A DNA stretch of 53,434 nt from Planctomycetota bacterium (GTDB lineage Bacteria > Planctomycetota > Planctomycetia > Gemmatales > Gemmataceae), in assembly GCA_016191165.1 (NCBI GenBank), contig JACPPF010000019.1, positions 1 to 53,434 on the forward strand, read 5' to 3'. Below, in pieces: positions 1-53,434 of this stretch. The notes beneath the pieces are model-generated. The model worked only from the letters and a program-made list of their open reading frames with translations. It was not told the DNA's origin and did not search any database. A program made the translations under genes and the position numbers. The stretch's first letter is position 1. Every line of letters begins with the position of its first letter.

Positions 1-120
1 GAACGTATTCTGACGGTCGTGCAAACGTGTCGCTTGCATGGCAAGAATGCCCTTGAATACCTACACACCGCTGTCCACAATCATCGCAACGGCCTACGCT
101 GTCCGAGTTTGTTATCCTGA
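1..120 (+). CDS. IS66-family transposase, C-terminal end (partial)
   Basis: The frame is open from base 1 and stops with TGA at 118-120, giving the last 39 residues of a protein that begins outside the window. The peptide contains ERILTVVQTCRLHGKNALEY and ends CPSLLS. This is the usual C-terminal pattern of IS66 transposases, in which an ERILTV-type helix with a conserved Cys-Arg is followed by a short tail ending in PSLLP or similar. The protein would be the DDE transposase of an insertion sequence. Whether the copy is intact cannot be told from this window. It marks the left part of the window as mobile DNA and lies near the recombinase gene at 256-1875. Confidence 0.7.
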   Translation, partial: ERILTVVQTCRLHGKNALEYLHTAVHNHRNGLRCPSLLS

Positions 121-134
121 CGGTGAACGGTTAC
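1..134 (+). mobile_element. Right end of an IS66-like insertion sequence
   Basis: The transposase tail stops at 120 and is followed at once by CGGTGAACGGTTAC (121-134). IS66-type elements commonly end with a terminal inverted repeat a few bases after tnpC, and the word GTAACCGTTCACC reading inwards fits such an end. The opposite terminus is outside the window, so the boundary and any target duplication cannot be confirmed. Confidence 0.45.
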
Positions 135-232
135 GCCTTTTGTTTGCAATACCAGAATGTCAACGAGCGGGACTAATCACCCAAATCTCCTTGTTGGTGC
201 TTCCTTTTCCCTGAAAATTGCCGGTGTGGACT

Positions 233-252
233 GATCGCACCCGATCGCACCC
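233..252. repeat. Tandem 10-bp repeat GATCGCACCC x2
   Basis: Two perfect adjacent copies of GATCGCACCC (233-242 and 243-252) lie just beyond the stop codon of the tyrosine recombinase gene. Function unknown; they may be part of the element end. Confidence 0.6.
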
Positions 253-255
253 GTC

Positions 256-1875
256 TCATGTGCCCGTTGGCTGGTGGATTTGGACCTTTGGGACATCAGC
301 AAACATCGGCTCCAAGCGGTCACGAACCTTTCTTAGTGCATCGAACACCTTGCCGAACGGCCTGTTCGTATAGATGTCCGCAAGGCTGTCGCTGCGAACA
401 GGTTGCCCATGACATTCATATACGGCAGCGATCTCTCCATCCGAAGCTGCCCGCACCATATCACTTCCCGTTTTGCGGAGTTGAGAGAATGGCAGGCGAC
501 GAAAAGCCTCATGGTTGGGTTCAGCTTGGATCGTGTCGAGCAGGCTTTCCCAATAATTGCGAACCATCGAAGGTTTGTTTCCTGCACTGGTTTTGTCGGC
601 GTACCCACGTCCCTTGCTGGATACCAAGAGGTACGGCGTATTCGTCTTGACTTGGCTGCGACGATCCAAGGCCCAATGAATCGCCTGAACTGTCTCAGGC
701 CAAAGCAACCATTCACCGTAAACTCCGCTCTTGATCCGAACCCGCTTGATGAAACTGTCATTCGGATTAACGGGAATACCAAGCATCTTAGCGTAGGGAT
801 GGGCTTGATTCAGGAAGGTTTCGGATACTCGCAGGGTGCCGAGTTCTGCCTGCTTGAATCCGCAGTTGAGAGCAAGCAAGATCATCGCACGCATCAAAGG
901 AGAAGCGTAGCCGTAGAGGATGGCAAGTTCTTCTGGGCTATACGTTGGAACTTGTAGTGTCTGGTGCCGGTCGGCTTTGTCTGCCGTCGTCAACTTGATG
1001 GCCTTGTCGATGTCGATCCAGCAATCGGCTGGTCGTCGCCACTCATACTTGGGTTCCTTGTGAAGCCAGTTGAAGAAATCCGTTAGCTGCCAGATGTGAT
1101 TACCCGCCGTGTTCGGGCTGATGGGCCTGTTCGTGGTTTCGGCCTTCGGACGGAAACGCCAATAATCGAACATGCGTTGCATCTCGGTGAGGCCGATGTT
1201 CGATAGGCATTCATCCTTGTGGGCCTTTTTCAGACGCTCCGCTTGGTTCGCTTGGGTGCGTGCCCAGCCGCTATCACCTGGGCGTTCTTGACCACGCAGC
1301 ATTTCGATATAGTCGGCAAGGGCCTGATGCAACATCTGCCCCGTACCTGTGGCACGCCCGACCATGCTTGCAGCCCGCCGCATCAATTCGGCGTTACGTT
1401 GTGCCGTTGCCTGACCTTGAATGAATGCCTCGTGATCTTCGGCAACGAGTTGGGTGACGGTAAACTTGCTCCGCAGGTGGGCCAGATATACGACGTAATC
1501 GAGGTTCCGTTGCGATGCGTACCTGCGAGGGACGCTGAACGTAACAGCCCCTTTTGCAACGGCCATTCCCATTGCAAGCGTCAATGGCTCCCAGAGCGGG
1601 CGAGGCGGCTTGTCGGTTTGCTTGGCGTTGCCGTAGTCGAGCGTGAGAGCCGATCTGCTGGCCCATTCTTCCTCGACCTGTCGCCAGAGTTGTGCCAAGC
1701 GGAGGGCGGCAACCTCGGCAGCATTGAGATCGTAGCCGAGATAGAACCGATGCTGAACTGTCTTCACCGGTCGATCCACGACCCACAACCCGTTGTCAGG
1801 ATACTCGCTTGCTTTCCAACCTTTGTTGAGTTCGTACCCCTTCGCACCGAAACGTAAGTCCTTTTTCTTCGCCAT
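256..1875 (-). CDS. Tyrosine recombinase / phage-type integrase
   Basis: A 539-residue protein with the layout of a tyrosine site-specific recombinase: a long N-terminal DNA-binding part (about 1-300) and a C-terminal catalytic part (about 310-515). Box I is LNCGFKQAELGTLR (336-349), where the usual arginine position holds Lys341. The later elements are Lys382 in RIKSGVYGEW, SQLRKT (464-469, with Arg467 and Ser in place of the usual His), His489 and the nucleophile Tyr502 in DIYTNR. The gene is downstream of the selenocysteine tRNA in the same orientation, 170 bp from its 3' end. This is the typical place for an integrase of an element inserted at a tRNA gene. The promoter region carries repeated TCCGATT words (1904-1960), suggesting binding by the recombinase or an element regulator. 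The box I substitution leaves full activity uncertain, although planctomycete relatives often deviate here. Confidence 0.85.
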   Translation of the reverse strand: MAKKKDLRFGAKGYELNKGWKASEYPDNGLWVVDRPVKTVQHRFYLGYDLNAAEVAALRLAQLWRQVEEEWASRSALTLDYGNAKQTDKPPRPLWEPLTLAMGMAVAKGAVTFSVPRRYASQRNLDYVVYLAHLRSKFTVTQLVAEDHEAFIQGQATAQRNAELMRRAASMVGRATGTGQMLHQALADYIEMLRGQERPGDSGWARTQANQAERLKKAHKDECLSNIGLTEMQRMFDYWRFRPKAETTNRPISPNTAGNHIWQLTDFFNWLHKEPKYEWRRPADCWIDIDKAIKLTTADKADRHQTLQVPTYSPEELAILYGYASPLMRAMILLALNCGFKQAELGTLRVSETFLNQAHPYAKMLGIPVNPNDSFIKRVRIKSGVYGEWLLWPETVQAIHWALDRRSQVKTNTPYLLVSSKGRGYADKTSAGNKPSMVRNYWESLLDTIQAEPNHEAFRRLPFSQLRKTGSDMVRAASDGEIAAVYECHGQPVRSDSLADIYTNRPFGKVFDALRKVRDRLEPMFADVPKVQIHQPTGT

Positions 1876-1903
1876 TGCCGTACTCTCAAAGAGGCCAAAT
1901 AGG

Positions 1904-1964
1904 TCCGATTGCCTGTATCCGATTCTACAAAAAATCGGATACTTTCACAATACAATCGGATACA
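1904..1964. repeat. Iteron-like TCCGATT/AATCGGA repeats in the recombinase promoter
   Basis: The word TCCGATT occurs directly at 1904-1910 and 1918-1924, and inverted (AATCGGA) at 1933-1939 and 1954-1960. The outer pair TGTATCCGATT (1914-1924) and AATCGGATACA (1954-1964) is an 11-bp perfect inverted repeat. The copies bracket the candidate -35 and -10 boxes. Arm-type integrase sites or an operator are the most natural readings. Confidence 0.7.
1922..1950 (-). promoter_or_regulatory. Candidate promoter of the recombinase gene
   Basis: On the minus strand TTGTGA (1950-1945) and TAGAAT (1927-1922) are separated by 17 bases and lie 47 bases upstream of the recombinase start at 1875. One TATCCGATT repeat falls in the spacer and another overlaps the -10 side. 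Inferred from sequence only. Confidence 0.45.
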
Positions 1965-2000
1965 TTTTCGGCTACTTCTTGAGCTTACGGCTTGCAGTGT

Positions 2001-2022
2001 GTTACTAAAATCCTTTAGTTAC
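2001..2022. repeat. Near-palindrome between tRNA-Sec and the recombinase gene
   Basis: GTTACTAAA (2001-2009) and TTTAGTTAC (2014-2022) form an inverted repeat with one mismatch around ATCC. It lies 24 bases beyond the 3' end of tRNA-Sec. It could be a recombinase core-type site or a weak transcript end for the tRNA. Confidence 0.4.
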
Positions 2023-2045
2023 AATAACTTGCGTCAACTGAAAGC

Positions 2046-2139
2046 GGGAGTGTATGGGAATCGAACCCACTGAGAGCATTGTTCATACCCCCCACTGGTT
2101 TTGAAGACCAGGGCCAACACCAGTTGTGCAAACACTCCC
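2046..2139 (-). tRNA. selC: tRNA-Sec (anticodon UCA)
   Basis: Read on the minus strand, the RNA starts GGGAGTGT and ends ACACTCCC, an 8-bp acceptor stem. The T arm is GTGGG-TTCGATT-CCCAT, so acceptor plus T stem make 13 bp, the hallmark of selenocysteine tRNA. The anticodon arm is CTGGT-CTTCAAA-ACCAG, with UCA in the loop. A long variable arm (about 2070-2093) and an extended D stem around a TGGT loop complete the pattern. The length of 94 nt fits the family. This tRNA is charged with serine and converted to selenocysteine to read UGA in selenoprotein mRNAs, so the organism probably makes selenoproteins; no selA, selB or selD is in the window. CCA is not encoded. The 3' end faces the recombinase gene. 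Confidence 0.93.
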
Positions 2140-2520
2140 AGAGGCCTTATCACTTGCTATCAAAGGGTTTATGGAAAATGTTGAAACTCGTCAAGAAAAC
2201 TTTACCCCTTTCGTTTACGCCTTTGGTTTCGGGTGCATGGTGGCTCGGCAGGCGAAACTCCGACAAAAGACGGTTGGAGCGTCGATCGACTGGTTCACGA
2301 AGTCCGGTGGGGACACCTACTTCGGAAGCGTCGATGCCGTGCCTTAATCGGAGGCCAAAAAAACTCTTCAATGACCATGTGACGATTCTAGGCGGAAACG
2401 ATGTGGCCCGCCACTCGAAGGGCCTGACGGCGGGGGTATTTGGTGCCAGGTATGGTAAGTTTTGGCAATTCGGTAGGCAACGCGCGAAGTCGAACAGCTC
2501 GTTTTTTTTCTCAAAATCTC

Positions 2521-2550
2521 TTGACAGAACTGGCCCAATTTCTGTAAGAT
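2521..2550 (+). promoter_or_regulatory. Candidate sigma-70 promoter for the CsrA-receiver gene
   Basis: TTGACA (2521-2526), an 18-base spacer, then TAAGAT (2545-2550). The -35 box is perfect and the -10 box matches 4 of 6. Transcription from here would give a leader of about 185 bases before the ATG at 2743. Confidence 0.5.
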
Positions 2551-2563
2551 TTGCCTCTCTTCT

Positions 2564-2630
2564 GGGAAGGATTCCCTCCGAAAATGCGACATGGACGTCT
2601 CCACAGGAGATCTGCGCACGGAGGTGTGGA
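2564..2630 (+). promoter_or_regulatory. Candidate CsrA-binding hairpins in the leader
   Basis: GGGAA-GGA-TTCCC (2564-2576) is a 5-bp hairpin whose 3-base loop is exactly GGA. TCCACA (2600-2605) pairs with TGTGGA (2625-2630), and its loop starts with GGAG and ends with GGAGG; the left part reads ACAGGAG, close to the CsrA consensus. The Shine-Dalgarno at 2727-2734 also contains GGA twice. Exposed GGA in hairpin loops is the known CsrA/RsmA recognition feature, so autoregulation is plausible. Confidence 0.45.
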
Positions 2631-2742
2631 TTCTTTTTCCATTTCTCCGTCGCAACATTCGTTACATCGATTGGCAATTTCAAGGTTGAGGCCGCACCCA
2701 GTCCGCGCGCGGAACTGGTTCGGCTTGGAAAGGAGACCCGCC

Positions 2743-3474
2743 ATGCTTGTCTTGTCGCGCCGCCCAAAAGAAAAAGTCGTTTTTCCCACCCTTGGCGTCA
2801 CCGTGGAGGTGTGCAGCGTCAAGGGAAATGTCGTGCGTGTCGGCATCGAAGCCCCGCCTTCGGTCCCGGTCCTCCGCAAGGAGCTTACCGAACAGTCAAA
2901 CAAAATCGCGACTGCCGAGCACAAGTCGGAACGCCATCGGCTGCGAAATCGGTTGCACACGGCCACGTTGGCAGTCCACCTCGCGCAGAAGCAATTGAAA
3001 GCAGGTTTGGACGAGGAGGCCGACGAGACACTCACCGAGGCGATGCGCGAGTTCTCGGCTCTCGATCATGAACTGGCGGCGGCGAAAAGCAAGCCCAGCC
3101 GCGAAATTCGGGCGCTGCTCGTCGAAGACAACACCAACGAGAGCGCTCTTTTGGCTGAATTCCTGCGCTTGCACGGTGTCAAGGTCGAGACGGCCTGCGA
3201 CGGCCAGGATGCGCTGGACTACCTGCAATCGCACGATCGCCCCGATGTGATCCTGCTCGACATGCGCATGCCGCGCTGCGATGGGCCGACGACGGTCGCC
3301 GCGATTCGGCGGAACATCGCCTACGACGGTTTGAAAGTGTTCGCGGTCAGCGGGGCCGATCCGCACGAATGCAACGTGGACTCGGGTTCTCGGGGCGTGG
3401 ACCGCTGGTTCACCAAGCCGGTTAATCCCGCCAAACTCGTGCAGGAGATGAGCCTCACGCTCGGCTTGAACTGA
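2743..3474 (+). CDS. CsrA-like RNA-binding domain fused to a response-regulator receiver
   Basis: The ATG at 2743 is chosen because AAGGAG lies 8 bases upstream and the protein then begins MLVLSRRPKEK, the canonical CsrA start. Residues 1-48 form a complete CsrA domain including GIEAP and VPVLRKEL (Arg45 at the RNA-contact position). Residues 50-115 are charged and probably helical. Residues 122-243 are a receiver domain with the acidic pair Glu128/Asp129, phosphoacceptor Asp173 in ILLDMRMP, Ser203 and Lys225 in FTKP. CsrA binds GGA in mRNA leaders and controls translation; the receiver could couple that activity to phosphorylation by a histidine kinase. A hybrid histidine kinase gene lies next door at 3634-7713, convergent. 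CsrA is normally a stand-alone protein of about 60-70 residues. Domain calls are firm; the coupling is inference. Confidence 0.9.
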   Translation: MLVLSRRPKEKVVFPTLGVTVEVCSVKGNVVRVGIEAPPSVPVLRKELTEQSNKIATAEHKSERHRLRNRLHTATLAVHLAQKQLKAGLDEEADETLTEAMREFSALDHELAAAKSKPSREIRALLVEDNTNESALLAEFLRLHGVKVETACDGQDALDYLQSHDRPDVILLDMRMPRCDGPTTVAAIRRNIAYDGLKVFAVSGADPHECNVDSGSRGVDRWFTKPVNPAKLVQEMSLTLGLN

Positions 3475-3633
3475 CGCAGAGGAATTGCCACGTGGCCGTA
3501 AGAGGCGAACCGATGTTGCATCGGTAGTCCAAGGATCGGACCGGAAGCGCAGGGAACTTTCGCGCCAGTGGCGTCGGGTGGGAATTCGCAGCCAGGTCTC
3601 GATTCCCACCCTCCTTTTGTGACGCGGTAAGGA

Positions 3634-6600
3634 TCACTGCTTTTCCGCAGCCCCTTGCAGCACGCGGGTCAGTTCGTGGGGCTTCAGCGGCTTGACCAGG
3701 TGTTGATCAAAGCCGGCTTCCTTGACGGCGCGCCGATCGTCAGGCCGGCCGTATCCGGTCAAAGCGATCAGGAAGACGTCATCTTTCGACATGGACGCCC
3801 GCACCTGTCTTGCAACCTGATAGCCATCCATTCCCGGCAGCCCGATGTCAATGATGGCAAACTGCGGACGCAGCCTGAGAATCGCGTCCAGACCCGTCGC
3901 GCCGTCCGCGGCCGTGTCGACGGTGTAGCCGTCGAGCTTGAGCATGGCTTCGAGCATTCGTCGGCTGTCGGCATTGTCCTCAATGATGAGAACGCGAGCG
4001 GGATTTTTCGGGAATTCAGAGTGCGGCGCCGGCGGGACAGGTGATTCCGTGGAGCGCGGCAGGCGCACGACGAATTCGCTGCCTTTGCCGACTCCATCGC
4101 TGAATGCCTTGACCGAGCCATGGTGCATTTCGGCGATCGTGCGGACCAGGGTGAGCCCGACGCCGATGCCGCCGTCGGAGCGATCGAGAGTTTCGTTGGC
4201 CTGCACGAAGACGTCGAAGATTTTTTCGAGCATGTCGGGGCGGATGCCGACACCGGTGTCTTTGACACGAACGATGAGCTGAGTGTCGTCGGGTTCCAGG
4301 GAGAATTGAACCACGCCGCCAGCGGGCGTGTACTTGGCGGCGTTCATGAGCAAGTTGACCATCATTTGTTGCAAGCGAGCAGCGTCGCCGAGCACTGCCG
4401 CCGCCTCGCTCCCGACGTCGCAATGCAGGACCACGCCGGCGGAATCGAACGTCGTTTTGACGGAGGCGATAGCTTCGTTGGCGATGGCGCGAAGATCGAC
4501 CACGGATTTGTGGAGCCGGATGCGATTCTGGGCAATTCGCGTGACATCCAACAGATCGTCCAGAAGTCGCGACATCTGACCGACTTGCCGTTGGATCACG
4601 TCGCGCGCCTCGCGATGGAGGTGCAGGCCCGCCCCGTCCTGTTCCAGGACTTGCGTGGCATTCAGAATGGCGCTGAGCGGGTTACGCAGCTCATGGGAGA
4701 GCATGGCCAGGAACTGGTCGCGGCGTGCGAGCGCGTCCCTGGCCTCGTTTTCTGCGCGCTTGCGGTCCGTGATGTCCGTGGAAATCCCCGCCACGGCATA
4801 GATCCGGTTCTGCTCATCGCGCAGCGGAAAGCGCGTGGTAAGGAAGGTGCGCGGTCCGTCCGCCAGATGAAACGTCTCCTCGGCCTCCACGACCCCTTGC
4901 ACCTCACGCACGCGCGCATCGAGTTCTTGGCGGCTCTTGGCCAGCGGAAACGGGAATATCTCGAAGTCCGATTTGCCAACAATCGCCTGGTCTCGACCGT
5001 CCAACAAAAAAGAGAAGCTGCGATTGACCAGGGAATAGCGATCGTCGAGGTCTTTCACGAAAATGATCGAGGTCGAGTTGTCGAGGACCGCGTCGAGGCG
5101 TCGTTGGCTGGCGCCAAGTTCCTGTCTTGCCTCCTTGACAGCGGTGATGTCGATGAACGTCAACACCGTTCCGCCCACTTGCCCGTGTTGCGAGTGGTAC
5201 GGCAGCACGCGCACCAGGAAGGACCGCTTCTGCGGCGCCTCGACCTCCTGCTCCACCGTTTTGCCTTCCGTATGCATGCGCTCGATCAACGACACCAGCA
5301 CGGCGTTGTCCATCTGCAAATTGTTCGAGATGTGCCTGAGAGGCCGACCGACATCGTGAGGTAGGAGATTAAACAGCCGGCCAATCGCCGGCGTGAACTT
5401 GCGGATGTTCATTTCCAGGTCAAGGAAGATCGTGCCGATGTCCGTGCTGGCGAGAAGGTTGTCCATGTCGCTGGTAAGCTGGATCAACTCCTCGATCTTC
5501 CGCTGATGCTCCGCGTTGACAGTGTAGAGTTCCTCGTTGACGGAATGCAGTTCTTCGTTCGTCGATTGCAATTCCTCGTTCGACGCCACCAACTCTTCGT
5601 TAGTCGATTGCAACTCCTCGTTGCTGGTTTCCAGCTCCTCGATCGTCGACTGAAGGTGTTCTTTCGTGTACATCAATTCGCGCTCAAGGCTGCTGATGCG
5701 TTCCGCCGACTCGCCCTGGGCGTCGAAGGTCTGAATTGGCTCCACGGCTGCCGGCGCTTCTTCCGGCTCCAGACACACCTGGTAGAAATTGCTTTGGGTT
5801 CGCTTATTCGCCAGCGGCACGGCGGTTACCTTCATCAGCCGATCCTGACCATTGAGCGAGAAACGAACACCCGAATAAACGACCGGCTTGTTCGCCTTGG
5901 CGGCCTGATGAAGCGCGGAGCTGACAGCGATGCGGAGCGTATGGTCCAGCATTTTCAGGACGTCTGTGGTCGCCTTGCCCTCCGGAATTTGCAGGTAAGT
6001 GCGTGCGTTCCCAAAGGAATGGACCAGTTCGTGATGTTCGTTCAGGAGCAAACTGGGGGGCACGTAACGCGTTAGAAGGCCCTCGTAGATTTCGGGCAAC
6101 TGCGGATCGCCCTTGCCTTGATTGACGAGCGGATTTCGCAACAGCATCGCGGTTTCCGAGAGCGGCATCGTCGCCAGACCCGTGGCCGGATGCAAGCGAA
6201 TGTCGCGCCGTTTACGGAAGACCTTCCAGTGACGATCGATGACGTCGAATTCCTCCTCCAGATCGGAAAGGCTTTCGCTGGGGCCGAGGAAAAGCACGCC
6301 GCCCGTGCGCAGGCCGAAATGAAACAGCGTCAAGACCTTTCGCTGCGTGGCAGGGTTCAGGTAAATCAGCACATTGCGACACGTCACCAGATCAAGTTTC
6401 GTGAATGGCGGGTCCTTGGTGAGATTGTGCGGCGCGAAGATCACCAACTTGCGAATGTCCTGGGTGACGACAAAATGGTTACGCTTGTGGACGAAATAAC
6501 GTTCGAGATACTCGCGCGGCATATCGGCGACGCTGGACTCGCGGTAAACGCCGGCGCTGGCCGCTTCCAGGGACGAGCGATGCACATCGGTGGCGAAGAT

Positions 6601-7713
6601 CTTGACATCGATGTTCTGTTTGTGCGTTTGCGCAAATTCGTGGAAAAGAATGGCCAGCGAATACGCTTCCTCTCCCGTCGCGCAGCCGGGAACCCAGATG
6701 CGCAGGCCGTCGTCCGGCGACGCCTGCTCGAATAGCTTGGGTATCACTTCTCTCTTGATGACATCGAAGGCGTCCTTGTCGCGGAAGAACTGCGTGACCT
6801 CGACCAGCAAATCGCGATAGAGATGATCGAGTTCGTCGCGATCGGCCTCCAGCGACGCGACATAGTCCGCGAGCGATTCGGTATTTTGCAGCGTCATACG
6901 GCGTTCCAGTCGCCGCCCCAACGTACTGGGTTTGTAGAGGGAGAAATCGACGCCAAAATGCCGCCGCAGGAGGGAAAAGACGGCGGAGAGTTCGTCGCCC
7001 GATTGAATGTCGAGGCGAACTTTGCGGATCTCGGAGCGGACGGGGTGCTGGGTGTATTGCAGGATCTTGGCAGGCATGGCCTGCGGCGGCAGGACGAGGT
7101 CGGCTAGCCCCGTGGCAATCGCCGCTTTTGGCATGCCGTCGAACCCCGAGGTTTCCGGTTCCTGGACGAGCACGAGTCCGCCGGCTTCATGAATTTCCTT
7201 GATGCCTCGCGATCCATCACTGCCAGTGCCGGACAGCACCACGCCGATGGCGCGGTCGCCCATATCATGGGCGAGCGACTGGAAGAAAATGTCGATCGGC
7301 AAATTGGGTCCGGGCTTCTGGTCCTGGTCCATGAGCATTAACTTTCCGAATGAAAGGACCATGTTTTTCTTGCGCGGAATCAAATAGATGGCGTTCGGCT
7401 GAATTGCCATGCCGTCTTCGACACGATGAATCGGTAGCTTCGTATGCCGAGCGAGGAGTTCGTCCATCAGGCTCTTGAAGTCGGGCGAGAGATGCTGGAC
7501 GACAACGAAGGTCACGCCCGAATCTTCCGGGACATGATCGAAGAAATGTTCGATCGCTTCGAGTCCGCCAGCCGACGCGCCAATGCCGACGACGAAATGC
7601 GGCACCGGCCGACGGTGGGTGGCTTCCGGTTGAACGTTCGCCACGGGATCGGGCGAGGGGTTTTTCGAAGGTGACGCGGCAAGGGATCCCTCTGCAGCCA
7701 CATGCGGGTCCAT
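3634..7713 (-). CDS. CheB-CheR-PAS-histidine kinase-receiver fusion protein
   Basis: A 1359-residue signalling protein. Residues 40-215 are a CheB-type methylesterase domain with the catalytic set Ser47 (GIGASAGG), His74 (VVQHLS) and Asp166 (GTGSDG). Residues 225-500 are a CheR methyltransferase with the SAM-binding [10 protein letters not shown] (344-353). Residues 665-745 are a coiled coil built of [11 protein letters not shown]-type repeats, as in other CheB/CheR fusions. Two PAS domains follow (about 745-860 and 870-985). The histidine kinase has phospho-His1007 in LSHELRNP, an N box near 1124 (LMNAAKYT) and DTGVGI. The C-terminal receiver (1240-1355) has Asp1289 and Lys1341. No transmembrane segment is seen, so it should be cytoplasmic. 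It may control a chemotaxis-like or developmental pathway. No chemoreceptor is nearby. Convergent with the CsrA-receiver gene, a possible phosphotransfer partner. Confidence 0.93.
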
Positions 7714-7803
7714 CGCTTCCTCCTTGAACAGAGGCCTTTTCAGAGACCAGCCCCCGTTCCGGAGAAAGTTTCCGGGAACGGGAGCGAACCGAGAGGCGCT
7801 ACT

Positions 7804-9273
7804 TCACCGGGTAGCCTTGATCATGACGTAGCCGACGCTGTTGTCGGGATATTGAACCTGCAATAGTATCCCGCGTTCAAGCGATGCCTTGCTTAGCGCT
7901 GCATCAGCCTTGGCAGCGGACGCCACACGGACACCATCGACCTTGGTCACGAGCGTTCCCGTTTTCAAGCCCGCCTGAGCGGCGAGACTGCCAGGTGCAA
8001 CGTACGTGATGATGGCGCCGGAATCGGCGTTCGCGAAACCATATTGCTTGCTCAGCGCGGATGTCAGGTCTGCAAACTCGATGCCGACCTTGTCGCTGTG
8101 GGTTGATCCGGGAGTCCGTGGCGGCGTCCAGGACGGAACGGGTTCCGTTCGGCCAAGATCGACGGGCTGCTCTTCGATCGTCACCGGCAAGTCACGAGTT
8201 TTGCCATCGCGCAGAACCGTGACGGTGACCGATTTCTTTGGCGGCAGATCCGCCACGCGGCGCTGCAGGTCGACGGAATCCTTGATCGCCCTCCCTCCAA
8301 GGAAAAGGAGAACATCACCCGCCTGGATGCCGGCCTTGGCGGCGGGGGAATCGTCCAGCACACGGGCCACGACGACGCCGGTCTTCTTGTCCGCGCCGAG
8401 CCGGGCGGCCACATCGGGGCCGAGTTGCCGAACTTGCACGCCGAGGTAACCCCGGTGGACGGTTCCGTATTTGAGCAACTGGTTGACGATATTTCGGGCG
8501 ACGGCGCTCGAGATCGCCAGGCCGACGCCTTGCGATCCGCCGCTGTTGCTGCGAATTGCGGTATTGACGCCGACGACCTTGCCGTCAAGATTGACCAGCG
8601 GGCCGCCGCTGTTGCCCGGATTGATGGCGGCGTCGGTTTGCAGGTAGTCTTCGTAAATCGTGTGGTTGAGCTTGCGTCCCTTGCCGCTAATGATTCCGGC
8701 CGACACGGAACCAGCGAATCCGAACGGCGCCCCGACGGCCAGCACACGATCGCCAATCTCCATGGCGGAGCTATCGCCGAACTCAAGGCGAGGCAGCGAC
8801 CCTTTCGCGTCGAAACGAATCACTGCCAGGTCCGTCCGGGGATCGCTCTTCACATCGGTCGCCGGGAAGGCCCGGCCATCCTGCAAACGCACGGTGACCT
8901 CGGTGGCGCCTTTCACGACATGATAGTTGGTCAGCACGACCCCTTTGGAATCGATGATGAACCCAGAACCGGACCCGCGCCGCGGCAGATCGGGCCCATC
9001 GAACGGGGACTGGAAATCCTCGAAGAACTTGCGAAACTCCTCCGGCAAACGCATGTCATCGCGCCAGCGAAGCGTTTTTGGATTTGGCGCCGCGGTTTTC
9101 GTCGTTGCTTCAACGCTTACGACCGCGGGCAACACTTGCTTCACCACGTCACGATAGGAAGCGGGCTCGCGACTTTGGCCATGGGCGGCTGAACCAAGAG
9201 ACAACGCGCAGACGACACTGATGACGATCAGGAAGGCGAAAACGACCTTCGGGCGAAGGGTTAGCACACGCAT
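7804..9273 (-). CDS. Deg/HtrA-family serine protease with two PDZ domains
   Basis: A 489-residue periplasmic protease/chaperone of the S1C family. A signal peptide covers about residues 1-32 (hydrophobic core FAFLIVISVVCAL, likely cleavage near AHG-QS). The trypsin-like domain has His118 (TNYHVV), Asp148 (RTDLAVI) and Ser222 (GNSGGPL). PDZ1 lies at about 274-365 and PDZ2 at about 395-485, the Do-type architecture and usual length. It would degrade or refold misfolded envelope proteins. It lies 90 bp upstream of the CheB-CheR kinase gene on the same strand, so co-transcription is possible. A second HtrA-like gene is at 39387-40808. Confidence 0.93.
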   Translation of the reverse strand: MRVLTLRPKVVFAFLIVISVVCALSLGSAAHGQSREPASYRDVVKQVLPAVVSVEATTKTAAPNPKTLRWRDDMRLPEEFRKFFEDFQSPFDGPDLPRRGSGSGFIIDSKGVVLTNYHVVKGATEVTVRLQDGRAFPATDVKSDPRTDLAVIRFDAKGSLPRLEFGDSSAMEIGDRVLAVGAPFGFAGSVSAGIISGKGRKLNHTIYEDYLQTDAAINPGNSGGPLVNLDGKVVGVNTAIRSNSGGSQGVGLAISSAVARNIVNQLLKYGTVHRGYLGVQVRQLGPDVAARLGADKKTGVVVARVLDDSPAAKAGIQAGDVLLFLGGRAIKDSVDLQRRVADLPPKKSVTVTVLRDGKTRDLPVTIEEQPVDLGRTEPVPSWTPPRTPGSTHSDKVGIEFADLTSALSKQYGFANADSGAIITYVAPGSLAAQAGLKTGTLVTKVDGVRVASAAKADAALSKASLERGILLQVQYPDNSVGYVMIKATR

Positions 9274-9385
9274 GGTTTTTCCTCCTTATTTTTGCGGACT
9301 CCAAAGGATGTAGAGCCCGTTTGGTTTGGGATGTTAATAACTCTCGTAAACCAAGCTCAAAATGGGAGCAGGCCGAATGCTGTCA

Positions 9386-9564
9386 TTAGCTACTGACAAA
9401 TGCGCAAATCACGCAACTTTATCAGGAGCAAAGTGCCGACCGTAGGGTGCGTCAAGCGCAGCGCGGACGCACCTTTGAACTTGCAAATGTGTGGTGCGCC
9501 TGCGCTGCGCTTGACGCACCCTATAACTCAAGGTTGCGCTATTTGCGCAGAGATCAGTAGCTAA
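9386..9564. repeat. Nested palindromic (MITE/REP-like) element
   Basis: Outer arms 9386-9416 and 9533-9564 are imperfect inverted repeats sharing TTAGCTACTGA and TGCGCAAAT. Inside them, arms 9443-9463 and 9503-9523 are a 21-bp perfect inverted repeat starting TAGGGTGCGTCAAGC. Each inner half also forms its own hairpin (GGTGCGTC with GACGCACC). The outer right arm contains the TAG stop codon of the small secreted protein gene at 9561-9818. No transposase is encoded. Confidence 0.8.
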
Positions 9565-9818
9565 CACCAGTTCTCAGGCAGCGGCACGTCCTCATAGGGC
9601 AGAAAATAGTGGCGTTCCAGGTTTTCGCGGAACGTCGGTTCGGACGACTCTCCTCGCGGCACAGTCAGGGATGGCGGGAACGCCGTCCATCGCGATGGCA
9701 TTTCCGCACGTTTGCAAATGCTTGCCGGCATCGGCGCTTGTCCGTGTATGGTTGGTCCCGGAAACAGGCTGAATGCCACACTGATAGCGACAACGAATGC
9801 GATCATACGAGCACGCAT
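9561..9818 (-). CDS. Small secreted protein, function unknown
   Basis: An 85-residue protein with a clear signal peptide (hydrophobic segment MIAFVVAISVAFSLF, residues 5-19, then a likely cleavage near IHG-QA). The mature part is short, proline-rich and contains two cysteines, one of them the last residue. AGGAGG lies 7 bases before the ATG at 9818, which supports translation. The stop codon lies inside the outer arm of the palindromic element at 9386-9564, so the C-terminus may have been altered by that insertion. No family was recognised. It is upstream of the HtrA gene and downstream of hsp20 on the same strand. Confidence 0.6.
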   Translation of the reverse strand: MRARMIAFVVAISVAFSLFPGPTIHGQAPMPASICKRAEMPSRWTAFPPSLTVPRGESSEPTFRENLERHYFLPYEDVPLPENWC

Positions 9819-10037
9819 GATTTGACCTCCTCGGTTACTGGCCTATGGCTCGCTTAAAGAATTCGGTGATGTCGGCAGGAGTTGTGAGCCTCCCAGATTT
9901 GCCGACGGACGGAATCGGCCCTCGATCCAGGTCGAGGGCCGAGGAACATGGATGCAGCCGATACGATCTACCAGGCCACGCCGGCACAAAGTCCGACCAG
10001 GCCGAGCACGGCAACGGCAGCAATCCACCAACGACTA

Positions 10038-10478
10038 TTACTCGCTGCGAAGAGCGATCTTACGCGGCTTCGCCTCGTCGCCTTTGGGAAAGGTCAGCGA
10101 CAGCACGCCGTTGGCGAGTTTCGCATCCACCTTGTCGGTCTTGGCGGCGGTGGGCAAACTGATCCGCTGCTCAAAACGGCCATAGGTGCGCGTGTCGTAG
10201 CCGACCCCTTTGCGCTCGCACTTGCGCTCGCCGCTGATGATCAGATCGCCGTGTTGAATCGAAACATCGATGTCGTTATCCGTCATGCCAGGCGCATCGA
10301 CCTCGACATAATAGTGGTCCTCATCCTCCCACATCGACAGCGGCACGGCGACAATCGCCTGAGGCGGCGTCACGGTTGGGAAGATGTCCTCGTTGAAAAA
10401 GCGACCCAACATGGAGGAAAGGCGATTGACCGGCTCGGTAACTTGCGTCAAGCCGTTGGTCGAAAGAGCAGGCAGCAT
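10038..10478 (-). CDS. Hsp20 / alpha-crystallin small heat-shock protein
   Basis: A 146-residue protein of the small heat-shock family, an ATP-independent holdase that binds unfolding proteins in large oligomers. The alpha-crystallin domain occupies roughly residues 40-135: PLSMWEDEDHYYVEVDAPGM, then DLIISGERK, GRFEQRISLP and the conserved ANGVLSLTFPK near the end. The start at 10478 is preferred over an in-frame ATG at 10508 because AAGGAGG sits just upstream of it, between the two ATGs. The short frame after the stop (toward 9960) encodes a single hydrophobic segment but has no good start codon, so it is not called. Confidence 0.93.
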   Translation of the reverse strand: MLPALSTNGLTQVTEPVNRLSSMLGRFFNEDIFPTVTPPQAIVAVPLSMWEDEDHYYVEVDAPGMTDNDIDVSIQHGDLIISGERKCERKGVGYDTRTYGRFEQRISLPTAAKTDKVDAKLANGVLSLTFPKGDEAKPRKIALRSE

Positions 10479-11031
10479 AGGAAACCTCCTTCCAATGTTT
10501 ACGGGCAACTTTGAAAGAAAGTGACTTACACTCGGCCGCGCTATCCACTGCCCGTTGACTTATGGAATGTCGGCCGCTTGAAAAATGCGACAGCAATTCG
10601 CGCGCCACAAGAATGGCGAACACCTAACATGTTGCCAATCAAGACGTTTCGAGAACGGGCCGATTTTTGCCCTGTTCGTAACGTCGGTCAATTTGGCAGG
10701 TCGCCTGTCACTGAGGGGTAAATCTTCAGTTCACCGTCGTGCTATGCACCTTATTGGCCCGGAGGTCGGCGATTCGGGTTTCGATGAACTCGCGCTGGTC
10801 GCATTGCGCCGCAAGAACCGAAAAACGAGGCTGGTCGAATGGCATAAGAGGAAGCTGCTTGCCATGAAATTGTCGCTCCGTGTGGGTAAACACTTGATTT
10901 GTCAAACCCGGAATCACGTTGATTCCCGGTTTGCCGCACGATGCAACCCGCCTGAAAAATGACGCACCGGCGACCCATCATACCGGTGCAGCGGAAGTCA
11001 AGATTTGTCGTGAGTGTTTACTGGAACTGAA
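10479..11031. other. Gene-poor region between hsp20 and tRNA-Asp
   Basis: No gene can be supported. A 63-codon minus-strand frame at 10726-10917 (GTG start) has a protein-like composition but no ribosome-binding site and no recognisable family. The hsp20 promoter should lie at the left end; no clear CIRCE or sigma-32-type box was seen. Confidence 0.4.
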
Positions 11032-11105
11032 CGAGGACGACGGGACTCGAACCCGCAACCTCCGGATCGACAGTCCGGTGCTCTAACCAATTGAGCTACG
11101 TCCCC
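11032..11105 (-). tRNA. tRNA-Asp (anticodon GUC)
   Basis: Read on the minus strand: acceptor GGGGACG pairs with CGTCCTC, followed by discriminator G73 (an aspartate identity base). The D arm is GCTC...GAGC, the anticodon arm CCGGA-CTGTCGA-TCCGG holds GTC, and the T arm is GCGGG-TTCGAGT-CCCGT. Length 74 nt, CCA not encoded. Confidence 0.96.
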
Positions 11106-11502
11106 TCGGTTTTGGCGTGAGTTTTTATCATAGCTAATCTGTTTTTCTCAGCAAGCGGGTCGGGCATTTTCTTCGTGCCTTTTTGGCCCGGGGCCGGAAC
11201 GGCGTGTGACCGGTTCAAGGAAGGGGGCAGGAATGAATTGGCCCGGCGCGGTCCCACGGATTGCCCGAAACGATTTCCGAATTTTTGTCGGACAAACACT
11301 TGTACGCGCCTTGAGGCCAGATTATAATCATCAGCGTGATCCTTGGGTCTAGTAGAGCAGTCGTGGTCGTGATGACATTTCGTTTGTCTTCCCCCCTCTT
11401 GCCTTTCTCTTGTCCCGGGTCCATTTTGCGGGAAACATCATGCAATGGCGATAGGCCGCTGTGGACCGTGCGATTGCGTGAATCTCTTTAAGGAGGCCCT
11501 CC
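11106..11502 (+). other. Upstream region of the RRM protein gene
   Basis: No gene seen. The right part is the promoter and a leader of about 167 bases for the RNA-binding protein gene at 11503. Confidence 0.4.
11300..11328 (+). promoter_or_regulatory. Candidate promoter of the RRM protein gene
   Basis: A perfect TATAAT (11323-11328) lies 17 bases after TTGTAC (11300-11305). The predicted transcript has a long 5' leader, which is common for cold-inducible RNA-binding protein genes. Confidence 0.45.
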
Positions 11503-11853
11503 GTGGCTAAGAAGTTGTACGTCGGCAACCTGCCGTATTCGGTTTCCGACTCGGATCTGAAGGCGATGTTCGACCCGTTCGGCACGGTCGAATCCGCCCA
11601 GGTCATCCAGGATCGCGATACGGGCCGATCCAAGGGGTTCGGTTTCGTCGAAATGAGCAGCCCTCAGGAAGGCCAAGCCGCCATTGAGGCCATGCACGAC
11701 AAGGACCTCAACGGCAGAAAACTCGTCGTCAACGAGGCCCGGCCTCGCGAAGAACGACCCCGCGGCGGTGGCGGTGGCGGCGGTTACGGTGGCGGCGGCG
11801 GTGGTCGCGGCGGCCGTGGGTTCGGCGGCGGCGGTGGCGGCAAACGCTACTAG
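11503..11853 (+). CDS. Glycine-rich RNA-binding protein (single RRM)
   Basis: A 116-residue protein with one RNA-recognition motif (residues 4-81): RNP2 is LYVGNL (5-10) and RNP1 is KGFGFVEM (44-51). Residues 86-113 are almost pure Gly/Arg/Tyr, an RGG-like tail. Translation starts at GTG 11503, with AAGGAGG (11490-11496) 6 bases upstream. Bacterial proteins of this type bind single-stranded RNA and are often induced by cold, acting as RNA chaperones. They are found in cyanobacteria and planctomycetes. The long leader supports post-transcriptional control. Confidence 0.93.
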   Translation: MAKKLYVGNLPYSVSDSDLKAMFDPFGTVESAQVIQDRDTGRSKGFGFVEMSSPQEGQAAIEAMHDKDLNGRKLVVNEARPREERPRGGGGGGGYGGGGGGRGGRGFGGGGGGKRY

Positions 11854-11937
11854 GCCCCTACGCTTTTTCCTTTCAACCCTTGTCAGCCGTTCTGGTTCGC
11901 CGGAACGGCTGTTTCCGTTTTTCAAGGCGCCTTCCCC

Positions 11938-12477
11938 ATGTCAACCTGGCAAGCCTACCTGGACGACCTCGTTTTCACTTTCCGAAAACAGAAGCAAACC
12001 GCCGAAAAAGCCTTCACGCAGCTGGATCTCCATCGGGACTTCTTCAAAAAGCCCGGCGAGAACTCCAACAGCGTGGCCATCATCATCAAGCACCTCGCCG
12101 GGAATCTGACCTCGCGTTTTTCCGATTTACTTACCAGTGACGGCGAGAAACCCTGGCGCGATCGCGACGCCGAGTTCGTCCTCGGTCCCGCGGACACAGG
12201 CGCCAATCTGCTGGCCGCCTGGGAACAGGCCTGGGCCATTCTTTTCGCGACGTTGGCCACTCTTCAAGAAACCGATTTGCAAAGAACGATCACCATTCGC
12301 GGCGAGGAACACACCCTGCTGCAAGCGCTGCACCGCTCGCTGGCGCACACCGCCTACCATGTCGGACAGATCGTCTACCTGGCGCGGTTGCTGAAGACCG
12401 AGGGCTGGGAGTGGATCACGATTCCGCCCGGCCAAAGCAAGGAGGCTTTGGAGCAGAAGAGGCCGTACCTTCACTAA
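11938..12477 (+). CDS. DinB-like protein (DUF1572 type)
   Basis: A 179-residue protein of the DinB/YfiT four-helix-bundle superfamily. Three histidines in the expected places can bind a divalent metal: His52 (IIIKHLAGN), His137 and His141 (LAHTAYHVGQI). The tail WEWITIPPGQS is typical of the DUF1572 subgroup. Superfamily members include bacillithiol transferases and other thiol-dependent enzymes; the reaction of this one is unknown. It follows the RRM gene by 84 bases on the same strand. Confidence 0.82.
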   Translation: MSTWQAYLDDLVFTFRKQKQTAEKAFTQLDLHRDFFKKPGENSNSVAIIIKHLAGNLTSRFSDLLTSDGEKPWRDRDAEFVLGPADTGANLLAAWEQAWAILFATLATLQETDLQRTITIRGEEHTLLQALHRSLAHTAYHVGQIVYLARLLKTEGWEWITIPPGQSKEALEQKRPYLH

Positions 12478-12545
12478 CGCGCAATCGTGAGAAGGATCGA
12501 AGAAACGCACCATGCAAATCCGAAAACCGAAATGCGAAGCAAAAT

Positions 12546-12625
12546 CGAAACCCGAATCCACAAACTACACCGTTCCGACCTTTTTTGTTTTCAAATCTCG
12601 GACCTTGAGTTTGTTTCGGGTTTCG
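12546..12625. repeat. Inverted repeat between convergent genes
   Basis: CGAAACCCGAA (12546-12556) and TTCGGGTTTCG (12615-12625) form an 11-bp perfect inverted repeat within degenerate CCGAAA-type repeats. It lies between the ends of the DinB-like and DUF1549 genes and could act as a bidirectional transcript end. Confidence 0.5.
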
Positions 12626-12667
12626 TACTCCGAATTAGGTGTTTTGGGGCCAAGCCGCGTTGGGGCA

Positions 12668-15049
12668 TCAATTCCGCGTAATCGTCTCGTGCAGGTTCAA
12701 GATGGTGCGCGCCACGGACGTCCAGGCCGCCAGTTCCGCGGCGGGGATGTCCTTCGCGGCCGGGGCGTAGCCGATGCCGAGGATGGCCTGGGCGGACTTG
12801 GCGTTCGCCTGGAAATGGGTTCGGTGTTTCTCGAATAGCGTCGTGAGGATGCTGATTTCCTGGGCGCTGGCGTCGCGTTGCAGCGCCAGCTTGAACGCGA
12901 CGTTAATGCGGTCGGGCGTCTTCTTGGCTGAGCGAATGAGCTTCTCGGCGAAGACCCGGGACGCTTCCACGTAGGTCGGGTCGTTCAGAAGCACCAGCGC
13001 CTGTTGCGGCGTGTTGGAACGCGGGCGTTCGACGGTGCATTCCTCGCGAGTCGAGGCGTCGAACGCCAGCAGGCTCGGTTGCAGGAAGGTCCGCTGCCAC
13101 CAGGTGTAGACACCGCGTCGGTATTGGTTCTCTCCCCTGTCGTTGCCCCATTCACGCACGGGAAAGTTGAGATAACGCCAGTAACCAGCGGGTTGATACG
13201 GCTTGACGCTCGGACCGCCGATTTTTTTGACGAGCAAGCCACTGATCGCGAGCGCATTGTCCCGCACGAACTCGGCATCGAGGCGGAATCGTCCCTGCCG
13301 GGCAAGGAGCTGATTGTACGGATCGCGTTGACGAAGCGTCGGTGAAGCTTTGGAGGACTGGCGATAGGTGGCGGACATGACGATCTGTTTGATCGCGCGT
13401 TTGATGTCGCCGGCCCTCACCCCCGACCCCTCTCCCGAAGGGCGAGGAGAGCCAAAATCGAGTGCAAGCCAGTCGAGCAGTTCCGGATGGGTCGGCAAGG
13501 CGCCCAGGGCGCCGAAGTCGTCTGCCGTCTTGACGATGCCGTGGCCGAAAAAGAGAAGCCACAGGCGATTGACGAAGACGCGATCCGTGAGTGGATTCTC
13601 GGGCGCAACCAGCCACCTGGCGAGATCGATCCGGGTGGCACGTTTCTTTTCTTTGGGGGCGCCCAGGGCCGGCAGCGCCGATGGCACGCCGGGTTGGACG
13701 ACTTCGCCCGAGTCGTCAAGCCAGTTGCCTCGCTTCAGGACGCGGACCATGCGAGGCTGGACGGAAGTGGTGATGAGCGTGGTCGGCGTCTTCTTCGTCA
13801 CCGCTGCCTTTTGCGACTGAAGTCCGCTCAGTTTTTTTTGGAGGTCCTTCACCTTTTCCTTGGGAGCCGTCGCGATCTGCTTTTGCAGGGCGGTGATTTC
13901 CGCCTCCAGGCTCCTCGCCTTCTCGCGATACTCCTGCGTCATGATTGGCGTTTGTGGTTGTCTTCCGACTGCCACCTCCTGGATGTCCGCAAAAAAAGCG
14001 GCGAGCTGGTAGAACTCCTTGGTCGTGAACGGATCGTATTTGTGATCGTGGCATTCGGTGCAGCCAAGCGTCAAACCGAGCCAGGCGTTGGAAAAATTGC
14101 GCACGCGATCCGCGGCGTACTTCGCGGTGTACTCCTTCGCTTGCGACCCGCCCTCTTCGGTCGTTTGCAGCAAGCGGTTATGGCCCGAGGCGATCTTCTG
14201 CTCGGCCGTCGCCTTGGGCAGCAGATCGCCCGCGATCTGTTCCATGGCGAATTCCCGGAACGGCAAGTTGCGGTTGAAAGCATTGATGACCCAGTCGCGG
14301 TACAGCCAGACATCGCGGTTGTTGTCGCTGTGGTAGCCGGCGGTATCCGCATAACGGACCACGTCAAGCCAGTGCACCGCCAGGCGTTCGCCGAAGTGTT
14401 TTGATCCGAGCAATCGATCGACGACTTTCTCATATGCCGCTTGCGGTTTAACGCCTGCATACTCCTTCACGAATGCATCGACCTCGTCCGGCGTGGGCGG
14501 CAGGCCGATGAGGTCGAAATAAAGCCGGCGAATGAGCGTGCGCGGATCCGCCTCGGGCGATGGCTGGAGGCCTTCCTGTTCGAGGCGCGCCAGCACAAAG
14601 CGATCGATCGGGTTGCGTACCCACTTTTCGTTTCTCACGGTGGGAAGTTTGTGTTTCTTCGGCGCGATCAGCGACCAGTGAGGTTCATACTTGGCTCCCT
14701 GCTCGATCCATTCGTAGATCAGCTGAATCTCCGCCTTCGTCAAATGCTTCTTCGTCCTGGGCGGCGGCATCTTCTTGCCCTTTTCGTCCGTGACCAGCCT
14801 GCGGAACAATTCACTGACGAGCGGCTCCCCCGGCGTGATCGCCTTCGCGTGGGCGTCTTTCTCGTCGTCGAGCCGCAGCTTGGCCTTGCGCAAGTTATTA
14901 TCCGGCCCGTGGCACACAACGCAGTTGTTCGACAGGATCGGGCGGATGTCGCGATTGAATTCGATCTTGCGTGGCGCTTGGGCGAAGAGCGGCGTCGAGA
15001 CGAGAAGGCACAGGGGCAGGGCGATGGAATTCGGAAGAGATTGACGCAT
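12668..15049 (-). CDS. DUF1549/DUF1553 protein with planctomycete cytochrome C domain
   Basis: A 793-residue exported protein of the family expanded in planctomycetes. A signal peptide covers about residues 1-24 (ALPLCLLVSTPLFAQA). The PSCyt1 domain has the haem motif CVVCH (43-47), and a second CTECH lies at 330-334 inside DUF1549 (about 145-350). A coiled coil follows (375-420), then DUF1553 (about 470-735). Start chosen at ATG 15049, with GGAG upstream, rather than TTG 15064. Proteins of this family are often encoded next to DUF1501 genes and are suspected to act in periplasmic breakdown of complex carbohydrates; the reaction is not known. Residues 533-547 (GSPRPSGEGSGVRAG) break the family pattern and come from an inserted short repeat (13412-13452), which keeps the frame. 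Confidence 0.92.
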   Translation of the reverse strand: MRQSLPNSIALPLCLLVSTPLFAQAPRKIEFNRDIRPILSNNCVVCHGPDNNLRKAKLRLDDEKDAHAKAITPGEPLVSELFRRLVTDEKGKKMPPPRTKKHLTKAEIQLIYEWIEQGAKYEPHWSLIAPKKHKLPTVRNEKWVRNPIDRFVLARLEQEGLQPSPEADPRTLIRRLYFDLIGLPPTPDEVDAFVKEYAGVKPQAAYEKVVDRLLGSKHFGERLAVHWLDVVRYADTAGYHSDNNRDVWLYRDWVINAFNRNLPFREFAMEQIAGDLLPKATAEQKIASGHNRLLQTTEEGGSQAKEYTAKYAADRVRNFSNAWLGLTLGCTECHDHKYDPFTTKEFYQLAAFFADIQEVAVGRQPQTPIMTQEYREKARSLEAEITALQKQIATAPKEKVKDLQKKLSGLQSQKAAVTKKTPTTLITTSVQPRMVRVLKRGNWLDDSGEVVQPGVPSALPALGAPKEKKRATRIDLARWLVAPENPLTDRVFVNRLWLLFFGHGIVKTADDFGALGALPTHPELLDWLALDFGSPRPSGEGSGVRAGDIKRAIKQIVMSATYRQSSKASPTLRQRDPYNQLLARQGRFRLDAEFVRDNALAISGLLVKKIGGPSVKPYQPAGYWRYLNFPVREWGNDRGENQYRRGVYTWWQRTFLQPSLLAFDASTREECTVERPRSNTPQQALVLLNDPTYVEASRVFAEKLIRSAKKTPDRINVAFKLALQRDASAQEISILTTLFEKHRTHFQANAKSAQAILGIGYAPAAKDIPAAELAAWTSVARTILNLHETITRN
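13412..13452. repeat. Short interspersed C-rich repeat, inserted in frame (copy 1)
   Basis: The plus strand reads GGCCCTCACCCCCGACCCCT and continues CTCCCGAAGGGCGAGGAGAG. The same word with few changes occurs at 21216-21260. Here it lies within the DUF1553 part of a coding sequence, adding about 14 residues without breaking the frame. Confidence 0.75.
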
Positions 15050-15088
15050 GGCAAACGACTCCAAAAGCGGGGCGACAGGCCCATTTTA

Positions 15089-15163
15089 GTTTAGCCGCTC
15101 GCCTTTGGCGAGCGGGAAACGTGTCATCGCGCTGCCCCGCTCGCCAAAGGCGAGCGGCTAAAC
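15089..15163. repeat. 28-bp perfect inverted-repeat pair (REP-like)
   Basis: Arms 15089-15116 and 15136-15163 are perfect reverse complements beginning GTTTAGCCGCTCGCC. Each arm is itself a hairpin (CCGCTCGCC-TTT-GGCGAGCGG). The right arm contains the final Val codon and TAG stop of the nicotinate phosphoribosyltransferase gene. Confidence 0.9.
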
Positions 15164-16651
15164 GAGATTATTTATTTGCGACCCAAGGTGCACTTGGGCC
15201 TCCTTCACTTCCGTCCCGCGCATCGCATTGAACCGCCGCTGATATTCCCCCACCAACGGCGACAGCGTCACGCGCTTGTAGACACCCCACGTGCGGTCGG
15301 CCCGTGCCGCTTGTTCTTGAAAGCTCTCGCGGTAAACGATGCGGCCCTGCTCCACCAGCTTCACGAACAACGGCTCGGCGTCGATCGATTCAGATTTGTC
15401 AGCAACAATCAATGTGTCGTCCTTGCCATACACCCGCAGGTAGCCGCCGAGCGACTCCTTGCCTGGCGTGTTCGAAAACTTGACGTTGGGACGGTCGCCG
15501 GTCGCACTGCGTTTGAACGCGGCGGCGACCGTGTCGCGATGGATCAATCGCCACCAGTATCCGCCGGCGCCGGGAAAGAGCATCGTCGGCTCGACGCCGG
15601 TTGTCGCGCGGAAATGTTCGCATACCATGCGCACGGCATCGGGCGTCACCTCGTCCTCGAACACAATGGTTCGCGGCGTGATGCCCAGGTCGCGCATCTT
15701 CTGAAAGTAGAGCACGCACTGCCCGGCGATATCGCCCGAATCGACACGAATGCCGACCTCGGTCGCCTCCGGATGATTCCTGATGACGCGCAGAGCGTTC
15801 TCCAGACCAACCGACTCCGCATCGACCAGATCACAGAGCAGCGACGCCTTGCCCATCGCGGTCACGAATCGATCCATCATCTCATACTCGGTCTCGGCAA
15901 GCGTGCGATCGAACGACTGATTGGAACACATCATCTCGTGGCCAATGGTGCCGACCGTCTTGAAAAGATCGGGAAAGAGAAACTCGGCCGTATCGTTGGA
16001 CGTGAGCTGCCCCCCGCCGCCGACAAAGCGTGCGAGCAACAACTCGATGTTGAGCACCTCGCAGGGCGCGGAACGCAGCCCGAACTCGGCATCGCGCGGT
16101 GTCGCCAGCTTCATCAGCCGGCCCTTGGTCGCCCACAGGATCGGCGCGAAGTAGCGGCACATCGCCGGTTCGAGGTAGGAGACGACGCCGCCCATGCCCT
16201 CAAAAAACAGACAGGGCACACCTGGCAAGAACGTCTGGCCGCCGGGGAAGCCCCAGATGTCGATTGGTAGGCGAATGTAATCGCCTGGTTGCGAAGCGAG
16301 GACCGCCTCCCACATCTCGCCGGGAAATGCTCTGGTGGCCGCGTGATCGGCGAACCATTGAGCTGCGAGCAAAATGTCCGGGCGTTGGAGTGGCCGATGG
16401 AACCACTGAGCGAGCATCGTCTCATGCCCGGCCATGATGAGCTGGTTGTCGGCGCCGGCCTCGGGCAACCCTTTGCGCATGGTGAGGCCATAGCCCGCGT
16501 GCATCATCGCGATGTCCGGCACCGCGGTCCACATGGTGCGCTTGTAGGTATCGGTCGCGCCCAGCCAGCCGCCCAGGAGGAAGAACTTGGCGTAGAATTC
16601 GTCGAGCATTTCCAGACGCTTGGCGGCGAAGGGGTCTAATTGGTTATTCAT
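15158..16651 (-). CDS. pncB: Nicotinate phosphoribosyltransferase
   Basis: A 497-residue enzyme that couples nicotinate (or possibly nicotinamide) to PRPP, giving the mononucleotide for NAD salvage. Family marks are GTIGHEMM (235-242, active-site His238), IRVDSGDIA (301-309, phosphate/ribose binding), FPGAGGYWW and KFSNTPGKESLGGYLRVYG (391-409). Start chosen at ATG 16651 behind GAGG; upstream in-frame codons lie in AT-rich intergenic DNA. The stop codon belongs to the inverted repeat at 15089-15163. The length is near that of both the NAPRT and NAMPT-like branches, so substrate preference cannot be fixed by eye; NAPRT is favoured by the GT.GHE pattern. Confidence 0.85.
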   Translation of the reverse strand: MNNQLDPFAAKRLEMLDEFYAKFFLLGGWLGATDTYKRTMWTAVPDIAMMHAGYGLTMRKGLPEAGADNQLIMAGHETMLAQWFHRPLQRPDILLAAQWFADHAATRAFPGEMWEAVLASQPGDYIRLPIDIWGFPGGQTFLPGVPCLFFEGMGGVVSYLEPAMCRYFAPILWATKGRLMKLATPRDAEFGLRSAPCEVLNIELLLARFVGGGGQLTSNDTAEFLFPDLFKTVGTIGHEMMCSNQSFDRTLAETEYEMMDRFVTAMGKASLLCDLVDAESVGLENALRVIRNHPEATEVGIRVDSGDIAGQCVLYFQKMRDLGITPRTIVFEDEVTPDAVRMVCEHFRATTGVEPTMLFPGAGGYWWRLIHRDTVAAAFKRSATGDRPNVKFSNTPGKESLGGYLRVYGKDDTLIVADKSESIDAEPLFVKLVEQGRIVYRESFQEQAARADRTWGVYKRVTLSPLVGEYQRRFNAMRGTEVKEAQVHLGSQINNLV

Positions 16652-16730
16652 TTGAAACCTCGCCACCGTTATTTTTCCGCAGGTTATTGTACAATTTGAA
16701 GACGCCAAGTTAACGGCCTGAGACAGAAGC

Positions 16731-16793
16731 AATCATATGATTCATATGTTTTGGTTTTTAGACTTGACAGTTTCGATTATCGATCATATGATT
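16731..16793. repeat. Operator-like palindromes around the toxin-antitoxin promoter
   Basis: AATCATATGATT (16731-16742, perfect palindrome) and GATCATATGATT (16782-16793) share the core ATCATATGAT, centre to centre 51 bp, about five helical turns. A further CATATG is at 16743-16748. The downstream palindrome covers the -10 box, so a bound repressor would block RNA polymerase. The HTH antitoxin encoded at 17230-17784 is the obvious candidate. Confidence 0.75.
16764..16792 (+). promoter_or_regulatory. Near-consensus promoter of the toxin-antitoxin/ATPase operon
   Basis: TTGACA (16764-16769), exactly 17 bases, TATGAT (16787-16792). The -35 is perfect and the -10 matches 5 of 6. Transcription would start near 16799, about 50 bases before the first gene. 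The -10 box lies within an operator-like palindrome. Confidence 0.75.
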
Positions 16794-16850
16794 ATTTAGG
16801 TCGTTTGGCGAAAAAGGTTGAATTCAAACCAAAGCGGGAGGTTTGAGCAC

Positions 16851-17216
16851 ATGGCCGAGCTGAGCGACCAGGATCCTGCGTCAGCGCGGTCTCGCCTGCT
16901 GGATTTATTGAGATCCCACGAATGGAAAATCAGCGAACGTGCCTTAAAAGAAGGCAAGATTGCACTTCGGTGGCTTCAACGTCGTGAGCCGACGGAAGTC
17001 GAAATGGTCGATTACATCATTGCCGTGCTCACGACGAACATTGTGCTTCGGTGTGCCCCTCAAGGGAACCCACCAGGTTCAACAGGAATTGCATGGCAAA
17101 TGACTGATTCGAAAAACGTTTTTATCAAACTTCGCATCGCCGGCGGCTTTGGAGACGAGTCCTCTGAAGAATACGCGTACATTCAAAGCATCCACGAAAG
17201 CATACATCCCGCGTGA
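16851..17216 (+). CDS. Candidate toxin of a type II toxin-antitoxin pair
   Basis: A 121-residue protein with no certain family. It starts at ATG 16851, 9 bases after GGGAGG. Residues 1-60 are helical and charged (LLDLLRSHEWKISERALKEG...); the C-terminal half contains GIAWQMTDSKNVFIKLRIAG, a beta-rich stretch resembling the DLYVKLQI strand of MqsR- and DUF4258-like RNase toxins (BECR fold). Together with the MqsA-like partner 13 bases downstream and the toxin-first gene order seen in mqsRA, this suggests an mRNA interferase-type toxin. That is inference: no catalytic residue is proven, and the protein could instead be an accessory factor of the ATPase. Confidence 0.6.
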   Translation: MAELSDQDPASARSRLLDLLRSHEWKISERALKEGKIALRWLQRREPTEVEMVDYIIAVLTTNIVLRCAPQGNPPGSTGIAWQMTDSKNVFIKLRIAGGFGDESSEEYAYIQSIHESIHPA

Positions 17217-17229
17217 TCGGGAGGCATCC

Positions 17230-17784
17230 ATGAATAAGGTAAAACAAATACCCGGAGCCTGTCCAGAATGCGGGCGTGGGCAACTGGTTTCTTTCACGCG
17301 CGATGAAGATTTCGATTTTGACCTTGGGGACGAAAGAGTTGCGGTTCAGGCTCGAAACGTCCCGGTGGAAAAATGCGATACTTGCGGTGAAATAATGAGC
17401 GGCCCGGCAGCAGCCAGGGTTCGCCATGATGCCATTTGCCGCGCGGTCGGCCTCCTCACGCCCTCCGAAATCAAGGCGATCCGCGAAAAATTCGGCTGGT
17501 CCCAGCAGCATCTGGCAGCTTTGACCGATTTCGGAATCGCCACCGTTTCGCGCTGGGAGCGCGGGCGGCTTCTGCAAAACCGCAGCGCCAACAAGGTGCT
17601 GCTGGGCCTTCGGGATTGTCCTGCGTTTCGTGCATATCTTGAATCGCTCGTTGAACCTAAGGGTTCGCTACCGAGCCCGCAAGCGGAAGAACCCATCAAC
17701 CGACTCAAGGGACGGTACGTGGACAAGGAGCGGGTTCCAAGTGTTGTTGCGTTTGCAGCCGTCTTCGAATTTTCAAGGAATTGA
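17230..17784 (+). CDS. MqsA-like antitoxin: zinc-binding CxxC-CxxC domain plus HTH
   Basis: A 184-residue protein starting at ATG 17230 behind GGGAGG. The N-terminal domain has Cys11-x2-Cys14 and Cys49-x2-Cys52, the zinc site of YgiT/MqsA proteins. An HTH domain follows at about 76-125 (LTPSEIKAIREKFGWSQQHL, then GIATVSRWERG). In MqsA the N-domain neutralises the toxin and the HTH domain represses the operon at a palindrome; here the palindromes at 16731-16793 are the likely operators. The protein is longer than E. coli MqsA (131 residues), with about 60 extra C-terminal residues. The next gene starts 12 bases after the stop. Confidence 0.85.
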   Translation: MNKVKQIPGACPECGRGQLVSFTRDEDFDFDLGDERVAVQARNVPVEKCDTCGEIMSGPAAARVRHDAICRAVGLLTPSEIKAIREKFGWSQQHLAALTDFGIATVSRWERGRLLQNRSANKVLLGLRDCPAFRAYLESLVEPKGSLPSPQAEEPINRLKGRYVDKERVPSVVAFAAVFEFSRN

Positions 17785-17796
17785 ACGAGGTCCCCC

Positions 17797-19719
17797 GTGT
17801 ACACCATCACCTTCTACTCCTTCAAGGGCGGCGTCGGCCGTACCATGGCGCTTGTCAACGTCGCCGCGGAGTTGGTGCGGCGTGGGCGCAAAGTCCTGGT
17901 CGTTGATTTTGACCTCGAAGCTCCGGGGCTTGAAACCTACCAGCATCTGTGCTCGGATAAACCGCATCAAGGTATTGTTGAATTCGTCACCGATTTTCGC
18001 CGCAACTTCGAAGTGCCGGATGTGCTGGATTACCTTTACGAGACGAAGCCGATCGGCAAGAAGGGCGGCCGGATGTGGGTGATGCCGGCTGGGCGGCGCG
18101 ACCGCGCCTATCGTATCGCGCTGGCGAACCTCGATTGGCCACGCCTGTACAAGGACGAGTCGGGCTTCCTACTCTTTGAGGACGCCAAGCTGGGCTGGGA
18201 GCAGGAACTCAAACCCGACTATGTGTTCATCGACTCGCGCACCGGAGATACCGACGTCCTCGGCATCTGCACGCGCCAGTTACCCGACTCGGTCGTGCTG
18301 ATGTTCACACCCAACGAACAAAACCTGGCCGGCCTGGAAAACGTCTGCCGCGATATTCGCCGCGAGGAGACCGAGGGCCTAAAGAAGAAGATTAAACTTC
18401 ACTTCGTGGCCGCGAATGTGCCCGACCTCGACGACGAACGCGGCGTACTGCGGCGGCAGTTGAAGGCGTTCAAGTCGCGGCTGGAGTTCAAAGAGTTCTC
18501 CGGCATCATTCGGCGGTATGAGAATTTGAATCTGCTGGACCAGAGTGTTTTCACGCTGGAGCGGCCGCGGAGTAGGTTGGCGCGTTCGTATCGCAAGCTC
18601 ATGCGCGTGTTGCTAAAGGAAAATACCGCGGATCGCGAGGGCGCCATCTTGTTTTTGGAGGATTATCCGAATTGGATGGAAAGGCGGTTAGACGGATTTG
18701 AATCAGTATTGTCTATTGTCCAGTCGTATCATCCAAATGGCACGGTATGGGTTGGAAGGGGCAATTCAGGGGACGTTAGCGCCGAGGGCAAAAGGACGCT
18801 CAAGGAAATTGCTGGTCATTTCTCGGATGACGCGGACATTCTTGCCAAGGTCGCCGAGTGCTTTAAAAAGGAAGAGGAATATGTCAACGCTGTTGGCATT
18901 TTAGACCGCGCGCTAGCAAACAACCCCAATTCCCCGCAGATCTTGGCGCAACGGGCGACCTGCAAAATCAATCTAGGTGATGTTGACGGTGCCGCAGCGG
19001 ATATGATGGGCTTCTTGCGAGCCGAAAAAGAAACGTCAGAATCAAATCTTTCTGAGCTTGCGCATACGAATATTCTATTTATTGTTCTACTCTCCCATCT
19101 TGCTCCCTCCAGGCTTGCCGAGGTTGTAGAGCTTTTCCAAACCCAGGGAATTCAGGGCGTCGATGTCGAGAACGTTGCCATAAACCTTTGTAGCACGGAG
19201 GAAGGCGTACCGCACGCCGCGCGGCTTTTGCGGTGGCACTTCGGTAATTTCGATCAAGAAGAGATCGAAAACCGGCCTCATCCGGTGCTTGCATCCGCAC
19301 TACTCCAAGCACGCTGCTGGAACGAAGCGATCACGTTGCTAAATGGCGACCTTTGCAAAGCCGAAAAACCAGGGCCCTCGCTTCTGCTTAAACTTGCCTT
19401 CGCCCATTTGGGCCAAGACGGCAAAATGCCGGAAGCGATTTGCCGGCAGGCCCTAGAGTGTGAATCCAATTTTTCGCCCAATATTCAGGATCACGAGGCT
19501 GCGGCGTGGTTGCTTTGGGGAATAGGCGATACGACAGCGGCGCTCGCCCATCTGGAAATCGCCGAAAAACAGGCATTAACGGAAAAGGACGAGATTCATT
19601 CCCTTTGGCGTCTTCGCGATTGCACCTGGCAAGAATATCTGAATGACTGCAAGCTCCTCCGCCGCTTGATCCAGGGCGAACCGCTCCGGCCCGCGTTTCT
19701 TGGGCCGCCGCCTGCGTGA
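17797..19719 (+). CDS. KGGVGR-type P-loop ATPase with TPR repeats
   Basis: A 640-residue protein. The N-terminus has the deviant Walker A of ParA/MinD ATPases, FKGGVGRTMALVNVA: signature Lys10 is kept, but the P-loop lysine is Arg15. VLVVDFDLEAPGLE follows, then the Walker B-like YVFIDSRTGDTDV. Residues about 330-620 are helical repeats (LAKVAECFKKEEEYVNAVGI, LAQRATCKINLGD, AAWLLWGIGDTTAALAHLEI), that is TPR or TPR-like. ATPases with this KGGVGR variant often occur in conflict-type loci joined to TPR, NB-ARC or effector proteins (family knowledge, from memory). It starts at GTG 17797, 12 bases after the antitoxin stop, so it probably shares the operon. GC content looks lower in the 3' half than in neighbouring genes. 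Possible role: a sensor or switch tied to the toxin pair. Confidence 0.85.
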   Translation: MYTITFYSFKGGVGRTMALVNVAAELVRRGRKVLVVDFDLEAPGLETYQHLCSDKPHQGIVEFVTDFRRNFEVPDVLDYLYETKPIGKKGGRMWVMPAGRRDRAYRIALANLDWPRLYKDESGFLLFEDAKLGWEQELKPDYVFIDSRTGDTDVLGICTRQLPDSVVLMFTPNEQNLAGLENVCRDIRREETEGLKKKIKLHFVAANVPDLDDERGVLRRQLKAFKSRLEFKEFSGIIRRYENLNLLDQSVFTLERPRSRLARSYRKLMRVLLKENTADREGAILFLEDYPNWMERRLDGFESVLSIVQSYHPNGTVWVGRGNSGDVSAEGKRTLKEIAGHFSDDADILAKVAECFKKEEEYVNAVGILDRALANNPNSPQILAQRATCKINLGDVDGAAADMMGFLRAEKETSESNLSELAHTNILFIVLLSHLAPSRLAEVVELFQTQGIQGVDVENVAINLCSTEEGVPHAARLLRWHFGNFDQEEIENRPHPVLASALLQARCWNEAITLLNGDLCKAEKPGPSLLLKLAFAHLGQDGKMPEAICRQALECESNFSPNIQDHEAAAWLLWGIGDTTAALAHLEIAEKQALTEKDEIHSLWRLRDCTWQEYLNDCKLLRRLIQGEPLRPAFLGPPPA

Positions 19720-19914
19720 ATGTGGACTGTGGGCGTTCAAAGTCGCCAGATCGGTCTCCTCTGGATCCGTGGGAATCGGCCAGAAAACGCCAGGTTGCCA
19801 CCAGTTTGCGATGTCCCCGACAGCCCAGGCAATACAGTTGTAGTTGCGTGATTCAGGACTGGTCACACGATGATTGGAGTTGGTGAGGTGCGGGAATTCA
19901 TCGCGCGGAATCAT
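19576..19914 (-). pseudogene. Truncated gene of a conserved hypothetical family (YNCIAWA/WW-P motif)
   Basis: From ATG 19914 the first 60 or so residues look like a real protein: FPHLTNSNHRVTSP, YNCIAWAVGD, WWQPGVFWP. This is the N-terminal pattern of a family common in planctomycetes and cyanobacteria (I believe DUF7689, name from memory), whose members run to about 150 residues with a later Ala/His-rich part. After DLATLNA, near 19730, the frame runs into DNA antisense to the end of the ATPase gene and becomes low-complexity Arg/Pro. The C-terminal half is therefore lost, most simply because the ATPase operon was joined here. The start overlaps the upstream gene's stop as ATGA (19914-19911). 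Confidence 0.6.
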
Positions 19915-20231
19915 GGCGAAAGGAAACCTCGTTCCTTGCCCCATTCAATCCAGGCCTGAGCCATCCTGGCGACCTTCCCTTTTGCTTCCAAGGGAACTGG
20001 ATCTTCCTCGGTAATCGCTTCCAACGCCCAGAACCATTGATCCGGCTCGCGGTGTAGCTCCTCCAGAATTAAAGGAACAGCATCCATGCCCATCCCGATG
20101 ATTCGCTGATAGGGGGCCAAAATAGCCATCTGCGCGGTGTTCGACATGTAACGCGAGCGGCGTTTCCAGTCCGTGGCCAGACGCTGAAATCGCTTTTGGG
20201 TTTCTGGCGAGGCATCCGTGGCGGTAGCCAT
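19911..20231 (-). CDS. Conserved hypothetical protein, partner of the truncated gene
   Basis: A 106-residue soluble, helical protein: FQRLATDWKRRSRYMSNTAQ, YQRIIGMGMDAVPLILEELH, PDQWFWALEAITEEDPVP, then MAQAWIEWGKERGF. I recognise this as a widespread planctomycete/cyanobacterial family of unknown function, usually followed by the YNCIAWA-type gene. The two genes overlap by ATGA, so they were translationally coupled. With its partner truncated, its role here may be lost. Confidence 0.8.
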   Translation of the reverse strand: MATATDASPETQKRFQRLATDWKRRSRYMSNTAQMAILAPYQRIIGMGMDAVPLILEELHREPDQWFWALEAITEEDPVPLEAKGKVARMAQAWIEWGKERGFLSP

Positions 20232-20261
20232 TGGAAATTTCTCCGAACGGGGATCGCACGA

Positions 20262-21737
20262 TCACCCCAAAATCTCGCGAATCGGGCGCCCGCCCTGGGC
20301 GGCGGCGATCGGGCGGCCAGCGCGGTCGGGCACCATCAGGTCGGGGTCGATGCCCAGGCATTCGTAGATCGTTGCACACACATCCGCCGGGCTCACGGGC
20401 CGGTCCTTGACGTACGCCGCCTGGCCGTCGGATTCGCCGACCACTGTGCCGCCGCGGATGCCGCCGCCCGCGAACCACATGCCGTAGCAGTAGGTCCAGT
20501 GGTCGCGGCCCGCATTGCCGTTGATGTTCGGCGTGCGACCCATTTCACTCATGACCACCACCAATGTCTCGTCGAGCAGGCCTCGGGTTTCCAGATCTTC
20601 GAGCAAGGCACAATAGGTCTTGTCGAACTCAGGCAGGTTGACATTGCGAAGAATCTCGAAGTTGCGTGTGTGCGTATCCCAGGCGTCGTAGTTGATTTGC
20701 ACGCGGTCCCAGAAGAGGTCCCACGTGACATTGACGAAGCGCACATCGCGCTCAACCAGACGGCGCGCGATCAGAGCGCAGTTGCCGAAGAGCGTCTTGC
20801 CGTAGCGGTCGCGCAGGCGGTTGTCTTCCTGGTTCAGATCGAAGGCGGAGCGAACCTCGGTGGAAGTAAGCAGGTTGAACGCCCGGCTCTGAGTGCGATT
20901 GAATTGATCGACGGTGCGTTGCGTGCCTTCGTTGCGAAGCTGGTCCTCGATCTGGTTCATCAGGGTTCGCCGAGTATTTAGTCGGTCAATCGTCACGCCC
21001 TGGGCCAGGGTGCTTTCGGGCAGACGCGGTTCGCCGAGCACGGTGACCGGCCGGCCCGGCGCGGGCGCCGGGCTACCCGGAGCGCGATACGGCTGCACCT
21101 CGGTATAGAGTGGATCAAAACGCTGACCGAGGTACCCGGCGTACGGTCCAGGTCGGCGGATCGCCTGGCCCCAGCCCAGGTAGCAGGGCATGTAGATGTA
21201 ATCGGGCAACTGGCGGCCGCCCTCACCCCCGGCCCCTCTCCCAGAGCGAGAGGGGAGGGAACGCTGCCGCAACCATTCGCATACGGCGCCCATGCTCGGC
21301 GGATAGGTGTCGCGCGTGTTGGTGTTGTCGAGCAGTTGCTCCAGGCCGGTGTAGCTGGGCAACGTGTTGTGGCAACCGGCGCGATGGTTGAGCGAACGCA
21401 CCAGGGCGATCTTGTGCATCCATTGGCTCATGCGCGGCAGGTGCTCGCCAATGCGGATTCCGGTGACGTTGGTCGCGATCGGGTTGAACTCACCGCGCAC
21501 GCCGGATGGCGCGTTGGGCTTCAGATCGATCATGTCCTGGGTCGCGGCCCCGCCGAGAAGATAAAGGAGGATGACGTTCTTGGCGCGGCCTGGGCGACGG
21601 CGTTTCAGGGCATTTGCCGCTTGCGGCGTAGCAATCCCGAACGGCGCTGCGAGCGCCAAGCCGCAAGCGGCTTGGAGAGCTTGACGCCGGGTGAATCCTT
21701 CACAGGTACGCTTGGGAGAGCCGAGCATCGTCAGCAT
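20262..21737 (-). CDS. DUF1501 protein, Tat-exported
   Basis: A 491-residue protein with a twin-arginine signal (FTRRQALQAACGLALAAP, Arg17-Arg18). The body matches DUF1501, related to the alkaline phosphatase/sulfatase fold: VILLYLLGGAATQDMIDLKP near the N-terminus, YDAWDTHTRNFEILRN, TLVVVMSEMGRTPNINGNAG and RDHWTYCYGMWFAGGG. DUF1501 genes accompany DUF1549/DUF1553 genes in planctomycetes; the substrate is unknown. Residues 160-175 ([16 protein letters not shown]) are foreign to the family and come from the in-frame repeat at 21216-21260. ATG 21737 has GAGG 8 bases upstream. Confidence 0.92.
   Translation of the reverse strand: MLTMLGSPKRTCEGFTRRQALQAACGLALAAPFGIATPQAANALKRRRPGRAKNVILLYLLGGAATQDMIDLKPNAPSGVRGEFNPIATNVTGIRIGEHLPRMSQWMHKIALVRSLNHRAGCHNTLPSYTGLEQLLDNTNTRDTYPPSMGAVCEWLRQRSLPSRSGRGAGGEGGRQLPDYIYMPCYLGWGQAIRRPGPYAGYLGQRFDPLYTEVQPYRAPGSPAPAPGRPVTVLGEPRLPESTLAQGVTIDRLNTRRTLMNQIEDQLRNEGTQRTVDQFNRTQSRAFNLLTSTEVRSAFDLNQEDNRLRDRYGKTLFGNCALIARRLVERDVRFVNVTWDLFWDRVQINYDAWDTHTRNFEILRNVNLPEFDKTYCALLEDLETRGLLDETLVVVMSEMGRTPNINGNAGRDHWTYCYGMWFAGGGIRGGTVVGESDGQAAYVKDRPVSPADVCATIYECLGIDPDLMVPDRAGRPIAAAQGGRPIREILG
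21216..21260. repeat. Short interspersed C-rich repeat, inserted in frame (copy 2)
   Basis: GCCCTCACCCCCGGCCCCTC and the following CTCCCAGAGCGAGAGGGGAG closely match copy 1 at 13412-13452. It lies within the DUF1501 coding sequence and adds about 16 residues without a frameshift. Confidence 0.75.
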
Positions 21738-21756
21738 GGCGGGATCCTCAGGATGA

Positions 21757-21774
21757 GGGGGGGGTTGCGGGGGG
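21757..21774 (+). other. G-run with quadruplex potential between divergent genes
   Basis: Eight G (21757-21764), TTGC, then six G (21769-21774), followed by TATGG. It lies between the divergent starts of the DUF1501 and Uma2 genes. It could fold into a G-quadruplex and affect both; it could also be a slippage-prone tract. Confidence 0.4.
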
Positions 21775-21800
21775 TATGGTTGGTATGATAAAACAAAAAC

Positions 21801-22520
21801 ATGATCAAGGGAAGTGAAAAAACGGCGGAATTAACCATGGCCACCGACCTGTCAACCATGCCATCTCTTGATGCGGGCGACCACCTGACACGCGACGAAT
21901 TTCTGCGCATCTGGGAACAATTGCCGAATATCAAGCGTGCGGAGTTGATCGGAGGAATCGTCTATATGCCGTCGCCACTACGCAAGGAACATGGGAACAC
22001 TGATTCTGACATCACGACCTGGCTTGGAGTTTACCGTGCCCATACGCCCGGCCTGGAGGGCGGCTCGAATACCACCTCGCTGATCGGCGACGATTGCCCG
22101 CAGCCAGACAATTACCTTGCGATCCTCCCCGAATACGGCGGAGCATCTTGGGGAAAAAAATACGTGGAAGGCTCGCCGGAATTGCTTGTGGAGGTTTCCT
22201 TCTCAAGCGTTTCGATCGATTTGCATGAGAAGTTCGATTTATATGAAGAAAACAGGATTCAAGAATATCTTGTCGTTCTGATCAAGAGGCGCGAGATTCT
22301 CTGGAATCGACTTGTGCGAGGAAAATACAAACGAATCCAGCCGGATTCCGAAGGGATTTTTCGTTCACGGGTTTTTCCAGGCCTATGGCTCGATAGCAAG
22401 GCGCTTTTTGCAAACGACATGGCCAAAGTTCTCACGACTTTGCAAACGGGTATTGCCTCGGACGAACATCAACGCTTCGTCGCCGAGTTGAGTGACCGCA
22501 AGGCATCCCGCGAGCGCTAA
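21801..22520 (+). CDS. Uma2-family (DUF820) putative endonuclease-like protein
   Basis: A 239-residue protein with the Uma2 layout of the PD-(D/E)XK fold: DHLTRDEFLRIWEQLPN, AELIGGIVYMPSPLRKEHG, PDNYLAILPE, then SPELLVEVSFSSVSIDLHEK and YEENRIQEYLVV, which hold the acidic and Lys residues of the fold. Uma2 families are highly expanded in cyanobacteria and planctomycetes, and their cellular role is unsettled. The start is uncertain: ATG 21801 gives the longest frame, while ATG 21837 begins MATDLSTMPS. Neither has a good Shine-Dalgarno. Confidence 0.85.
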   Translation: MIKGSEKTAELTMATDLSTMPSLDAGDHLTRDEFLRIWEQLPNIKRAELIGGIVYMPSPLRKEHGNTDSDITTWLGVYRAHTPGLEGGSNTTSLIGDDCPQPDNYLAILPEYGGASWGKKYVEGSPELLVEVSFSSVSIDLHEKFDLYEENRIQEYLVVLIKRREILWNRLVRGKYKRIQPDSEGIFRSRVFPGLWLDSKALFANDMAKVLTTLQTGIASDEHQRFVAELSDRKASRER

Positions 22521-23434
22521 ACGGAAACCCGGATCGGTTTACTCAACCCATCCATCCCGGTCAACCGCCGCGCCAACTCCTGAATCTCCGGTTCCGTCAT
22601 GGGCCGCAGCGGCAATCGCACGGGTCCGCAATCGACGCCGATCAAGCCCATCATAGCCTTCGACGCCCTGGCGAAACCGAATTCTTGCAGGATGCGAATC
22701 ATGCGCACGCTTTGCAGCTGCGCTTGCCGGGCGGTTGGGAGGTCGCCGCGGTCGAAGGCTGCAAACAGGCGCTGATACAAAGGCGCGGCGAAATTGTAGG
22801 TGCTGCCGACCGCGCCGCGCACGCCCATCGCCAGTCCCGCGAGGAGCAATTCGTCGTAGCCGAACACGATGTCGAATGATTCCAGCGCGAGGCACTCCTG
22901 CAAGGTTACGAGATCGTTGTTGGTGAACTTGACACCGTGAAGGGTCGGGATGGACTTGCCTGCTTGTTCGAGGAACTGCGCCGTGGGGATCGGCACGTTG
23001 GTCATCGTCGGGATGTCGTAATAGTAGAGCGGCGTCTGCGGGGCAGCCTCGGCGACCGCGGCGCAGTAGGCGATCAACTCGTCCAGCGACGACTTGAAAA
23101 AACTCGGCGCCATCGCGGCAATCGCGTCGGCGCCGCACTGCGCCGCGTGACTGGCGAGCACCCGCGCTTCCATCAGGCTGTTGCTGCCGACGTGGACGAC
23201 GATGGGCATCTTGCCCGCGACCGCGTCGCACCAGGCTTCCGTGACCGCGACGCGCTCGCTAACCGTGAGCGACAGGCTCTCGCCCGTCGTGCCGCAAATG
23301 AACGCGCCGCGCACACCGGACTCCTGAAGCAACCGCGCCTGGGCCGGGATGGTCGCCGGATTGAGACTGCCGTCGGGGTTCAGCGGCGTATGCGGTGCGG
23401 CGACCAGCCCGGTCAAGCGAAGCGGAAATCTCAT
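22517..23434 (-). CDS. N-acetylneuraminate lyase / dihydrodipicolinate synthase family aldolase
   Basis: A 305-residue class I aldolase of the DapA/NanA family. Key elements are GTTGES (48-53), Tyr139 in LYYYDIP and the Schiff-base Lys169 in HGVKFTNNDL. The YYYDIP...GVKFTN..DL pattern is closer to N-acetylneuraminate lyases than to DapA, so cleavage of a sialic-acid-like 2-keto acid to pyruvate and an aldehyde is likely; the exact sugar is unknown. Start chosen at ATG 23434 (AGAGGT upstream, family-like N-terminus MRFPLRLTGLVAAPHTPL) rather than a more distal codon. It overlaps the end of the Uma2 gene by 4 bases, convergently. Confidence 0.85.
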   Translation of the reverse strand: MRFPLRLTGLVAAPHTPLNPDGSLNPATIPAQARLLQESGVRGAFICGTTGESLSLTVSERVAVTEAWCDAVAGKMPIVVHVGSNSLMEARVLASHAAQCGADAIAAMAPSFFKSSLDELIAYCAAVAEAAPQTPLYYYDIPTMTNVPIPTAQFLEQAGKSIPTLHGVKFTNNDLVTLQECLALESFDIVFGYDELLLAGLAMGVRGAVGSTYNFAAPLYQRLFAAFDRGDLPTARQAQLQSVRMIRILQEFGFARASKAMMGLIGVDCGPVRLPLRPMTEPEIQELARRLTGMDGLSKPIRVSV

Positions 23435-23615
23435 GGAAACCTCTTGATCCCTTTGCTTGCGGTTTCGCGTTGCGACAATCGCGAAGCCGCTGGCTTCTAA
23501 AAAAACCGATTTTTCTATTGACTTTCCGCCAGAAAACGTCAGGCTTATCATAGAAAGTTAGAACCTACCTGCTTGCCTTTGTATCCTGCCTCCCGCCTCC
23601 CAATGGAGTTTTTCC

Positions 23616-24953
23616 ATGCTCGATTTGAATGTCGGCGGCGTTTCCAGCAATTGCAATGGCCACTCGCGCCGAGATTTCCTTCGCGTCGGCGGTCTGTCCG
23701 CTCTCGGTTTGACGCTGGCGAATTTTTTCCGGGCACAAGCCGTTGCTTCGGAAAACGCTCCGGCGGCGCCGCAACGGCGCAATGTCAATTGCATCCTCAT
23801 GTGGATGCAAGGTGGACCGAGCCATATTGACACACTCGATCCCAAGCCCGATGCCCCGGCGGAGATTCGCGGTGAATTCTCCACGATCCAGACCCGCCAG
23901 CCGGGCGTGCGCGTCGTGGAGCACTTTCCGATGCTGGCGCAGCAGTTCGACAAGCTCAGCCTGATTCGCGGGCACGACCCGCAGAACGGCAGCCACGGCG
24001 TCGCCGATCACATCATGATGACCGGCCATCGCTTCAACCCCGCTCTGCCCTTCCCGTGTTTTGGTTCGGTCGTCGCCAAGGAGCGCGGCTATCGCAACAA
24101 CATGTTCCCGTTCGTGCAACTGGGGCGCAATATCGATCGTCGCTTCAACGGCGGCATCGGCGGGTTCCTGGGCGATCAGTACAACCCCTTCGAAGTGCAT
24201 GACGATCCCAGTTCGCCCGCCTTCCGCGTGCGCGACCTGAGCATCGCCAGCGATGCCGAGCGCCGACGCTTGCAGCGGCGTTATTCAATGCTTCAGGAAA
24301 TGGATCGCTACCAGCGCGAGATGGAATCCAATCAATCCGTGCAGGCGCGCGACGTGTTCTATCAACGCGCCCATTCGCTCATCACGTCACCGGCCGCCAA
24401 GGATGCGTTCGATTTGTCACGCGAAACCGATCGCGTCCGCGATCAGTATGGCCGCAATTCGCTCGGGCAATCCTGCCTGCTGGCCCGTCGGCTGATCGAA
24501 TCGGGCGTGCATTTCGTCACGGTGACGGACGGCGGCTGGGACACGCACGTCAACAACTTCCGCAGCCTGAAGGATCGCCTGTTGCCTCGCCTGGACCGCG
24601 CTTACGCCTCCTTGCTGGCCGACCTGCACACGCGCGGTTTGCTGGACAATACCCTGGTCGTCTGGTTCGGCGATTTTGGCCGCACGCCGATCGTCAACCC
24701 GTCAGCGGGGCGCGATCACTGGTCCACGGCAGGCGTCGCGACGATGGGCGGCGGCGGCATTCGCCTGGGGCAGACCATCGGCGCCACCAACGCCCGCGCC
24801 GAAGTCGTCGTCGATACGCCAGTCCGCCCCCAAGACTTGGCCGCGACGATCTATCATGCACTCGGCATCCCGCTCAACACCTGGTATCGCGCTCAGGACG
24901 GCCGGCCCATCGAACTCGTGCCTACCGGGCGGCCTGTCCGCCAGCTCATCTAA
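23616..24953 (+). CDS. DUF1501 protein, Tat-exported (second copy)
   Basis: A 445-residue paralogue of the protein at 20262-21737. The Tat signal is SRRDFLRVGGLSALGLTLAN (Arg18-Arg19). Conserved DUF1501 stretches are ILMWMQGGPSHIDTLDPKPD, GGWDTHVNNF, TLVVWFGDFGRTPIVNPSAG and RDHWSTAGVATMGGGG. It has no repeat insertion and shows the normal family length. It is divergent from the lyase gene and followed by a strong terminator. Confidence 0.93.
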   Translation: MLDLNVGGVSSNCNGHSRRDFLRVGGLSALGLTLANFFRAQAVASENAPAAPQRRNVNCILMWMQGGPSHIDTLDPKPDAPAEIRGEFSTIQTRQPGVRVVEHFPMLAQQFDKLSLIRGHDPQNGSHGVADHIMMTGHRFNPALPFPCFGSVVAKERGYRNNMFPFVQLGRNIDRRFNGGIGGFLGDQYNPFEVHDDPSSPAFRVRDLSIASDAERRRLQRRYSMLQEMDRYQREMESNQSVQARDVFYQRAHSLITSPAAKDAFDLSRETDRVRDQYGRNSLGQSCLLARRLIESGVHFVTVTDGGWDTHVNNFRSLKDRLLPRLDRAYASLLADLHTRGLLDNTLVVWFGDFGRTPIVNPSAGRDHWSTAGVATMGGGGIRLGQTIGATNARAEVVVDTPVRPQDLAATIYHALGIPLNTWYRAQDGRPIELVPTGRPVRQLI

Positions 24954-24972
24954 ATTCCTCGGGACAAGGCGC

Positions 24973-25008
24973 AAAAAAGCCCGACGCTTTAACGTCGGGC
25001 TTTTTTTT
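24973..25008. terminator. Bidirectional rho-independent terminator
   Basis: AAAAAAGCCCGACG (24973-24986) and CGTCGGGCTTTTTT (24993-25006) form a perfect stem with flanking A and T tracts. It separates the convergent DUF1501 and PiT transporter genes and can stop transcription from both sides. Confidence 0.93.
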
Positions 25009-25048
25009 GTCGCGCGCAGGCTGGCGTTCGCGCAGTCCAGCGCGGCGG

Positions 25049-26128
25049 TCAGAATATCCTTTCGATGAATACAACGCACAGCGCCGAGACAATTGCAGCC
25101 CCGGGAATCGTGAAGACCCAGGCCCAGACCACCCGTCCCGCGACGCCCCAGCGCACCGCCGACAAACGCTGCACGGCGCCAACGCCGACGATGGAGCCCG
25201 TTATCGTGTGCGTGGTGCTGACCGGGATGCCGCCGAAGAGAGTGAGAATGAGCGTGAACGCGGCACCCGATTCGGCACAGAACCCATCGACGGGGCGAAG
25301 CCGAATGATGCGTTGCCCCATCGTCTTGACGATGCGCCAGCCCCCCATCAACGTTCCCAGGCCCATGGCAAGGTGACAGGCCAGAACGACCTCGGTGGGG
25401 ACTTCCATGTGACGCGCGTCAACGCCTTCGCCGAACGCTCCGGGTGTTCTCCCGGCAGCTGCGATGAGCAGGACCAGAATGATTCCCATGGTCTTTTGGG
25501 CATCGTTGCCGCCGTGTCCGAGGCTATAGAGCGCCGCGGACAGCAGCTGTCCGCGGCGAAAAAACCAATCGACGGTTCGCGGCCTGGCGTCGCACCAGTA
25601 GACGATCCAGTAAACCAGAACGGCAAAGCCCAGGCCGATCACCAATCCCAGCATCGGCGCGACGAGAATAAACACGCACGTCTTGGCGATCCCTTCCCAG
25701 ACCAGCGCGGACCAGCCCGTGTGGGCAAGGCCCGCGCCCACCAGACCGCCGATGAGGGCGTGCGAGGAACTGGTGGGGAGCCCCCAGTACCAGGTGAGGA
25801 TATTCCAGGCGCACGCGCCGATCAACGTTCCCGCGATGACCGAGTTGGAGACGATGTCCGGATCGATGATCCCCTTGCCGATCGTCCCGGCCACCTTGAG
25901 GTTGAAGATCATGAAGGCGATGAAGTTGAAGAACGCCGCCCACATGACCGCCTGTTGCGGCGTGAGCACGCGCGTTGACACGATGGTGGCGATGGAATTG
26001 GCGGCGTCGTGCAGGCCGTTCAGGAAGTCGAAGATCAAGGCCAGGCCAATCAGCGCCAGCACCACCCAGGGCAGCAGGGTATAGTCGATGTTGCCGAAGT
26101 TCTTGCCAACCGTCTCGAAGAAGTGCAT
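25049..26128 (-). CDS. pit: PiT-family inorganic phosphate transporter
   Basis: A 358-residue membrane protein, phosphate permease of the PiT family (cation/phosphate symport). The two inverted signature motifs are present: FDFLNGLHDAANSIATIVST (33-52) and LGHGGNDAQKTMGI (203-216). Multiple hydrophobic helices run through the rest, including WVVLALIGLALIF near the N-terminus and TTHTITGSIVGVGA late. Start at ATG 26128, 2 bases after the stop of the DUF47 gene, so the two are one operon. Confidence 0.93.
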   Translation of the reverse strand: MHFFETVGKNFGNIDYTLLPWVVLALIGLALIFDFLNGLHDAANSIATIVSTRVLTPQQAVMWAAFFNFIAFMIFNLKVAGTIGKGIIDPDIVSNSVIAGTLIGACAWNILTWYWGLPTSSSHALIGGLVGAGLAHTGWSALVWEGIAKTCVFILVAPMLGLVIGLGFAVLVYWIVYWCDARPRTVDWFFRRGQLLSAALYSLGHGGNDAQKTMGIILVLLIAAAGRTPGAFGEGVDARHMEVPTEVVLACHLAMGLGTLMGGWRIVKTMGQRIIRLRPVDGFCAESGAAFTLILTLFGGIPVSTTHTITGSIVGVGAVQRLSAVRWGVAGRVVWAWVFTIPGAAIVSALCVVFIERIF

Positions 26129-26130
26129 CC

Positions 26131-26796
26131 TTACGTCCCCTTGATGACGATTTCGGAGATGACGTTGGCGACTTCCTTGCAGGCGTCCACGGTTTCTTCC
26201 AGCCAGCCATAGAGCTCGCGCCATTTGATGAGCGTGAGGATGTCAAGCGCCGTGATCGGGTGATCGCCGTTGCTGCTGGAGGTGACGAGGTTGGCGAAGA
26301 GCGCAGCGTCGGTCTTGCGGTAGACCTTGTCGGCGTCGTTTTCCAGCTGGCCTATCTCGCGCAGCAGGACATGAATTCTCTCGGAATTCCGCATGTCGCG
26401 CAGCAGCTTGATGGCCGCTTCCAGGCGCAGACAGCATTCCTTGATGATGCGGGCCAGTTCAATCGCCTCGGGTGTGGGCCTCTCGATGCGAAAAACCTCA
26501 AGGCGGTGCGAGGTTTCCTCCATGTTGTCCATCACGTCGTCCAGGCTGGTGGCCAGCGTGTGGATGTCCTCGCGATCAAACGGCGTGATGAACGTCCGGT
26601 CGAGAGCCTTGATGATTTTTTCGACGCTGTTGTCGCAAGCATCTTCCTCCCGCTTCAACTCATGGCTGCGGATATCCAGCTTGTCGAAGACCGTCACCAT
26701 TTCCAGGAACTTGTTGGCCGCGATGTTGAGATTGGCGGCCGTCTCATCGAACATGTCGAAGAAACGCATCTCGCGCGGAATGAGGCTGAAACGCAT
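26131..26796 (-). CDS. DUF47 / PhoU-like accessory protein of the PiT transporter
   Basis: A 221-residue all-helical protein: FFDMFDETAANLNIAANKF, VEKIIKALDRTFITPFDRED (phosphate/metal-binding E..D region), MDNMEETSHRLEVF and the C-terminal WRELYGWLEETVDACKEVAN. DUF47 proteins resemble PhoU and are nearly always encoded beside pit genes, where they modulate phosphate uptake. It is the first gene of the pair, separated from pit by 2 bases. Confidence 0.92.
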   Translation of the reverse strand: MRFSLIPREMRFFDMFDETAANLNIAANKFLEMVTVFDKLDIRSHELKREEDACDNSVEKIIKALDRTFITPFDREDIHTLATSLDDVMDNMEETSHRLEVFRIERPTPEAIELARIIKECCLRLEAAIKLLRDMRNSERIHVLLREIGQLENDADKVYRKTDAALFANLVTSSSNGDHPITALDILTLIKWRELYGWLEETVDACKEVANVISEIVIKGT

Positions 26797-26895
26797 CTGC
26801 GGGATCCTCCGCTCGGGCCGGAAAGCTTCATCATAAATTCACTGCTTGTTCCCGGTATTTTTATGGAAATGTCACCCACTGTCCGCCACGGTGCC

Positions 26896-26957
26896 GTAGG
26901 TCAGGCTTTCCAGCCTGACATTTCGCCGCGGCTGTCAGGCTGGAAAGCCTGACCTAC
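26896..26957. repeat. REP-like inverted pair, GTAGGTCAGG family (copy 1)
   Basis: Arms 26896-26919 and 26934-26957 are 24-bp perfect reverse complements beginning GTAGGTCAGGCTTTCC. Each arm also folds on itself (GTCAGGCT with AGCCTGAC). The element lies between the divergent DUF47 and HEAT-protein genes. Two more copies are at 38201-38249 and 41060-41143. Confidence 0.9.
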
Positions 26958-27055
26958 TTCAAAGGCCGAAACGCCCGATTTCGTGGTTGCTCTCCCCCCG
27001 TACTTCGTGATACCTTAATACCTGGGGAAGCAGCATTTTCCACGAGGTTGAAAAA

Positions 27056-28531
27056 ATGCGTTACTGGCTCTTGACCACGGCCTTGGCCCTGGTCCTCGTC
27101 AACTCGGCAGCGACCCAGGGCACGAAGACCACCGACACGGGAAAGGACCCCAAGACCACCGCTCCCAAGGAGCCCAAGGAACCCAAGGAGGTCCTCGGCA
27201 AGTCGTTCGAGAAATGGCGCGCAGACCTCAAATCCACCGATCCCACCAAACGCGAAAACGCCATGAAGGCGATCACCGGCTTCGGCCCGAACAAATCCAA
27301 GCTCGTGCTTCCCGACATTCTCGCGGACCTGCTGCGGCACAAGACCCAGAAGGTCGATCTGAGTGTGCGCGTCAACGGCATGATGGCGATCAGCACCATC
27401 CTGGGCGGCTTGCAAAGCCTCAAAAAGGAACCCGATCCGAAACACCTCAAGTCAGCGCTCGCGGTTTACCGGATGGCCCTCAAGGACGATCAGGTCATCA
27501 TGCGCGTGCGAGCGCTGCAAGGGTTGCTCTACCTCGGACCGATCGCGCGCGAGGCCATCGACGACGTGCTTGACCTCGTGCATGACCCCGTTACCTGGGA
27601 GGTGCGCAAGGAAGCGATCCCGGTCCTGATGGTACTGGCCCAGAAAGAGAAGGCGCCAGTTCATCCCAAGGCAATTCCCGCCTTGCGGAAAGTGCTTGAG
27701 GATAATTCCCACCAGGTCAAGTATGCAGCCGTCGTTGCCATCGCGACCCTCGGCCAGGACACCGTGCTCGCCGACTTGCGGAAACTCGTGACCGATCCGT
27801 CGCTTCAAGTGCGCGTGACGGCCGTGCAATACATTGGCCTGGTCGGCAAGGCCAAGGCCCTGCCCGATCTGCGCAAGGCCATGAAAGACCCCACGACCCA
27901 GGTGCGCGTCATGGTGGTGCAGGTCCTGCCGCACGCTGTCGGAATGGCCGCGCTGGTGGATATTCGCAAGGCCCTCGATGACCCGTCCAAGGACGTTCGG
28001 CTCACGTCTTTGCAGATGATCACGCAATTCAAGGAATACCTGGACGACCCCATAAACAAAAAGGAAAAATCGATTACCGTCATCATGTTGAACAAACGTC
28101 TGGACAAAGAGCCGGATTCGATCGTCAACATGTGGATCCATGCCGCGATCATGACGATTACCAATGTCAACAAGGTTCACATGGACCCAATCATCAAGCG
28201 CATCCACCACAAGGACGTGCCGGTGCGGCTTCAGGCTCTCCAGATCATCGCGATGGGAGGCAAGGCTTCCAAGCCGATCGCGTTGAACGCGGTGCTCAAG
28301 GCCATTCACGAAAAGGACATGGACCTGAACGTGAAGGTGACGGCCATGCAAACTCTCGTGCCGATGCGCGCGCACGAGGCCGTTCCGGCGTTGCAAAAAA
28401 TCGCCGACGACAAAATGGCGCCTCAGGCCTTGCGCGAAGCCGCCGAGGATGTGATCGACGGTTTGACCGTGATTCACGCCCAGGATTCCAAGAAAGCCAA
28501 GGATGACAAGAAGAAGCCGGGCAAGAAATAA
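27056..28531 (+). CDS. Secreted HEAT-repeat protein
   Basis: A 491-residue protein with a signal peptide (residues 1-20, WLLTTALALVLVNSAAT), a Lys/Pro/Thr-rich linker (21-45) and about ten HEAT-like repeats (e.g. DQVIMRVRALQGLLYLGPIA, HQVKYAAVVAIATLGQDTVL, LQVRVTAVQYIGLVGKAKAL). The tail is Lys-rich (KKAKDDKKKPGKK). HEAT solenoids bind proteins; no catalytic residue is seen. It is followed 110 bases downstream by another HEAT protein gene on the same strand, so the two probably work or arose together. Confidence 0.85.
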   Translation: MRYWLLTTALALVLVNSAATQGTKTTDTGKDPKTTAPKEPKEPKEVLGKSFEKWRADLKSTDPTKRENAMKAITGFGPNKSKLVLPDILADLLRHKTQKVDLSVRVNGMMAISTILGGLQSLKKEPDPKHLKSALAVYRMALKDDQVIMRVRALQGLLYLGPIAREAIDDVLDLVHDPVTWEVRKEAIPVLMVLAQKEKAPVHPKAIPALRKVLEDNSHQVKYAAVVAIATLGQDTVLADLRKLVTDPSLQVRVTAVQYIGLVGKAKALPDLRKAMKDPTTQVRVMVVQVLPHAVGMAALVDIRKALDDPSKDVRLTSLQMITQFKEYLDDPINKKEKSITVIMLNKRLDKEPDSIVNMWIHAAIMTITNVNKVHMDPIIKRIHHKDVPVRLQALQIIAMGGKASKPIALNAVLKAIHEKDMDLNVKVTAMQTLVPMRAHEAVPALQKIADDKMAPQALREAAEDVIDGLTVIHAQDSKKAKDDKKKPGKK

Positions 28532-28641
28532 GTGGAGCGAAATGGCGAGCCGCCGGGCATGTTCCGGCGGTGGGTTAGGCCGCACGCGAATCCCCCGGCG
28601 GCTCGCGCTAACCTTCAAATCCAGCAGGGTGCGAGGTAACC

Positions 28642-30288
28642 ATGATTCGACCTCTATTGCTCACATCGTGTCTGGCGATGGTTCTCGGCGTTTCGTCGTT
28701 GTCAGCGCAGGAAAAGACGCTGCTGGGCAAAACGGCCGAGGGCTGGACCAGGCAACTCCGCCAGGGCAACGACGCCAAGGCGCGGCGCAGTGCCGCGTTT
28801 GCGCTGGGCAAGATGGGGCGCTGGAGCGCGTCAGCGCTGCCAGCGATGAAGGCGGTTTACGCTGGCGAAAAGGACGCCAAGGTTCGCGAGGCCATCGTGT
28901 TCGCGATGGCGGAGATTTGCCGGGAGGGGGCGGGAGATGACCTCGGCCTGGATCAGCTTTTCATCGCCGCGCTTGCCGACAACGACCCGCGCCTGCGCCG
29001 CAGTGCCGCGTTTGCCCTGGGCTGTTTGAAGACGAAGTCGGCCGACATGCGCAAGGCCCTGGATCAGGCCCTTTCCAACGACCGCGAGCCGATGGTTCGA
29101 CAGAACGCGACCTGGGCCATTGGGCGTTACGGCGAATCGGCGCTGCCGTCGCTGGCGCGGGCGCTGCGCGATGCCGACTCGCTGGTGAAGCGCGATGCCG
29201 CCAGCGCGCTGTTGCACGTCACGTCCGACGTGGACAAGGTCCACGAGTTGTTGAAAGATTTGCTGCCGTTGTGCCAGGACAAGAATTCGGAGACGCGCAG
29301 AGCCGGCTTGAACGTGCTGCTGGTGATCGTGGTTCCAGACGACAAGTCGGCGATCGATCCGTTGCGCTCCTTGCTCGATGACGCCGACATTGAGAATCGC
29401 CGCAACGCCGCCATGGCGCTGAGCAACATCGGCGGCGACGAGGCGGCCGCGGCCGTGCCCGTCCTGCTCGAAGCCGCCAAAAACGGCGGACCCGAGGTGC
29501 GCCGCCAGGCGGTGCTTGGCATTCGCAACTTCGGCGCCGCCGGCGCGGCCGCGCTGCCCGACCTGATGCGCTTCCTGAAAAACGATCGCGACCCTCAGGT
29601 GCGCGAGAATGCCGCCTTCGCTATCGGGGGCATCGGCAAACTGGCCGAACGCGCCGTCCCGCTCCTGGTCGAGATGCTTCAAAACACCAAGGAAAACCCC
29701 GATGTCCGCACCAAGTGCGCGATGGCGCTCGCCCGCATCGGCCCCGTGGACGCAGCCCGCAAGGCGGTTCCCGATCTGCTTGCCATCCTCACCAATTCCC
29801 AGGATGACCCCCTCATGCGCGAACGCATCATCTGGGCGCTCCAGGTCCACAAACGCGGCCTGGCGGAAATGGATGGCACCAAGGACGCATTCGCCAAGGT
29901 CCTCAAGGAACCCGCGACCGAGCCCAACAAGATGCTCCGCTACAACTGTGCCTACGTTCTCGGACTGGTCTGGCAAGCCCAGGCGCCGGAACACGCGCTC
30001 GATGTACTGTCCGATTTCTTGCACGACCCCAAGGTCAAAATCTTTCTCGGTGAGGACTCGGGCGTCGGTGGCACCAGCAACGAGGGGCAAACGGGCAAGG
30101 GTGAAGTCAAGGTCCGCGCCAAGGGTGACGGCCGCGTCATGGCTGCCGATGCGTTGCTTAGCATCGGGCCGACGCGTTACGCCGCTCGCCGCGAGATCAT
30201 GACGCAACTCAACAAAATGGCCGCCCAACCCAATCTATTTGAACCTCTGCGCAAGCGCGTCACCGCCCTTCTTGACGCGACGAAATGA
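28642..30288 (+). CDS. Secreted HEAT-repeat protein (second)
   Basis: A 548-residue protein with a signal peptide (residues 1-22, LLLTSCLAMVLGVSSLSAQ) and a long run of HEAT repeats of about 37-40 residues with AAFALGKMG, AAFALGCLK, ATWAIGRYG, AAMALSNIG and AAFAIGGIG cores. These are close to the PBS-lyase-type HEAT subclass. Near residues 470-495 a Gly/Lys-rich insertion (GTSNEGQTGKGEVKVRAKGD) interrupts the repeats. Likely an envelope scaffold; the partner is unknown. Confidence 0.86.
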   Translation: MIRPLLLTSCLAMVLGVSSLSAQEKTLLGKTAEGWTRQLRQGNDAKARRSAAFALGKMGRWSASALPAMKAVYAGEKDAKVREAIVFAMAEICREGAGDDLGLDQLFIAALADNDPRLRRSAAFALGCLKTKSADMRKALDQALSNDREPMVRQNATWAIGRYGESALPSLARALRDADSLVKRDAASALLHVTSDVDKVHELLKDLLPLCQDKNSETRRAGLNVLLVIVVPDDKSAIDPLRSLLDDADIENRRNAAMALSNIGGDEAAAAVPVLLEAAKNGGPEVRRQAVLGIRNFGAAGAAALPDLMRFLKNDRDPQVRENAAFAIGGIGKLAERAVPLLVEMLQNTKENPDVRTKCAMALARIGPVDAARKAVPDLLAILTNSQDDPLMRERIIWALQVHKRGLAEMDGTKDAFAKVLKEPATEPNKMLRYNCAYVLGLVWQAQAPEHALDVLSDFLHDPKVKIFLGEDSGVGGTSNEGQTGKGEVKVRAKGDGRVMAADALLSIGPTRYAARREIMTQLNKMAAQPNLFEPLRKRVTALLDATK

Positions 30289-30366
30289 TCCGCATTCGCC
30301 GCCGGCGGCGTTCGCGCCCTACCTGTTTGTAAGGCTTTACACGGACCCGGTCGCGTCGAAGTATTA

Positions 30367-30480
30367 GGCGAGCGGCCGGTATTAACTTACCAGCCCGGAG
30401 CGCAAGCGACGGGGCAGACGTCCGCTGGACCCGTCGCTTGCGCTCCGGGCTGGTGGGGATATTTTTTCCTGCCGCTCGCC
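30367..30480. repeat. Nested inverted repeat with 25-bp perfect inner arms
   Basis: Inner arms 30389-30413 and 30430-30454 are perfect reverse complements beginning ACCAGCCCGGAGCGC. Outer words GGCGAGCGGC (30367-30376) and GCCGCTCGCC (30471-30480) pair around them. Unrelated in sequence to the GTAGGTCAGG family. Confidence 0.85.
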
Positions 30481-30487
30481 CAAAGAA

Positions 30488-30660
30488 GTGAATCTGCTCT
30501 TCCAGAACCAGGTTTTCGGCACTCCCCAGCTGCCGCTCTACGTCATTCCTGAACCGCAGCTGGATGACCAATCCAAATCGTCGCCGTCCAGGATGAGGGC
30601 CGCATCACCACCGCAACGGCCTTTGCCGAATTCCTGGCGGATCCGGACCTGAATGGGCGC
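30488..30660 (+). pseudogene. Remnant of a thioredoxin-fold / DsbD-like C-terminus
   Basis: In one frame, from GTG 30488, the DNA encodes NLLFQNQVFGTPQLPLYVIP; after about 30570 the plausible reading moves to another frame, giving QIVAVQDEGRITTATAFAEF (30574-30633) and LADPDL. Joined, this resembles the end of periplasmic thiol-disulfide proteins (FGTPQLPLYVILEP followed by F..FL). No start region or CxxC is present, so it looks like a decayed fragment. Assignment is by eye. Confidence 0.35.
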
Positions 30661-30668
30661 GGGCGTTG

Positions 30669-31424
30669 TCACTCGGTTTGCAACCGGCCTCGCTCGCGCC
30701 AGTCCGCCGGCAAGAAGTCGCGGACATGTTCCAGGAGGCCCAGGGCGGCCAGTTCCTCCTCAAGCTCTTGCGGGCTGGCGTCATCCAGGCCCAGCGCGAC
30801 CTCCTGCATCAGCAATTCCGCGAAACGTAAACGCGCGCGCCGCAGCATTTGCCGGGCGGCGTCGGCGCGGACTGGCGTGCCGACCTTCTGGGTCAGTCGA
30901 GCGGCAAACTGCTCGGAAGATTCGTCGGGAAATTCCGCACGCCATTGCAGAAGCGAGTGGGCGGGATTGCCGGGGTTCTTGCGCTCGACATCCTTGAGCG
31001 CCGCCCAGGCGTGATCAAGGACGTTGCTTTGCCATGCGCCCAGCCAGGATGCTTCGAGCTTGGTCTCGCTGGCATCGGCGAGCAGGTCGAGATCGGCAGA
31101 GGTGGAGCGGCGGCGATTCTGCTTGTCCCAGTGGTTGCGGACCATGTTGCGAACGGCCGTCTTGAGCAAATCGCGAAACCGGCCGCGATTCGGATCGGCG
31201 CCCGCGAAGTCCCCGCGCAACAGGCGGACCATGGCTTCCTGCGCGAGGTCGTCGGTTTGGTCCGGATCCTTCAGGATACCGCCGAGGTAGCGGCGAATCG
31301 CCGAGGCGTAGCGCATCACCAGAATGTTGCGCGCTTGCGCCACCGACGCTCCTTGATCGGCGGCGTGCGCCTGGCGAATCAAGCTCCAGCGGGTTTCGAT
31401 GCCGTCGAGACGTTCGTCGCTCAT
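30669..31424 (-). CDS. ECF-type RNA polymerase sigma factor
   Basis: A 251-residue protein starting at ATG 31424, which overlaps the kinase stop as ATGA. Sigma region 2 is clear: RYASAIRRYLGGILKDPDQT, DDLAQEAMVRLLRGDF, GRFRDLLKTAVRNMVRNHW and a basic KQNRRR. The C-terminal part is helical and less typical of region 4 (ADAARQMLRRARLRFAELL). Planctomycetes have many such sigma factors linked to Ser/Thr kinases; the coupled kinase is probably its regulator, by phosphorylation. A Ser/Thr-rich stretch (RRRSTSADLDLL) after region 2 could be a target, which is inference. Confidence 0.85.
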   Translation of the reverse strand: MSDERLDGIETRWSLIRQAHAADQGASVAQARNILVMRYASAIRRYLGGILKDPDQTDDLAQEAMVRLLRGDFAGADPNRGRFRDLLKTAVRNMVRNHWDKQNRRRSTSADLDLLADASETKLEASWLGAWQSNVLDHAWAALKDVERKNPGNPAHSLLQWRAEFPDESSEQFAARLTQKVGTPVRADAARQMLRRARLRFAELLMQEVALGLDDASPQELEEELAALGLLEHVRDFLPADWRERGRLQTE

Positions 31425-33559
31425 GTCTTTTTCTTCTTTTGCTCGGCCAGGTCTTCCTCGACCCAGCCGGTGAATTTGCGACACAAGTCCCGCTCCGCGC
31501 GGAACTGCCCGTTGTCGGGGAATTCCTGTACAAGGCGTTCGAGCAGCGGACCGGCGATGCGGAAATGGCGCAGCGCCCGTTCGCTTTGCCCCTTGGGCGC
31601 GAAATACCGTGCGAGATTCATGTGCTCCTTGGCCAGCAGATGCCGATAGCCTGGCACGGCGGAATAGTCGGCAACGAGGGCGGTGAGCGTCGCGATGGCG
31701 AGGGCGTGCGTCGCCTCGGCTTCGTGGTTCTTCTTGAGCTGCTCGTAGGCGATGGCCCGATTGGCCCGGAACTGCCCCAGGTAGAAACGCTGCTGCGGGG
31801 CCGTTTGTCCCGCCAGCAATTTCTCCGCGTCCGCCAATGCTGTGATCGCGTCCGTGGGATGAGTTGTTAAAAGAAACGTCGCCTTGTTGGAGAGGCTCGA
31901 CGCGAGGGCAATCTTGGCATCGGTGTTGTTCGGTTCCAGCGCCAGCCATTGCTTCCTGAGCGACAGGGCGGCCTCGTGTTCCCGGGCGGATTCCGCTGGC
32001 CTCTTCAGCGAGCGCAGCGCCAGGGCCAGGGTGTTGTGAATCGCCGAGGCGGCTTGCAGCGTCACGGGCTCGGCGTCGGTAAGCAACGGCCCAATCTCGG
32101 CCAGAGCGGAGCGTGCGAGTGCCTCGGTCTGGTCGTCCTTGCCCCGGCTTCGCGCCAGGTTGGCGAGGTTCAGGAGCATGTTGGCGCAGCCGCGCCGGTG
32201 GTCCGCGACCGTGGGCTCTTCCTGCTTCAAACGCTCGTGCATGGCCAGCGCTTTTCGATAAATCGCCTCGGCGTCGTCGAGTCGGCCGAGACGGGCGTAA
32301 AATCGGCCCAGGCTGCCGTAGGCGTCTGCCGCCTGGGTCCGGCCATCGCGGTCGTCAGGGCGAATGGCGACGAGCCGCTCGTAGAGACCTCGCGCCTTCT
32401 CCAGGGCCTTTCGCTGAATCTCTTCCGATAGCGGCGTGGGCGCGAGTTCCTGGGATAGATCGACGAGCATGGAGTCAATGGCGTTGCGGGCTAACTGCAG
32501 GCTCTCGGTGATTTCGCGGTTGCGCGCTTCCAGCCGGCGGTTCGCGGAATAAATTTGCACCGACGCGGCCGCCAGGCCGACGAGCGCGACGACCAGGAGG
32601 CCGAGAAACGCAGCCGCCCAGGGCCGGCGCTTCGCCCACTTCAGCGTGCGCTCCCACCAGCGCACCGGACGCGCCAGAATGGGCTGGCCGTCAAGAAAAC
32701 GCCGTAGATCCTCCGCCAGCGCCTGGGCCTTTCCATAGCGCTTACGCGCGGACTTTTCCAGGCACTTCAGGCAGATCGTTTCCAGATCGCGCGGGAGACT
32801 CGGCGAAAAATGGCGGGGCGGGACCGGGTCCACCGTCAGCACCATCAATAGGGTCTGCATCGTGTCCGGGCCCTGAAACGGCGGCCGGCCGGTCAGCATT
32901 TCATAGAGAATCGCGCCCAGGGCGTAGATGTCCACCGCTGGACCCGGATTGGGCACGACGCCCGACGCTTGCTCCGGCGCCATGTAGCTTGGCGTGCCGA
33001 GGACCTCACCCGTGCGCGTCAGCTTCGAACCTTCGTTAAGCCGCCTGGCCAGGCCGAAGTCGGTGATTTTCGGCGTGCCATCGCCGGCCAACAGAATGTT
33101 GGCGGGCTTGAGATCGCGATGTAGAATGTTGTGCTGATGGCTATGCTCGATCGCCCGCGCAAGAATCTCGACGATCCCGGCGGCCTCCCGCGGGGGCACC
33201 GGCTTGCCATCAAGTTTCTGCGCCAGCGAGCCCCCGTCGAGGTATTCGAGGACCAGGTACGGTTGCCCGTCGATCTGCCCCGACTCAAAGACCTGCGCGA
33301 TATTCGGATGCTGCAACTGAGCGACCGCCTGCGATTCGGCGTGAAAGCGTGCGATCAACATCGGCTCACTTGCATCGATCAACATCTTGAGAGCCACCAC
33401 ACGCCCGAGCGTGCGATGGCGAGCCTTGAACACCCGCCCCATGCCGCCGCGGCCCAGTAGCGACAGCACATCGTAGCCCTCGATCTCCGGTAGCGACGCA
33501 CCCACGCGCGCGAGGGACTCCGGCACGGTGGCACCCGGGTCATGAACTTCCGAAGACAT
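31421..33559 (-). CDS. Hanks-type Ser/Thr protein kinase with TPR tail
   Basis: A 712-residue membrane kinase. Catalytic domain about 28-290: Gly loop GRGGMG (36-41), Lys58, HRD at 147-149, DFG at 167-169, APE at 194-196. A transmembrane helix follows at about 315-335 (AAAFLGLLVVALVGLAAASV), then a coiled/TPR region (about 340-700, e.g. ALEKARGLYERLVAIRPDD, AYGSLGRFYARLGRLDDAEA). TPR repeats would be outside the cytoplasm and sense a ligand or protein. Start chosen at ATG 33559. The stop overlaps the start of the ECF sigma factor gene, so the two are translationally coupled. Confidence 0.93.
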   Translation of the reverse strand: MSSEVHDPGATVPESLARVGASLPEIEGYDVLSLLGRGGMGRVFKARHRTLGRVVALKMLIDASEPMLIARFHAESQAVAQLQHPNIAQVFESGQIDGQPYLVLEYLDGGSLAQKLDGKPVPPREAAGIVEILARAIEHSHQHNILHRDLKPANILLAGDGTPKITDFGLARRLNEGSKLTRTGEVLGTPSYMAPEQASGVVPNPGPAVDIYALGAILYEMLTGRPPFQGPDTMQTLLMVLTVDPVPPRHFSPSLPRDLETICLKCLEKSARKRYGKAQALAEDLRRFLDGQPILARPVRWWERTLKWAKRRPWAAAFLGLLVVALVGLAAASVQIYSANRRLEARNREITESLQLARNAIDSMLVDLSQELAPTPLSEEIQRKALEKARGLYERLVAIRPDDRDGRTQAADAYGSLGRFYARLGRLDDAEAIYRKALAMHERLKQEEPTVADHRRGCANMLLNLANLARSRGKDDQTEALARSALAEIGPLLTDAEPVTLQAASAIHNTLALALRSLKRPAESAREHEAALSLRKQWLALEPNNTDAKIALASSLSNKATFLLTTHPTDAITALADAEKLLAGQTAPQQRFYLGQFRANRAIAYEQLKKNHEAEATHALAIATLTALVADYSAVPGYRHLLAKEHMNLARYFAPKGQSERALRHFRIAGPLLERLVQEFPDNGQFRAERDLCRKFTGWVEEDLAEQKKKKT

Positions 33560-33734
33560 AAGAGCCGCGACGCAGAGCGGACTTTCTCTGCGTCGATTAT
33601 AACGGCGCAAGCGTCAGGCGGAAGACGAAAACGGCGCCTTCGTCGGCGGTCTGGCGGACCGGATAGGGTGGTGGGATCGGTCTGACGATATCAGCGCGGA
33701 AATGGTCGGAATGCACAAACACAAACGAAAGCAG

Positions 33735-33763
33735 ACGAACCGGGCGGCGCTGGCCCGGTTCGT
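33735..33763 (-). terminator. Likely terminator after the small secreted protein gene
   Basis: ACGAACCGGGC (33735-33745) and GCCCGGTTCGT (33753-33763) form an 11-bp perfect stem just past the stop codon at 33784. The minus-strand sequence after it is T-rich (TTTCGTTTGTGTTTG). Confidence 0.65.
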
Positions 33764-33783
33764 CGTGCTTTCCGTGGATCGCC

Positions 33784-34260
33784 TTAGCGCCCGTAGTAAG
33801 GAAAAACGTTGTCGCGGTGGGGGTTGTAGCCAGGGGCGAACTGGCCGTACCGATTCATGTGATATTGGTTGTGCGTCCAGGGCAGGTTGTAGACGGCGCC
33901 ATTGCTGGGGTTGTAGTACGGGCCCATGCCGCGGATGGCGCCGTTCGTCCAGTTCCCGATCGCCTGGCTGGTGCGTTCGCTGTTGATTTGCGACTGGCGA
34001 ATGTAGCCGTTGAACGCCCGTTGGCCTTCCAGGTTCGACTGGTAGATCGTCGCGGCGTTGAACGGGATCGGCACGCCGTTTTCTCGGTGCCAGCGGGCAG
34101 CCTGGACGCTGCCTTGCCAGGCCCAGTTGTAGAACCGTTTCTGGAAGTTGAGTTCGTTTTGCACCATCTGGCTCATGTCCAGATGTTGGGCCTGGGCGCC
34201 AGCGGCGCTGGCGAGAATCACGACCGAGGCGATCAGGGCGGGAAAGTACTTCTTGAACAT
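33784..34260 (-). CDS. Small secreted protein, Asn/Tyr-rich, function unknown
   Basis: A 158-residue protein with signal peptide MFKKYFPALIASVVILASAA (cleavage near AQA-QH). The mature part is rich in Asn, Gln, Tyr and Trp (FYNWAWQGSVQAARWHRENG, YHMNRYGQFAPGYNPHRDNV). It starts at ATG 34260 with AAGGAG 7 bases upstream. No known family was recognised. Such proteins are common in planctomycete envelopes. Confidence 0.75.
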   Translation of the reverse strand: MFKKYFPALIASVVILASAAGAQAQHLDMSQMVQNELNFQKRFYNWAWQGSVQAARWHRENGVPIPFNAATIYQSNLEGQRAFNGYIRQSQINSERTSQAIGNWTNGAIRGMGPYYNPSNGAVYNLPWTHNQYHMNRYGQFAPGYNPHRDNVFPYYGR

Positions 34261-34428
34261 GGCAAGCTCCTTGTTGGAAGGGTCTACTGGGTTTTCGTTT
34301 CGTCCACACCCTCCCCTACCGCCTGCCGCGCCGATCGTGACAAACCTTTTTGGATTTTTTTGGAATTGGTGGAACCAGCCCGAAGGCCCAGAGACAATCG
34401 TCCCCGGGCAGTTGTGTGAAATTCGGTA

Positions 34429-34498
34429 GTGTCTCAGTTTGATCGAAGGCCTCACGCTCCGCGAGAGGCCTTCGATCCACCGACGCAAAGTGAGACAC
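34429..34498. repeat. Small nested inverted repeat
   Basis: GATCGAAGGCCTC (34441-34453) and GAGGCCTTCGATC (34465-34477) are perfect; GTGTCTCA (34429-34436) and TGAGACAC (34491-34498) enclose them. A MITE-like hairpin, 86 bases before the Tricorn-like gene. The rest of the 34261-34583 interval shows nothing else. Confidence 0.75.
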
Positions 34499-34583
34499 CC
34501 CCCGATTTTCGCTTGCCCCGGCGCGCGCAGGTGGTATCCTACTCTTCCATATTCGCCCACCGTCACCGCATTCGGGGATTGCC

Positions 34584-37500
34584 ATGACTCGCTGGTTTCT
34601 TGCCGCTTCATTCGTTGTTCTTTTCATCACCGCCGCCGACGCCCGTGAGGCCATCCGCCTGGCGAACAACCCGGCGCTGTCACCCGATGGACGGCTGTTG
34701 GCGTTTGACTGGAATGGCGATATCTGGATCGCGCCGTCCACGGGGGGCGAGGCGAAACCCCTCCCGCAACATCCCGGGCGCGACGTCGCGCCCCGATTCT
34801 CGCCCGACGGCAAGGAGATCGCCTTCGTCAGCAACCGCGACGGCACGCCGCACGTCTACACCGTGCCCACGAGCGGTGGCGTGCCAAAGCAGCTTACGCA
34901 TCATTCGGCCGGATCGCTTCTTCAAGAATATACTCCCGATGGCAAGGCCTTGCTCATCAAGGCGACGCGCGACCATTTCTGGCGTCACGGCGAACGCTTC
35001 TTCACCATCCAGCGCCACCAGCGCACCGCCGAGCGCATGCTCTTCGACGACTACGGCGACGACGGCACGCTTTCGCCCGATGGCAAAAAACTCCTCTTCA
35101 CCCGCGAAGGCGAACGCTGGTGGCGCAAGGGATACAACGGCTCGCGCGTCAGCCAGATCTGGCTTTACGACCTTGAAGCCAAGACCTTCGCCAAGCTGCT
35201 GCACAAGGAGTTCGGCTGTCGCTGGCCCATGTGGAGACCCGATGGCACGGGGTTCTACTTCGTCGCCGAACATGCCCGTGGCGCCAAGCTGTTCGCCTGC
35301 GATCTCGCCGGCAAGAACGTGAAACCGCTCACGAAGTTCAAGGAGGAGTCCGTCGTGTTTCCCGCCATCGCGCGCGACGGCTCGAAGATCGTCTTTCGCC
35401 ATCTGTTCGACCTCTACAGTTTGACGCCTGCCAGTGGCGAGATCAGGAAGCTCGACATTTTTCATAACGCCGATCGCTCGGCCAACAAGACCGAATTCCG
35501 CGTGCTGAACTCGGCGTCGTCGGCCGCGTTTTCGCGCGACGGCCTGGAGATCGCCTTCATCGCCGGCGGCGATCTCTGGGTCATGGACACGATCCTGCGC
35601 GAGCCACGGCAGATCACGAGCACCCCCACCGAGGAAACCAGCCCGCTCTTCACCCCGGACGGTCAAGCTCTGCTCTTCGTCAGCGATCTGGGCGACCGCT
35701 TCGCCATTTCCAAATCGGTGCGCAAGTCGGCCAAGCATTACTGGTGGCAAAATCAATCCTTCAACACGACGAACCTCGCCCTGATGAACGAGGCCCCTTC
35801 CCGGCTCAAACTCAGCCCGAACGGCAAGAGCCTCGCTTTCGTGCGCGGCCGGGGCGACCTGTGCGTCCTTGACCTCGAGACGAAAACGACGCGCCAGGTC
35901 TTCGCCGGGTGGAACCCGCCCGACTTCGACTGGTCACCCGACGGCAAGTGGTTCGTCTATTCTCAGCTTGATGCCGAATTCAATCGCGACATCTGGCTCC
36001 TGCCGTCCGACGGCAAGGGCAAGCCGTTCAACCTTTCCCGGCATCCCTACAGCGAATACGGTGGGGCCTGGTCTCCCGATGGCAAGATGATCGCCTTCGC
36101 CGGCCGACGCGCCTCGGGCGAACCTGGCGGCCAGGTCTCGCTCGTCTGGCTCGACCCCGACGACGACGAACAAACCGCCCGCGACCGCAAGCTCAAACAG
36201 GCCCTCGACCGGATGAAGGGCCGCACGCCCGGAAAAGGCGGCCTGACACCCGGACCCAAGAAGTCCGTCGAGGTGGTCATCGACTTCGACGGCCTCCACG
36301 AACGTATCAAACGCATCAGCCTCGGCGAAGGCGCCGCCAGCACGTTGTTCTGGTCTCCCGATTCCAAGAAACTCGCCTTCACCGGCACTTTTGACGGCAA
36401 GGCCGGGACCTTCACGATCGACATCGGGGACAATCTCAAACCCAAGCCGCTCACGGCCGTGGCGGGCGCGAACCCCGCCTGGCTCAAGACCGGCAACCAG
36501 ATCGTCTGGCTGGTCGGCGGCGTTCCGACCAGCACGCCCGGTGTCGGCTCCGCGGCGCCTACCACGCCAACTCCGACACCGACGCCGACTCCCAAAAAGA
36601 AAGGCTTTGGCAAGGGCCTGTCTCAGCCGGCGGCAACGGGCGGGGGCTTCACGTTTTCGGTCCGCCAGCGCGTCGATTTGCCCGCGCGGAATGCTGCCAT
36701 CTTCGACGCCTCCTGGCGCATCATGCGCGATCACTGGTACGACGCCAGGCTGGGCAACGCCGACTGGACCCGCGTTCGCACCAAATACCGCGAACTCGCC
36801 TACCACGCGCCGGATGCTGAAACCGTCGCCACCTGCGTGCAAATGATGCTCGGCGAACTCAACGGCTCGCATCTGGGCTTCACGCCTTTCGGCGGCAAGG
36901 CATTGCCGACGGCGCCGCGCGATGTCACGGCCCATCTGGGTGCGCGTTTCGACCCGGCGTTCTCTGGCCCCGGCCTGAAGGTCCGTGACGTCCTTCCCGG
37001 CAGCCCAGCCGACCGAAAACGCAGCCGGCTTTTCGCCGGTGACATCATTCAAAAAATCGATGGCATTGAAGTCAACCGCGACATGGACCTCACCATCGTT
37101 CTCAACGGCCCGCTGGAACGCGAATTGAACCTCCTCGTCAAGGGCACGGACGGCGCCACGCGCGAGGTCGCCCTCCGCCCGATCTCCTACGGGCTCGCGC
37201 AAGGCATGCTCTATGAGCACTGGCTAAGGCACAATCGCAAAAGCGTCGCCGAGGCTTCCAAAGGCAAGTTCGGCTACCTGCACATCAGCGCCATGTCGAT
37301 GCCCAACTTCCGCAAGTTTGAAGAAGAACTCGTCTCGCAGGGCGCCGGCAAAGACGGCCTGGTCATCGACGTGCGCGAAAACCCCGGCGGCTCGATTGCC
37401 GATCACCTCCTGACCGCGCTGGCGCAACCGGTTCACGCCATCACCGTGCCGCGCGGCGGTGGGCCGGGGTACCCGCTTGATCGAAAAGTCTACGTCTCCT

Positions 37501-37880
37501 GGCATAAACCCATCGTCGTTCTGTGCAACCAAAACTCAGGCTCCAACGCGGAGATTTTCAGTCATGCGATCAAAACGCTGAAACGCGGCCGGCTAGTTGG
37601 CGTCACGACGGCGGGGGCCGTTATCAGCACCGGCGCCACTCAGGTGATGGATGCAGGCATCCTGCGTCTGCCGACTCGCGGCTGGTTCACGATCAACGAC
37701 GGCGAAGACATGGAGAAAAACGGCGCTGCCCCGCACCACATCCTCTGGCTCGATCCCTGCACCTTGCCGCAAGGTCGCGACGCCCAGTTGGCGAAAGCCA
37801 TCGAGGTTCTGCAAGCCGACGTCGCCGCCTGGAAGTCGCGGCCCCATCCGAGGTTGAAGCTGTCAACGGAGAGGCCGTGA
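34584..37880 (+). CDS. Tricorn-like S41 protease with beta-propeller domains, secreted
   Basis: A 1098-residue protein with a signal peptide (1-20). Residues 25-640 contain many WD40-like/PD40 blades (SPDGRLLAF, SPDGKEIAF, SPNGKSLAF, SPDGKWFVY), forming the propellers that gate substrate entry in Tricorn. A Thr-Pro linker (about 660-670) leads to the core: His763 in GSHLGF, a PDZ domain (about 780-860) and the S41 catalytic part, with Ser987 in CNQNSGSNAEIF and Glu1044 in DMEKNGAAP. The residue after the nucleophile, Asp in archaeal Tricorn, is Asn988 here. The family cuts peptides of 6-12 residues; export suggests a periplasmic role. Confidence 0.93.
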   Translation: MTRWFLAASFVVLFITAADAREAIRLANNPALSPDGRLLAFDWNGDIWIAPSTGGEAKPLPQHPGRDVAPRFSPDGKEIAFVSNRDGTPHVYTVPTSGGVPKQLTHHSAGSLLQEYTPDGKALLIKATRDHFWRHGERFFTIQRHQRTAERMLFDDYGDDGTLSPDGKKLLFTREGERWWRKGYNGSRVSQIWLYDLEAKTFAKLLHKEFGCRWPMWRPDGTGFYFVAEHARGAKLFACDLAGKNVKPLTKFKEESVVFPAIARDGSKIVFRHLFDLYSLTPASGEIRKLDIFHNADRSANKTEFRVLNSASSAAFSRDGLEIAFIAGGDLWVMDTILREPRQITSTPTEETSPLFTPDGQALLFVSDLGDRFAISKSVRKSAKHYWWQNQSFNTTNLALMNEAPSRLKLSPNGKSLAFVRGRGDLCVLDLETKTTRQVFAGWNPPDFDWSPDGKWFVYSQLDAEFNRDIWLLPSDGKGKPFNLSRHPYSEYGGAWSPDGKMIAFAGRRASGEPGGQVSLVWLDPDDDEQTARDRKLKQALDRMKGRTPGKGGLTPGPKKSVEVVIDFDGLHERIKRISLGEGAASTLFWSPDSKKLAFTGTFDGKAGTFTIDIGDNLKPKPLTAVAGANPAWLKTGNQIVWLVGGVPTSTPGVGSAAPTTPTPTPTPTPKKKGFGKGLSQPAATGGGFTFSVRQRVDLPARNAAIFDASWRIMRDHWYDARLGNADWTRVRTKYRELAYHAPDAETVATCVQMMLGELNGSHLGFTPFGGKALPTAPRDVTAHLGARFDPAFSGPGLKVRDVLPGSPADRKRSRLFAGDIIQKIDGIEVNRDMDLTIVLNGPLERELNLLVKGTDGATREVALRPISYGLAQGMLYEHWLRHNRKSVAEASKGKFGYLHISAMSMPNFRKFEEELVSQGAGKDGLVIDVRENPGGSIADHLLTALAQPVHAITVPRGGGPGYPLDRKVYVSWHKPIVVLCNQNSGSNAEIFSHAIKTLKRGRLVGVTTAGAVISTGATQVMDAGILRLPTRGWFTINDGEDMEKNGAAPHHILWLDPCTLPQGRDAQLAKAIEVLQADVAAWKSRPHPRLKLSTERP

Positions 37881-37976
37881 CGAGCATCATTGGAGCCTGC
37901 TCGGCGCTGCTGGATGTAAAAAGTCCATCTCTCATTGCAACGTTTCAGCAGGCAATCGCTTGCTACGCGAAGAGAC

Positions 37977-38048
37977 ACCAGCCCCACGCGCAAGCGTGGG
38001 GGGTTTGGCTAGCCTCCCACAATCCCCCAGCTTGCGCTGGGGGCTGGT
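37977..38048. repeat. REP-like inverted pair, CAGCCCC family
   Basis: Arms 37977-38002 and 38023-38048 are imperfect reverse complements. Each forms a hairpin: CCCCACGC-GCAA-GCGTGGGG and CCCCCAGC-TTGC-GCTGGGGG. It lies in the 37881-38299 gap, which has no gene. Confidence 0.8.
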
Positions 38049-38200
38049 CAAGTGCTCTTCGTCGAACAGTATTGGGTACAGGCGTAACCCGATAGCGGCT
38101 CGCGAATTCCCTGAAGGCGAGTTTTGGCCGAGCCGTTGGCATGTAGGCATGGTAGCCTAAAATGCAAAAGATTGACCTTAGAGTGCCCAAAACAATGAAA

Positions 38201-38249
38201 GTAGGTCAGGCTTTCCAGCCTGACGGTCAGGCTGGAAAGCCTGACCTAC
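38201..38249. repeat. REP-like inverted pair, GTAGGTCAGG family (copy 2)
   Basis: Arms 38201-38224 and 38226-38249 are 24-bp perfect reverse complements, separated by a single base, identical in arm sequence to the copy at 26896-26957. It sits 50 bases before the lipoprotein start. Confidence 0.92.
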
Positions 38250-38299
38250 TTCATTTCTTTAGACGCTCTTAGTATCCGAACCATCTCAGGAGAACAACG

Positions 38300-38957
38300 A
38301 TGAAAATGTTGCGTGGCGTCCTATGGGTCCTGTTGGTGCCCGTGCTGTTCGCCGCCGGTTGCAGTGGCGGCAACAAGGGCAAGATCGAAGGTACGAAAAG
38401 GCACCGCCGACGGCAAGGAAGTTGGCGAGGGCGAGCTTTATCTTGAGTTCACCAAGGACGGCAAGCTCTACTTCGTTACCACGAACGATACCTTGAAAGG
38501 AACCTACACCATCGGTTCGGGCGATCAGGTCACCTTCAACTTCGACAAGGAGGTCGGCGGCAAAAAATCGCATGTCGAGAAGATTTCAATCTCCGGCGGA
38601 CTCTTGACGCTGACCGATTCCAAGGGCTCCATCGTTTTCAGCCAGCTCCACGACGACAAGTATGAAAACACGACCTGGGTCAGCGAGGCAGACAAGTGGG
38701 CCGGCAAGCCACCCGAATTGCACGAGGGCGCCATTCGCCTCAATTTCCAGAAAGATCGCTCCATCATCGCCGACGGCGAAAAGGTTGGCGCCTTCGTGCA
38801 GGGGAACGGAACGCTCACCATCAATTTCACCGGCAAATTCAGGAACATGGAGTGGAAGTCCAAAGACATGACCGTGACCGATCACCGCCGATTCTCGATG
38901 ATCGATAGCGCAGGCAACGGGGTCAAATTCAAGCGGATTTTCGATCGGGCCGAATAG
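38300..38957 (+). pseudogene. Lipoprotein gene with a single-base frameshift
   Basis: AGGAG precedes ATG 38300, which starts MKMLRGVLWVLLVPVLFAAG followed by CSGG: a type II signal peptide with lipobox FAAGC. The frame carries on as GKIEGTK and is then broken. One extra A in the run AAAA (38396-38399) shifts it; removing that base gives GTKGTADGKEVGEGELYLEF and an open frame to the TAG stop ending at 38957. Restored, the protein is about 218 residues, beta-rich (LYFVTTNDTLKGTYTIGSGD), resembling planctomycete lipoproteins that repeat a 'TIxxNxLTL' pattern. Causes could be mutation, assembly/sequencing error, or slippage on the A run. Confidence 0.65.
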
Positions 38958-38987
38958 TTGCACCCCAACGCGGCAGAGCCGCAACCA

Positions 38988-39049
38988 ACGAGCTGCGACC
39001 GTCAGGGAGCGGGTTTTGCCCAAACCGCTCGCTGACGGTCGCGGCTCGT
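38988..39049. repeat. REP-like inverted pair, CGACCGTCAG family
   Basis: Arms 38988-39012 and 39025-39049 match as reverse complements at 23 of 25 positions (core GCGACCGTCAG). The rest of the 38958-39386 interval holds no gene that I can support. Confidence 0.85.
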
Positions 39050-39386
39050 AGCGATTCGAATTTGCGCTCTGCGCGCAGACTTGGATTGATAGTAGTCCAG
39101 GTGGCGTGGCACGGACCAATCCAGCCCGACGCGCGGGCGGGCGAAAAAAACGGGACAATCGATTGATCTTACCAGGCTTGCCCTGTCGGCTGGATGGGCA
39201 AGATCGTCGTCTTTGGTCCGGACTGCCCATCGTTGCGTGCGTTTGTGCGAATCCGCGTCCTGGAAACTTAGGCGAAGGGCGGGCACTGCCGAACTCATAT
39301 TAGTACCCGCGCGGACCGGGCCGAGGACGCCGGCGGGTCTCCAGTCAAACCAACCCAGACGAAGAAAACCACGACCTGAGGACACC

Positions 39387-40808
39387 ATGAGCTTGCGCCA
39401 TCGATGGTCAGTCGCCTTGGGGTCGCTGTGCTGTTGGGCAATTCTCTGCACGATCCATGCCCAGGAAACAACCCAGGGACCAAGCCTTTTCGCCAAAGAA
39501 GCCCGCCTCAAAGACAAGAACGCCCTGACCCGGACCGGTGCGCGCCGCACCGCCGTGGTCGCGGCGATCGAGCGCGTCAAGGGGGCGGTGGTTAACATTC
39601 ACAGCGAGCGTTTGGCGCCGGGCGGCGGCACCGATCTTTTTCCGCTGCCCGCCGCCCCGCGCAAACCGATGAACGGCATGGGGACCGGCATCATCATCGA
39701 TCCCCGCGGCTATATCGTCACCAATCAGCACGTCGTTGATGACGTGACCGCGCTGCGCATCCGCCTGGCGGATGGGACCTCGCAAAACGCCGTCGTGGTC
39801 GCCCGCCATCCCGAACTCGATCTCGCCATCATCAAGATCGAGCCGCGCGCCGCCCTGCCCGTCATGCCCATCGGCACCGCCAGCGATCTCATGATCGGTG
39901 AAACGGTGATCGCCATCGGCAACGCCTACGGCTATGAACATACCGTCTCCGCGGGAGTCGTCAGCGCCATCAAGCGGGATGTCAGTCTCAACGATGCCAT
40001 GGCTTACAAGTCGCTCATCCAGACCGACGCCAGCATCAACCCGGGCAACTCCGGCGGGCCCCTCGTCAACATCAACGGCGAGCTCGTCGGCGTCAACGTC
40101 GCCATTCGCGCGGGCGCCCAGGGCATCGGCTTCGCGATTCCCGTGGACCACATGGTCCAGTCGGTGGCGGCGATGCTCAAGGCGCGGCGGCGTTCGTCAA
40201 CCTACGATGGCTTGGTGTGCAGGGACATCCTGCAAAAGTCCAGCGACGGTCTGGTCCGCAAGGTCATCGTCGATCGCATCGATGCCTCCAGCCCCGCGGA
40301 ATCCGCGGGCCTCAACACCGGGGATGTAATTCTGCAGGTGGGCACGGTCAAGGTCGATTCGGGCATTGACGTTGAACGTGGCTTGCTGGATTGCAGAAAC
40401 GGCGACAGTGTTGCCTTCGTCGTGCGCCGCGGCGACAAGGAAAAACGAGTGAAACTCGCGCTGGCGTCCGGGGATCGCCAGGTTCGGCCAGCGTCGGTTT
40501 CCGATATCGTCTGGCAAAAGATCGGGCTGCAACTGTCACCCGTCGGCGGCGACCTGGTCACGCGCATCAATCGCCAGCTGCACGGCGGGCTAGAGGTCAC
40601 CAATATCAACCCAGGTGGTGTCGCCGCCAGGGCAGGCATTCGCAAGGGGGACATTCTCGTCGGGCTGCACAGCTGGGAGACGGTGAACGTTGACAATGTC
40701 AATTACGTTCTCAACCATCCCGATCTGCCAACGTTCAATCCCGTCCCGTTTTTCATCGTTCGCTCGGGGCAGATCCGCCAGGGAAAACTAGCGATGCTGC
40801 CGAACTAA
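39387..40808 (+). CDS. HtrA-like serine protease with PDZ domains (second copy)
   Basis: A 473-residue exported protease. Signal peptide residues 1-25 (LGSLCCWAILCTIHAQ). The trypsin-like domain has His115 (TNQHVV), Asp145 (ELDLAII) and Ser222 (GNSGGPLV). PDZ1 is at about 275-358 and PDZ2 at about 378-470 (GGVAARAGIRKGDILVGL). Start at ATG 39387 with TGAGG upstream; the longer frame to 39213 lacks a ribosome-binding site. It differs from the HtrA at 7804-9273 in its shorter N-terminal linker and more divergent PDZ2, so it is not a recent duplicate. Confidence 0.92.
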   Translation: MSLRHRWSVALGSLCCWAILCTIHAQETTQGPSLFAKEARLKDKNALTRTGARRTAVVAAIERVKGAVVNIHSERLAPGGGTDLFPLPAAPRKPMNGMGTGIIIDPRGYIVTNQHVVDDVTALRIRLADGTSQNAVVVARHPELDLAIIKIEPRAALPVMPIGTASDLMIGETVIAIGNAYGYEHTVSAGVVSAIKRDVSLNDAMAYKSLIQTDASINPGNSGGPLVNINGELVGVNVAIRAGAQGIGFAIPVDHMVQSVAAMLKARRRSSTYDGLVCRDILQKSSDGLVRKVIVDRIDASSPAESAGLNTGDVILQVGTVKVDSGIDVERGLLDCRNGDSVAFVVRRGDKEKRVKLALASGDRQVRPASVSDIVWQKIGLQLSPVGGDLVTRINRQLHGGLEVTNINPGGVAARAGIRKGDILVGLHSWETVNVDNVNYVLNHPDLPTFNPVPFFIVRSGQIRQGKLAMLPN

Positions 40809-40965
40809 CGGGGACCTTCGGATTGGGGATTCCCATCTTCCTGGCCTCCCAACAGCGTTGGGGAGCCAGGAAGTTCGCTCAGCGCGGCGACTTCGGCTTT
40901 TGTTATCAATCACCCGCGTCAGGGGCGGGATCTGCTCATCTGAGATGGGTGGGCCAAAATAATCT

Positions 40966-41042
40966 CTCGCAAAGGCGCAAAGGACGCAAAGAAACCTACT
41001 CTTGAAAGCAGCAAATCTCTTCGCCCTTTGCGTCATGGCGAG
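40966..41042. repeat. Imperfect inverted repeat, CGCAAAGG-type
   Basis: CTCGCAAAGGCGCAAAGGAC (40966-40985) and its continuation pair imperfectly with TTCGCCCTTTGCGTCATGGC (about 41020-41039). This is the widely seen 'CGCAAAG' intergenic repeat type. Confidence 0.5.
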
Positions 41043-41059
41043 GGCTTTGCAACGCAATT

Positions 41060-41143
41060 GTAGGTCAGGCTTTCCAGCCTGACGCGAAGCGCCCATTATC
41101 AATCAACATGGGCTACGCTGTCAGGCTAGAAAGCCTGACCTAC
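41060..41143. repeat. REP-like inverted pair, GTAGGTCAGG family (copy 3)
   Basis: Left arm 41060-41083 is identical to the other two copies; right arm 41120-41143 has one mismatch. The 36-base centre contains its own short hairpin (GCCCAT with ATGGGC). It lies between the convergent HtrA and kinase-tubulin genes. Confidence 0.9.
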
Positions 41144-41224
41144 GAAATGCGTAGCAAAGCTCATGGCGAGAAAAAAAAGGTCGCCGCGGACTCGAATCCC
41201 ACGCTGGAAGCGGGTGATTGTTTT

Positions 41225-44200
41225 TTATCGATTGGTGCTGGCGATGACCTGGCAATTGAATACGTCCTCGCGGCTATGCAAGGAAGACGGGTCGGCGGCG
41301 CAGCGTTGATCGTACGCTTCTTTAGCGATCGGACCCAATTGCGCCAGATCCTTCTTTTGAATTCGGATCAGGTCGTGATAAAAGATCATCTCGTCGTGCC
41401 GGGCGGAGAACACCGTCTTTACTTCCGGAAGCCGGTCGTTGAGGAGTTTTTGCAAATAGCGGCCTGACTCATCGTCGGGGAAACTGGCGATGGAGATTTC
41501 GTTATTGCGGGCCAGTTTGCCGATCTCGGGCGTCGCCTCGTCAAGACACCGCTCGAGGTCGTCGCGGATTCGTTCATCGGCCGCTTCACCGAATTCGGCT
41601 CGCTTGCGCGTCAGATACATGTCGGCCACGGAACTTCCAACGAGACGTGCGCCCAGAAATTGCTCCGCCTCGTGGAGAAGCGCCGGGGCGAGATTGCGCA
41701 CCATGGCCGAGGAACCCATGCAAATCTCCAACAACGCCTTGTAGTTGGTCCGGATCCAGGCTTGAACCTGGGTGTCGAACGCGACCACGTCCGCCGCGGT
41801 GACGGACCTTACGAGTTGATCGACCGCGTCGGGCAGGTCGAGGCACCCGGGGGGGAAAATCGCCCGGCCGTGGGCACTGTCGACCACGCTGGTGCTCTGG
41901 GTTGGCTTGAGCAAGCCTTGAAGCTCGCCCAGGCGTTGGCGGCAAAAACCCACCTCGCGGATTTGGTCCGAAAGATGACCGCGCAGACTGAGATAGACGC
42001 CATTGAGATTCGTCAGGATCAGGCTATGGTAGCGGGTCTTCGCATAGGTGCGCAGCAACTCGAAGGTGTCGGCGGCGCTGGGTCCACCACCGGCCGAGGT
42101 GGGACGCGCGCCAATTCGAAACGTCCATTGCGTGCTGCCCGGGGTGCCGGCTTTCGGCGGGAATTCGATTACCTCGTGAAGCCGTTGATAGAGTTGGGTC
42201 GCCTTGTCGGTCAACTCGCGTGCCAACGTCTCCTGCGATTGCAGCGATTGCTCGACCGTGGCGCTGAATTGCCGCAGCGCCTCTTCGGCGCCGGCGAGGC
42301 GAAAGTTCGGATCCTCCAACAGCTGGACTGCCAACTCGGCCAGGCGCTGTTCGCATTCATCGGTCATGCCGTGGGCGATTTCGGCCAGGGCGCGCTCCAG
42401 CGCCGAGGGTTCAAAATTGAGCGACTTCGAGGATCGGCTATCGTCCGGAACGCCGATGGCGCGGTCCAGCCGCTCCATGGCCTGTACCGCCGAGCCGAGC
42501 GGGAGGCCGGACAGGCCCTTTTTTTGCGTTTTGGCGGTGTCGCTGGCGAGCGCCGTCTGGATTGGAGCGAGGATTTCCGCGAGCATGATTTCGGGATTTT
42601 TTCCGAGGGCGATTTCCGACAAATGGTGGAAACGCTCGATGAGGTTCTCGGGCCTCATGCCGATGGATTCCCAGCGTTCCTGGGTCCACTGGTGGATGGT
42701 CGCCACGATGCCGCTGGCGTCTTTGTTAAGCCAGCGCGTCACGAGTTGTTCGCACAAACGGCGTGAGGCTTGATCGAGCAAGGCGTTCCGTGGCCAATGG
42801 ATGCGATACATTCCGACCGAATGCAACAGGGGCCCGGTGCTCGGCGCTCCATGGCGCAGATTGGCCTGCCGCTGTTCGTCAAATGCTTGCCCAAGGGGGG
42901 TCGCGATGTCCCAATAAAGAAAGCTGCCTGCGCGCGCGATAATGTCCGCGTTGTCCATGTCTTCGGGCTTGCCCGTGGATTCGGGCAGGGGTAGCAGGAG
43001 GCATCGTTGAAACGCTGGCCCGGTTTCCGACACCCGCTCGCCTTTCGCCATGGACGCCGCGGTTTCGTAATGGGCCGAGAAGACCGCTTCCGGCTGGCTG
43101 TAATGGTCCAGTTCGACCAGAGCCGCGAAGGCATTTGCCAAAGGCCCGGCGCCGCCCGGCTGGCGCTTCGCCGTCGGCAGGTAGAAAAGGCCAACGATCT
43201 CGGCCTCTGCCTGACCCTGGTTTTGAAGGAGACGGCGCAGCAGATACGCGATGTCCAGGAACATGCCGCCGCCGGTGCTGCCGGTTAGCGAAGTTGCGAT
43301 ATAGATGCGCGGCCGGGAGGTGCGCACGCCGAGATTGATAAACGGATTGGAGTCGTCCGGCGAAATCTCGGCGGTAAGGGCATGAAGCTCAACGTCGAGC
43401 CGGCGGCTAATGGCCTTGTAGTTGTCGACAAAGGCCAGTCGGCCCAGCGCGCGCAGGCCGGCGTTTTCCTGCTCGCGCGGAATGCGATGCAGAAGCTTGG
43501 CGTTGAGCCAGGAATCGGTCGGCAGCTTGCCGTCGCGCGTTTTGAGATAATGGCTGGGGCGCTGCAGGCGCACCGAGAAGGCTTCCGTTGCCTGGAGGGA
43601 ATTCCGCGCCTCGCCGTGCGTCGCCCGCTGGATGGTTCCCGAATCGGTGTCGATGGCGAGCAGCCTCACCTTGGGTATCGCCGTCAAGGCGCCGAAATCG
43701 GCAGCGAACATCTGCCTGAGTTGGGTCAGCGTTTCCACGCCGAGTCGGCCGATGCCGATCACCAGCGTCGGCTGAACGATGCCGGTGATTTCGTGCGCCG
43801 ATTTGCCCCGTTCCCGCTCCCGCCGCCGTAGCGCCATGGCAGGAGTCGGCGAAGTCCTTCCCGTCGGTTCGCTGGCCGACGGGGTCAAACCGCGCGCCAG
43901 GGATGGTACGGAGGGGTCTGCGCCGACATCCTGGCGCAGAAACGAGGTGCCGACGGAGAAATTGGGATCCACCGGCTTTACCGGCCCTGCAATTCCCCGT
44001 GCGCCGAGCGTTTTGTTGACCGACGGCATGACCTCCGGCGAAGGGTCAACGCTCACGACGGCGCCGCTCCTGGCGGTTGTTTGTTTCAAGGCCTGCACGA
44101 AATCCAGACAGGTCGGGAACCGATCCTCCGGGTTCTTGGCGAGCCCGCGCGCGAGAATCGGGCGATCATGGATCGGCGCAGGCGTCAAGTCATGGGCGTT

Positions 44201-44923
44201 CTGCAGGTGCTGCAAGATCAGCTGCTTCATCGTCGTGCCCGTGAACGGACGATGCCCCGTCAACATCTCTTGATAGACAATGGCCAGGCTGTATTGATCG
44301 CTCTGCCGGCTGAATTGCCCGTCGAAGGTTTCCGGCGCGGCATAAACAGGCGTGACGCCGCCGGTGATGGTCATCAACTCTTTTCCGTCCGTCGTGTCCT
44401 TGACCAGCCCGAAGTCGGCCACCTTGATGTGTTGATGGACCAGGAATAGATTCTGCGGCTTGATGTCCAAATGTTGCAACTGGTACTGCGAGTTCATCAG
44501 GTCGAGCACCTCGGCTGCCTCGGCCAGGTAGCTCAGAAGTTCCTCGCGCGGAATGCCGGGCAAACCCTGCGAGCGGCATTCCTTGAAACGGTCCGCCAGC
44601 GTTCGGTCCGCCAATTCCATGACGATGACGAGGTAATTCTCAATGTTCTCGAAACGGTCGAGTAGGAGGATAAACGGATGACGGACCGACTTGACGCGGA
44701 TCAGCGATTTCCATTCTTGATCGGCACGCGAGGCATCCGTTGCCGTATTGTCGATGATGCTGTCGCTAGTCGACCCGGCGTGGCGCTGTACGAACTTGAT
44801 TGCCTTGAACAGGCCTCCAGGCGCCTCGGCTTTCCACACCTCGCCGAAGCCGCCGCTCCCCAGGCGCTCAATGAGCCGATACCCGGGAATCGGTTCAGCA
44901 TGGGGTTCTATGTGAAGCGGCAT
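41225..44923 (-). CDS. Protein kinase fused to a tubulin-like GTPase domain
   Basis: A 1232-residue protein. Residues 13-280 are a Hanks-type kinase: Gly loop GSGGFG (22-27), Lys43, catalytic loop HLDIKPQN (151-158, Leu in place of Arg in HRD), DFG 170-172, APE 196-198. A Pro/Ser/Thr-rich linker follows (285-380), then a tubulin-like domain beginning PTLVIGIGRLGVETLTQLR (385-403), LLAIDTDS, and the glycine-rich phosphate loop SLTGSTGGGMFLD (545-557), like the GGGTGSG of tubulin/FtsZ. The rest is long and helical (to 1232). No transmembrane helix is seen. Tubulin_2-type proteins are known from bacteria, mostly uncharacterised; the kinase could phosphorylate the GTPase part or respond to its state. 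Start at ATG 44923, chosen over 44977. Confidence 0.9.
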   Translation of the reverse strand: MPLHIEPHAEPIPGYRLIERLGSGGFGEVWKAEAPGGLFKAIKFVQRHAGSTSDSIIDNTATDASRADQEWKSLIRVKSVRHPFILLLDRFENIENYLVIVMELADRTLADRFKECRSQGLPGIPREELLSYLAEAAEVLDLMNSQYQLQHLDIKPQNLFLVHQHIKVADFGLVKDTTDGKELMTITGGVTPVYAAPETFDGQFSRQSDQYSLAIVYQEMLTGHRPFTGTTMKQLILQHLQNAHDLTPAPIHDRPILARGLAKNPEDRFPTCLDFVQALKQTTARSGAVVSVDPSPEVMPSVNKTLGARGIAGPVKPVDPNFSVGTSFLRQDVGADPSVPSLARGLTPSASEPTGRTSPTPAMALRRRERERGKSAHEITGIVQPTLVIGIGRLGVETLTQLRQMFAADFGALTAIPKVRLLAIDTDSGTIQRATHGEARNSLQATEAFSVRLQRPSHYLKTRDGKLPTDSWLNAKLLHRIPREQENAGLRALGRLAFVDNYKAISRRLDVELHALTAEISPDDSNPFINLGVRTSRPRIYIATSLTGSTGGGMFLDIAYLLRRLLQNQGQAEAEIVGLFYLPTAKRQPGGAGPLANAFAALVELDHYSQPEAVFSAHYETAASMAKGERVSETGPAFQRCLLLPLPESTGKPEDMDNADIIARAGSFLYWDIATPLGQAFDEQRQANLRHGAPSTGPLLHSVGMYRIHWPRNALLDQASRRLCEQLVTRWLNKDASGIVATIHQWTQERWESIGMRPENLIERFHHLSEIALGKNPEIMLAEILAPIQTALASDTAKTQKKGLSGLPLGSAVQAMERLDRAIGVPDDSRSSKSLNFEPSALERALAEIAHGMTDECEQRLAELAVQLLEDPNFRLAGAEEALRQFSATVEQSLQSQETLARELTDKATQLYQRLHEVIEFPPKAGTPGSTQWTFRIGARPTSAGGGPSAADTFELLRTYAKTRYHSLILTNLNGVYLSLRGHLSDQIREVGFCRQRLGELQGLLKPTQSTSVVDSAHGRAIFPPGCLDLPDAVDQLVRSVTAADVVAFDTQVQAWIRTNYKALLEICMGSSAMVRNLAPALLHEAEQFLGARLVGSSVADMYLTRKRAEFGEAADERIRDDLERCLDEATPEIGKLARNNEISIASFPDDESGRYLQKLLNDRLPEVKTVFSARHDEMIFYHDLIRIQKKDLAQLGPIAKEAYDQRCAADPSSLHSREDVFNCQVIASTNR

Positions 44924-45196
44924 GTTCAACCTTTTTTTTTCGCATGGCGCGATGGGGTGCCGACGCCCTGGGCGCAAGGAGTGCGCTCCTGGACATCGGA
45001 TTCCATACCTCTAACCTACCTTGCGGCACGGGTCGCTGCAAACGAACTCACGTTTTCCTGGGGGGAAATTTTGGTAGTCCTCATGCGATCTGTGTTTTAT
45101 CTATACAAATAGACACCAAGGCAGGCGCGTGGTGCAAGCGGCTTTCCAGGCGGCTCCGTTTCGGACTTGGTTTTTCAGGGAGGCGGTTACTTGTCA

Positions 45197-45622
45197 ATGG
45201 AAAAACCAACCCAGTTTGCTATTTCGATCAAGCAACCCTGGGCCGCGCTGGTTGTCGCCGGACACAAAACGATCGAAATCCGACGCTGGCCGACCGCGCG
45301 GCGGGGCCGAGTCTGGATTCATGCGGCACGTGTTCCGGACAACCGCGTCGAGGGTTGGCGTCGCGTTCCGAACTCGTTGGCCGACTTATCACAATTGCAT
45401 GGCGGGATCATCGGATCCGTGGATCTCACCGACTGTGTAAAGTATGCCGACCTGGCCGCGTTCCTGTCCGATCAGGCCCACCACTGCAATGAGGCCGAGT
45501 GGTTCGAGCCGAAGGGCCTGTATGGTTTCAAGTTTACCGAGCCCAGGATGCAGCCTTTTCAGGCCTATCCGGGCTGGTTCCGTTTTTTCAAGGTTGAGGC
45601 GGTGGCGACGGCGGGGGGCTGA
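45197..45622 (+). CDS. ASCH-domain protein
   Basis: A 141-residue protein with an ASCH (PUA-like) fold: AISIKQPWAALVVAGHKTIE (8-27), RRGRVWIHAA, GGIIGSVDLTDC, and the C-terminal GLYGFKF and FFKV. ASCH domains bind RNA or modified nucleotides and some are RNases. TTG 45191 is an alternative start with better spacing to GGGAGG; ATG 45197 is used here. The next gene begins 6 bases after the stop, suggesting co-transcription with the mfnB-like gene. The 44924-45196 gap before it shows nothing else except the divergent promoters. Confidence 0.82.
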   Translation: MEKPTQFAISIKQPWAALVVAGHKTIEIRRWPTARRGRVWIHAARVPDNRVEGWRRVPNSLADLSQLHGGIIGSVDLTDCVKYADLAAFLSDQAHHCNEAEWFEPKGLYGFKFTEPRMQPFQAYPGWFRFFKVEAVATAGG

Positions 45623-45628
45623 CCATTC

Positions 45629-46330
45629 ATGGCTGGCTTGCTGGTGAGTGTGCGATCCGTGGCCGAGGCGCGTTCAGCTCTGACCGGCGGCGCGGCGCTG
45701 ATCGACGTGAAGGAACCCGCACACGGAGCGCTCGGGCGTGCTGCCGACGAGACGGTGCGCGCCATCGTCGAGGTTGTGGCCCTTCAACGACCGGTTTCCG
45801 CCGCTCTGGGTGAATGGTCCGACGGTTGCCATGCGATTCCCGATTGCGCCCTAACCTATTTCAAGTTCGGTTTGGCTGGATGTGATCGTGACGCCAGCTG
45901 GCGCCACGAACTTGGATCGCTCCTTGGCGCCCATCACTCGCCGCAGCTTGTGCTGGCCGCATATGCCGACTGGCAGTGCGCGCGGGCGCCATCCGTGGAC
46001 GAAGTCTTCGCGCTGGCGTGCGCGCACCCCGGTAGTGTGCTCCTCCTGGATACGCACTGCAAGGATGCGAACAACCCGTTGCGCAAAGCTCGGCCCACGT
46101 TGCTCGACTGGCTGCCAATCCCATGGATCGAGGATCTGTGCGCCCGGTCCCGCAGCGCGGGGGTCAGGATCGCGCTCGCTGGATCGCTCGGGCGGGCGGA
46201 GATCCGCGCCCTGCTCCCGGCCCGGCCCGACTGGTTCGCCGTACGCGGCGCCGTATGCGCCGATGGCGATCGGCAGGCGGTCATTGTCGCCGACAAAGTA
46301 CGAACCCTCGCGGACCTGGTCCGCGGCTAG
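45629..46330 (+). CDS. mfnB: (5-formylfuran-3-yl)methyl phosphate synthase (MfnB-like)
   Basis: A 233-residue TIM-barrel enzyme of the MfnB (DUF556) family, which condenses two glyceraldehyde-3-phosphate molecules into the furan precursor of methanofuran. Family marks are LLVSVRSVAEARSALTGGA at the start, Lys28 in LIDVKEPAHGALGRA, YFKFGLAG (Lys79) and DTHCKDANNPL (Lys145, active-site Lys position). Planctomycetes and methylotrophs use a methanofuran-like cofactor in the tetrahydromethanopterin C1 pathway. mfnE- and mfnF-like genes are immediately next to it, convergent, 21 bases away. Confidence 0.9.
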   Translation: MAGLLVSVRSVAEARSALTGGAALIDVKEPAHGALGRAADETVRAIVEVVALQRPVSAALGEWSDGCHAIPDCALTYFKFGLAGCDRDASWRHELGSLLGAHHSPQLVLAAYADWQCARAPSVDEVFALACAHPGSVLLLDTHCKDANNPLRKARPTLLDWLPIPWIEDLCARSRSAGVRIALAGSLGRAEIRALLPARPDWFAVRGAVCADGDRQAVIVADKVRTLADLVRG

Positions 46331-46351
46331 CGAAGTCTCGCCGAAGCGTCG

Positions 46352-46942
46352 CTAACGGATCGGTTGCGAACGCAGGTTGACGACGCGCACCGATAATCCG
46401 CGCGGTACTTGCGCCACGGCCTCGGCAAAATACGCATCAACCACGCCCGGTTGGTTTGTTGTGGCCCAGTCCGCCCCTGACCCGTCGGTTGATTTGAGGA
46501 GGATCAATTCGCGCGCCTCACACAACACCGCCGCGCGCACGGCCAGCGAATCGCTCGTGACTTCCCAGCGGTGCGGCAGGTGATCCGGTCTGGCTTCATC
46601 AGCGCGAAAAAACGGCAGCGCATCAAGGATCGCGAGTTTCGGGGCAAAAAAATTGGCCGAGTTCTCCCGTCCTTCCACCAAGTGAGCCTCCGGCAGCAGA
46701 GACTGTAGAAACGCCGCGTTCAGCGACAGCGCCTGGATCGCCAGCCAGTGCGACGTTTCCTCACCGAGCTGGTGGATGCGGTCGAGGGCGCGAATGGCGT
46801 CGGCTGCCGCGCCGCCGCCGGGGACAAGCAGAACAGAGCCCGCCGGGAGCGTGGTCAGAAACGCCCGCAGCCGATCACGCAAATCCGGGAGCTGGTACAG
46901 ACTGCCGCCCACTTTCACGACGGTATAAGTGTTACTACGCAT
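46352..46942 (-). CDS. Amino acid kinase-fold protein (MfnE-like)
   Basis: A 196-residue kinase of the amino-acid-kinase fold: TVVKVGGSLYQLPDLRDRL at the start, VLLVPGGGAAADAIR (38-52), and TSDSLAVRAAVL...ELILLKSTDG later. In the methanofuran route MfnE phosphorylates the aminomethylfuran phosphate to a diphosphate. Position between mfnB- and mfnF-like genes supports that role. Start at ATG 46942, within the last codons of the mfnF-like gene (8-base overlap), giving a tight operon. Confidence 0.8.
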   Translation of the reverse strand: MRSNTYTVVKVGGSLYQLPDLRDRLRAFLTTLPAGSVLLVPGGGAAADAIRALDRIHQLGEETSHWLAIQALSLNAAFLQSLLPEAHLVEGRENSANFFAPKLAILDALPFFRADEARPDHLPHRWEVTSDSLAVRAAVLCEARELILLKSTDGSGADWATTNQPGVVDAYFAEAVAQVPRGLSVRVVNLRSQPIR

Positions 46943-47936
46943 AGAATTCTTCCTGAGCCGCCAGGACCGCCACGGCGTGGGCACAGGCGGATTCCGACAG
47001 CGCGAGGCCCAACCAATCGGCCAGGGAGACGAGTGTTGCCTCGGTCAGCAGCGGATGCCGGGCCGCGACCTGCCGGCCCAAAATCTCGCCAGATCCAGCC
47101 AACACCACGCGCTGGACGGCCGGTCGGTCGCGCAAAACGCTGGCGGCGGCGCGGTGAACTGCATTCCATTGGGCGGCCAGCGCCTGCTCGGCCAGCGCAC
47201 GAACCTGCCCAACGGAAAACGTTTCGCCATCCGCGCATCGCATTCGGGCCAGGCGGGCGCGGGCATTTTCGCGGGTCGCTGGTCGGCCATCGGCGGTATC
47301 GCAATTATCCGGTTCTTCCGGCAGCAATCCGGCGACGACGTACGCATCGTGCATCGTGGCGAAAAATTCTGCCGCCACCGACATCCCCAGCACCGAGCAA
47401 ATCGGCGTCCGGCGCACTCCGGTGTAGACGAGTTCGCCCGTTTCGAGCCGTTCCCGATCGGTACGGCCGCGCGGCTCGGGAATGCCCTGTCGAAGGTAAA
47501 CGATGTCGGTCGTCGTGGAGCCCGTGTCCATCAAAACCACATTTTCAGTTGGGAAATGCCGACCGACGAAGTAACCCAGGGCCAACCAGTTCGCGGCGGC
47601 GGCGCTGAGCGGCTTTTCGTTGGCTTCCTCCAACGTGAGAAACCGCCCGCCCGTCGTCCAGACCCAAATCGCCGTCGTACCAGCCACGGTCCGGACCGCG
47701 CGCAGGATTGCCTTTACGCCTTCTCGTTTCGTTTCAAAGCAATCGCACAATTCCCCGGTCATGGTCACGGCGAGCCGATCAAACGCTGGCACGGAATCAC
47801 ACAAACGCTTGAGCTCCGTTCCCAGGCGTTCGGGATATTTCCACAGCGCGAACGGCACGGCACGAGCCTGCCCGCTGGAATGAACCGCCTTGAGGTTGGC
47901 GCCGCCAATATCCAGGCCAAGCGTTGGTTTCGACAT
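46935..47936 (-). CDS. Hydantoinase/oxoprolinase-type protein of H4MPT-linked C1 transfer (MfnF-like)
   Basis: A 333-residue protein of the ASKHA fold: LGLDIGGANLKAVH at the N-terminus, NVVLMDTGSTTTDIVYLRQG mid-protein, LETGELVYTGVRRTPICSVL, and VVLAGSGEILG near the C-terminus. It matches the family called 'probable H4MPT-linked C1 transfer pathway protein', whose archaeal relative MfnF joins the furan diphosphate to the glutamyl-tyramine part. Start at ATG 47936; upstream frame continuation overlaps the divergent Hsp70 gene and is discarded. Confidence 0.85.
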   Translation of the reverse strand: MSKPTLGLDIGGANLKAVHSSGQARAVPFALWKYPERLGTELKRLCDSVPAFDRLAVTMTGELCDCFETKREGVKAILRAVRTVAGTTAIWVWTTGGRFLTLEEANEKPLSAAAANWLALGYFVGRHFPTENVVLMDTGSTTTDIVYLRQGIPEPRGRTDRERLETGELVYTGVRRTPICSVLGMSVAAEFFATMHDAYVVAGLLPEEPDNCDTADGRPATRENARARLARMRCADGETFSVGQVRALAEQALAAQWNAVHRAAASVLRDRPAVQRVVLAGSGEILGRQVAARHPLLTEATLVSLADWLGLALSESACAHAVAVLAAQEEFYA

Positions 47937-48049
47937 GAGATCGTTGTACGAAACGGCTATGCATACAATGAAACGAAATTGGCGTTTTCGCGGTCGCGTC
48001 TCGCATGGCGAGCGCCAAGCCGCAAGCGGCGCAATCGTGAGGAAACGGA

Positions 48050-50905
48050 ATGGCGCGTTATCTAATCGGCATCGATCTGGGGACGACCAACAGCGCTCTG
48101 GCGTACATCGACCTTTCCAGCGGCAAGGGGGGGGCGGCGGCGCCGGTGATTCGTCCGTTTCCGATGCCGCAGGCGATCGCGCCAGGCGAGGTGGCGGATC
48201 GGCCGCTGTTGCCTTCGTTTCTTTACTTGCCTGGCGCTCACGATCTGCCCGCGGGCGCGACGGCGTTGCCGTGGAATCCGCAGTGCGAGTACGCGGTGGG
48301 CGAGTTCGCGCGTAATCACGGGGCCAAGGTCCCCGGCCGGCTGGCGACCTCGGCGAAGTCCTGGCTATGCCACGCGGGCGTCGATCGCACCGCGCCGCTT
48401 TTGCCGTGGAGCGCGCCGCCCGATGTGCCACGCATCTCGCCGGTGGAGGCGTCCACGCGATATCTGCGTCACATGGTTGATGCGTGGAACCATCAGATGG
48501 CGAGCAAACATCCCGAATGGCGGATGGAAAAGCAGCCCGTCGTACTCACCGTGCCCGCATCCTTCGACGACACCGCCCGCACCCTCACGGTCGAGGCTGC
48601 CAAGAAAGCGGGGATCGAAAACCTCACGTTGCTCGAGGAACCCCAGGCCGCATTTTACTGCTGGCTGGCGACCCACTCGCCACAGGAAGCCGCTCAGCTC
48701 AAACCGGGCGATCACTGTGTCGTCATCGATGTCGGCGGCGGCACGACCGACTTCAGCCTGATCCAGGCCAGCGAGCTGGACGGTTCGCTTACCTTTCTGC
48801 GTCAGGCGGTGGGCGATCACCTGCTCCTGGGCGGCGACAACATGGACCTGACGCTGGCCAAGTTCATCGAGACCAAGCTGCCGTCCGCCAGCAAGCTTGA
48901 CGCCGCCCAGTATGGAATGTTAACCCAGGCGTGTCGTCAAGGCAAGGAAACGCTGCTTGGGCCGACGCCGCCCGACAAGTTTTCCGTCGCGGTCATGGGC
49001 CGGGGCCGGGCGGTCATCGGCGGATCGTTGCATGCCACGTTGACGGCGGACGATGTGCGCCGCACCATCCTGGACGGCTTTTTCCCAATCGTGCCGCGCG
49101 ACGCCGAGCCGACGCGCGGCGCCCGCGCCGGCCTGCACGAGATGGGGTTGCCCTACGTCAACGACCCCGCCATCACGCGCCACCTGGCCAGCTTTCTAAA
49201 GAAGCACCTGAACGCGGATGGTGCCACGGTTGCCCCCAACGCCATTCTCTTCAACGGCGGCGTCTTCACCGCGGCTTCCTTGCGGAATCGCGTCATGGAA
49301 ACGCTGCATCAATGGTTCGATCCCGCTCCCCCCGCGAGCGCAGGCGCCTGGAATCCTCTCGTCCTCACCAACCCGTCGCTCGACCTCGCCGTCGCCTGGG
49401 GCGCTGCCTATTTCGGCTGGCTCAAGCACACGGGTGGTCGCCGAATCGGCGGCGGCATCGCGCGGTCTTACTACATCGGCATCGCCACGGGAAACGCCGA
49501 CGCCGCTCCGAGCTCTCTGTCGGTCTTGTGCGTCGTGCCGCGGCATCTCGAAGAGGGCCAGGAAATCGCCCTGCCCGAGCCCGTCCTTGAACTGTCGCTT
49601 GGCCAACCGGTGATGTTTCCGCTTTACACGTCAACGGTCCGCGCCAGCGATAAGCCGGGGGACCTGCTCACCGTCGCGCCGACCCAGCTCCTGCAACTGC
49701 CGCCGTTGCACACCGTCCTGCGCGGCGGCAAGCGCAGCGGCACCAAGAACGTGCCGGTCACGCTGGCGGCCCGTTGCACCGAGATCGGCACCCTCGAACT
49801 CTGGTGCGTCGCCAAGGATGGCAACAACCGCTGGCGACTTGAGTTCAACGTTCGCGACATCGTCCGCGCTGCCGACGACGACCCTGACGACCTGCGCGGC
49901 GACAACGCCGTCACCGACGTTTGGCCCGAGGAACTCGTGCAGGCCGGCGCTGCGTGCATCCGCGCCGCCTATCAGGCCGGCGGCGCCCTGGAACCCAAGC
50001 AGTTGACCAAGGAGTTGGAAACCTCGCTCGACGCCGGGCGCGACAAATGGCCGAGCGGCCTGTGCCGGCGGCTCTGGGACTTCCTGGCCGAGGTCGCCGA
50101 TCAGCGCCGCCTGTCGCCCGCGCACCTGGCGCGCTGGTACAACCTGGTCGGCTTCTGCCTGCGGCCCGGGTTCGGCGATGCCCTGGACAAGTATCGCGTC
50201 GATCAACTCTGGAAGCTTCTGCACTCCACCGCCAAGGGAGGCAAGCCGGGCCTGACGCAGCCCGAAGGCGGCGCCGATTTCTGGATCATGTGGCGCCGCG
50301 TCGCGGGCGGTCTTGCCAGCGGGTTGCAAAGCACGCTCTTCAGCCGGCTGCGCCCCGTCCTGCTTCCCAAAAGCAACGCCGCCAGGCCGCCCGCCAACGA
50401 GTACAGCGAGATGTGGCGCGCGGCCGCCGGTCTCGAACGGCTCGACCTGAAAACCAAGGAGCAGCTCGGCGAGGCGGTGCTGAAGACGTGCAAGCGCAGC
50501 CCGACCCCGCCCCATGCGTTCTTCGCGCTGACGCGCCTCGGCGCCCGCGTGCTGCTCTACGGCCCGCTCAACAGCGTCGTGCATCCCAACATCGCCCAAC
50601 GCTGGATCGACGCGATCCTCGGCTTCGAGCCAACGCACCAGAGCGAACGGCTGGCCTGGGCGTTCTGCCTGACGCAACTGGCGCGCAAGAGCGGTCAGCG
50701 CGCCATCGACATCGACGACCCGCATCGCCTTCAGGTTCTCAACGCCCTCAACGCCCAGACGGTGCCGAGCCACTGGGTGCGCATGGTGGAAGACGTGCTG
50801 GAACTTGAGGCCGACGAGCAAACTCAGATGTTCGGCGAAGCCCTGCCGATCGGCCTGCGGCTGATACCGTTGGTCGAAAATGGCACTTCCGAGCCTGAAG
50901 CGTGA
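48050..50905 (+). CDS. Hsp70-family ATPase with DUF3731 C-terminus
   Basis: A 951-residue protein. The N-terminal 450 residues are an Hsp70/actin-type nucleotide-binding domain: IGIDLGTTNSALAYID (phosphate 1), VVLTVPASFDDTARTLTVEA, LLEEPQAAFYCWLA, VVIDVGGGTTDFSLI (phosphate 2), AILFNGGVFTAASLRNRV. The canonical beta-sandwich/lid of DnaK is replaced by a long helical region (about 600-940: KWPSGLCRRLWDFLAEVADQ, FWIMWRRVAGGLASGLQSTL), which fits DUF3731. No J-protein or GrpE gene is adjacent, so it is not the housekeeping DnaK. Divergent from the mfnF-like gene, 113 bases apart. Confidence 0.9.
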   Translation: MARYLIGIDLGTTNSALAYIDLSSGKGGAAAPVIRPFPMPQAIAPGEVADRPLLPSFLYLPGAHDLPAGATALPWNPQCEYAVGEFARNHGAKVPGRLATSAKSWLCHAGVDRTAPLLPWSAPPDVPRISPVEASTRYLRHMVDAWNHQMASKHPEWRMEKQPVVLTVPASFDDTARTLTVEAAKKAGIENLTLLEEPQAAFYCWLATHSPQEAAQLKPGDHCVVIDVGGGTTDFSLIQASELDGSLTFLRQAVGDHLLLGGDNMDLTLAKFIETKLPSASKLDAAQYGMLTQACRQGKETLLGPTPPDKFSVAVMGRGRAVIGGSLHATLTADDVRRTILDGFFPIVPRDAEPTRGARAGLHEMGLPYVNDPAITRHLASFLKKHLNADGATVAPNAILFNGGVFTAASLRNRVMETLHQWFDPAPPASAGAWNPLVLTNPSLDLAVAWGAAYFGWLKHTGGRRIGGGIARSYYIGIATGNADAAPSSLSVLCVVPRHLEEGQEIALPEPVLELSLGQPVMFPLYTSTVRASDKPGDLLTVAPTQLLQLPPLHTVLRGGKRSGTKNVPVTLAARCTEIGTLELWCVAKDGNNRWRLEFNVRDIVRAADDDPDDLRGDNAVTDVWPEELVQAGAACIRAAYQAGGALEPKQLTKELETSLDAGRDKWPSGLCRRLWDFLAEVADQRRLSPAHLARWYNLVGFCLRPGFGDALDKYRVDQLWKLLHSTAKGGKPGLTQPEGGADFWIMWRRVAGGLASGLQSTLFSRLRPVLLPKSNAARPPANEYSEMWRAAAGLERLDLKTKEQLGEAVLKTCKRSPTPPHAFFALTRLGARVLLYGPLNSVVHPNIAQRWIDAILGFEPTHQSERLAWAFCLTQLARKSGQRAIDIDDPHRLQVLNALNAQTVPSHWVRMVEDVLELEADEQTQMFGEALPIGLRLIPLVENGTSEPEA

Positions 50906-50985
50906 GCGAAGTACAAGCCCTGGTGCGCCGTCCAGGCCAGGTTCCTTAATCCAAAGAACTCATAGTACATGAGTCAGATTTCGAT

Positions 50986-51049
50986 ACAAGCCCGAAGCGT
51001 TAGCGAGGTAGGGTGCGGAAGAATTCCCTCGCAAACGCTTCGGGCTTGT
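50986..51049. repeat. Inverted pair, AAGCCCGAAGCG family
   Basis: Arms 50986-51008 and 51027-51049 match as reverse complements at 22 of 23 positions (ACAAGCCCGAAGCGTT...). First of three stacked palindromes between the Hsp70 and sigma-factor genes. Confidence 0.85.
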
Positions 51050-51103
51050 GTGGCCGCCGTTTTGGTCGGAGGTGAAACCTCGCTAGATTCTGGGGTTGGG
51101 TCC

Positions 51104-51162
51104 GTCGTCGCGTGGACTTCAGTCCACGCGAGCGGCTTGTGGACTGAAGTCCACGCTACGAC
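51104..51162. repeat. Inverted pair, GTGGACTTCAGTCCAC family
   Basis: Arms 51104-51127 and 51139-51162 are reverse complements with one mismatch. Each arm contains the self-complementary GTGGACT-TC-AGTCCAC hairpin. Second of three stacked palindromes. Confidence 0.88.
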
Positions 51163-51186
51163 AGGAGGAACCCGAAAACCTGGTCT

Positions 51187-51363
51187 GGACGAGGCACTAG
51201 TGCCTTGTCCACGCTAAATCTTCGGGTTCTGACCGTGGCCGGGGTCGGTAATCCGACCCCGGCAAGCCGCCGCGGGAATCCGGGGTCGGATTACCGACCC
51301 CGGCCACGGATTTCGGTGAACGCGCAAATTCAACCCGAAGATTTAGCATGGACGAGGCACTAG
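51187..51363. repeat. Large nested palindromic element (MITE-like)
   Basis: Outer arms 51198-51228 and 51332-51362 match at 29 of 31 positions; inner arms 51233-51262 and 51280-51309 are 30-bp perfect. The word GGACGAGGCACTAG occurs directly at 51187-51200 and 51350-51363, as a flanking repeat. No coding capacity. Third of three stacked palindromes; the whole 50906-51401 interval has no gene. Confidence 0.88.
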
Positions 51364-51401
51364 CCGCGCGTCCGGGGACTTGTCGGGAATAGCGCTGAAA
51401 A

Positions 51402-52964
51402 CTATTTATCCCTCTCGTTGAACCCCGCCAGCCGCGAGCGCCGCACGGGCTGGCGCAGCTTCGACAGGCTGCGGGATTCGATCTGGCGAATCCGTTCCCG
51501 CGTGATGCCGTAGCTTTGGGCCACTTCATCCAGCGTGCGTGGCTGCCCGTCGTTCAGCCCGAAACGCATTTCGATCACTTCGCGTTCACGGGGCGTGAGC
51601 GATTTGAGCACCTCGGCGATGCGTTCCTTGAGCAGGTTGGCATCGACGTTTTCTCCGGGGCTGGTCGCGCTGCGGTCATTGAGGAATTCGCTCAGGGCCC
51701 GTTCCGCGTCGTCGCCCATCGGCTCGTGCAAGCTCAGCGGCTGGCGGGAGACGGCCCGCAGCGACTTCGCTTCCTCGGGACTCGTGCCCAGGACCTTGGC
51801 GATTTGTTCGATGGTGGGCTCGCGCCCCGTTTGCACGAACAACTCGCCGCGCACCCGCTCGATGGCCGCCAGGAGGCTGACCTGATGGCACGGCACGCGC
51901 ACCGTGCGAGCGTTGTCCGCGAGCGCGCGCTGAATGCCCTGGCGAATCCACCAGGTCGCATAGGTGCCGAACTTGAACCCCATGCGGTATTCGAATTTAT
52001 CGACGGCGCGCATCAGGCCGCGGTTGCCTTCCTGAATCAGGTCGGCGAATGACAGACCCCGGCCACGATACTTCTTGGCGATCGAGACAACCAGGCGGAG
52101 GTTTCCCTCGGCCAATTCGCTTCGCAGTTGTTGATAGACTGCCTGACGGCGGCGTATCACGCGGAGCAAGCGCCGCATATCGTCTGGAGTTGCCAGCACG
52201 TCGTGCATCTTGTTGCGTAATTCCTTCACGGCGCGGGTTTGCTGGGCGCGAGCCGCCGCGGACCGGCCTGGCTGGTTGGCCTGGCCTTCCAGGTGGACCA
52301 CCTGTTGATAGGTGCGGTCATACTCCTCCGTGATGGCGTCGAGCAACTCGGTACGGGGCGAGACCTCCTCGATCAGACGAATCGACTTGCGCAGCAGCCG
52401 CCAGCGCCGCCGGTGGGCCTTGCTGAGCCCCGTCGCGGACCGGGTGCGCAATTGATTGCTGAAATCCTTCGCGGCGGTCAAGTGAAGACGCTTCAAGGTT
52501 CGCAGGTTGTGGGGCAGGCGGGCGCGAATCACCTCGCGGTCAAGACCGAGGCTGTGAACGATATCAATCTGCGGATCGATCGGCATCGCCCCGGCTTGAA
52601 TGCGATCAAACATGGCGACGATACGTTGCTGCGACCACCAGCAGAAAAGAACGGCGCGTCGATAGCGTCGGCGCGCGTTTTCCAGGCGGGTCGCCAGGGA
52701 CAACTCCTTGTCGCGATTCAGGAGCGGAATCGCACCCATTTGCTTGAGGTACAGGCCAAGCGCATCGTCCGCGCCGCCGCCTGAGGATGGCCCATCGTCC
52801 CCGGAGAGCGAATCGTGGATGGCGTCGGCGTCGTAGAAATCCTCGGTCATGGGCGTCGATCGTTTCTTCATCGCTGCCTCATTTCGTGGCGGGGCCGCAA
52901 TCTCAATTCGGGACCGCGCGGGGGCAAAAGCCGGTTCGGCCTGATTCATCAATAAACGTTTCAT
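51402..52964 (-). CDS. RpoD-family (sigma-70 group) RNA polymerase sigma factor
   Basis: A 520-residue sigma factor with regions 1.2-4.2. Region 1.2 is [20 protein letters not shown]; a long charged non-conserved stretch follows; region 2 is [40 protein letters not shown] and [20 protein letters not shown]. Region 3 starts [11 protein letters not shown], and region 4 has [15 protein letters not shown] and the [23 protein letters not shown]. Lack of a long acidic region 1.1 and the unusual spacer suggest an alternative group 2-type sigma, not necessarily the primary one. Start 52964 is chosen; ATG 52871 (MKKRSTPM, with GAGG upstream) is an alternative. Confidence 0.92.
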
Positions 52965-53434
52965 CGTAATAACCCCACAAGGTTCTAAAGCCGCCACGCG
53001 GGCGGACGGACGTTCCGGTCGTCCTGAGTTTCGATTTCACCAATTCCAGAGACTGGGGGTAGTATTCACGCGTTCAATCCTGAACTTAATTACTCCACGC
53101 CGGGTATCCAACGGCGAATGGCGGGTCGTACCTTCTTGCAAAGGGATTGGCATCATGGGCTTGCGTCAGCCACTGTTATTATACGCCCACGCTTCCTTGT
53201 GAGTTTCTTTGGGTGAAGGAAAATCTGACTTTTTCAAAGATAGGATTGTTTTTGGTCCCAGGAAGTTCGGGTTGTGGCAATTTTTTCTAAAAAACCTGTT
53301 GACCGCGCTCAGAAACAGGACCAGTTTTGCGCTTTGAAGTGAGGTCAAAAACCGTTGCGGTGCGGAATCGCTCCGCCTTTCAGGGCGTGGCAGCGGTCCG
53401 ATCGGGCGGCCGGACACCGGATGCCGTCCGAGGC
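52965..53434. other. Region upstream of the sigma factor gene
   Basis: No gene is supported. An 83-codon minus-strand frame near the right edge has no motif or ribosome-binding site. A TATAAT box is present on the minus strand (53183-53178) without a matching -35, about 215 bases before the sigma-factor start. The segment 53210-53310 is AT-rich. Confidence 0.35.

Follow-up and report, generated by a model that had tools for sequence, protein, structure and literature searches.

The window, by which we mean the whole stretch of DNA analysed (53,434 nucleotides), is one entire contig of a 7.2 Mb planctomycete genome that is assembled in 183 contigs and is 95% complete. Records from Gemmataceae match the protein family of this locus, which makes a planctomycete of the Gemmataceae the most likely host. 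A single open reading frame on its forward strand encodes a 243-residue protein with a CsrA domain, a helical module and a receiver domain, and the gene for a large hybrid sensor kinase converges on it from the reverse strand. The features of the locus are as follows.

2727..2738, + strand: putative CsrA-type hairpin over the ribosome-binding site, stem GG/CC, loop AAAGGAGA, with ANGGA at 2730-2734
2743..3474, + strand: csrA-Hbox-REC gene, ATG start, 243 aa, single open reading frame
2743..2895, + strand: CsrA domain (aa 1-51), Pfam PF02599, 55.1 bits (cut-off 27)
2911..3084, + strand: DHp-like two-helix module (aa about 57-114) with H-box HRLRNRL, from hhalign to a HisKA set and AlphaFold2 helices
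2935..2937, + strand: codon of His65, the proposed phosphotransfer His, aligned with the kinase His; H in 77/80 homologues
3103..3462, + strand: receiver domain (aa 121-240), PF00072, 70.9 bits; Z 20.7 to RR468
3259..3261, + strand: codon of the phosphoacceptor Asp173, invariant in 80 homologues
3415..3417, + strand: codon of Lys225, invariant in 80 homologues
3634..7713, - strand: hybrid kinase CheB-CheR-PAS-PAS-HisKA-HATPase-REC, 1359 aa, convergent and conserved neighbour with Pfam-assigned domains; proposed phosphate donor
3658..3993, - strand: C-terminal receiver of the hybrid kinase (aa 1241-1352), PF00072, 74.1 bits

The first-pass annotation had described a complete CsrA domain followed by a complete receiver with intact Asp173 and Lys225, and the Pfam scores and the invariance of both residues among 80 aligned full-length homologues bear this out. 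CsrA and Response_reg (aa 125-235; cut-off 30.2 bits) are the only Pfam domains found in the 243-residue protein; it has no match to ANTAR or HATPase_c, and because the ATPase domain is absent we do not class it, on its domain content, as a histidine kinase. The receiver carries the catalytic set E128 and D129, D173, S203 and K225. In the CsrA domain Arg6, Gly34, Ala37, Pro38 and Arg45 are invariant across the 80 homologues. The RNA-contact positions are occupied by L4, R6, R7 and R45 (R6 and R45 in 80/80), which we take to play the roles of Leu4, Arg6, a basic residue at position 7 and Arg44 in E. coli CsrA numbering, the window's Arg45 corresponding to E. coli Arg44. The protein scores 42.8 bits against the NCBIfam csrA equivalog, below the cut-off of 70.1, and its CsrA domain reads as diverged from the canonical equivalog. 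A good ribosome-binding site, GGAAAGGAGACCCGCC, precedes the ATG.

Phosphorylation had been proposed to act on this protein in place of small RNAs or FliW. Three stand-alone csrA genes, one divergent csrA copy and one fragment at a contig end lie elsewhere in the genome; no CsrB-like RNA was matched by Rfam within the window, and a genome-wide search for FliW gave no match at E<=10 across the 95% complete assembly. Upstream of the locus, a selenocysteine tRNA gene (2046-2139, - strand; Rfam, 73 bits) lies beside a 539-residue open reading frame at the contig end (256-1875, - strand) that reads like a tyrosine recombinase and has no Pfam match; possibly an element is integrated at tRNA-Sec in this region.

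Distribution of the family

Searches of the window's order, and then of named genome contigs, yielded another 79 full-length proteins built in the same way, every one from planctomycetes or MAGs; the carriers include Blastopirellula marina DSM 3645, Bythopirellula polymerisocia, Stieleria tagensis and strains K23_9 and CA13. Across 392 genomes spanning the phylum, strong matches were confined to the class Planctomycetia. An even sample of this class showed the gene in 100 of 398 genomes and 64 of 186 genera; the architecture is not rare, although the first-pass annotation had called it unusual. Nor is it newly seen, since regulators that join CsrA and a receiver had been listed as a class by 2006-2007. 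Six other genomes of the window's own genus have no copy, and presence is therefore patchy. Plasmid records returned generic receivers only, with no CsrA fusion covering >80% of the query.

In all, 159 distinct family members were gathered. An artefact joining two genes in sequencing or annotation had been raised as a possible explanation and is excluded, since homologues of the same architecture occur in many independent assemblies. The broader proposal that the parts are fused without functional coupling, or that the gene call is chimeric, we regard as very improbable: beyond the novelty of the joining nothing speaks for it, while order and spacing are the same in the 159 members, which come from many genera, the catalytic and RNA-contact positions are all kept, and its artefact version falls with the independent assemblies.

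Several relatives depart from this build. A 193-residue CsrA-REC protein (L038, CsrA at 1501-1668) has a very short linker and another receiver type, and seems to have arisen by an independent fusion. In one genome (L306:6093-6866 and L032) CsrA and Hbox-REC are split into two open reading frames by an intervening stop. Three proteins (L029, L031, L033) consist of CsrA and helices with the receiver absent, and all three have lost the His. L188 has the H-box module and a degenerate receiver with no CsrA domain. In L311 (the L134 gene) the receiver is degenerate, with the acidic pair and the Lys gone, and so is the H-box, both phosphate sites having decayed together.

The helical module between CsrA and receiver

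Alignment of the homologues marks out the region between CsrA and the receiver as a conserved domain with a near-invariant His65. The first-pass annotation overlooked this H-box module, as it did the kinase neighbour and the tracking of the His with the kinase receiver described below. The pattern over residues 57-114, H-x-x-R-N-x-L-N...Q...G...A..TL, recalls that of histidine kinases in its H-box, where the His is kept in 77/80, the Leu in 80/80 and the Asn in 69/80 of the aligned proteins. When 63 middle modules were submitted to Pfam in isolation, HisKA was the commonest match (19 at E<=1, best E 2.6e-5) and SPOB_a, the Spo0B-type helical domain, was matched by 3 of the 63. The isolated module of the window protein has no Pfam match, to HisKA, SPOB_a or any other family, and on this score we do not assign it to the Pfam HisKA family.

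With hhalign, the module profile aligned to the 21 HisKA domains of its own genome with a probability of 95.9 and a score of 40, His on His, against a maximum of 14.6 in 200 column shuffles. The second helix of the module does resemble TPR helices; a TPR control set reached a score of 19 (probability 14), and a TPR reading is thus the weaker one, at 19 versus 40. A purely generic linker is ruled out by the conservation together with the profile similarity to HisKA. Histidine kinases were among the H-box matches outside the family when genomes were searched with the module. L190, L191 and L199 are short proteins whose H-box, HRLRNRLNSMKLSLYLARR, is very similar, with no Pfam match downstream of it in the one tested; these are possibly diverged kinases or phosphotransferases.

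The AlphaFold2 model places helices at residues 46-86 and 90-114 (mean pLDDT 88); residues 52-56 form a loose hinge. The model of the isolated module superposes without gaps on HK853 DHp chains at an offset of 240, which sets His65 (fragment residue 20) on position 260, the phosphoacceptor His of HK853. HK853 DHp is among the best fold scores (Z 7.0-7.8); unrelated helical hairpins do just as well (Z 7-8.4), and for this reason the fold match alone decides nothing. No DHp chain was matched when the module was searched against PDB sequences with hmmsearch, and in the fold search with the full model receivers fill the result, RR468 among them.

Partner kinases and the proposed phosphorelay

All-against-all comparison of the flanking open reading frames revealed one recurrent neighbour, a sensor kinase. 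Among the 159 members, 143 loci were usable: a kinase lies within 3.5 kb at 119 of these, 74 times as a CheB-CheR kinase, and none is present at 24 that have at least 2.5 kb of flank on both sides. The window's genome holds 21 HisKA domains in its 7.2 Mb, and proximity by chance would therefore be expected in only a few percent of cases.

Spo0B, ChpT and HPt domains are His intermediates between two receivers, and Spo0B and ChpT have a DHp-type fold without kinase activity. We propose that the hybrid kinase at 3634-7713 would autophosphorylate on its HisKA His and pass the phosphate to the Asp of the receiver at its C-terminus; the next acceptor would be His65 of the DHp-like module, in the role that Spo0B, ChpT and HPt domains play, and the last would be Asp173 in the CsrA protein's own receiver. 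Phosphorylation of this receiver would then alter the binding of the CsrA dimer to ANGGA hairpins in mRNA leaders, including that over its own ribosome-binding site. As far as the sequence evidence reaches, the CsrA-Hbox-REC protein is probably the RNA-binding end point of such a four-step His-Asp-His-Asp phosphorelay. The first-pass suggestion that phosphorylation might control an mRNA-binding regulator directly keeps its force in that the residues are intact, a kinase is the neighbour and a CsrA-type site covers the gene's own ribosome-binding site; it has to be amended in that the protein has three modules, not two, and the H-box helical module suggests a His-Asp-His-Asp phosphorelay, not simple transfer from kinase to receiver.

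If phosphate passes from the kinase receiver through His65 to Asp173, only members with a hybrid partner should need the His. Where a kinase lies within 1.5 kb, partners with a receiver adjoin 90 members with the His and 1 without, and partners with no receiver adjoin 7 with and 8 without; for CheB-CheR kinases the corresponding counts are 64 and 0, and 1 and 6. Fisher values of about 1e-7 for these tables ignore relatedness and are not to be read as probabilities. The clearest cases are five clusters with two paralogues each (L289, L290, L292, L295, L269), in which a His-less CsrA-REC adjoins a CheB-CheR-HisKA-HATPase protein that stops 5-22 residues past the ATPase domain and the canonical CsrA-Hbox-REC copy adjoins a hybrid kinase. 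The missing receivers of the partner kinases were confirmed by Pfam. The His-less paralogues of L289 and L292 have a His one residue further on. The copy near a receiver-less kinase in L301 lacks the entire helical module, and in L091 and L310 the His is replaced by Gln beside HAMP-type kinases without a receiver. The cluster arrangement itself is conserved (L292:3870-16000; also L289, L290, L295 and L269), and most of these clusters add a CheB-CheR-PAS protein without a kinase part.

Departures from the pattern were also seen. Seven members with the His have a nearest kinase without a receiver of its own. The sole CheB-CheR exception is L105, where the receiver sits in an adjacent, overlapping open reading frame; in L051, L095, L244, L245, L285 and L299 the His is likewise kept beside such a kinase, and most of these have a separate receiver open reading frame close by. 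L313 is a His-less member beside hybrid kinases, and L075 (receiver intact) and L298 are His-less with no kinase in range. Coding loci for any receiver nearby does not separate members with and without the His, because the clusters contain other receivers. In a tree-aware test 2-4 pairs were supported; each agrees with the association and none opposes it, and at this number the test is underpowered and cannot reach significance. By these comparisons, His65 tracks the partner kinase's own receiver, on few independent events.

DHp modules serve in dimerisation, and bifunctional ones dephosphorylate receivers; hybrid kinases usually need a His intermediate. The protein might be a plain response regulator, with a kinase phosphorylating Asp173 directly and the module serving as a dimerisation or linker helix pair in which the His is kept for packing. 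The complete receiver, the role of DHp modules in dimerisation, the His-less members whose receiver is intact, and the L301 copy without the helical module all fit this account; it leaves unexplained that few positions of the module are as conserved as this polar His (77/80), that the His goes missing where a CheB-CheR partner has no receiver, and that the partner kinases are mostly hybrids, and we consider it rather unlikely. Less likely still is a phosphatase or sink: phosphate on Asp173, or on the receiver of the kinase, would be lost through His65 or the DHp-like surface instead of moving onward. The dephosphorylation of receivers by bifunctional DHp domains offers a precedent and the anatomy and covariation are the same as for the phosphorelay, from which no result here separates it by direction of flow; yet a sink would leave the source of the phosphoryl group on Asp173 unexplained.

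Leader hairpin and relation to known systems

In the window, G2727-G2728 of the csrA-Hbox-REC leader would pair with C2737-C2738 around the loop. GGA occupies the ribosome-binding position in 131 distinct family leaders; 121 of them have an A two before the GGA, giving ANGGA, the CsrA consensus, and 74 have two closing pairs around an 8-nt loop. Such a stem occurs in 11 of the 230 other genes compared from these loci and in 3 of 51 kinase leaders. The stem pairs of the 74 are GG-CC in 58, GA-TC in 11 and others in five, and since the pair types differ among leaders the variation is compensated. The window leader alone folds no better than shuffled sequences (z 0.69), so the case for the hairpin rests on the family comparison. 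The ANGGA leader hairpin and the invariant Arg6 and Arg45 support retained RNA binding, and it is likely that the family both binds RNA and represses itself; the simplest reading would be that the family protein, or another CsrA, represses translation of the csrA-Hbox-REC gene.

To our knowledge, control of CsrA in known cascades lies with sponge RNAs or protein partners. Spo0B, ChpT and HPt domains share with the module the proposed role of a His intermediate between two receivers; the module differs in being fused between CsrA and the terminal receiver, and it has no CA domain. CsrA and ANTAR are listed as RNA-binding output domains of response regulators (PMC2222644, citing Galperin 2006), and the two-domain idea is therefore not new; the CsrA-output regulators likewise have a receiver and CsrA in one protein, a class that the source only lists. 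The ANTAR regulators AmiR, NasR and PdtaR (PMC12471899) let a two-component or one-component signal act on RNA and not DNA, as is proposed for this family, but ANTAR is an antiterminator domain, whereas the RNA-binding part of this family is CsrA. In the Gac/Rsm and BarA-UvrY-CsrB-CsrA systems (PMC4682653, PMC7366521) a hybrid kinase ultimately controls CsrA activity, as proposed here; the regulator in those cascades works as a transcription factor on sponge RNA genes, whereas the present family joins receiver and CsrA in a single chain. The proposed control of CsrA by a protein and not an RNA is shared with CsrA-FliW-flagellin (PMC5466977), although FliW was not found in the window's genome. 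The open-access literature yielded no description of the H-box module, of its partner kinase or of the hairpin in the leader.

We judge it somewhat likely, again from comparison of genes, that the full relay leads to CsrA, with a phosphotransfer module in the output protein that is kept or lost with the partner's receiver and with self-control through ANGGA. CsrA would then directly end a two-component phosphorelay, a fast path from sensor to translation by which an outside signal may switch mRNA use directly via phosphorylation. As many planctomycetes encode the fusion, usually beside a sensor kinase, such direct switching from signal to mRNA may occur in them. The His-less paralogues beside receiver-less kinases would serve as natural controls and make the relay testable, and the family occurs in cultured planctomycetes, such as B. 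marina and B. polymerisocia, in which regulation is little known.

E. coli CsrA has no receiver. It is entered as an orphan response regulator in a table of atypical response regulators (PMC12471899), likely through a misreading of the class.
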